A DNA stretch of 32,936 nt from the IMG/VR virus record IMGVR_UViG_3300031857_000793, positions 1-32,936 of that record; one strand, given 5' to 3'. This document shows positions 1-32,936 of this stretch, one piece after another. Numbering within the stretch: position 1 is the first letter of the stretch; every line of letters starts with the position of its first letter. A model generated the notes under the pieces. It did not search any database and was not told the DNA's origin. It saw only the letters and a list, made by a program, of their open reading frames with translations. A program made the translations under genes and the position numbers. The DNA comes from a virus.

Positions 1-237
1 ATCATACGCAAATTTGAGTTATGGCAACAAAGAAAGTTTGCGTCTAATGCAAAAAAAGGTTGGCGTTTCTTTCAGCCCGATAGCGTGCCATTACCTACGC
101 CACGAAGTTCACGAGATGCGTGGGGTGGGACATACGTAAACGAAGATAATGACCGTAGACAAGAGAAATACATGACGTGGACAATTTATGCGTTTATGTT
201 TATGTATATTGCGTTTTTACTTTGGAAGGACTTTTAA
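1..237 (+). CDS. C-terminal part of a membrane-anchored protein (5' partial)
   Basis: Frame 1 is open from the first base of the window to a TAA at 235-237, giving at least 78 residues, so the start lies to the left. The visible part is a basic, polar stretch (many K, R, Q, N, with a WGG motif), followed by a hydrophobic C-terminal helix (TWTIYAFMFMYIAFLLW) and a short KDF tail, which looks like a single C-terminal membrane anchor. The stop codon overlaps the ATG of the next gene (TAATG), which supports it being a real gene in an operon. I do not recognise the family. Confidence 0.6.
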   Translation: MIRKFELWQQRKFASNAKKGWRFFQPDSVPLPTPRSSRDAWGGTYVNEDNDRRQEKYMTWTIYAFMFMYIAFLLWKDF

Positions 238-473
238 TGAAACAAAACCCTGTGATGAAAAGCTTTCTTTTGGAATGGCTATTACTACATGGTGATAATT
301 GGGTTTTTTACAAAGATATGTTTGCGTTAGGCAAAGATATAATGCTAATTGAAATGGCTAGAAAGTATAAATATATTGAAGAAGAAGATCAATTACCTGA
401 ACATGATAAAGCAAAGTGGGGTAGTTATTTTAGATTAACAAAGGAAGGACGTGAGTATGCAACAATGTCTTGA
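237..473 (+). CDS. Small hypothetical protein
   Basis: 78 residues. The ATG at 237 overlaps the previous stop as TAATG and has an AGGA Shine-Dalgarno sequence about 8 bases upstream; the frame is open further up to 177, but that part would lie inside the upstream gene. The protein begins with helical hydrophobic sequence (SFLLEWLLLHGDNWVFY), then charged sequence, and ends in RLTKEGREYATM, a pattern often seen in the wing of small winged-helix proteins. That likeness is weak and I assign no function. The 3' end overlaps the next gene by 17 bases. Confidence 0.6.
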   Translation: MKQNPVMKSFLLEWLLLHGDNWVFYKDMFALGKDIMLIEMARKYKYIEEEDQLPEHDKAKWGSYFRLTKEGREYATMS

Positions 474-654
474 TTGTGGTGGCGATATAGCTGACGCTAG
501 ATATGCGTTAGGGTATAGGACTTGTTTAGTGTGTGGTGAGAAACATGCACTCAATTATAAGCATTGTATTGTGCCAATGCCTAAGAGTAATTACATTGTG
601 GTGACTGATTTAGAGTTGTTGAAAGGGCTTAATTCATCACACAAAAGCAAGTAA
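457..654 (+). CDS. DksA/TraR-like C4 zinc-finger miniprotein
   Basis: 65 residues from the ATG at 457. AAGGAAGG at 441-448 is 8 bases upstream of this ATG but only 2 bases from the alternative GTG at 451, so 457 is chosen. Cysteines are C4-x2-C7-x15-C23-x2-C26, with CG, I and AR between them as in the DksA/TraR zinc finger (the family usually has x17). There is no long coiled coil, so this is the finger alone with a short C-terminal tail. Family knowledge: TraR-type proteins bind RNA polymerase in the secondary channel and alter host promoter use. A role in host takeover is inference; a generic zinc ribbon is the alternative. It is the last gene before the promoter at 673. Confidence 0.6.
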   Translation: MQQCLDCGGDIADARYALGYRTCLVCGEKHALNYKHCIVPMPKSNYIVVTDLELLKGLNSSHKSK

Positions 655-670
655 TTTTTTTGGTCATTTA

Positions 671-687
671 ACTTGACAATGTCAAGT
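671..687. promoter_or_regulatory. Candidate operator: perfect inverted repeat over the -35 box
   Basis: The 17-base site is ACTTGACA, one central A, then TGTCAAGT: 8-base arms with perfect symmetry covering the whole -35 hexamer and the first part of the spacer. A dimeric repressor bound here would block RNA polymerase. The TGACA/TGTCA half-sites also form the ends of the three hairpin elements at 745, 1794 and 4325. The binding protein is unknown; the HTH protein at 16042 is one candidate. Confidence 0.55.
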
Positions 688-701
688 ATTTATTGTATAA
701 T
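673..701 (+). promoter_or_regulatory. Consensus sigma70 promoter
   Basis: TTGACA at 673-678 and TATAAT at 696-701 are both perfect matches to the bacterial consensus with a 17-base spacer. Transcription should start near 708 and read into the gene at 803 and the operon beyond. It lies in the 148-base gap between genes. A promoter this close to consensus points to early transcription by host RNA polymerase. Confidence 0.85.
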
Positions 702-744
702 ATTATTTAAGAAGTAGAAATGTATGTAAGTGTTTTATCAACCT

Positions 745-776
745 GTGACAAAGTTATCAACTTATAACAATGTCAC
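745..776 (+). repeat. Hairpin element copy 1 (5' UTR)
   Basis: A 32-base imperfect palindrome: GTGACA, AA, GTTAT, loop CAACTT, ATAAC, AA, TGTCAC. As RNA it folds into a 6-pair stem, a symmetric AA/AA internal loop, a 5-pair stem and a 6-base loop. It ends 26 bases before the ATG at 803, followed by a strong AAGGAGAGAG ribosome site. Copies with the same layout lie at 1794 and 4325. It could be a DNA operator or an RNA element controlling translation or processing. Confidence 0.8.
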
Positions 777-802
777 ATTTTTTATATCAAGGAGAGAGCA
801 TC

Positions 803-964
803 ATGAATCAACACGAGTATTATCAACAACAAGCCAAAACATTAGGCGAACTTTTTAAACACTATGGTTACGATCATGTAACCCCTGTTCCTACCCAAGC
901 AAACTACGAACTAGCAATTCAACTTATGAAAAAACAAGGAGAGAAAAATGGGCTTTCATATTAA
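803..964 (+). CDS. Small hypothetical protein
   Basis: 53 residues. The ATG at 803 is set by the AAGGAGAGAG sequence just upstream; the frame stays open up to 770, but those codons lie inside hairpin copy 1 and its leader. It is a polar, Q- and Y-rich helical protein (HEYYQQQAKTLGELF near the start, ELAIQLMKKQ near the end), with no motif that I recognise. First gene after the promoter at 673. It overlaps the next gene by 17 bases. Confidence 0.6.
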   Translation: MNQHEYYQQQAKTLGELFKHYGYDHVTPVPTQANYELAIQLMKKQGEKNGLSY

Positions 965-1790
965 TGTATATAACATGCCTCGCATAGACAATTATGCTGA
1001 AGCAAAGGGTGAGTTTGAAAGTAGAACAGTAATTCGTGGTGGCGACCAATCAGTTCGTAGGATTGGCGATAGGTATGAGAAAGAAAAGTGGCTACGGAAA
1101 GACATGCTAGATGGTATAGAAGTATATACGGCAGGGTATTACAACACAGATTTGGTTAGGTTTTATCCAACACACAAAGAGATAACGCTAGGTGGGTATC
1201 CATCAACAAGCACACAGTATTTTGTAAATTGGGTTGGAGGGATTCATCTAGACGAATTTGAACACAAGCGTTATGTGCCTGCACCATTTACTCGTAGTCC
1301 GTTAGTTAAGAATAGTCAGATTGAAAGTTGTATATATGGGTGGCTTTATATAAATGCACATGATTGGTATAAGTTTGATTATGAAAATAAACCATTAGAT
1401 AAAGACCAATTTGAAACACCTGTGAAGTATAGGTTTGATGCTAAACAAATGCGTGAGTTACGCTTGCCATACAAAAAGTTATTGAAGTATGCAGATACCA
1501 TATTGAAATTAACTAATGGTGATGGCTTAGATAAAGACAAAGAATTAGATGAGCAACTAAGCAATTATAGTTTGGGTTATAACGAAAATGTATTACAACT
1601 TTGTGCTGATGAAGATAAAACAAATCTAGCGTATTACTATATGTTAAGACAATGTCAGCATAGTGTGTGGCAAAGCTACAGTAATAATGGTAATCACTAT
1701 AAATATAAATGCAACATAGGTATATTCAAAAGATATTTGGATAAGATGATTAAGTTAGAAAACCCACAAGTATTAGTAGAAGTAAATTAA
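948..1790 (+). CDS. Hypothetical protein, 280 residues
   Basis: Starts at an ATG at 948 behind AAGGAGAG. The protein is rich in Tyr, Asp, Lys and Asn, with no membrane segment or signal peptide. The first half carries several Gly-, Trp- and Tyr-rich stretches (for example YGWLYINAHDWYKF near residue 130) that suggest a beta-rich domain; the second half (from about residue 160) looks helical. No catalytic motif is evident and I do not recognise the family. It lies between hairpin copies 1 and 2; copy 2 begins 4 bases after its stop. Confidence 0.75.
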   Translation: MGFHINVYNMPRIDNYAEAKGEFESRTVIRGGDQSVRRIGDRYEKEKWLRKDMLDGIEVYTAGYYNTDLVRFYPTHKEITLGGYPSTSTQYFVNWVGGIHLDEFEHKRYVPAPFTRSPLVKNSQIESCIYGWLYINAHDWYKFDYENKPLDKDQFETPVKYRFDAKQMRELRLPYKKLLKYADTILKLTNGDGLDKDKELDEQLSNYSLGYNENVLQLCADEDKTNLAYYYMLRQCQHSVWQSYSNNGNHYKYKCNIGIFKRYLDKMIKLENPQVLVEVN

Positions 1791-1793
1791 CCC

Positions 1794-1825
1794 GTGACAA
1801 AGTTATATCTTTATAACAATGTCAC
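1794..1825 (+). repeat. Hairpin element copy 2 (5' UTR of the AAA+ ATPase gene)
   Basis: Same 32-base layout as copy 1: GTGACA, AA, GTTAT, loop ATCTTT, ATAAC, AA, TGTCAC. Both stems and the AA/AA internal loop are identical to copy 1, while four of the six loop bases differ, so the paired parts are the conserved parts. It ends 22 bases before the ATG at 1848 and is followed by AAGGAGAGAG. Confidence 0.8.
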
Positions 1826-1847
1826 ATAACATTAAGGAGAGAGAATC

Positions 1848-2894
1848 ATGCAACAAGAAATTAGTTTGAAACAAGCAGAAGAACTTATTGCCACAGTAGG
1901 TCGTGATGTTACAGTCCACCTCAAAGGTCAACCTGGCATTGGTAAATCATCAATACTTAAAACACTAAGTAAACGATTTCCCGACCACACACCTGTGTAT
2001 ATAGATTGTGCAGACTTAGACTTAGGTGATCTTGCTATGCCTGCCATGAACCATGAGACAAAGACAACTACATTCTATCCGAATGAACGCTTTGCCATAC
2101 ATGACAACAAGCCTGTGATTATTATGCTAGACGAGATCACGAAAGCTAGTGAGCCTGTTAAGAATATGTTATTGCCTGTCATGCTTGAGAGACGATTGGG
2201 TGCAGTTAAGTTTCACCCCGACTCGATTGTGTATTCCACAGGTAATCTAACAACAGATGGTGTAGGCGATACCATGAAAGCACATGCTAAGAACAGACTG
2301 ACGGCAGTCATAGTTCGCAATCCAAACGATGATGAATGGATTAGTTGGGCTATTGATAACAACATCGCACCTGAAGTTGTAGCTTGGGTTAAACAATTTC
2401 CCCATGCACTAGCGTGTTATACAGATGATGCACAGAAAGAAAACATGTATATCTACAATCCTAGAAAACAACAAGAGGCGTTTGTATCACCTCGTTCACT
2501 AGAGAAAGCATCGTTCATTGTTAAGAATAGACAAACACTCGGTGAAGATACCACGATGGTCGCACTTACAGGCACACTCGGTGAGTCAGCTGCTCGTGAC
2601 ATGTCAGCATACTTTAGTCTTGCAGATGGACTACCAACTAAAGAATCTATCTATAACAAACCTATGGACGCAACTGTGCCTAACGACCCAGCTGCTCGTG
2701 TAATTCTTGTAATGCGAGAACTAATGACAATCACAGAGCAACATATGGACGCATGGTTGACATATCTACAACGATTACCTATGGAGATACAAGCGTTGTT
2801 TGCAGTCAACATCATGGCATCGTCTCGTAAACAAGTCGCGGCTCAGAACAAAACATTCGTTGATTGGGCAGTTAAGAATAACCAATACTTCTAG
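1848..2894 (+). CDS. MoxR/CobS-type AAA+ ATPase
   Basis: 348 residues. Walker A is GQPGIGKSS at 27-35 (K33); Walker B is VIIMLDE ending in D95-E96; a TGN sensor-1-like motif follows around residue 143, and NRL after it fits the arginine-containing part of the domain. This is the layout of MoxR and CobS-like AAA+ proteins, which usually form hexamers and work with a VWA-domain partner to remodel or insert metals into target proteins. The VWA gene lies two genes downstream at 3165, which fits that pairing. Phage copies are often labelled cobS, but there is no cobalamin pathway here, so a chelatase role is unlikely. The target is unknown. The leader carries hairpin copy 2. Confidence 0.85.
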   Translation: MQQEISLKQAEELIATVGRDVTVHLKGQPGIGKSSILKTLSKRFPDHTPVYIDCADLDLGDLAMPAMNHETKTTTFYPNERFAIHDNKPVIIMLDEITKASEPVKNMLLPVMLERRLGAVKFHPDSIVYSTGNLTTDGVGDTMKAHAKNRLTAVIVRNPNDDEWISWAIDNNIAPEVVAWVKQFPHALACYTDDAQKENMYIYNPRKQQEAFVSPRSLEKASFIVKNRQTLGEDTTMVALTGTLGESAARDMSAYFSLADGLPTKESIYNKPMDATVPNDPAARVILVMRELMTITEQHMDAWLTYLQRLPMEIQALFAVNIMASSRKQVAAQNKTFVDWAVKNNQYF

Positions 2895-2902
2895 GAGTAT
2901 GT

Positions 2903-3181
2903 ATGACTAACCCTAACAATGAAAGAAAAGAGTTAGAACGACAAGCACAAATAGATAGGCAACGGGAAGAAGCAAAATCTTTAATCAAACTAACAATGAC
3001 ACCTAAAGAAATTAGGGAACAAGTTATTGAAGATGAATATAGATTTGCTAGAGAAAACCCTGACTATATCAGGGATTATGTTTCAGAGTATTTTAAAAAT
3101 GAAACTGACGATAAGATGCTAGATTTTTATATAGAACATATATTTGATTGGGAGGAGTTTGAAAATGGCACTAACGAGTGA
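2903..3181 (+). CDS. Small charged hypothetical protein
   Basis: 92 residues, starting 8 bases after the ATPase stop, with AGGAG at 2893-2897 as ribosome site. It is rich in Glu, Arg, Lys and Asp and predicted mainly helical (ERKELERQAQIDRQREEAKSL near the N-terminus could be a coiled coil), with an aromatic acidic end (HIFDWEEFENG). It sits between the ATPase and its VWA partner and overlaps the VWA gene by 17 bases, so it may be an adaptor for that pair; this is inference from position only. Confidence 0.65.
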   Translation: MTNPNNERKELERQAQIDRQREEAKSLIKLTMTPKEIREQVIEDEYRFARENPDYIRDYVSEYFKNETDDKMLDFYIEHIFDWEEFENGTNE

Positions 3182-4322
3182 ACAAAGAGTCACGAAGTCC
3201 CACATAGCGATAATGCGTAGCAAAGAGTTCTGTATGTTTGCAGGCGTGTTATCGGTGGGCAAGGTAATCTTTACTGACGACATACCAACGGCATGCACCA
3301 ATGGTCGTGATGTCATGTATAACCCTGACTTCATCAAAACACTAGATGATAGAGAGCTAAACTTTGTCGTGTTACATGAGGCATTACACAAAGTCTATCA
3401 ACACATGCACCTATGGAAAAAGCTATGGAAAGAAAGTCCTATGCTTACCAACATGGCAGCTGACTTTGTTGTGAACTATGCGATACATGAAGCTGATGAA
3501 CTTAGTAATGTTGCTCAACGACCAGACTCAGCGTTGTTTGACTTAAGGTTCAAAGGTATGACTACTAAACAAATATTTGATTTGCTCAAGAAAGAGTGTG
3601 ATCCAAATGGAAGTGGTGGTCAGGTAGGGCATGATAGTCATGATTGGGAAGGTGCTGAAGGACTGTCTGAAGAAGAAGTTAAAGAGACAGCCAAGCAGAT
3701 AGATCAAGCCTTACGTCAAGGTGAGATTATTCGTGGCAAGATGCAAGGTAATAAGAACCGAAGTATCAACGAACTACTTGAACCTAAAGTAGATTGGCGT
3801 GAGCAGTTACGTGACTTTGTCAATGCTACATGTAAGAACAAAGATAAGACATCATGGAAACGACCACACAAGCGTTTCATAGGGCATGACATCTATATGC
3901 CTAGCATGATCGGTGAGTCAATAGGTAAAGTTGTTATTGGTATTGACACATCAGGTTCTATTGGTGATAGGGAACTCAACGAATTCCTAACAGAAGTCGT
4001 AGCTATATGTGATGACGTATCACCTGAAAGTATAGAGTTATTGTATTGGGATACTCATGTGGCAGGGCATGAAACATACAATCAAGGTGATTACAAAGGT
4101 ATATTCCAATCAACAAAACCTGCAGGGGGTGGTGGCACGACAGTCGGTTGCGTCAATCAGTATATCAAAGATAAACGCATACAACCTGAAGCTATCATTA
4201 TATTAACAGATGGTTATGTTGAGAATGACTTTGGTGGTAATTGGGATTACCCTACATTATGGGCAATTACTACTAAACATATCACATCACCACATGGTAA
4301 AACAATTCATATTGATAATTAA
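3165..4322 (+). CDS. VWA-like protein with metallopeptidase-type N-terminal domain (DUF2201-like)
   Basis: 385 residues from the ATG at 3165, set by GGAGGAG at 3151-3157; an upstream in-frame codon at 3144 has no such site. The N-terminal half has HEALH at 71-75, a zinc-metallopeptidase type HExxH. The C-terminal half is a VWA domain: DTSGS MIDAS motif from D261, GGGGTTV further on, and an IILTDGYVEND strand. This domain pair is known as a putative metallopeptidase/VWA-like family often encoded next to MoxR ATPases. In such pairs the VWA protein binds the substrate through Mg2+ at the MIDAS and the ATPase drives its remodelling. Whether the HEALH site cleaves anything is unknown. Hairpin copy 3 follows the stop directly. 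Confidence 0.8.
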   Translation: MALTSEQRVTKSHIAIMRSKEFCMFAGVLSVGKVIFTDDIPTACTNGRDVMYNPDFIKTLDDRELNFVVLHEALHKVYQHMHLWKKLWKESPMLTNMAADFVVNYAIHEADELSNVAQRPDSALFDLRFKGMTTKQIFDLLKKECDPNGSGGQVGHDSHDWEGAEGLSEEEVKETAKQIDQALRQGEIIRGKMQGNKNRSINELLEPKVDWREQLRDFVNATCKNKDKTSWKRPHKRFIGHDIYMPSMIGESIGKVVIGIDTSGSIGDRELNEFLTEVVAICDDVSPESIELLYWDTHVAGHETYNQGDYKGIFQSTKPAGGGGTTVGCVNQYIKDKRIQPEAIIILTDGYVENDFGGNWDYPTLWAITTKHITSPHGKTIHIDN

Positions 4323-4324
4323 CC

Positions 4325-4356
4325 GTGACAAAGTTATCAACTTATAAATATGTCAC
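4325..4356 (+). repeat. Hairpin element copy 3 (5' UTR)
   Basis: GTGACA, AA, GTTAT, loop CAACTT, ATAAA, TA, TGTCAC. The outer 6-pair stem is intact; the inner right arm has ATAAA for ATAAC and TA for AA, so one G-C pair is lost and one A-U pair is gained. It starts 3 bases after the VWA stop and ends 18 bases before the ATG at 4375, again with AAGGAGAGAG between. Confidence 0.75.
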
Positions 4357-4374
4357 ATTTTAAGGAGAGAGAAA

Positions 4375-4902
4375 ATGGCAACATACTTGCGTCAAGAAAT
4401 AAACAACTACACTAAATCAATTACAGTTGAGATTGACTTTAACTTGTTTAGTGATGGACAAATTAAAAACATGATTAAATATATTCGTAATGGTCATGTA
4501 TCGAAAGGGGACTCAGCTACATCTACTATTGTTAGATGCATCTTTAAAAAATATTCTATACCACACTTTTTATATGGACGATGGTGGTCTGATTGGAAAC
4601 ATATACCAAACGGTCATTCTTTCTTTGAAACGCTAAAAGGGGTAGCATCAGTCGCCAAACTTACGGCTGATCAATATAGTTCAAAACGTATAGATGAAGA
4701 CATAGCTAATGCAGAAGCACAAAATACTTCAGGTGATATGAGAATGGGTTCTTATGACGAACTAGTGATACAACAGTTAAAGAAAAGTATGACTATAAAA
4801 AGTGAACTTTCTGATGAAGTAAAAGAATTTCTTGAGAAATTAGAAAACAGAACACTTGGTGTAGTGCCTATGGATTTTTATGAAGTAGCTACTAGATATT
4901 AA
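4375..4902 (+). CDS. Hypothetical protein, 175 residues
   Basis: Strong ribosome site (AAGGAGAGAG) behind hairpin copy 3. The first 90 residues are of mixed type with several Trp, Tyr and Phe (RWWSDWKH); the rest is helical and charged, with a possible coiled coil near residues 135-160 (SMTIKSELSDEVKEFLEKLE). I see no catalytic motif or membrane segment and do not recognise it. It opens the gene run after the ATPase/VWA genes. Confidence 0.7.
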   Translation: MATYLRQEINNYTKSITVEIDFNLFSDGQIKNMIKYIRNGHVSKGDSATSTIVRCIFKKYSIPHFLYGRWWSDWKHIPNGHSFFETLKGVASVAKLTADQYSSKRIDEDIANAEAQNTSGDMRMGSYDELVIQQLKKSMTIKSELSDEVKEFLEKLENRTLGVVPMDFYEVATRY

Positions 4903-4912
4903 GGAGTAAATC

Positions 4913-5317
4913 ATGGGTATAAGAGCCATAAAACATTCATTTTTTAAAGTCCACGATGGTGGTGCAGGTGATAGGTTTTTAGGTTGGAAAGTATATATCA
5001 ATGGCAAGAAGTATCCGTTAGGTAAAGGAAATTATTACGTAACAGATGATAACGAAGAAGGAAAGCAACATGCAATAGAACAAGCCACTAGAGATGTATT
5101 AGATAATATTTTACCTAATCATGGTTGGGTAACAAAAGATATATCTAAAATGTCTGATCATGAATGGGAAACCTATAATCATGACAGAGTAGAGGCGTTT
5201 TATAATGCAGGCAATAAATTTAAACCAAGCAAAACATGTAGTATGTGTGACCACTACAATGATTATATATGTTTGGAACACGAAATTTTACAACTAGACG
5301 AGAAAGGGTTTTTATAA
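4913..5317 (+). CDS. Hypothetical protein with C-terminal cysteine cluster
   Basis: 134 residues, start at 4913 behind AAGGAG. The N-terminal part (SFFKVHDGGAGDRFLGWKVY, then NGKKYPLGKGNYYV) looks like a beta-sheet domain. The C-terminal part has C-x2-C-x(7)-C (CSMCDHYNDYIC) followed by LEHE, which could bind a metal ion. No family recognised. Its TAA overlaps the ATG of the next gene (TAATG), so the two are translationally coupled. Confidence 0.65.
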   Translation: MGIRAIKHSFFKVHDGGAGDRFLGWKVYINGKKYPLGKGNYYVTDDNEEGKQHAIEQATRDVLDNILPNHGWVTKDISKMSDHEWETYNHDRVEAFYNAGNKFKPSKTCSMCDHYNDYICLEHEILQLDEKGFL

Positions 5318-6159
5318 TGAGTATCAGTATAGCAAGTAGTGCAGTATTAGTAGAGTTAAATATATCAGTATGGACAGCTAGGAAACTAGATAAGAATGTG
5401 TCTAAAGAAATTGATGTAAACAAAAACACAACTATCAAGGCAGGTAATTACAACAAACATATCTTAGCAGGTTCAGATCAGCTTGATGCAATTACTAAAC
5501 TTGCAGGTGAAATACGTGATTGGCATGGTAGGCAAACTCTGCCTTGGTCAGACACAGGCACAAGGTTATTACCTATGACTAACTTCTTTGATTACAAACA
5601 TCAACTAGGTGTGTATGAAGCTGAGTTTAAATCTCGCATCAATACGTTTATACAAGAGTATCCAAACATCATACAGGGTATGGCATTTAAACTAGGTAAA
5701 CTATTTGATAGAAGTGAGTATCCTGAAACAGATAAGATTGCAAATAAGTTTAACTTGAGATACACTATTATGCCTGTGCCTGAAACAAATGACTTTCGTG
5801 TTAACATAGCAGATGATATTCGTAATGAGATGCAACAAGAATATCAGAAAGCATATGAAGGTCGTGTTGAAGCAGCGATGTCTGATGCATGGTCTAGATT
5901 GCATACCACACTAGAACATATGGTAGATAGACTAAGTGGTGAAGATAAGAAAATATTTAGAGATAGTTTAGTAGATAATGCATTAGAGTTGACAAATCTA
6001 TTAACTAAGCTTAATGTAACAAACGATCCTAAGCTAGAGAATGCTCGTAGAGAACTAGAACGTTTACTAGTAGGTGTAACGGCTGATGATTTACGTGAGA
6101 GTCAAGGTGCTAGGTTGGCAGTAGTCAACAAAGTTAACGAGATTATGGAGAACATATGA
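5317..6159 (+). CDS. Hypothetical protein, DUF3150-like
   Basis: 280 residues from the ATG at 5317, which overlaps the stop of the gene before; the frame is open up to 5269 but that lies inside the upstream gene. The N-terminal part (ELNISVWTARKLDK) and the helical middle (FKSRINTFIQEYPNI, QQEYQKAYEGRVEAAMSDAW), plus the place near a MoxR ATPase and VWA gene, resemble the DUF3150 proteins that go with such pairs. I recall this from family patterns and could not test it. If right, this is the third member of the module. The C-terminal 100 residues are helical and charged. It shares ATGA with the next gene. Confidence 0.6.
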   Translation: MSISIASSAVLVELNISVWTARKLDKNVSKEIDVNKNTTIKAGNYNKHILAGSDQLDAITKLAGEIRDWHGRQTLPWSDTGTRLLPMTNFFDYKHQLGVYEAEFKSRINTFIQEYPNIIQGMAFKLGKLFDRSEYPETDKIANKFNLRYTIMPVPETNDFRVNIADDIRNEMQQEYQKAYEGRVEAAMSDAWSRLHTTLEHMVDRLSGEDKKIFRDSLVDNALELTNLLTKLNVTNDPKLENARRELERLLVGVTADDLRESQGARLAVVNKVNEIMENI

Positions 6160-6464
6160 AAATATACCACGAAGTTAACAAAGACTCATCTGATATACCT
6201 ATTGAAGATAGGGAAAAGATAGCTGTCTTAAAACTTGTAGATGTGGGTAAGTATGTAGCAAATGTAGGTATTCGTGATGGACAGTTTTATGTATTAGCAG
6301 AAGATAATACTGATGAAATTTATTTAGAATACCGACAAGCTATGGGTAACATTGAAGCGGCATTTAAAAATAAAGTAGATTTACGGGTAATCCAACAAAA
6401 GACTATGGAGTTTCATAACAAGAAAGCTATAGTTGTGCAACAACTTATGGAAATACCTAAATGA
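6156..6464 (+). CDS. Hypothetical protein, 102 residues
   Basis: Starts within an ATGA overlap with the gene before and ends in an ATGA overlap with the nuclease after, so it lies in a coupled chain. The first 50 residues have beta-type sequence (KIAVLKLVDVGKYVANVGI, GQFYVLAED); the rest is helical (YRQAMGNIEAAFKNK). No known domain recognised. Confidence 0.6.
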   Translation: MKIYHEVNKDSSDIPIEDREKIAVLKLVDVGKYVANVGIRDGQFYVLAEDNTDEIYLEYRQAMGNIEAAFKNKVDLRVIQQKTMEFHNKKAIVVQQLMEIPK

Positions 6465-6757
6465 AAGAAAGAAAAATATTAGAGAAATGGGTCAAGCAAC
6501 AAGTCGTTAAAAGATTAAAGGAAAGGAATGTATATTATTTCTTTCCCGTTGCTGGTGCATATACAAGTATAGGTGTGCCTGATATTGTGGCGTGTATTAG
6601 AGGTAAGTTTGTAGGTATTGAATGTAAGGCAGGGAATAATCGTGCTACTGAATTACAACTTCGTAACCTCGAAGCTATACGTGACAATGGTGGGCATGCT
6701 TGGGTTGTTAACGAAAACGATTTAGAAATACTAGAAAAGAATTTGGATTTAGTATGA
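6461..6757 (+). CDS. VRR-NUC family nuclease
   Basis: 98 residues, nearly all of it the VRR-NUC fold of the PD-(D/E)XK superfamily: GVPD with D41, IECK with E54 and K56, then LQ..NL..I...GG.AWVV. All three usual metal-site residues are present. Stand-alone phage VRR-NUC proteins are thought to cut branched DNA such as Holliday junctions, as shown for the related FAN1 and some phage homologues. A role in resolving replication or recombination intermediates before packaging fits. The gene is coupled on both sides by ATGA-type overlaps. Confidence 0.85.
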   Translation: MKERKILEKWVKQQVVKRLKERNVYYFFPVAGAYTSIGVPDIVACIRGKFVGIECKAGNNRATELQLRNLEAIRDNGGHAWVVNENDLEILEKNLDLV

Positions 6758-6798
6758 CAAGATTAAGAACAATATTAAATAATTATAAGGAGGCAGGA

Positions 6799-7131
6799 AT
6801 GGCACGACCAAAACATAGATTAGATTTAGAAACTGACAAGCTATATCAACTTGCTAAAAAATTAGGAGAAGGTAGGACTAATCGACATGACATGGTCAAC
6901 AACCCACCACACTACACAAAGGGAGGTTTAGAAACCATAGACATCATGGAAGCTAAATCTACACCTGAAGAGTTTAAAGGGCATCTTAAACTAACAGCTA
7001 TGAAGTATCTTACAAGAGCTGGACATAAAGAAAGTGAGCTTCAAGATGCTAAGAAAACACAATGGTATGTTAATAGATGGGTTAAAACTTTAGAAAAAGA
7101 AGCTATAAAAATTCAAGTGATAGACAAATAA
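6799..7131 (+). CDS. DUF3310 protein (T7 gp1.7-like family)
   Basis: 110 residues from the ATG at 6799, set by a perfect AAGGAGG at 6787-6793 five bases upstream. Another in-frame ATG at 6754 overlaps the VRR-NUC stop and would add 15 residues or act as a coupling start. The domain begins at NNPPHYTKGGLETIDIME and runs through KYLTRAGHK to AQWYVNRW-like sequence (TQWYVNRWV), the pattern of DUF3310. T7 gp1.7 of this family is a nucleotide (dTMP/dGMP) kinase; whether that activity holds here is unknown, since no P-loop is seen. Confidence 0.8.
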   Translation: MARPKHRLDLETDKLYQLAKKLGEGRTNRHDMVNNPPHYTKGGLETIDIMEAKSTPEEFKGHLKLTAMKYLTRAGHKESELQDAKKTQWYVNRWVKTLEKEAIKIQVIDK

Positions 7132-7280
7132 TGTGGGTATATGAGCTTGGACTAATATCAGGAGTTATGGTAGGATTAGAACTTAAGTTTCTAGAGGAAG
7201 AAGCACCTTATGTTTTTTCTTTAGTGCTTGACTTATTCATAATTCGATTGATAGTACAAAAGCTTAAATATGTCAGATGA
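7131..7280 (+). CDS. Small membrane protein
   Basis: 49 residues. The ATG at 7131 overlaps the stop of the DUF3310 gene as TAATG and the 3' end overlaps the next gene by 11 bases, so the ORF exactly fills the gap between the two. There is no Shine-Dalgarno, so it would depend on coupling. The sequence has an N-terminal hydrophobic, Gly-containing segment (WVYELGLISGVMVGLEL), a short acidic turn (EEE), and a second hydrophobic helix (YVFSLVLDLFIIRLIVQ) ending in KLKYVR. That suggests one or two membrane helices with a basic cytoplasmic tail. Function unknown. Confidence 0.5.
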   Translation: MWVYELGLISGVMVGLELKFLEEEAPYVFSLVLDLFIIRLIVQKLKYVR

Positions 7281-7467
7281 TGCAGATAAAACACAAGAAA
7301 GAATAGAACTTGAAGACACCATTCGCCGTAAGGAAATGGATCGTATAAAGTATATACAAGGGACGGGTCACTGTTTAAATTGTGGCACAAAACTTAATGA
7401 CTCAAGACGTTGGTGCGATAAAGATTGTGCTGACGATTGGGACTACCACGTCAATAGACGCAAATAA
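7270..7467 (+). CDS. Small zinc-binding protein
   Basis: 65 residues. The N-terminal 30 residues are highly charged and helical (ERIELEDTIRRKEMDRIKYI). A C4 cluster follows: C35-x2-C38-x10-C49-x3-C53, in the form CLNCG...RRWCDKDCADDW, typical of small treble-clef or zinc-ribbon proteins common in phages. It could bind nucleic acid or a host protein; nothing here decides which. No good ribosome site is seen at the start, which overlaps the previous gene. Confidence 0.65.
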   Translation: MSDDADKTQERIELEDTIRRKEMDRIKYIQGTGHCLNCGTKLNDSRRWCDKDCADDWDYHVNRRK

Positions 7468-7479
7468 AAGGAGAGAGAT

Positions 7480-7674
7480 ATGGCAACAAAGTCAACGAAG
7501 CCTACCGTTAGGGAGACTTCTGCTACGACATTCGATCGTGGCGAACGCAACCTCATCGTCACCATACATCATGGTGTTATCAAAATTAGACCTAAAGGAT
7601 TAAAGTCAGAAGAAGTTATTGACATCTCTGCAATCTATGAACATGCAGTTAAAGCTAGAGTTAGGGGAAAATAA
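7480..7674 (+). CDS. Small hypothetical protein
   Basis: 64 residues behind AAAAGGAGAGAG, the same strong ribosome site used after the hairpin elements but here without the hairpin. Disordered Thr/Ser-rich start (residues 1-20), then a beta-rich part (RNLIVTIHHGVIKIRPKG) and a short helix ending in KARVRGK. Basic overall. Not recognised. Its TAA overlaps the next ATG. Confidence 0.6.
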   Translation: MATKSTKPTVRETSATTFDRGERNLIVTIHHGVIKIRPKGLKSEEVIDISAIYEHAVKARVRGK

Positions 7675-7877
7675 TGGCTAAACCATACATTAAAGTAGTA
7701 AGTGTTAAAGACAGAAAAGAAGGCGATTGTAAAATAACATTAGATATGAACCATGAAGGTAGAGAAGTAATATTACAAGCAGGTGTTCAGAAAGCCTTAT
7801 CAGATTACATGGTAGAGAACTCAAAGAAAATGTCTTTTTGGGACAAGCTACAAATCTGTTGGAGTATATTAAAATGA
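7674..7877 (+). CDS. Small hypothetical protein
   Basis: 67 residues, start coupled to the gene before by TAATG. Beta-strand pattern (YIKVVSVKDRKEGDCKITLDM) followed by a helix (LQAGVQKALSDYMVENSKK) and a hydrophobic, Trp-containing C-terminus (WDKLQICWSIL). Similar short proteins are frequent before phage polymerase genes, but I cannot name a family. It ends in an ATGA overlap with the next gene. Confidence 0.6.
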   Translation: MAKPYIKVVSVKDRKEGDCKITLDMNHEGREVILQAGVQKALSDYMVENSKKMSFWDKLQICWSILK

Positions 7878-8026
7878 ATGACTATAGTGAAGAGTTTAAG
7901 TTTTGGTATGAAAGATTTTTTCTACAAAGCCCTAGCCTAGCGTCATTACAATATGACGATGAAAAAATGTGGGAAGCTTGGAAAGCAGGTTACAACCTAG
8001 CTAAGAAAGAAATAGAGAATGCCTAA
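7874..8026 (+). CDS. Small hypothetical acidic protein
   Basis: 50 residues from the ATG at 7874, which shares ATGA with the stop before and has TTGGAG nearby; the frame is open to 7838 but that lies within the upstream gene. It is aromatic and acidic (YSEEFKFWYERFF, then YDDEKMWEAWKAGYNLAKKEIE). The WEAWKAGY part resembles short motifs in many small phage proteins of unknown role. It overlaps the polymerase start by 8 bases. Confidence 0.55.
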   Translation: MNDYSEEFKFWYERFFLQSPSLASLQYDDEKMWEAWKAGYNLAKKEIENA

Positions 8027-9845
8027 TCTAATTACGCTTGACTTTGAAACATACTACGACAAAGAGTATGGGTTAAAGAAGTTTACTACCGAAGAGTATA
8101 TACGTGATGAGAAGTTTGAAGTCATAGGTGTAGCTGTTAAAGATAAAGGCATAACCAAATGGTTTACAGGAACACATGCTGAAACCAAAGCTTTCTTAGA
8201 TACTTACGAGATGCACAAACACTTTGTGTTAGGACATAACATGAGATTTGATGCGGCTATCCTATCATGGCATTTTGATATACACCCACTAGGTTTATTC
8301 GATACCATGAGTATGGCTCAAATATTACATGGGTTAACTGAGTCTGTATCACTAGCTAATCTATCACAACTATATCAGTTAGGTGAGAAAGGCACTGAAG
8401 TATTAGATGCTTTAGGTAAACGCAGATTAGATTTTACACACAACGATTTAGCCAAGTATGGTAGTTACTGCATCAATGACGTAGAACTAACTTATGAATT
8501 GTTTACAGAGTTAAAAGATAAGTTTACTGCACCTGAAATGAAGCTTATCGATTTAACTATTCGTATGTTTACAGAACCTAAACTAGAACTTAATAAAGGT
8601 TTGTTGGTGAGACACTTAGCAGAGGTGCGTGCTAAGAAAGAAGAACTTCTAGACTCAGTAGCCGTAGACAAAGATACTTTAATGAGTAATCCTAAGTTTG
8701 CTGCTATCTTAGAGAGTATGAAAGTTAAAGTGCCTATGAAGACAAGCCCCACTACAGGGCTACAAACGTATGCCTTAGCTAAAACAGATGAAGGGTTTAA
8801 AGAATTATTAGAACATGAAGACCCTTATGTGCAAGCGTTAGCCGCAGCTCGTATAGGTAATAAATCAACGATAGAAGAAACACGCACAGAAAACTTTATC
8901 AATATAGCGAACAGAGGAAAACTTCCTGTTCCACTAAAGTATTCAGGGGCAGTCGTATCCCATCGATGGTCAGGCGTTGATGGGATTAATCTGCAAAACT
9001 TACCACGCACATCAGAGTTACGTCGTGCTATATGTGCACCTAAAGGTTATAAAATTGTAGCCTCAGACTTAAGTAATATTGAGTTAAGACTAGCTTATTG
9101 GTTTGCTAAATCACATGGTAAGATAGATCAAATTAAAAAAGGTATTGATCTATATAAACAATCTGCCGCTGACATTACAGGAACACCATACAACGAAGTT
9201 AACAAAGACCTTAGGTTCATCTTTAAGGTAGTAAACTTATCAGGTATATATGGTGTAGGTGCTAACAAGATGCACTCTATCTTAAAACAAGGCGGTGTTG
9301 AAAAAGATATAAACGAAGTTAAAAATATTGTTTATGCTTATCGTCGTGCTAATCCTGAATTGGTTGAAGCTTGGGCTGACGCAGGCACGATGTTAGAAAG
9401 TGTTAGGGCAGGGCAACATTACGTTATGGGTAATGGCGGTATCATCACAAGCGTTCCAAAAGAAGGCATGATGAAACCTAATGGCATGATGCTAGGTTTA
9501 CCTAACTTAAGAAAGCTTAAGACAGAAACAGGTGAATCGTGGGCATATGATAAGTTAATGGGGAGAACTTTAGTTCCTGAATATATACACCCATCTAAAA
9601 CATTTCAACGTTGCATACAATCACTAGCACGTGATATAATTGCAGAACAGTTAATACAAGTATCAAAAAGGTATCCTGTCGTTATGACTGTGCATGATGA
9701 ACTTGTTATGTTATGTAAAGATGAAGAAGTAGATGAATGTAAAGCTTACGTTCAACAATGTATGACCACTGCTCCACATTGGTGTAGTGACTTACCACTA
9801 GGTTGTGAGGTAGGTGTTGGCGATAATTATATGGACGCTAAATAG
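8019..9845 (+). CDS. Family A DNA polymerase with 3'-5' exonuclease
   Basis: 608 residues. N-terminal DEDD exonuclease: DFET (D8, E10), GHNMRFDAAI, and YCINDVE near residues 150-155. The polymerase part has motif A, ASDLSNIELR with D350; motif B, RFIFKVVNLSGIYG; and motif C, VHDE with D560. All catalytic residues are present, so it should be an active proofreading replicative polymerase. It has no 5'-3' exonuclease domain, as usual in phages, and is short for the family. It lies in the same gene run as the VRR-NUC nuclease, with the primase-helicase 6 kb downstream. The start overlaps the gene before by 8 bases and the next gene follows after 8 bases. Confidence 0.95.
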   Translation: MPNLITLDFETYYDKEYGLKKFTTEEYIRDEKFEVIGVAVKDKGITKWFTGTHAETKAFLDTYEMHKHFVLGHNMRFDAAILSWHFDIHPLGLFDTMSMAQILHGLTESVSLANLSQLYQLGEKGTEVLDALGKRRLDFTHNDLAKYGSYCINDVELTYELFTELKDKFTAPEMKLIDLTIRMFTEPKLELNKGLLVRHLAEVRAKKEELLDSVAVDKDTLMSNPKFAAILESMKVKVPMKTSPTTGLQTYALAKTDEGFKELLEHEDPYVQALAAARIGNKSTIEETRTENFINIANRGKLPVPLKYSGAVVSHRWSGVDGINLQNLPRTSELRRAICAPKGYKIVASDLSNIELRLAYWFAKSHGKIDQIKKGIDLYKQSAADITGTPYNEVNKDLRFIFKVVNLSGIYGVGANKMHSILKQGGVEKDINEVKNIVYAYRRANPELVEAWADAGTMLESVRAGQHYVMGNGGIITSVPKEGMMKPNGMMLGLPNLRKLKTETGESWAYDKLMGRTLVPEYIHPSKTFQRCIQSLARDIIAEQLIQVSKRYPVVMTVHDELVMLCKDEEVDECKAYVQQCMTTAPHWCSDLPLGCEVGVGDNYMDAK

Positions 9846-9853
9846 GAGTTATT

Positions 9854-11008
9854 ATGGATACAGTATTAGAGTTTAAAGAGAAAGGGTATGTTCACTTAAA
9901 AGGATTTTTACACGCTGATTCATGTAAAGAACTAACAAGAGAACTTAAAAGACTAGTTGATCAAAAGAAAACAGTTAAAGATGACCAATGCCCTAAGTCT
10001 GAAGCTATACATGGCACAGTAACCTTTGATAAATTATTAGAAGATTTAACTCCACACTTTGAACAAGCATCGGGGCTTAAACTATTTCCTACCTATTCAT
10101 ATGCTAGATTTTATAACAGTCAAGACGAAGAATTAAAACTTCATAGAGATAGACCTGCATGTGAAATATCAGCTACGCTTACATTAGATTTTGAAGGTGA
10201 TGTATGGCCTATCTACATGGGTAATAATGAAGATAAGTCTAATGCTACAGAAATTAAAATGGAGATCGGCGATGCCGTTATGTATAGAGGTTGTGACATT
10301 TATCATTGGCGTGAACCTTATAAAGAAGGTAAATGGCAGGCACAAGTATTCTTACATTATGTAGATCAAAATGGTCCACACGCTGAATGGAAATACGATA
10401 AGCGTGAGTCATTGGGATTAAGTAAAACAGCTTGTGACCAAACAAATCAGATTCAAGCGTTTGAAGATTGCTATCTAGTTCTAGACGCAGTAAGCGAAGG
10501 TTTTTGTGACAAACTTATTCAAGAATATTCTAAACCCGAAGTAGAAAAAGAACTTCCGTTTATTGGAAAAGGTCGAGACATAGAAAAGAACATTGATTTA
10601 GATATTAGAAATGTGCAAAGGCTACAACTACCTTTATATGCAGGCATCGGTGCAACACTTACAGCTATAGGTTTAAATGTAAATAATGAAATATGGAAGT
10701 ATGACATCACGCATTCTAATCAATCAGAGTTTTTAATGTATGATGTTAAAGGTAAGTATGAAACCCATGTAGACACCTTTCATGGCAGATCAACTGAAGT
10801 TAGAAAGCTTACTGTATTAGTATTCTTAAATGATGATTTTGAAGGTGGTAAATTTTATATAGCTAATGGTCATGAAAGAATGTATCCTGAACAAAAGAAA
10901 GGAACAGTCTTAATATTCCCTTCCTTCATGCCACATGGTGTAGAACCTATTACAAAAGGTATTAGATACTCTATCGTAACGTGGATGGTCGGACCATATT
11001 TTAAATAG
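9854..11008 (+). CDS. Tandem Fe(II)/2-oxoglutarate oxygenase
   Basis: 384 residues with two oxygenase domains in one chain. Domain 1 (about 1-175) has H97-x-D99 and H151 in a WREP context; its 2-oxoglutarate-binding basic residue could be K160 but is not certain. Domain 2 (about 200-384) resembles the prolyl-4-hydroxylase type: H305-x-D307, LNDDFEGGKFYI, H361 and R371 exactly ten residues later. Both iron triads look complete. Such enzymes use O2 and 2-oxoglutarate to hydroxylate proteins, nucleic acid bases or small molecules. Single-domain versions are common in marine phages with unknown targets. The place directly behind the DNA polymerase (AGGAG, 8-base gap) would suit a DNA or nucleotide target, but this is inference. 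Confidence 0.85.
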   Translation: MDTVLEFKEKGYVHLKGFLHADSCKELTRELKRLVDQKKTVKDDQCPKSEAIHGTVTFDKLLEDLTPHFEQASGLKLFPTYSYARFYNSQDEELKLHRDRPACEISATLTLDFEGDVWPIYMGNNEDKSNATEIKMEIGDAVMYRGCDIYHWREPYKEGKWQAQVFLHYVDQNGPHAEWKYDKRESLGLSKTACDQTNQIQAFEDCYLVLDAVSEGFCDKLIQEYSKPEVEKELPFIGKGRDIEKNIDLDIRNVQRLQLPLYAGIGATLTAIGLNVNNEIWKYDITHSNQSEFLMYDVKGKYETHVDTFHGRSTEVRKLTVLVFLNDDFEGGKFYIANGHERMYPEQKKGTVLIFPSFMPHGVEPITKGIRYSIVTWMVGPYFK

Positions 11009-11015
11009 GATTAAT

Positions 11016-11129
11016 ATGTTAGAATTATTAGTAGCATTTAGTTTGTATCGATTTGATGCTCATTGGTTTTGGTGGGCGATATATGCACTTATACTATTGG
11101 AGAAACTTAATGAAAAATACCGCCCGTAA
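11016..11129 (+). CDS. Tiny membrane protein
   Basis: 37 residues starting 7 bases after the oxygenase stop, behind a TAGGA sequence. One hydrophobic helix: LELLVAFSLYRFDAH, then WFWWAIYALILLEKL, ending in NEKYRP. The gene fills the gap and overlaps the next gene by 20 bases. The Trp-rich membrane segment and the packed position argue that it is translated, but a protein this short needs conservation to be sure. Confidence 0.45.
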   Translation: MLELLVAFSLYRFDAHWFWWAIYALILLEKLNEKYRP

Positions 11130-11397
11130 CGATGTCACAGGGGATTGGATACAATCTAAACCTAATAGTGATCAGTTTGAAAAGAACTTTGATCTAATCT
11201 TTAGGAAGAAAAAACCAAATGACGATGTGTCTCCACATGTGCATGAATACGAAGCGGTTCAGAAGAAACAAGAATCTCGCATAGACATAGTAGGGCAAAA
11301 TGGTAACGATGGTTTACACTATACATATGAACTTAATAAATCAACAGGTGAAGTAGAAAGGGTAGAAGATGGCAACACAACAAATACACAAAAGTAG
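11110..11397 (+). CDS. Hypothetical hydrophilic protein
   Basis: 95 residues from the ATG at 11110, behind TTGGAGA; the frame is open to 11053 but the added residues would lie across the tiny membrane gene. Polar and charged throughout (Lys, Asp, Asn, Glu), probably largely disordered, with a slightly more ordered C-terminal part (GLHYTYELNKSTGEVERV). No motif recognised. It overlaps the next gene by 29 bases. Confidence 0.55.
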   Translation: MKNTARNDVTGDWIQSKPNSDQFEKNFDLIFRKKKPNDDVSPHVHEYEAVQKKQESRIDIVGQNGNDGLHYTYELNKSTGEVERVEDGNTTNTQK

Positions 11398-11551
11398 ACG
11401 GCACAATAACCCTATGCTTACTCATAATGGCAGACCAAAGTATAAAGCGTTTACTATTAAGCAACTAGAAGAAGCTTTAAGTAAAGCCGAACCTAAAGGT
11501 AAAAAACGTGCAAAGATTATGCAAGAATTAAATAGGAAATCAAATGGCTGA
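11369..11551 (+). CDS. Small basic protein
   Basis: 60 residues, strongly basic, with an Arg/His/Lys-rich start (HKSRRHNNP) and a helical C-terminal half (FTIKQLEEALSKAEPKGKKRAKIMQEL). This could bind nucleic acid. It overlaps both neighbours, by 29 bases with the gene before and 8 with the nuclease after. Function not known. Confidence 0.55.
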   Translation: MATQQIHKSRRHNNPMLTHNGRPKYKAFTIKQLEEALSKAEPKGKKRAKIMQELNRKSNG

Positions 11552-12218
11552 ATTTAAAACGTGGTCTTACTCAAGTGCCACTGCATTTGAAAAATGTCCT
11601 AAGCAATACTATCATCTGTATGTAGCGAAAGATATTAAGCAAGACCCGAATACAGAACATTTTCTTTATGGCAACGAAGTTCACAAAGCTTGTGAGTTAT
11701 ACGTTAAGAACGCAACTCCTCTTCCTGTCAAGTTTGAAATGTTTAAACCAACGCTTGACAAATTAATTTCAATTCCAGGAGATAAATACTGTGAATATAA
11801 ATTAGGCTTGACAAAAGAATTAGAACCTTGCGACTTCTTTGCCTCTAATGTTTGGTGGCGTGGTGTAATTGATTTATTAGTTATTAATCCTGAAAGTAAA
11901 ATGGCTACGTTAATTGATTATAAAACGGGCAAGTCAAGTCAGTATGCAGATACACGTCAACTATCTTTGTTTAGTGTAGCTATATTTAAACACTTTCCAG
12001 ACATGACTAAAATTAAGTCTGGCTTGGTTTTCTTGGTATCTAAAGAGATATTAAAAGAAGACTATACATCGGATAAAATAGATGATATGTTTGCAGAATG
12101 GGGTAAAATAACGTATAGGATAGATGCTGCCCACAAGTCAGGTACTTTTAATGCAGTCCCTAATTTTGCTTGTAGAAAATTCTGTCCCGTTCAATCATGC
12201 TCACATTGGGGAAAATAA
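11544..12218 (+). CDS. RecB/Cas4-like PD-(D/E)XK nuclease
   Basis: 224 residues. RecB-type motifs in order: YSSATAFEKCP near 9-19, GNEVH (G43, H47) with E51, D110 in GVIDLLV, D125-Y-K127 in LIDYKTGK, then RQLSLFS. All core residues are present. A cysteine-containing end (CRKFCPVQSC) with C18 near the N-terminus recalls the iron-sulfur-binding cysteines of Cas4/AddB-type nucleases, though the spacing was not matched in detail. Family role: exonuclease acting on DNA ends in recombination or host DNA breakdown. The TAA overlaps the ATG of the HNH gene. Confidence 0.85.
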   Translation: MAEFKTWSYSSATAFEKCPKQYYHLYVAKDIKQDPNTEHFLYGNEVHKACELYVKNATPLPVKFEMFKPTLDKLISIPGDKYCEYKLGLTKELEPCDFFASNVWWRGVIDLLVINPESKMATLIDYKTGKSSQYADTRQLSLFSVAIFKHFPDMTKIKSGLVFLVSKEILKEDYTSDKIDDMFAEWGKITYRIDAAHKSGTFNAVPNFACRKFCPVQSCSHWGK

Positions 12219-12487
12219 TGGCAAGAGATTATCAAAAAGAAAACGAATATAAAGCACAACCTGATCAAATTAAAAAGCGTGTAGCTAGAAATAAAGCTAG
12301 ACGAATGATGATAAAAGCTGGTAGAGTATCAAAGGGTGATGGTAAAGATGTAGATCATATTATCCCTTTAAGTAAAGGTGGTAGTAATACCCCTAGCAAC
12401 ATGCGAATTAGAAGCAAAAGTGCTAACAGTTCTTTTCCTCGTAATAGTGACAAGTCTATGAAAAGGAATGTAACAAACAAAAAGTAG
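12218..12487 (+). CDS. Small HNH endonuclease
   Basis: 89 residues from the ATG at 12218 (TAATG with the nuclease before); a longer in-frame start at 12197 lies within that gene. Highly basic N-terminus (KKRVARNKARRMM), then the HNH core VDHIIPLSKGG with the following N (SNTPSNMRI), in which DH and the later Asn are the expected metal and catalytic residues. It lacks the usual CxxC zinc knuckle. It may be a homing endonuclease or a phage DNA-processing nicking enzyme. The structured non-coding segment begins right after its stop. Confidence 0.8.
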   Translation: MARDYQKENEYKAQPDQIKKRVARNKARRMMIKAGRVSKGDGKDVDHIIPLSKGGSNTPSNMRIRSKSANSSFPRNSDKSMKRNVTNKK

Positions 12488-12624
12488 AAGACCCGCAAGG
12501 CGTGAGTGCGGAAAAACCACGTCAGTTAACAGTAGGTACCTTTATGATGTGACCTTTCAACCTAGGTGTTAACACTGCAGTGTGTAGACGTGTCACTACC
12601 TCTCTCGGTGGCACGTCTATTTTT
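12488..12624 (+). ncRNA. Structured leader or small RNA with attenuator-like layout
   Basis: A gap between the HNH and helicase genes, visibly richer in GC than its surroundings and full of inverted repeats. A hairpin CCGCA/TGCGG spans 12493-12511. CACGTC (12518-12523) can pair with GACGTG (12587-12592), enclosing GTTAACA/TGTTAAC (12525-12531 with 12567-12573) and TAGGT/ACCTA (12533-12537 with 12560-12564). The same GACGTG is also the left arm of the terminator at 12586-12624, so the two folds exclude each other. A 12-base palindrome ACACTGCAGTGT lies at 12572-12583. No known riboswitch or group I intron core sequence was recognised. Confidence 0.5.
12586..12624 (+). terminator. Intrinsic terminator before the helicase gene
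   Basis: AGACGTG (12586-12592) pairs with CACGTCT (12612-12618) in 7 pairs, then after a 3-base bulge CTACC (12596-12600) pairs with GGTGG (12607-12611, one G-U pair), closing a TCTCTC loop. ATTTTT follows at 12619-12624, giving the usual stem plus U-tract. It would end transcripts coming from the nuclease genes or be regulated by the competing fold upstream. Confidence 0.7.
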
Positions 12625-12640
12625 AATTTAGGAGATTGCA

Positions 12641-14197
12641 TTGGAAGTATATAAAGACAGGGCGTTAATCGTTAATACAAAACGACCTGAACTAATTTTA
12701 GATAAGATACCAAAAAGTAAAGTTGTCAGAACTTACGATAATGGCGTAACTCAAGTTGTAGTCAACTGGGGGTTAGATGAAGTTATTACTTTATCTGATA
12801 TGAAAGTTAAAAATCCTCCTTCACCTATATCTCGTGATTATAACTGGCCAGGAATTCATAAACCTTTTGATCATCAAAAAATAACAGCTGAGTTTTTATC
12901 AGCACACAGACGTGCTTATTGTTTAAGTGAAGCAGGTACAGGTAAAACATCTGCAGTTATATGGGCAGCTGATTACTTAATGAATCAAGGTAAAGTTAAA
13001 AGAATGCTAGTAGTATGCCCACTATCTATTATGCAGGCGGCATGGCAAGCAGACTTTTTTAAAACTGCTATGCATAGAACCGTAGGTATTGCTCATGGCT
13101 CTGCTGAAAAAAGAAAGAAAGTATTTGCAGAAAATACAGACGTAGTTATTATTAATTACGATGGTATAGAAATTGTAGAGAAAGAAATTAAATCAGGCGG
13201 TTTTGATTTAGTAGTAGTTGATGAAGCTAACTACGTCAAGACTGTCTCGACACGTCGCTGGAAGTCACTTAATCGTATTCTAAATCAGAACACGTGGCTG
13301 TGGCTTATGACAGGAACACCCGCTGCTCAATCACCAGCTGACGCATATGGACTGGCTAGACTTGTGAACCCCGCATCCGTACCTAAATACGCAGGAACAT
13401 TTAAGGACATGGTAATGCAAAAAGTTAGCCAGTTCACCTGGGTGCCTAGATTCAATGCACAAGATATTGTGTTTAAAACGTTACAACCTGCCATTCGATA
13501 TACTAAAGACGAATGTCTAGACTTACCTGATGTGTTATATACAACACGAGAAGTCCCTCTTACTCCACAACAAGAGAAGTATTATAAGCAGTTAAAGAAA
13601 GATATGTATATGGAAACTGCAGGGGAAGAAGTTACTGTAGTTAATGCAGGTGTAATGCTAACTAAATTATTACAAGTAAGTGCAGGCTCTATATATTCTA
13701 ATACTAAAGGGGTTATTGAGTTTGATATATCAAATCGCATGACGGCGTTGAAAGAAATTATAGATGAAGCTAGCCACAAAGTTATCGTATTCTGCCCGTT
13801 CCGTCATAGCATAGATACTATTATGGCAGCGTTAAGAAAAGATAAATTAACTTGCGAAGCTATACATGGTGATGTATCTATGAATAAACGCACAGAGATA
13901 TTTAAAAACTTTCAAGAAGCTAAAGACCCACAAGTTTTAATTATTCAACCTCAAGCTGCATCACATGGCGTAACACTCCACGCAGCTAACGTAGTTGTGT
14001 TTTGGTCACCTGTGATGTCTGTTGAAACATATATACAATGTTGTGCTCGTATGGACAGAGCTGGACAAAAAAATAAGATGACCGTAGTACACCTACAAGG
14101 CTCCCCCGTTGAAAAACGAATTTACAAAATGCTTGAAAATAAAATTGATACGCATACAAAACTAGTTGATCTTTACAAAGAGGAGTTTGCAGAATGA
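12641..14197 (+). CDS. SNF2-type superfamily 2 helicase/ATPase
   Basis: 518 residues. The start is TTG at 12641, chosen because AGGAG at 12630-12634 is 6 bases upstream and the reading frame begins there. Motif I is EAGTGKT (K102); Ia, VVCPLSIMQAAW; II, DEAN at 194-197; III, LMTGTPAAQSP; V, QPQAASHGVTLHAAN; VI, CCARMDRAGQ. This is the SNF2-like layout found in many phages. Such proteins translocate on double-stranded DNA and remodel protein-DNA complexes or branched DNA; stripping host proteins or helping recombination is plausible. It stands behind the terminator/attenuator region and ends in an ATGA overlap with the second HNH gene. Confidence 0.9.
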   Translation: MEVYKDRALIVNTKRPELILDKIPKSKVVRTYDNGVTQVVVNWGLDEVITLSDMKVKNPPSPISRDYNWPGIHKPFDHQKITAEFLSAHRRAYCLSEAGTGKTSAVIWAADYLMNQGKVKRMLVVCPLSIMQAAWQADFFKTAMHRTVGIAHGSAEKRKKVFAENTDVVIINYDGIEIVEKEIKSGGFDLVVVDEANYVKTVSTRRWKSLNRILNQNTWLWLMTGTPAAQSPADAYGLARLVNPASVPKYAGTFKDMVMQKVSQFTWVPRFNAQDIVFKTLQPAIRYTKDECLDLPDVLYTTREVPLTPQQEKYYKQLKKDMYMETAGEEVTVVNAGVMLTKLLQVSAGSIYSNTKGVIEFDISNRMTALKEIIDEASHKVIVFCPFRHSIDTIMAALRKDKLTCEAIHGDVSMNKRTEIFKNFQEAKDPQVLIIQPQAASHGVTLHAANVVVFWSPVMSVETYIQCCARMDRAGQKNKMTVVHLQGSPVEKRIYKMLENKIDTHTKLVDLYKEEFAE

Positions 14198-14670
14198 CAA
14201 CTAATGAGCAAGCAAAACAATGGAGGCTTAATAATGCTGAAAAATATAAAGCATATCAAATTAAGTATAGAGAAAAGAATCGAGATAGATTTAATGAAGC
14301 TCAAAAAACATGGGGTAAAAATAATCCTGAAAAAGCTATATTAACAAAGACGAAAACAAGGGCTAAGAAAAATGGCACTGAATTTAATATAGATATAAAT
14401 GATATACGCATACCTGAAAAGTGCCCTATATTAAACATACCAATCATTAGAGAATTTAAAGGTGGTGGTAATAAAAATAAAGGCCCTAGAGCAACATCAC
14501 CTTCAATAGATAGACTAGACAACACCAAAGGTTATGTAAAAGGAAACATACAAATCATTAGCCACAAAGCTAACGCAATGAAAAATAATGCATCTGCTGA
14601 AGAGTTATTACAATTTGCCTTTTGGGTAATACTTACCTATGGTCATTTAATTGATAAAGAAATTAGTTGA
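14194..14670 (+). CDS. HNH-like homing-type endonuclease
   Basis: 158 residues. The long Lys/Asn/Glu-rich helical N-terminus (residues 1-50) looks like a DNA-binding region with WRLNNAEKYK- and KNNPEKA-type repeats. The core has EKCPILNIPI, then SPSIDRLDNTKGYVKGNIQIISHKANAMK, the pattern of phage homing-type HNH endonucleases in which the D-R-L-D, the N of GNI and the H are conserved. It overlaps the helicase by 4 bases and its stop codon lies inside the -35 box of the promoter at 14667. Probably a mobile gene inserted between functional genes. Confidence 0.75.
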   Translation: MTTNEQAKQWRLNNAEKYKAYQIKYREKNRDRFNEAQKTWGKNNPEKAILTKTKTRAKKNGTEFNIDINDIRIPEKCPILNIPIIREFKGGGNKNKGPRATSPSIDRLDNTKGYVKGNIQIISHKANAMKNNASAEELLQFAFWVILTYGHLIDKEIS

Positions 14671-14694
14671 CATTGTAAATAAGCATGATATAAT
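14667..14694 (+). promoter_or_regulatory. Consensus sigma70 promoter with extended -10
   Basis: TTGACA at 14667-14672 and TATAAT at 14689-14694, 16-base spacer, with TG at 14686-14687 giving an extended -10 (TGaTATAAT). Transcription should start near 14701, 23 bases before the ATG at 14724. The TGA stop of the HNH gene is formed by bases of the -35 box. There is no inverted repeat over this -35, unlike the promoter at 673. It would drive the ssDNA-binding and primase-helicase genes. Confidence 0.85.
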
Positions 14695-14723
14695 ACTATC
14701 CTTAAGTTTTGAAAGGAGTAAAT

Positions 14724-15128
14724 ATGGAGTTAGACAACAATCAAATTGAGAAGCTAATGAAAGCTTCTGTCAATATGAGAGATAAGATTGAAGAGCTAGA
14801 AAAACAAATTACCGACATTAAAGTGCAAAAAGATAAAGTCGATTTAGCGTTAAATGAAACTTGTAGAACATTAAATGTAACTAGTTTGAAAACAAGTGTA
14901 GGAACATTATCAAGAACACTCAAAACTAGATATTGGTCGAACGATTGGCCTAGTATGTATGAGTTTATTCTTGAAAATAAATTGCCTGAATTCTTTGAAA
15001 AAAGATTAGTGCAATCAGCAATTAAAGAATACTTGGAGCAAAACCCTGATAAACAACCACCAGGTTTACAAGCAACAAGCGAATATACAGTAAGAATAAC
15101 TAAAAGCCGAAATAAGGAGGAAGTATGA
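14724..15128 (+). CDS. Coiled-coil phage protein
   Basis: 134 residues from the ATG at 14724, set by AAAGGAG; an in-frame ATG at 14709 lies upstream of that site. Residues 1-50 form a likely coiled coil (MRDKIEELEKQITDIKVQKDKV). The second half has TLKTRYWSNDWPSMYEFI and PPGLQATSEYTVRI, a pattern I know from many phage proteins of unknown function encoded near ssDNA-binding proteins. It is the first gene of the promoter at 14667 and overlaps the next gene by ATGA, so the two probably act together. Confidence 0.65.
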   Translation: MELDNNQIEKLMKASVNMRDKIEELEKQITDIKVQKDKVDLALNETCRTLNVTSLKTSVGTLSRTLKTRYWSNDWPSMYEFILENKLPEFFEKRLVQSAIKEYLEQNPDKQPPGLQATSEYTVRITKSRNKEEV

Positions 15129-16039
15129 GTACAGAATTAGATATATTTTCACAAGGTTCTACCGCAGTAGCACATCGTAATAGACGTGATGATGGCTTTA
15201 CTGCTAACATCACAGGTAGTTCTGTTACTGCTAAACGTATTTCTATACGAGGTAGTAAATTTAGATTAATGGTTAATGGTAAAGAAGTTGAGAAGTCTAA
15301 TCAAGATGCTCTTGATGTAGTTATCGTTAACGCATCACCACACGTTCATAGAATGTATTTTTCTAAAGCATATACACCAGGCGAAAAGATGCCACCACCA
15401 ACATGTTGGACTTCAGATAGTCAGAAGCCTGATGATGCTGTTGTAGAAAAACAAGCTGATTCATGTTTAGCATGTCCACAAAACATTAAAGGTTCAGGTG
15501 CTAATGGCACTAAGGCATGTCGCTTTAGTAGACGTATTGCAGTTGTTCGTGCTGATGATTTAAATGGCGATGTATATCAAATGACATTACCTTCACAATC
15601 TATTTTTGGAACAGGTCCAAAAGAACGCAAACCATTACATGAATATACTGATTACGTTAAAGCTAATGGTGAAAACTTAATGTCTGTTGTATCTCGTGTA
15701 TCTTTTGACGAAGATTCATCAAGCACTAAGATTGGTTTTAAAGCTATAAGAGTTTTAACTGATGATGAATGGGAAATATGTAAAGCTAAATCTACATCAG
15801 AAGAAGCATTACGTGCAATCACTTTATCAGTAAGTGTTAATAGTGAAGACGATGGTGAAGAATTTGAACAAAAGAAACAACAACCTATTCAACGTCCTCA
15901 AGTAGCTACCCCTGCGGAACCTGATAATATTCCTGAACCTACAGTTCGTGCAGAAGAAAAGCCACAACCAAAACCTGCAACACCTAAAGCAGATCAAGGT
16001 GATGTTAGTTTAGATGATCTAGTATCAGATTGGGCTTAA
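15125..16039 (+). CDS. Probable single-stranded DNA-binding protein
   Basis: 304 residues. The first 200 form an ordered domain with a likely zinc site: PTCW, SCLACP, and a further CRFSR, i.e. four cysteines within about 45 residues (roughly 98-142). The last 70 are disordered, rich in Gln, Pro and Lys, and end in an acidic, aromatic tail (DVSLDDLVSDWA) very like the tails by which SSB proteins recruit replication partners. The function rests on this layout and on the place before the primase-helicase, not on a recognised OB-fold motif; another replication accessory role is possible. Confidence 0.6.
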   Translation: MSTELDIFSQGSTAVAHRNRRDDGFTANITGSSVTAKRISIRGSKFRLMVNGKEVEKSNQDALDVVIVNASPHVHRMYFSKAYTPGEKMPPPTCWTSDSQKPDDAVVEKQADSCLACPQNIKGSGANGTKACRFSRRIAVVRADDLNGDVYQMTLPSQSIFGTGPKERKPLHEYTDYVKANGENLMSVVSRVSFDEDSSSTKIGFKAIRVLTDDEWEICKAKSTSEEALRAITLSVSVNSEDDGEEFEQKKQQPIQRPQVATPAEPDNIPEPTVRAEEKPQPKPATPKADQGDVSLDDLVSDWA

Positions 16040-16041
16040 TC

Positions 16042-16272
16042 ATGCGTGGATATTCTCAAGGATTGATTGAAACAAATCAAAATGCTAAAGAAGGTATAGG
16101 AACTTTATTAGGTAGGCTGTGCATATCATTAAAGTATCCTGTAAGTCAAGTAGCGAAAGATCTTCAAGTTTCAAGGCAAACAGTGTATGATTGGTTCTCT
16201 GGTAAAACAAAACCATCAAAGTTGACAGAGTTTAAAATTACAACTCTGATTGAAAAAATCAATAAAAAGTAA
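16042..16272 (+). CDS. Small helix-turn-helix DNA-binding protein
   Basis: 76 residues from the ATG at 16042; an in-frame TTG at 16030 overlaps the SSB-like gene. The core VSQVAKDLQVSRQTVYDWFSGKTKPS (about residues 36-61) is a helix-turn-helix of the XRE or transposase-helix type, with the recognition helix around SRQTVYDWF. It has no other domain. The only clear DNA-binding regulator in the window, so a candidate for binding the inverted-repeat sites; this is inference. The ribosome site is weak, which suggests low-level or coupled translation. Confidence 0.7.
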   Translation: MRGYSQGLIETNQNAKEGIGTLLGRLCISLKYPVSQVAKDLQVSRQTVYDWFSGKTKPSKLTEFKITTLIEKINKK

Positions 16273-16279
16273 TTCCTTA

Positions 16280-16297
16280 GGGGCAGGATAAAGCCCC
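16280..16297 (+). other. Hairpin in the gap before the primase-helicase gene
   Basis: GGGGC, loop AGGATAAA, GCCCC: a compact G/C stem in an AT-rich gap, 8 bases after the HTH stop (16270-16272). Only a poor U-tract follows (ACCTTATTT), so it is at best a weak terminator; an mRNA stability or processing element is equally possible. The primase gene starts 38 bases later behind a weak CGAGAG site. Confidence 0.4.
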
Positions 16298-16334
16298 ACC
16301 TTATTTAAGTAACAAACTTTATTTCGAGAGAATA

Positions 16335-19184
16335 ATGCAAACAAAAGAATTTTTACAGAGTGTATGGCCTGATGATGGATACTATTGTATCTGTGGTAAA
16401 GATCAAAAAAATATAGTCACACCTAAGTTTGTAAAAACTATCGATGAAGCAGTATCAATATCAAACAAATTTCTAGATGATAAGCAAGATGTTTATTTTG
16501 CTTGCTCATCGTGGATGGAACCTACTGAAAGAAAAGGTATTAATGCAAAAGAACAACGCATCTTTTGGTTAGATATTGATTGTGGATTTGATAGTAAAAA
16601 ACGTAAATGGAAAGACTATGAAACTAAAGATGATGCTTTAGTAGCCTTACGTGAGTTTACAGATAAGACAGGATTACCTGCTCCAACTATTGTAGATTCA
16701 GGTAACGGAGTTCATTGTTATTGGTCTTTAATTGAACCTATTGATAAAGCTGTATGGAAACCTGTAGCTGAAGGACTTAAATTTTTATGTGTTAAACATG
16801 GATTAAAAGCTGATGGTGCATGCACAGCTGACATGTCACGTATCTTACGTGTGCCAGGCACAAAGAATTTTAAAGATGTAACTAACCCTGTAGATGTTGT
16901 TGTTTTAAATCAAGGTGTTGCTACACCTTTTGATGAATTAGCTAGACTTATTCCTATTCATCTTACTGATAAACCACGTGCTAAACGTCCTCTTGACGAA
17001 GCTACTAAAGCTATACTTGGTAACAATTCATCTAAGTTTAGAAAGATATTAGAACGATGCAGTAAAGATGATGGCTGTCCACAACTTACTCATATTGTAA
17101 CCAAACAAGCTACGATTGAAGAACCATTATGGCGTTCAGGATTATCTATCGCTGCTTTCTGTGAAGATGCTGAAGCAGCTATTCATAACATATCTAAAAG
17201 ACACCCTGATTATGATTATGCTAAAACAGAAGCTAAGGCTAACGCTATTCCAGGACCTCACACATGTAAGCAATTTGAAAGCTTACGTCCCTCAGGTTGT
17301 GAAGGATGTAAACATAAAGGTAAGATTACTTCTCCTATAGAATTAGGTAGAGTTATTTTACGTGCTAAAGGTGCAGACAATGTTATTCAAGCAAAGTCTG
17401 AAGCATTAAATGAAACAGTTACTTATCACGTGCCTGACTACCCCTTCCCATATTTTAGAGGTAAGAATGGCGGCGTATATAAGACTACACAAGACGAACA
17501 AGAAGAAGCAGTTTTAATTTATGACTATGATTTTTATCTAGTAGAAATTTTAAATGATAAAGATGCAGCTGGGTTCTGTGCTTGGTTTAAGATTCACCTT
17601 CCACAAGACGGAGTACAAGAGTTCATAGCACCACTCACACAGCTATTATCACGAGATGAAGCTCGTAAGATTTTAGCGGCCAAAGGTATTGTTAGAAATG
17701 GTAAACAACTAGATGAAGTTATTTACTACATTATGGCAGTAATTGCTAATCAACAAAAACAAAAACCTTCTACTATGATGTATAAACAATATGGTTGGAC
17801 ACCCGATCACAAAAAGATACTTATAGGAAATAGAGAGATTAGTGCATTTGGTATTAAGTTTGTACCTGTATCTGATGATATTAAAGATGTTAATCCTGCT
17901 CTAATTAAAAAAGGCAGTTATGACTTATGGAAGAAAGCTATATCTGTTTATGAAAGACCAGGTATGGAGTTACGTGCCTTTGGTTTCTTCTGTGCATTCG
18001 GTTCATTACTTATGCCTTTCTTTAAATCAAAAGAAAAATCAGCAGTAATTAATTTATATAATCCTGAATCAGGACAAGGTAAGTCAACTATTCTACAAGC
18101 TATGACTAGTGTATATGGTAATCCTGAAATGAATGCAAACCTCATACAAGTATGGGGTGATACAGGTAATGCCGTTATTAATCGTATGGGTTACATGAAT
18201 AACTTACCCTCCGCAGTAGATGAATTTACAAAAGTAAATGCAGATCAATTACATGAGTTTTTAAAGTTCATGGCTACAGGTCGTGGTAAAAATCGTATGG
18301 ATAGTAGTGGTAAAAATAAAGAAAGACATAACGACACAGTATTTAATCTTATAAGTGTAGTTTCTTCTAATACTGACTTTAGAACAGTAGTATTTTCTGA
18401 AAATGCTAAAGCATCAGGTGAGATGGCTCGCTTCTTACAAATTCGTATTGACGAAGATAAGTCATTAACTAAAGAACAAGCTGATGAATACTTTGAATTA
18501 TTGTTTGATAACTTTGGACATGCTGGAGAAATCTATGCACAATGGCTTATTGCTAATTTAGAATTAGTTAGAGTAAAACTAAAAGAAACGCAATTAAGTA
18601 TTGACAAGGCATGGAACATTACAGGACGTGAACGTAAATATTCTGCTACATTAGCTGCTGTATTTTTAGGTGCTAAGATTGCAAGAGAATTAGGCATACA
18701 TAATATTGATCCTGTGCCTGTTCAAGAAGCTGTTCGTAAAGCGTTAGATGATTCTCGTGTTGAAATAAAAGACCGTGACTTTGATGCGATGGAAACATTA
18801 ACATCTTTCTTACATGAAAATCTAAAGAATACTTTAGTAATAAATAGTAAAACTGATTCAAGATCTAATCTACAAGAAGCACCTTTATTGAAACCAATCA
18901 ATGAGTTACGTGTCAGAATTGAACCTGATACCAATACAATTTATATTGGTGTTGATACTATGCGATCATATTTAAAATCGCTTGGTAAAATTGAATTAGA
19001 AGACTTTGTTAAAAAGTTAAAAGAAGCTAACGTATTACATAGACGTTCAGGAGATTTAAAAGTGCTACACAAAGGATTAGATATTAGTGGTGCAGGTAAA
19101 CGTTGTTTATGGATTGATAACTCAACGTTTGATGAAATTAAATTAGATAACTTACCATTGGATGTACCTAGAAGTGTTAACTAA
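16335..19184 (+). CDS. Primase-helicase (AEP-like primase plus DUF927-like ATPase)
   Basis: 949 residues. The N-terminal part has primase-like motifs: FWLDIDCG with D80 and D82, SGNGVH (122-127) with H127, and DMSRILRVPGTKN further on, as in archaeo-eukaryotic-type primases of mobile elements. A cysteine cluster (HTCKQ, SGCEGCKHKG near residues 305-325) may bind zinc. The C-terminal part has Walker A SGQGKST near residue 580, SVYGNP, then LPSAVDEF (Walker B) and ATGRGKNRM, the DUF927-type helicase layout. So priming and unwinding are joined in one protein, as in many phages. It belongs to the transcript of the promoter at 14667 and ends overlapping the small gene at 19162. Confidence 0.85.
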   Translation: MQTKEFLQSVWPDDGYYCICGKDQKNIVTPKFVKTIDEAVSISNKFLDDKQDVYFACSSWMEPTERKGINAKEQRIFWLDIDCGFDSKKRKWKDYETKDDALVALREFTDKTGLPAPTIVDSGNGVHCYWSLIEPIDKAVWKPVAEGLKFLCVKHGLKADGACTADMSRILRVPGTKNFKDVTNPVDVVVLNQGVATPFDELARLIPIHLTDKPRAKRPLDEATKAILGNNSSKFRKILERCSKDDGCPQLTHIVTKQATIEEPLWRSGLSIAAFCEDAEAAIHNISKRHPDYDYAKTEAKANAIPGPHTCKQFESLRPSGCEGCKHKGKITSPIELGRVILRAKGADNVIQAKSEALNETVTYHVPDYPFPYFRGKNGGVYKTTQDEQEEAVLIYDYDFYLVEILNDKDAAGFCAWFKIHLPQDGVQEFIAPLTQLLSRDEARKILAAKGIVRNGKQLDEVIYYIMAVIANQQKQKPSTMMYKQYGWTPDHKKILIGNREISAFGIKFVPVSDDIKDVNPALIKKGSYDLWKKAISVYERPGMELRAFGFFCAFGSLLMPFFKSKEKSAVINLYNPESGQGKSTILQAMTSVYGNPEMNANLIQVWGDTGNAVINRMGYMNNLPSAVDEFTKVNADQLHEFLKFMATGRGKNRMDSSGKNKERHNDTVFNLISVVSSNTDFRTVVFSENAKASGEMARFLQIRIDEDKSLTKEQADEYFELLFDNFGHAGEIYAQWLIANLELVRVKLKETQLSIDKAWNITGRERKYSATLAAVFLGAKIARELGIHNIDPVPVQEAVRKALDDSRVEIKDRDFDAMETLTSFLHENLKNTLVINSKTDSRSNLQEAPLLKPINELRVRIEPDTNTIYIGVDTMRSYLKSLGKIELEDFVKKLKEANVLHRRSGDLKVLHKGLDISGAGKRCLWIDNSTFDEIKLDNLPLDVPRSVN

Positions 19185-19368
19185 CGGCGTAGATTACCAA
19201 ATTATGTGGGCAGAGTTTAAACCTGGTTCTTCCATGTTTATACCTGCAGTAGATACTAAATCAGCTATTGCTGCTCTTACTCGTGAGAGCAAGCGATTAG
19301 AGTTTGAATTTGTTCACAAGATTGTTATAGAAGACGGAGTTCAAGGTATAAGAGTATGGCGTTTATAA
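19162..19368 (+). CDS. Small hypothetical protein at the end of the plus-strand block
   Basis: 68 residues from the ATG at 19162, or 54 from the ATG at 19204; neither has a clear ribosome site, so the start is unsettled. The core WAEFKPGSSMFIPAV, followed by a helix (SAIAALTRESKRLEFEF) and a beta end (GVQGIRVWRL), is a pattern found in short phage proteins of unknown role. Its stop overlaps the 3' end of the minus-strand 1878-residue gene, so the two blocks meet tail to tail. Confidence 0.55.
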   Translation: MYLEVLTNGVDYQIMWAEFKPGSSMFIPAVDTKSAIAALTRESKRLEFEFVHKIVIEDGVQGIRVWRL

Positions 19369-22300
19369 CCCTGCTCTTAATCTAAGTTCTCTTATATTCT
19401 TAAGCACTAATTGTTCTCTTTCACGTAATGCTCTAATTCTAGCTTCTTTCTGAGCAGGTGACATTTTAGTATCAGGTGCTTCAAATATAAGTCTTTCTTG
19501 TCTACGAATATCTGTAAGCTGTTTGTTAATAGCGTTGACTTGAGATTTAACTTGTAATAGTTTTTGATTCTCTGTCATAAATTCTTTACGTTCTTCAGCA
19601 GTTTTATATGTCTTTAAGTAATTAGATGATTTAACTGCTTCATTAACAAGTGTTCTAAGTTCGTAGAAATCACTCTTATCTTTTGTACCAAATTCTTTAG
19701 CAACAAACGCTGACATGCCAGGAATGGATGCGACGGTATCTTCAAAAGTCTTATCAGGTAAAGCCTTGCCTGACGCGGCAGACATAACTTGGTCGGTAGC
19801 CATTAAACCTAAACCTGCTGTATAACCAAAGTAGGCTTTTAATAAATGATCTATCTTCATAGGGGATACACCCATAGCTGTTCCCATTACTTTAGATAGT
19901 TGAGAAGTATTAACTGAATATTGATATTGTGGTTGTAGTTCTTCTAAACCTTGACCTACAATAGGTCTATCAGTAAAAAAGTTATAATTAGTTGCTACTT
20001 CAAGAAGAGGTTTACCAAATTGAGGTAATACATTAGGACCTAGTAAAGCATTTGCTAAGCCATTATAAAGGGCTTTTTTAGCTTTAGTAGCATCTTCTGT
20101 ACCTTCAGCCATAGTCATTTGGTATATATGCTCAGGTAGTATTTTGCCTGCGAAAGTAAAAATATCTCCACGTACAGGCAAACTTAATCCACCTGAACCA
20201 GGTATAAGTAGTTTCTTATCTCTTACTGAAGTATCTAGTTTTTTATAATCTTCATCTTCACTGATGAGTACATTATAAATAAATCCTGCAACCAATACTT
20301 TAGCAAAGGTTGACGCTAATACTTTTCTTGCTTCAGCTTTCTCCATAGGAGCAATACCTTTACCAGCTAATACTTTTGCAGCTACATTCATAGATTGTAA
20401 ATATGCACCAAAGAAGGGCACAGTTTGTCTTAAGAAGTTAACTGTACTACTAGCACCTGATCTTCTAAAGTTAATTACTTCAAACGCACGTTCAATAGCC
20501 AGTGCTTTATTACCTGTTTCTTTTAGTGTTTGATTATAGATAGCTTGACGTACAGCATTATCGGATGCCATAGATAAGGCTCTAAACGGTTTAGATATTT
20601 TATCCATAAGTTTAGGATCTTTAAGTCCAGCAGCAATTTCTGCATCTATACGGCTAACTGCTGATGAATAGTCACGTACACCTACAGCACCATATTTCTT
20701 AAGTTCTGCTTGTGCTTCACTTGTACCACGAAGTGTACTAATAAACTCTTTCATAACTTGAACAGGTAGTGCAAACGGATGCTTAACACCTGATACAAAC
20801 ATCGCACCAAACGCATCTTGTGATAACTGACCTATAGAGAATAGTGGGTTTAACACAATGTTTTGACGTAGGATATTAGTAAACTTAGATGCTGCTGATA
20901 ATGCAGGAATAACAATAGGTTCCATACCTGTGAAGGCATGTACAAATAGTGGATCAGTATAAACATAACGATCAACACTACCATTATTCCATATGCCTAC
21001 TACATTACCTTTTAAGTCGTGTGGAATTTTTTCATTCTTATCTAATAGTCTTACTTCACCTTCAGGTAAGTATTTCATAGCAGCTTCATTTAAATCTTTA
21101 GCTGATTGATTGCCTACACCTTTACGAACGACATAACTAATCCATCGCTCCATGTTATCAAACACGTTATTCACAGGTTGTCTGCTACCAATAAATCTTT
21201 TATCTGAAGCTACATCAAGTAGTCCACGATTAAACTCACGAGGACCTGCTCTATTTTCTAATTGTTCTACACGGTAGAACGGCACATAGTCCATAACATC
21301 AAGTAGTGTTTCTGCTTCTGATTTAGTATATAGTCCTGACTCCACTGCAAAGTCTAATATGTTTTGACGAGTCTTGTTCCACTCACTAACTACCTTATCC
21401 ATGCCTTTAACTTTATTGAACAGTTGTTCACCTGCAGCTAACTGCTGGTCGTTTAAGTGCACAATTAATTTATTAGTTTTATCAAACTTAGCTTCTGCAG
21501 CATCACGTTCAGCTTTAGTTTTAGCAGCTGCTAACTCTTGAACATATACTTTCTCAGCTTCTGTTTTTCTTTCTTTAATACCTTTTAATCGTCTAGCAAC
21601 AAGAGCTTGATGAGCATACTTCTCCATCTCTTCATAAGTAAGTCCGTTTTGTTCAGCAGCTGATTTAAGTGCATCAATCACACCTTTCCAACTACCTTCT
21701 TTATCAATGGCTACATATTTGAAACTTTCTGGATCATACTTCAACCCACCTTTTTCTAATACTTGATGTGCTAATGCTTCACGATGTAACGCTTGTGAAG
21801 TGGACGCTCTAAATAACATTTGCTTAATCTCATCAAACGACATACCCATATTCTCCATGCCTTTACGTATGGCGTTTTGTAGAGCAGCATCAGATGAGAA
21901 CCACATAGTCTCAACTTTATCTAAAAACTTAGGAGCGACTTTAGCTTGTTCTTTAACGAAGTTAACGGGGTTGTCTTTGATAGATTGGAATAATGTCGGT
22001 TCCTTAGGCGCTTCATATACGCCACCCGCTCTTTCAAAGACGGCCTTAAACTCTGGGTTAGGTTCTTGTTTCTTAGCAAACTCAACTCCTTTTCTTTCAG
22101 CTTGTTTTAAATCTTTCTTCATCGCAGTCTTGAAGGAGTGCATAACAAGATCTTGAATATCTTCACCTGTTAAGTTCTTATACTTATTGACCTTCAAGAA
22201 ATTACGAACAGCGTTTAATATACGACGCCATAGAGGATGTGTCGGTGCATCTTCACCAATCTTAGCTACAATCTCACGTAAGAACTGACGACTACCTACA

Positions 22301-24999
22301 GTTAATTCAGGATATGTTTTTGTAACATACTCCCAACCTGCTTTAATGACCGCATCTTTTTCTTTACCTGCAACTACACTTTGTAAAATATCTTTATAGT
22401 TACGTTCACCCACCATAGCTTCTAGTCCATAGTGTTCACCAATCTCATGCAAAGCTACACGCCTAATATTTTCAGGTGCTAAACGATCAGCTATTAAATA
22501 AGCTTTACCTTCACTATGTGCACCAATCGCATCAGCTTGTATAGCGTTACGGATGTTTTCGGGTAATTCACCCACGGAGTTAACAACGTTCAATACGCCA
22601 CGTTTGGTAAGATTATCAATACCGCTACCGAACATACCTTTTAGTCGGTACATTACAGTTTCTTTTGTTTGCCCTGTTGGCTTAGTTGCACCTCGTGCTT
22701 CATCAACAATAGGTTCAATAGGTTCGGCTTTTGTGCGACCTACCTGTTTAATACCTTCAACTTCTTTTTGCAACGAAGTTAACTGCTCTTTAGCATCTAA
22801 TATATCTTTCTCGGTTACAGCAGGATCACGAAGTATTTCAATAAATGGGTGATATGGGTCTAACTTTGTTAACTCCTTGGCTACTTTGTTAGCTTCTTGT
22901 GGTAATAAACTAAGCTCTTCTTTAGGTGCTACTTCTTGTACAGGTTGTTTACCTTCTGCTCTAGCTTTAAGTTCTTTAACATAAGCTTCTACATTAGCTA
23001 AATTCTTTTCTGTTGGTTGATATTTTAAACGAGCAATTAAATCACCTAATTGAGTTCTAGGCATTTGATAAGGATCACCACCAGCTCTTTGTGCATAATG
23101 TCCTAAATCAAGTATCTGTTCTGATAATTGAGAACGACGTTCTAAATCCATACGTCTAGGTTTACTTAAACCTTGTATTTTTTTATCTAAAGGAAAGTAT
23201 TCTTCTAAAAGCTTTTTAATATCATTTAGTCTATTATTTAGTAAATCAAACTTAGGTTCTGATATAGATTCATCAGCTGCTAGTTCTTCTGCAGTATAGC
23301 TTTTTGTAAGAGGGGTATCTTTAGCTGGCTCAATTAAATTTGAAAGTTGTTTTTCACCTTTCATTACTTCCCTAGTTTCAGGTGTTTTTTGTTCTTCTAA
23401 TGCAAGGGACTGTTGTCTTTCTCCTCCAGGATATTGTCCAACATCATCCCTAGAAACGTCCATTCTTCCAACGTCAGCTGCTGTAGCTCTGGCGGTGTCT
23501 TCAAGTCGTCCGACATCAGTACCTGAAATGCCAGTTCTATCTCCTGCTGGTTCAGTTTTAGCTGCGGGAACATTTTCTTCTCCTTTAGGTAAAGTTAAAG
23601 TATCTGAAATAGATTTAGCTCTATTTATTAGATCTTCTACTTTTTGTATTTGTTCTGGGTTAGAACCATATTTATCTAGATAAGATTGTAGTTTATCACG
23701 AATGATTCTGTTTTGCTCACGATCATATAAATCTAAACCAGTAATTTCTTTTCTAATCTTTGCTGTATTACCTATATCTAATTCTGAAAAAGTTTCAGGT
23801 GTGATTGTTTCTGTCTTAATAGGTTCTCTTGTTTCTGTAGCTTCAGTAAATAAATCTTTTTGTGCTTCACTTTTTATTTGTTCTGCTTTAACTTCTTCAG
23901 CAGTAGTTTCAAAAGGTAACACATCTTGTTTAGTCAATGGAATTCTTCTTTCCATTTCTTTAGCAAGACGTCTGGCTTCTTCTTCTAGTTCTGCTTTTCT
24001 AATATTTTCTTGACGTGTAAATTCTCTTGTTTCAGCTAAAGCTCGAAGATCAGCTAATTCATTTTGAATCTTTTCATATTTAACACTAGCTTCTTTTAAT
24101 ACTGCTTCAGCTTTAGGACGTTCTGATCTATGTAATAATCCAAACACAGGAGATAACACACCAGCTTGAACAACTGACTCTAACATCTCTTGACCCGACA
24201 TTAAAGGTTGACCGGCTTGAGCACGTCTAATATCTTCAGTACCAATCATAAGACCAGCACCTGCAGCGGTATTAACACCCATACCTGCTAGATATTCTTT
24301 TGTTTTGTTTGTGAGTTGTGCTTTAGCAGCATCTAAAGATAGTTGACCTTCTACTACACGGGGTGCAATAGCTTCTGCTTCAGCTACTAATCTAGGAAGT
24401 AATAATTTGTTTAATTGAGTAGTACCAGGAAAACCAAATCCTGCTAATAATGCTTGAGGTATAGCAGCTAAAGTAGCGTTGACTTCACTAACAGGTTTAC
24501 CAGCAGCAATTTGAGCTTGTATGTTTTCTGCTTTTTCTGCAGGTAAATCAACAGCAGTTCCTGCTAAACCTCTTAATGCTGCTCCACCTACAGCTCCAAT
24601 ACCAGCTTCTGGAGCTAACATACCTGCTACAACAGGAGCACCATATCGTCCTACAATACCACCTAAAGGTTCTGTTAAGTATTTAGTTTTATAAGCACCG
24701 ATAGTATCTAATACACCACGTTCTTTAGCAGCGGCTAAATCTTCTTCAGTGAATGGTTGATAGGCTTCTTCAGCTTTTCTTCGTTGTTCAGCACCAGCTT
24801 CTTTAAAACCTAAAGTTTCTTCTGTACCTGCAATAAAAGAACGAACACCTGATTTAAGAGCAGGAATAAAACCTGTCTTAGATAAGTGTTCTTGGTGTTG
24901 AGGAATGATTTCATTTTCGATGACATCTGCAATTTGGCTAGGTGTCATGTTATCAGGAAAATTTACTTTCCCGATACCGGTAACGTTTACTTTAGGCAT
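19363..24999 (-). CDS. Large polyvalent internal virion protein
   Basis: 1878 residues, by far the largest gene here. The N-terminus (GIGKVNFPDNMTPSQIADVI) is a short domain that I know from the start of giant phage virion proteins. Residues about 100-300 are Gly/Ala-rich with several hydrophobic stretches; 300-800 are charged, helical and probably extended. A metallopeptidase-like motif HEIGEH lies at 851-856 (H851, E852, H856) in an ALHEIGEHYGLEAM context, as in the peptidase-like domains of polyvalent proteins. From about 1365 onward, helical, partly hydrophobic segments resemble the LPD38-type region. Such proteins are packed in the head and ejected with the DNA. Last gene of the late operon; it starts 2 bases after the previous stop. 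Confidence 0.75.
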   Translation of the reverse strand: MPKVNVTGIGKVNFPDNMTPSQIADVIENEIIPQHQEHLSKTGFIPALKSGVRSFIAGTEETLGFKEAGAEQRRKAEEAYQPFTEEDLAAAKERGVLDTIGAYKTKYLTEPLGGIVGRYGAPVVAGMLAPEAGIGAVGGAALRGLAGTAVDLPAEKAENIQAQIAAGKPVSEVNATLAAIPQALLAGFGFPGTTQLNKLLLPRLVAEAEAIAPRVVEGQLSLDAAKAQLTNKTKEYLAGMGVNTAAGAGLMIGTEDIRRAQAGQPLMSGQEMLESVVQAGVLSPVFGLLHRSERPKAEAVLKEASVKYEKIQNELADLRALAETREFTRQENIRKAELEEEARRLAKEMERRIPLTKQDVLPFETTAEEVKAEQIKSEAQKDLFTEATETREPIKTETITPETFSELDIGNTAKIRKEITGLDLYDREQNRIIRDKLQSYLDKYGSNPEQIQKVEDLINRAKSISDTLTLPKGEENVPAAKTEPAGDRTGISGTDVGRLEDTARATAADVGRMDVSRDDVGQYPGGERQQSLALEEQKTPETREVMKGEKQLSNLIEPAKDTPLTKSYTAEELAADESISEPKFDLLNNRLNDIKKLLEEYFPLDKKIQGLSKPRRMDLERRSQLSEQILDLGHYAQRAGGDPYQMPRTQLGDLIARLKYQPTEKNLANVEAYVKELKARAEGKQPVQEVAPKEELSLLPQEANKVAKELTKLDPYHPFIEILRDPAVTEKDILDAKEQLTSLQKEVEGIKQVGRTKAEPIEPIVDEARGATKPTGQTKETVMYRLKGMFGSGIDNLTKRGVLNVVNSVGELPENIRNAIQADAIGAHSEGKAYLIADRLAPENIRRVALHEIGEHYGLEAMVGERNYKDILQSVVAGKEKDAVIKAGWEYVTKTYPELTVGSRQFLREIVAKIGEDAPTHPLWRRILNAVRNFLKVNKYKNLTGEDIQDLVMHSFKTAMKKDLKQAERKGVEFAKKQEPNPEFKAVFERAGGVYEAPKEPTLFQSIKDNPVNFVKEQAKVAPKFLDKVETMWFSSDAALQNAIRKGMENMGMSFDEIKQMLFRASTSQALHREALAHQVLEKGGLKYDPESFKYVAIDKEGSWKGVIDALKSAAEQNGLTYEEMEKYAHQALVARRLKGIKERKTEAEKVYVQELAAAKTKAERDAAEAKFDKTNKLIVHLNDQQLAAGEQLFNKVKGMDKVVSEWNKTRQNILDFAVESGLYTKSEAETLLDVMDYVPFYRVEQLENRAGPREFNRGLLDVASDKRFIGSRQPVNNVFDNMERWISYVVRKGVGNQSAKDLNEAAMKYLPEGEVRLLDKNEKIPHDLKGNVVGIWNNGSVDRYVYTDPLFVHAFTGMEPIVIPALSAASKFTNILRQNIVLNPLFSIGQLSQDAFGAMFVSGVKHPFALPVQVMKEFISTLRGTSEAQAELKKYGAVGVRDYSSAVSRIDAEIAAGLKDPKLMDKISKPFRALSMASDNAVRQAIYNQTLKETGNKALAIERAFEVINFRRSGASSTVNFLRQTVPFFGAYLQSMNVAAKVLAGKGIAPMEKAEARKVLASTFAKVLVAGFIYNVLISEDEDYKKLDTSVRDKKLLIPGSGGLSLPVRGDIFTFAGKILPEHIYQMTMAEGTEDATKAKKALYNGLANALLGPNVLPQFGKPLLEVATNYNFFTDRPIVGQGLEELQPQYQYSVNTSQLSKVMGTAMGVSPMKIDHLLKAYFGYTAGLGLMATDQVMSAASGKALPDKTFEDTVASIPGMSAFVAKEFGTKDKSDFYELRTLVNEAVKSSNYLKTYKTAEERKEFMTENQKLLQVKSQVNAINKQLTDIRRQERLIFEAPDTKMSPAQKEARIRALREREQLVLKNIRELRLRAGL
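22569..22588. repeat. 20-base exact repeat, copy A
   Basis: CACCCACGGAGTTAACAACG on the plus strand, identical to 31767-31786 and differing on both flanks. Here it codes (minus strand) for the NVVNSVGE part of the polyvalent protein. It is richer in GC than its surroundings. See the matching finding. Confidence 0.6.
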
Positions 25000-25001
25000 G
25001 A

Positions 25002-26480
25002 TTAGCTTTTAGGTTTGTATGTATACTCTTTTGTTTTAGGATCAAACACCATATTACCTGGCATAGATTCAGTAACTGCTGGTGCTCCTGTTATTCCATA
25101 TTGAGCATAAGCTTCGCGTAATAATTTATTAAATTTATCTTTATACTCTTGTTCAGTTAATGAACCTTCAGCATGAAGCTGCTTCATTGTAGCTCTAACA
25201 TTATCTTCTATTTTATCTTTAATAGCAGACATTCTATAAGCCGAATTAGTTGCTGCATTAAGCTCGGCAATTTTAAATTGTGTTTTAATACTTGAGTTGT
25301 GTAATCTATCAGCATGTGCACGAGCTTCTGCTGCTTGTTTACTATCAGCACCATATTTAGCTATTGCCATTTGTTCTGCACGATTAGCTTTAGCTAAATC
25401 ATTTTCTATATTGAATCGTTTTTCTTCTAATGTATTTAGTTTGTCTCTAGATTCAGCAAAATCTTTAATACCAACACCTGCACCACGAGCAATATCAGCA
25501 AGTGCACTTTGACCCTTACCATATTCAGGTCTAGAACTTGCCATTTCAAATCCTGCTTTAGCTAATGCCATCCACGGAGCTTGTTCTTCCATCTTAGCAG
25601 CTCTAGATTCCATCTTAGCTAAACGATCAGTTAATTTTTGTCTCATAGGATCTTCGCCAACGTAATCTTTAAGTTCATCGGCATAACTTTTTATACTACC
25701 TATTTTTTCAACAGGAGCTGTAAATCCTGAAAATGCTTCTTTTGTAGGATCAGTAAATGGATTTTTCTTAGCTTCTTCTACTTGATTTTTAATATTAACT
25801 TCTGCATCTGTTAATGCAGGGGAAGAACCTGTAGGTGGTGTATAACCTCCTACTTGTCTAGGGGCTCTTGCTTCAGCAAGTTGAGCATCAATTTCTTTAA
25901 TTCTTTCATAATTTGCATAGCTTTTACTTGGATCTTTTTGAATCTCTTTTTCTAATCTAGCTTTTTCACCCATTAATGTAGGTATTATATCCATTCCTAC
26001 CAAGCCAGGAGTTTGTTTAAATTTAGAAGGAAAAAACCGATCCATTAAACTTGTGCCTCGTTTAAACCCAAACACATTTGTATCATCAGATTTAACATAT
26101 GAACCTTCAGGACCAGCAAATGCTACTATACCACCATTAGCGTAACGGTTCTCATCATACATATCACCTGTATCAAGGTCTGCTAAACCTCCTTGTGCCA
26201 TTTCTTCCATATCCATTTCTGGTGGTGGTTCCATAGCCATCTGCATAGCTTGACCTTCTGGTAAAGCCATAATGCCTGGTTGTGATTCTTGAACTAAATC
26301 CTCTGCAACTGTTTTATCTTCAGGTTGATTTGCTTGATATTTAGAACGCATTTCTTTTCTGCGTTGTAGTTCAGATAAAGCTAAGTAAGTAGGTACTTGA
26401 CCTGTAGGATTTTGAACATACCCAACTAAAGTATTATCTGGAACACCTCTTAATTGGTTTTGTAATTTAATAATATTCAT
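25002..26480 (-). CDS. Probable virion structural protein with GGIVAFA motif
   Basis: 492 residues behind AAGGA. The first 60 residues are polar; then a Met/Gln/Pro-rich, acidic stretch (residues 70-105) leads into MAQGGLADLDTG and YANGGIVAFAGPEG. The GG-I/V-AFA motif recurs in virion-associated proteins of uncultured aquatic podoviruses and is also present in the gene at 27997 (MGGPIAFARGG). Residues from about 200 to 430 are helical and highly charged (KMESRAAKMEEQAPW, ARAHADRLHNSS), fitting an internal rod or scaffold-like part. Role in the virion is inferred from operon place and this motif; the exact function is unknown. Confidence 0.6.
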   Translation of the reverse strand: MNIIKLQNQLRGVPDNTLVGYVQNPTGQVPTYLALSELQRRKEMRSKYQANQPEDKTVAEDLVQESQPGIMALPEGQAMQMAMEPPPEMDMEEMAQGGLADLDTGDMYDENRYANGGIVAFAGPEGSYVKSDDTNVFGFKRGTSLMDRFFPSKFKQTPGLVGMDIIPTLMGEKARLEKEIQKDPSKSYANYERIKEIDAQLAEARAPRQVGGYTPPTGSSPALTDAEVNIKNQVEEAKKNPFTDPTKEAFSGFTAPVEKIGSIKSYADELKDYVGEDPMRQKLTDRLAKMESRAAKMEEQAPWMALAKAGFEMASSRPEYGKGQSALADIARGAGVGIKDFAESRDKLNTLEEKRFNIENDLAKANRAEQMAIAKYGADSKQAAEARAHADRLHNSSIKTQFKIAELNAATNSAYRMSAIKDKIEDNVRATMKQLHAEGSLTEQEYKDKFNKLLREAYAQYGITGAPAVTESMPGNMVFDPKTKEYTYKPKS

Positions 26481-26489
26481 ACGTTATCC

Positions 26490-27590
26490 TTATCCAAAAG
26501 CTCTTGATAAACCTAAAGCACCTAAACCTAATCCGCCTACTTGAGCTATCGGTGATGGTGTAGGCGCATACTGAATTTGAGTTTGAGCCAAACCAGGTGT
26601 ACCACGAAGTATAGAATTATAAAACTCAATTTGTCTCTTATCCCAATCTCTTTGTTCCATAGCTTGTTGGAATTGAATATCATTAATTTTTTGTTGTAGA
26701 TCTTGTTTTTCTTTTTCACTTGTTGCTTGAGCTTGAAGTCTTTGCAAGTTTGTAGTTTGTTCAGCAGCTGCGTTAGCTGATTGAGCACGTGAGGCTTCAA
26801 GACCTGCCATCAGTCCACTAACTCCTGTTTGTCCTGCAAGTTGAGCTGCAGTTTGTTCACCACCTAATGTGGCTTGTTGTGCTTGTAATGATCTTGCTTC
26901 ATCTTCACCAAACGCTCTTTGAGCATTTTCAAAAGCTGATTGTTGACCTTTAGTATAAATATCTGCAATATTTTGTTGTAAGCCACGTTCTTGTTCTGCT
27001 TGTAATAATGCTTGACGAGCACCACCAAAAGTACCTCGATTTATAGCACCCATAGCACCTTTAGATTTTTCAATATCTCCAGCACGTCTTACTTCACGAG
27101 CTGCAACATCAGCAACGTTAGTCATATATGGAGACATATAATATGAAGCAGCTGATGGGCCAAATCTACCTGTAGTAATTCCTCTTGGTGTATAACCCAA
27201 TGCTCTAGATAAACCTACTCCTGCGGTGCCAAAACCTAAACCAGAACCCATACCTAATCCTGTTTCAGCAGTTCTAAAACCCCCTGGTAAAGTTAAACCT
27301 GAAATATCTCTTTGAATACGTTCTTGTTCTGGAGTAAATCCTGCAACGCGTTCTCCTGTATACACAGGCATCGGTTTAATTCCTGTAACTGCGCCAGAAG
27401 GATCTGTTTCATAAACGTCTTTACCTGCTGAAACAAGTACTTGTTCAAAGAAAGGCTTAGCATATTCAGGTAAATTAGATGTGTATGTAGTACCTGTAGA
27501 TACTTGAGGACCAGGACTTCTACTACCTCCATAAAAGGTAAAGAAATCACCCAGTGCAGGTAATAGCCAGCTAAAATCTAATAATTTCAT
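26490..27590 (-). CDS. Probable internal virion or tail-associated structural protein
   Basis: 366 residues behind GGAGA. A hydrophobic, aromatic N-terminus (LLDFSWLLPALGDFFTFYGG) is followed by a Pro/Thr-rich part, a Gly-rich stretch at about 100-130 (GLGMGSGLGFGTAG), an Ala/Gln-rich helical region from 165 to 315 (for example GGARQALLQAEQERGLQQ) and a Gly/Leu-rich end (GGLGLGALGLSRAFG). This mix of Gly-rich and Ala/Gln helical parts is typical of podovirus ejection or internal core proteins. It shares ATGA with the GNAT-like gene before. Name by layout and context only. Confidence 0.6.
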   Translation of the reverse strand: MKLLDFSWLLPALGDFFTFYGGSRSPGPQVSTGTTYTSNLPEYAKPFFEQVLVSAGKDVYETDPSGAVTGIKPMPVYTGERVAGFTPEQERIQRDISGLTLPGGFRTAETGLGMGSGLGFGTAGVGLSRALGYTPRGITTGRFGPSAASYYMSPYMTNVADVAAREVRRAGDIEKSKGAMGAINRGTFGGARQALLQAEQERGLQQNIADIYTKGQQSAFENAQRAFGEDEARSLQAQQATLGGEQTAAQLAGQTGVSGLMAGLEASRAQSANAAAEQTTNLQRLQAQATSEKEKQDLQQKINDIQFQQAMEQRDWDKRQIEFYNSILRGTPGLAQTQIQYAPTPSPIAQVGGLGLGALGLSRAFG

Positions 27591-28000
27591 ATATTTTTCT
27601 CCACTACGTGTGCTACAGATTCAAAACCCATTTTCATTCTATAAAGTCTAGCTTGTGCATCTTTCGCAAAAGCTCTTATCTTTGTGACACCTTGTGATCT
27701 AGCCCAAGCTTCAAACTGTTGAATTAAATCATCTTCTACTAACGCCCTACCACCCATAGAGGTAATGTGTAAAACTCTATGGTTAGGAAAATTACTAATT
27801 TCTACTGCAGAGGCCCCTATAATTGTGCCATCATCTTCCACTGCAACAAGACATATTTGCTGTCCATTAACAAGTAAAAATTTTATTTGCTCAACGCTAT
27901 AATCATCAGTGCTAAACTTAAACGATGATTCAAAAAAAGGTTCTATTTTTTTCCAATGCTGACATATAAAGTCAGGTGCTACAATATTAATTTGTCTCAT
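27587..28000 (-). CDS. GNAT-fold protein of the structural operon (T7 gp13-like role?)
   Basis: 137 residues. GNAT-type pattern: a strand LVAVEDDGTIIGASAVEI, a helix (DDLIQQFEAWARSQGV), a strand (KIRAFA) and the ending ARLYRMKMGFESVAHVV, which matches the last GNAT motif. The acetyl-CoA loop Q/RxxGxG/A is not clear (only MGGRAL), so enzyme activity is doubtful. In T7-type phages a GNAT-like protein (gp13 family) lies among the internal virion genes and helps virion assembly; the same operon place here suggests the same use. ATGA overlaps on both sides. Confidence 0.65.
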   Translation of the reverse strand: MRQINIVAPDFICQHWKKIEPFFESSFKFSTDDYSVEQIKFLLVNGQQICLVAVEDDGTIIGASAVEISNFPNHRVLHITSMGGRALVEDDLIQQFEAWARSQGVTKIRAFAKDAQARLYRMKMGFESVAHVVEKNI

Positions 28001-29313
28001 GCAGGCATGTATTTTTCAGGTTTAATTTGTTTACCTTGTTTAGTATGACCTATTCTTGCTTTTCTAACTCGATCTAACATTGAGTATAATTTTTTTGATC
28101 CGGCTTTAGATGAACCATTACCTAAATGACTTACAACATCTGCTGGAATTACAAATTCACCGTCCGCCAAACGTGCTGGTTGTTTACCTTCTATTGTAGC
28201 AGGAATTGAGTCTGACATGCCATCACCTTCGCCATCTAAATAACCTTGATGTCCACCTCTAGCAAAAGCAATTGGGCCACCCATAGCATAGAAAGTATCC
28301 GCAGCTTTAGCACGGGAACCTTGAGCAGCAAGCTCATTTAATCTACCAATACCATAACCATCTTTACTTAAATTTTGTGTGCCTGTTGTTTGATCGTTTG
28401 TACCATATAAATCTTGAATGCCGCCTGATGAAATAGTGCTTTGATTAATACCTACAGTTCCACCTGTAGCCATAAGTTTTAAACCAGGAGATGCTTGTGC
28501 TAGATTTAGTAAGCCTGTTCTAGGATCTCTGTATTTATTTTCTTCAGCTTTACGTTTTTCTTCATCACCCATATCAGGTGCTGGATATAAATAATCTTGT
28601 GCTCCTGCTAATCCTGCCATACCTATAGGAGCTGCTATATCAAAAGCTGAACCACCCGCTTGTTTAAAGGCATCATAGCCTGCACCAAATGGATCAGATG
28701 CTAGTGTTTTCATACCTTGACCCATTTGGCCAAGACCTTGTGTAAATGTCATTGGAGCTGTAGCAACTGCAGAACCTGGAGCCACAGCACCAGTCATATT
28801 AGCACCGCCTATTTGTTGGCTTAATTGTGTGGCATCGATAGGAGTAGCAGCAATAGCGTTTTCAGGTATAACTCCACCAGCTGTAGCAATTTTACTTCCA
28901 CCCATATCCATAAATGTCTTACCTAAATTACCGCCACCATAACCTCCCAAACCACCCGTCAAAGTACCCATTAGTATATCATCACCCTTTGCCCCTGCAA
29001 CGGCAGCCCCAGCAGCCATACCCCCAATAACAGGAGCAGCTGCAGCTGCTGTTTTGCCAAGAGTGCTACCAATTTTAGCACCAGCCGGACCTCCTAATAG
29101 CATACCAATACCAGTAGGAATTAAAGAGGTAAAGAAGTCACCAAAGTCAAATGCTTCAGGTAAGCCTGTATGAGGATTAGTATGTAATTTATGTCCTGTC
29201 ATAGCTCCAACGGCTTTTAATCCTTCTACTTCAGCTGGACTAACGTGCATAAGCATGGAATCACCATGTCTACCGAGGGAGGCTAAGCCTTTAGCTAGTT
29301 GATGTGTTGCCAT
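27997..29313 (-). CDS. Glycine-rich internal virion / ejection protein
   Basis: 438 residues. After a short polar start, residues about 58-135 form a long Gly/Ala-rich hydrophobic stretch (IPTGIGMLLGGPAGAKIG, APVIGGMAAGAAVAGA), suited to membrane insertion. The C-terminal third has MGGPIAFARGGHQGYLDGEG, then DSIPATIEGKQPARLADGEF, VIPADVVSHLGNGSSKAG and a basic end. This C-terminal pattern is widely conserved in podovirus-like virion proteins and is the best evidence for the call. It could form part of the channel for DNA ejection (inference). The start has GGACG upstream in a 37-base gap, the only real gap in the minus operon. Confidence 0.7.
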   Translation of the reverse strand: MATHQLAKGLASLGRHGDSMLMHVSPAEVEGLKAVGAMTGHKLHTNPHTGLPEAFDFGDFFTSLIPTGIGMLLGGPAGAKIGSTLGKTAAAAAPVIGGMAAGAAVAGAKGDDILMGTLTGGLGGYGGGNLGKTFMDMGGSKIATAGGVIPENAIAATPIDATQLSQQIGGANMTGAVAPGSAVATAPMTFTQGLGQMGQGMKTLASDPFGAGYDAFKQAGGSAFDIAAPIGMAGLAGAQDYLYPAPDMGDEEKRKAEENKYRDPRTGLLNLAQASPGLKLMATGGTVGINQSTISSGGIQDLYGTNDQTTGTQNLSKDGYGIGRLNELAAQGSRAKAADTFYAMGGPIAFARGGHQGYLDGEGDGMSDSIPATIEGKQPARLADGEFVIPADVVSHLGNGSSKAGSKKLYSMLDRVRKARIGHTKQGKQIKPEKYMPA

Positions 29314-29350
29314 AAAACGTCCTTTTTAATATAGTGTAATCTTAACATAA

Positions 29351-30019
29351 TTAAAGTCTTGAAACAAAAGTAATTGCGCCAATTGCTGATGGTATTGAAG
29401 GGTGAGCATAAGGCACAGTTTGAGCTGGTGCATACTCCATGTAAACACCGTCTACAGGTCCTACAGGATTATAAGCTAAGTCCGTAGCCCACCATAGTGC
29501 TATCTCATCCCCTGCATCTACCTCAAAAGGCACAGTTGAATACATTAATATATAGCTAGGAACACCAGCGCTTTTACGAGCAGGTATTGTAATTTTACTA
29601 GCAGATCCTACTACGTCTACATTATTAACTCTTAGCCATACCACCACATCGTGAGCTGCATTAGCTGTATTTGCATATTGAAGACTATAGTCTATTTTGT
29701 AAAACCCAGCATACTGTGCCGTTGCATAAAATCCAGGGTCTAAAGTAAACCCTAAACCAGAATCTAATGTATTCCACTTAACAATCGTAGGTGTATTATT
29801 AGCCGTAGCATATTGATCAGTTGTATCTAGCGCCGCAATATGAGGAAAACTTAAAGCCGAACCTCCAGCTAAAGTACCTAGTGTTGCCGTAAATGCATCA
29901 ATCGTATTAAAGTAAATACGTAGTTGTGAATTAAACAAATCAAAATGTTGTTGAGAAAACTGTGTAGGTGTTAACGCTAACGCAGGGGCTTTTGTTGGGA
30001 ATGCAGTTATGATCGCCAT
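29351..30019 (-). CDS. Tail-associated protein with C1q/TNF-like jelly-roll domain
   Basis: 222 residues. The first 60 are helical and polar and may trimerise or attach to the tail. Residues about 85-200 show a beta-sandwich pattern: GFYATAQYAGFYKIDYSL, then HDVVVWLRVNNVDV, KITIPARKS and VPFEVDAGDEIALWW, which resembles C1q/TNF-like domains of phage fibres and baseplate proteins. Such domains are trimers and often bind receptors. The position beside the large tail protein fits a receptor-binding or capping role. TAATG overlap with the gene before. Confidence 0.6.
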   Translation of the reverse strand: MAIITAFPTKAPALALTPTQFSQQHFDLFNSQLRIYFNTIDAFTATLGTLAGGSALSFPHIAALDTTDQYATANNTPTIVKWNTLDSGLGFTLDPGFYATAQYAGFYKIDYSLQYANTANAAHDVVVWLRVNNVDVVGSASKITIPARKSAGVPSYILMYSTVPFEVDAGDEIALWWATDLAYNPVGPVDGVYMEYAPAQTVPYAHPSIPSAIGAITFVSRL

Positions 30020-32196
30020 TAGTTTCTCAATCCATCTGGTCGTGCATCAACTCTTGGCATACCAAGTTGCCACTGAGTTCCCACATTGTTTGACTCAATT
30101 TTAAAACTCATTTGACGACCACGAGCTCTTATAAATACTTGATTTGTATATTGATCAACTGTGGCTGTTGCCGTTACGATATTACGAGCTGTTGTTACAC
30201 CCGATGCATTAGATGTTGCACTTGCAGCACCTGGGAAGTTACGTACGCCCACAGTAATAGTAGCTTGAATAGTATTAGGAGCACTTGTAACAGGGTTAGT
30301 TTGTTCTGACTGTAAGAAATTAATGTCAGGAATAATACGACGAATTAACATATATTTATCACCATCATCAATGTCAACATCAGCAGATTGAATATAAGCT
30401 GAAATAGGTAGAGGTGCAGCACCATTAGGTTGACCATCATCCACACCATTTTCTTGGTCATATAACCAACCACCTGCTACAGCAATAGGATTAGTAAAGT
30501 CACCAGTATCTAACCATGCAGTTCTTTCTAGTTGACCATAGTACCAAATACTTTCTGAATAGTTGTAGATAACATACCGATCAATTTCATTTGAAGTGCC
30601 TGAGCAATAGAACCAAACGATTTCATTAAACTGATTATTAGTACCTGCAAAAAATAAATCTGATTGATTATAATTAATATTAGAAAAAATATACTGACGT
30701 ATTGTACAAGGTAGTGCATCCACACGACCAGAGTATGTGAAGAACTTATCTCGTCCCATCCAGTAAACTACGTTATTAATACCTACCACTGCATTGGGTC
30801 CTGCAATAGAAATGTTATGTGATAACTCTTGTAAACCAAACACTTCTGTTGTACCTAAGAACTGCATAGATGTAAGTGACGTATCAGTAAAGATTAGCAT
30901 CTCTTGTCTTGAATTAAGAGCCGCTACAATGTTAGAACCTGATTGTAGTCGTAAGAATCCAGCTGTATTAGTTACAGTGGGTTGCCATACTTCAGGTTGA
31001 GGTCCTACGTTAGCATCAACGTTTGCCCAACGAATAAGAAGTGGATCATAGTCACCATTATAATCATTGAATACATAAGTGCCTACAGGAGAGGCATTAC
31101 CAGCAGGTGCTGATAACATAGTGTAACTAAAGTGAGTTGCATCAATATAAGTAATTTGGAACGTGCCATTAAATTGAGTAGGAGTTGTACCTGATACAGT
31201 AATGTAATCACCTGACTCTAGACCATGTGCTGATGCTGTAGTAACTGTTGCAGTTAAGTTACCTGTGCCACCTCGTGTCATTGTTGATATGGTAACTCCT
31301 GCTACTGTTGAAGCTAAATAATTAGTGCAGCCTAAGGCTACATAGTGACCTGATGACGCAAACAATGAATAATCTACTTGTTGAGGAACGGCTATAGCAC
31401 CTGGTACTGATTGTAATGTAACCGCTCTTGTTGCAAAGGTATCATCATATTCCCAGTAATATATATCCCCAGCCCTAATATTAAATACTAAATTCTGATT
31501 AAAGTTATCAAAGAACTCTAAACGTACAGGAAAGTTAATTGGTAATGTAGCACCTGATCCCCAAGTACCGCGAGACCAAACACCCGCACTCCAACCATAA
31601 CCTAAAATATTAATTGGGTTACCAATATTAATTTGGAATGCTGCAACGATACTAGTGTTACCAGTAGATGTAGCTGTTGATGTAGCTGTTGTAGGTAAAG
31701 CAATATAAGGCGTAGCACTGATTACAGTGATTTGAAATTCATTATTAAATTCAGCTGCAGGAATACCACCCACGGAGTTAACAACGCCTGAAAAGGTAAC
31801 CCAGTCACCATCTTGAATACCTGCTGTGATGTTTATTATTTCAACTAAGTTAGATCCGTTAGTTGTTTGAAAACAATCGCTACTTGAAGGAGCCGTTGTA
31901 GAAGTATAAGTAACACGGATTGGAGTTATGTCATATATAGTAGTAGCTGAATTAACATAAATCTTTTCGTTAGTACCAATAGCAGTTAGTTTACTACCGT
32001 CATTAGCAGCCCAAGTAAAAAGGTTACGTGCTATACCTGAATAGGCATTAAATGTTTTAACTGTCCAGCCACCTATTTTTTCAGGGAATCCTGAACGAAA
32101 GCGAACTTTATCCATGTCAAACCAACCACCCTCTGATGAATAGTTTGTTTGATCTCGGTTAACACCGGGTTTAAATATGAGTTTACTTAATGGCAT
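30019..32196 (-). CDS. Large tail protein (nozzle/hub-like)
   Basis: 725 residues, beta-rich throughout. The N-terminus (KPGVNRDQTNYSSEGGWFDMDKVRFRSG then PEKIGGW) is a pattern seen in tail tube or nozzle-type proteins of podovirus-like phages. Further repeated strands with G, Y and W (IYYWEYDD, VVYWMGRDKFFTYSG, SIWYYGQLE) suit a beta-propeller core. Two related insert domains are visible: around 120-170 (DGDWVTFSGVV, FNNEFQITVI) and around 310-350 (SGDYITVSGTT, FNGTFQITYI), likely from an internal duplication. The start and stop are both in TAATG overlaps. The precise role in the tail is inferred. Confidence 0.6.
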   Translation of the reverse strand: MPLSKLIFKPGVNRDQTNYSSEGGWFDMDKVRFRSGFPEKIGGWTVKTFNAYSGIARNLFTWAANDGSKLTAIGTNEKIYVNSATTIYDITPIRVTYTSTTAPSSSDCFQTTNGSNLVEIINITAGIQDGDWVTFSGVVNSVGGIPAAEFNNEFQITVISATPYIALPTTATSTATSTGNTSIVAAFQINIGNPINILGYGWSAGVWSRGTWGSGATLPINFPVRLEFFDNFNQNLVFNIRAGDIYYWEYDDTFATRAVTLQSVPGAIAVPQQVDYSLFASSGHYVALGCTNYLASTVAGVTISTMTRGGTGNLTATVTTASAHGLESGDYITVSGTTPTQFNGTFQITYIDATHFSYTMLSAPAGNASPVGTYVFNDYNGDYDPLLIRWANVDANVGPQPEVWQPTVTNTAGFLRLQSGSNIVAALNSRQEMLIFTDTSLTSMQFLGTTEVFGLQELSHNISIAGPNAVVGINNVVYWMGRDKFFTYSGRVDALPCTIRQYIFSNINYNQSDLFFAGTNNQFNEIVWFYCSGTSNEIDRYVIYNYSESIWYYGQLERTAWLDTGDFTNPIAVAGGWLYDQENGVDDGQPNGAAPLPISAYIQSADVDIDDGDKYMLIRRIIPDINFLQSEQTNPVTSAPNTIQATITVGVRNFPGAASATSNASGVTTARNIVTATATVDQYTNQVFIRARGRQMSFKIESNNVGTQWQLGMPRVDARPDGLRN
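31767..31786. repeat. 20-base exact repeat, copy B
   Basis: Identical to 22569-22588 over 20 bases. Here it codes (minus strand) for the VVNSVGG part of the first insert domain of the large tail protein. The two genes are otherwise unrelated, but both use the peptide VVNSVG at this point. Confidence 0.6.
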
Positions 32197-32645
32197 TATT
32201 TACCTTCAAAGAGTGCTTTCTCGTCCATTCTACGAATTTGTAGACCTCGTAGTATTTTACCACCTGCACGACAATATTTCATTAACGATTCCATAGCCGC
32301 CTTTTTATCGCCCCTAAGAAGCGCTTGACGGAGTGTTGACCTTTGAAATGTCCCCAAACCCAAATTAAAGCAAAAACTGACAAGAGCATCGAACTCATGT
32401 TGTCTAAGAGGCACGTTAGGTAACATCTTAAGTACTCCGCGTTCAAAACGTTGTAAGTCTCGTTTAAGAATTCCATCTATTTCTTCTTTCGTAAAAAGTC
32501 TATTCCAAGATTCAGGCAACGATTTACCATCGCCAATAAGATGACCCACGCCCACAGTCCACAACCCAGCAGGACAACGATAGGGCCTATTACGAACGCC
32601 TTCATGATGTTTAATAAGTTTGATAGCACGTTCTGAGGTCTTCAT
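32196..32645 (-). CDS. GH24 lysozyme (endolysin, T4/P22 type)
   Basis: 149 residues, a full-length lysozyme domain. The catalytic triad is E15 (HHEG), C24 (YRCPAG) and T30 (WTVGVGH); the spacings 9 and 6 equal those of T4 lysozyme E11-D20-T26, with Cys in place of Asp, a variant often found in phage GH24 enzymes. The DALVSFCFNLG helix is also typical. It cleaves the bond between MurNAc and GlcNAc in peptidoglycan. No signal peptide or N-terminal membrane anchor is seen, so it needs a holin, and the next gene upstream looks like one. TAATG overlaps on both sides. Confidence 0.92.
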   Translation of the reverse strand: MKTSERAIKLIKHHEGVRNRPYRCPAGLWTVGVGHLIGDGKSLPESWNRLFTKEEIDGILKRDLQRFERGVLKMLPNVPLRQHEFDALVSFCFNLGLGTFQRSTLRQALLRGDKKAAMESLMKYCRAGGKILRGLQIRRMDEKALFEGK

Positions 32646-32936
32646 TATTTGCTATTAAATTTTTCCCATTGACGAGAACCAAACCAGAATCCAATAATAG
32701 ATGCTAGAATACTCATCTCCTCAGTTGAAAAGACTTTATCCATAGCAGTTAAAAAGAAATCTAAGTTAGGATTTTGTGTAGTTAAATAAAGAACCCAGAC
32801 TAAAGACAATACATCTACAAATACAAGTAAACCTACAAACATAAATGTAATATAAGGTCTTACCTTAGCATTTAAGTCAACTACATTTTGTGATGCTTTT
32901 TCAATTAACTGTTTATCATGGTCATATAAAGCTACA
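32645..32936 (-). CDS. Holin-like membrane protein (5' partial)
   Basis: The frame stays open from the stop at 32645-32647 to the right edge of the window, so the gene is cut there; at least 97 residues are visible. An internal ATG at 32842 exists but would remove the polar helix in front. Layout: a charged helix (DHDKQLIEKASQNVVDLNAKVRP up to the first membrane segment), membrane segment 1 (FVGLLVFVDVLSLVWVLYL), a polar loop with MDKVFSTEE, then MSILASIIGFWFGSRQWEKF. The ending I.GFWFGSR is characteristic of a phage holin-like family in which it follows an acidic residue-rich loop. Adjacent to the lysozyme (TAATG), so a holin role is likely. Confidence 0.7.
   Translation of the reverse strand, partial: VALYDHDKQLIEKASQNVVDLNAKVRPYITFMFVGLLVFVDVLSLVWVLYLTTQNPNLDFFLTAMDKVFSTEEMSILASIIGFWFGSRQWEKFNSK

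Follow-up and report, generated by a model that had tools for sequence, protein, structure and literature searches.

The noncoding segment studied here is probably the 3' part of a phage-encoded RNA of about 130 nt, which belongs to an undescribed family and, judged from sequence comparison, would act in trans as an anti-Shine-Dalgarno small RNA. It is located in the window, i.e. the whole stretch of DNA that was analyzed, a viral contig of 32,936 bases. That the RNA family and its fold exist is almost certain. An unpaired loop complementary to the ribosome binding sites (RBSs) of several mRNAs beyond chance, as expected of an anti-Shine-Dalgarno small RNA, was found, and pairing in trans at these RBSs is likely from the comparative evidence given below.

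The RNA locus in the window

A noncoding gap of 153 bases separates a small HNH endonuclease-like gene (12218-12487, + strand), located directly upstream of the RNA, from the SNF2 helicase gene (12641-14197, + strand), which has a TTG start 16 nt past the terminator of the RNA. The whole RNA presumably extends from 12491 to 12624 on the + strand, with the intrinsic terminator as its 3' end and with conservation from helix P1 to the terminator in 45 relatives. A model of the core gave a single match over the window (56.4 bits). The G+C content of the segment (0.41-0.46) exceeds that of nearby sequence (0.30-0.40), in agreement with the first-pass annotation of this DNA, which had also rightly named the next gene downstream an SNF2 helicase and had recognized no RNA class. 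Indeed, no Rfam 15 family covered the RNA at gathering scores in the window and 14 diverse relatives, and relaxed filters gave a chance match only.

Upstream of the RNA, the window shows no conspicuous sigma-70 promoter. The 16-nt gap between terminator and SNF2 gene leaves no room for a promoter, so that SNF2 expression in the window needs read-through. Two perfect sigma-70 consensus promoters are found elsewhere on the + strand, at 673-701 (TTGACA-17-TATAAT) and at 14667-14694 (TTGACA-16-TATAAT with TG). An ORF in the phage replication region (9854-11008) matches PHROG families annotated as ferrochelatase and 2OG-Fe(II) oxygenase. In most lineages, the RNA is immediately preceded by the HNH endonuclease-like gene or a homologue, for which the conserved RNA gene may serve as homing site; alternatively, both may move together.

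Fold of the RNA

The RNA starts with two interleaving helices, P1 (CCGC 12493-12496/GCGG 12508-12511) and P2 (GGCGUG 12499-12504/CACGUC 12518-12523), which form an H-type pseudoknot. Next come P3a (12525-12531/12567-12573), a helix of exactly 7 bp, and a long hairpin. This P3 hairpin (12525-12573) continues through an internal loop into P3b (12533-12537/12560-12564) and ends in a distal loop including ACCUUUCAA. The intrinsic terminator (12585-12624) consists of a stem maintained by compensatory change (12585-12597/12607-12619), the loop CCUCUCUC (12599-12606) and a U-tract (12620-12624). All of these elements are on the + strand, and G.U pairs in P2 and P3 identify the + strand RNA as the functional form. 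The conserved unpaired bases of the core are AA, AGU, AAC and the internal-loop G.

Folded by itself, the RNA sequence of the window stands out only slightly (z -1.81; 12 of 200 shuffles equally good). Hence, support for the structure is mainly comparative. Strong compensatory change was observed in P1, P2 and P3 among about 70 distinct relatives from diverse phage contigs. Across 36 diverse cores, 96.3% of cells are paired, and the covariation of the pseudoknot amounts to 0.451 versus 0.226 when shuffled, with 0 of 500 shuffles reaching the former value and slid versions giving at most 0.17. The three inner pairs of P1 are formed in about 93% of cells, with changes on both sides of each. Among 45 close relatives, the share of paired cells is 97% for P1 and 100% for P3a as well as for P2, the last value being partly imposed by the search pattern. 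As the core filter demanded P2 pairing, the scan was rerun without constraints on the two central base pairs (NN/NN), which represents the fair test. Members with the P1 helix then displayed GU/AC, AU/AU, GU/GC, AC/GU, GC/GU, GC/GC, GA/UC and GG/CC in P2; a U.U mismatch occurs in the L350 group, which is one clade, and the other unpaired matches look like chance. Of 73 members, 56 have a P3a of exactly 7 bp, compared with 6.5% expected by chance. The 35 distinct P3a sequences include compensatory types at the helix positions, and 34 of them carry a G just 5' of the 3' strand. Pyrimidines predominate in the distal loop of P3, where CCUYY is found in 20 of 29 representatives versus 4.1 expected. 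Small additional hairpins occur as well, one with a CGUAAG-like loop (CCCGUAAGGG), often just after P3, in L276, L283, L291, L292 and L314, and one with an ACGUYACG loop at the place just after P3 in L063, L068, L073 and L277.

The first-pass annotation had interpreted the segment as an attenuator, in which GACGTG (12587-12592) pairs with either of two CACGTC copies (12518-12523 or 12612-12617). These three elements are located as described, and so are GTTAACA/TGTTAAC and TAGGT/ACCTA, which correspond to P3a and P3b, and the terminator with its U-tract. The mutually exclusive pairing, in contrast, did not withstand comparison. In the 45 close relatives, 12518-12523 covaries with 12499-12504 and not with the terminator arm, so that covariation of this arm in homologues, by which the annotation itself had proposed to judge the switch, speaks against it. 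The pair 12519/12591 of the proposed switch is A.C in 27 of the 45, because the terminator went from U-A to C-G while the upstream arm stayed unchanged. The alternative pairing is possible on paper, but it is at least 14 kcal/mol weaker than the conserved fold (-13.4 kcal/mol together with P3 and -18.9 with P1, versus -33.1 to -34.5 for P1 or P2 with P3 and terminator). The structured RNA does end in an intrinsic terminator, and what the evidence favors is the fallback mentioned in the same annotation, namely the end of a stand-alone small RNA.

Distribution and genomic context

An SNF2-based search of viral contigs yielded 80 loci, the closest of which have mostly conserved the intergenic RNA. 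By pattern scans, the core AAGGCRYGAGUG..AACCRYGYCAG was found in many unrelated-looking contigs with 35-68% G+C, and each RNA-bearing record among those searched carries one copy of the motif. A contig scan with a looser pattern included chance matches among the matches listed. The core pattern, which could miss divergent copies because it is exact, gave zero hits in a sample of 754 genomes from two bacterial classes. No match was obtained when the window, L291 and L301 regions were compared by Blast with 50,697 phage records. Short core queries produced chance matches only, among them one to phiLM21 (16.9 bits), in which the AAGGC segment is altered, and one to an Erwinia plasmid. When the model was run over the full length of 11 named phage records, a single weak chance match came up; none of the named phages tested carries a convincing copy. 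Similarly, no description of the RNA family was found in Rfam or in the literature searched, the coverage of which mostly excludes subscription papers and preprints. Two individual records deserve mention. L305 (IMGVR_UViG_3300010036_000009) carries the core motif and a promoter-like sequence downstream of a gene with a C-terminus resembling a PEP-CTERM signal, and its contig may thus be bacterial or prophage instead of free phage. L356 (IMGVR_UViG_2788500033_000002) carries the GG/CC variant of the RNA; its identifier suggests an isolate genome, which could offer a culturable system.

The common gene order is exonuclease-HNH-RNA-SNF2. Elsewhere, the RNA is followed by a terminase small-subunit gene or another phage gene (L328, L298, L270, L299). 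In L278, L279/L303, L362 and L146, a convergent gene lies beyond the RNA, which therefore cannot be a leader in these lineages; the 5'-leader position that the attenuator reading implied is seen in many lineages, yet not in these. Hence, the RNA itself is the constant part while its gene context varies, which argues for an autonomous role. The RNA often begins within about 20 nt of a stop codon. A promoter-like sequence directly precedes it in a minority of lineages, e.g. TTGACA-17-CATTAT in L271 and TTGACA-16-TAGACT in L291. Terminators are enriched after the RNA (10 of 33 versus 2.6% of control stretches). Some lineages lack a terminator at this place, and there the RNA would be part of a longer mRNA. 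Regarding the features of a separate transcript, a terminator is present, while a promoter is found in some lineages only and not in the window. tRNA genes on the strand of the RNA were found in L299, immediately upstream of it, and in L301, about 2.9 kb upstream.

Complementarity between RNA loops and ribosome binding sites

In the window clade, the terminator loop CCUCUCUC contains CUCUCUC and is complementary to the RBS motif GGAGAGAG. Its predicted probability of being unpaired in the window is 0.99, and it is proposed as the seed that pairs with the GAGAGAG of the target RBSs. Of five GAGAGAG sites in the window, the four on the + strand (791, 1836, 4364 and 7470) are all RBSs, and the fifth is the complement of the loop itself. 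The corresponding proposed target RBSs, all with GGAGAGAG on the + strand, are found at 791-805 before an ATG at 803 (53 aa), at 1836-1850 before the AAA ATPase gene (1848-2894, phrog_1297), at 4364-4377 before ORF 4375-4902, and at 7470-7482 before ORF 7480-7674. At the latter two ORFs, the motif is kept in three loop-bearing relatives and lost in the loopless C_G774. A possible further target is the RBS TTGAAAGG (14709-14723, + strand) of ORF 14709-15128, which is an 8-nt complement of the P3 loop and represents a weaker case with one site; the consensus promoter at 14667-14694 just precedes this ORF.

The combination GGAGAGAG..ATG occurs in 2-6 copies in each of nine loop-bearing records, compared with 0 for a reversed-pattern control, and four such sites are present in a tenth, L327, on the strand of its RNA. 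L333 has one such site. Among smaller loop-bearing fragments, L068 and L269 have one each, and L063 and L073 have none. No site was found in six records of other RNA lineages, in nine SNF2 relatives without the core motif, or in L047, which carries the RNA without the loop. General AGGAG sites are common in both groups of records. Comparing loop presence with absence, the RBS motif was found at 27 of 315 versus 2 of 538 predicted gene starts. In the L047 contig, all three conserved target RBSs lack the motif, with two target orthologues being 87-89% identical and one more divergent. The loop-RBS match of the window clade comprises 7 bp only, and the loop-bearing lineages A, A' and B are related, so that their common motif does not reflect many independent events.

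In other lineages, different loops match different RBS motifs over up to 12-15 nt. Loop ACUUCUCCUU matches the motif AAGGAGAAGU at six RBSs (10-11 nt) and loop GUCCUUUCGAGU the motif ACUCGAAAGGAC at three RBSs (12 nt), while lineage E displays a 15-nt match and lineage F AACAAAGGA; matches of 9 nt and shorter are found elsewhere. When assignments were permuted 20,000 times among 18 lineages, no permutation reached the cognate match at K=7, 8 or 9; the p-values are subject to the caveat that the lineages were delimited by eye and that not all of them are independent. Because RBSs are purine-rich, some complementarity to any pyrimidine loop is expected, which permutation and double centering allow for. 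A held-out test without A, A', B and G, where the effect was noticed, gave p=0.00045, 0.00035 and 0.0005 at K=7, 8 and 9, although it cures only partly that the RBS motif was noticed after looking. With T and E also removed, the corresponding values were p=0.0073, 0.035 and 0.083, the result being weak at K=8 and not significant at K=9-10. Taken singly, about half of the lineages give no clear or significant signal. The cross-match was noisy with loosely called gene starts and became clear with better ones.

The AAA ATPase gene (phrog_1297) offers a comparison within one gene, as its orthologues have a different RBS in each lineage and these RBSs track the RNA loop. Of 5,040 possible assignments in a 7x7 matrix of duplex energies, the cognate one ranks first, and it is also the best of 120 in the held-out set; the duplex of lineage I comprises 13 bp including the start codon. 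In those A, B and G lineages that were examined, the RNA and its targets share a strand, with the targets located upstream. The matching RBSs of lineage T are found on the strand opposite to the RNA, and pairing there is possible only in trans. Predicted loop accessibility amounts to 0.92-1.0 in A, A', B and O, and to about 0.5-0.7 in G, T, E, F and C.

Proposed function and alternative explanations

Based on these data, the small RNA would most likely be released from an early operon, from its own promoter in some lineages and as part of a shared transcript in the window. Its exposed pyrimidine loop, i.e. the terminator loop CUCUCUC in the window clade and the P3 loop in other lineages, would then base-pair in vivo with the Shine-Dalgarno regions of several early mRNAs of the same phage, among them that of the AAA ATPase gene, and the paired RNA would block ribosome binding. 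Given such pairing, repression is a very likely outcome and would be preferred over activation. Since the RNA is encoded downstream of its targets, a delayed shut-off is proposed. For the conserved pseudoknot, 5'-end protection or protein binding are candidate roles.

A cis-acting leader, i.e. a riboswitch, attenuator or protein-binding element controlling the downstream SNF2 or terminase gene, would account for SNF2 coming next in many lineages, for the read-through that SNF2 requires in the window, and for those lineages with a promoter before and no terminator after the RNA; its sharply conserved core could bind a ligand or protein. This explanation is nevertheless unlikely, as the proposed switch pairing is not conserved, convergent genes follow the RNA in the four cases named above, a promoter-like sequence lies past the terminator in L063 and related contigs, the downstream gene differs among lineages, and the loop-RBS matching is left unexplained. 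Antitermination in cis, with the RNA inducing polymerase to read through the following terminator in the manner of put elements, would fit the position directly before terminators in the window clade, where SNF2 needs read-through. However, the RNA also precedes terminators with convergent genes beyond (L278, L279 and L362), and put elements consist of two hairpins and are not known to form a pseudoknot, which renders this explanation very improbable.

A novel small self-cleaving ribozyme that processes phage transcripts would explain the compact pseudoknot, the fixed helix length, the conserved unpaired bases, the single copy and the variable gene context, and Pistol likewise has three stems and a pseudoknot according to the accessible part of its description (PMC4604425). 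Yet, no Rfam family matched, known ribozymes included, a cleavage site is not evident and the loop-RBS matching is unaccounted for. Ribozyme activity is thus improbable as an explanation, although it could coexist with a small-RNA role. The frequent start within about 20 nt of a stop codon, or near a promoter, would suit an RNA-stability or processing element, the pseudoknot of which blocks ribonucleases at the ends of early phage mRNAs. Such generic protection need not preserve so precise a sequence and gives no reason for the loops, making this role quite improbable. Three further candidates were rejected. Coding readthrough or frameshift after the HNH stop conflicts with the frame varying relative to the conserved core among relatives. 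A cos site, considered as some copies precede terminase genes, disagrees with the G.U pairs, which indicate RNA, and with the varying contexts. A type III antitoxin pseudoknot gave no Rfam match.

Comparison with known regulatory RNAs

The trans-acting small RNA proposed here resembles attenuators and riboswitches in that a structured RNA and then an intrinsic terminator precede a gene. In contrast to these, it has no conserved competing fold, is not always a leader, and its loops match RBSs elsewhere in the genome. Like the Pistol ribozyme, it is a small conserved pseudoknot RNA, but it has no Rfam match, and the helix order and consensus of Pistol differ from those of the phage RNA.

Phage-encoded small RNAs as such are already known, e.g. 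PreS of lambda and VpdS, as covered in the accessible sections of a review (PMC12197685). The window RNA, for which a regulator role is predicted, is phage-encoded as well. In those sections, PreS and VpdS are tied to Hfq and to rebalancing of host small RNAs or replication, and no common structured family spanning many phages is described; the word pseudoknot is absent from the review (PMC12197685).

Closest in principle are the rhizobial small RNAs Alpha-r14/NfeR1, which display exposed anti-Shine-Dalgarno loops and for which RBS occlusion is supported by reporter assays, according to the part of the study available (PMC10746234). There, pyrimidine hairpin-loop motifs pair with the RBSs of several mRNAs, as is predicted here for the phage RNA, and the loop motif is preserved while stems diverge, a further likeness (PMC10746234, same part). 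The same text presents these RNAs as chromosomal, with three hairpins and one ultraconserved CCUCCUCCC motif, and does not describe a pseudoknot (PMC10746234). Unlike NfeR1, the RNA described here is phage-encoded, has a pseudoknot core, and carries a loop that varies by lineage and tracks the phage's own RBS motif. What appears new relative to known small RNAs, as far as sequences tell, is thus a pseudoknot scaffold common to diverse phages with lineage-specific loops tracking the RBS motif.

Implications for phage biology

More broadly, a fixed pseudoknot scaffold with an interchangeable anti-Shine-Dalgarno loop, coevolving with the common RBS motif of each phage, may constitute a phage-wide, sequence-addressed translational switch that times early genes, possibly with a dedicated protein partner; we consider the chances of this broader model to be about even. 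If true, a conserved RNA family would exist across very different uncultured phages, and its targets could be read from the genome, as loop and RBS coevolve. The model would also account for the repeated use of a single extended RBS sequence across many genes in some phages, and its scaffold could be employed as a programmable translation repressor. Hence, it becomes testable whether lytic phages time their own translation by a structured small RNA matched to their common RBS motif.
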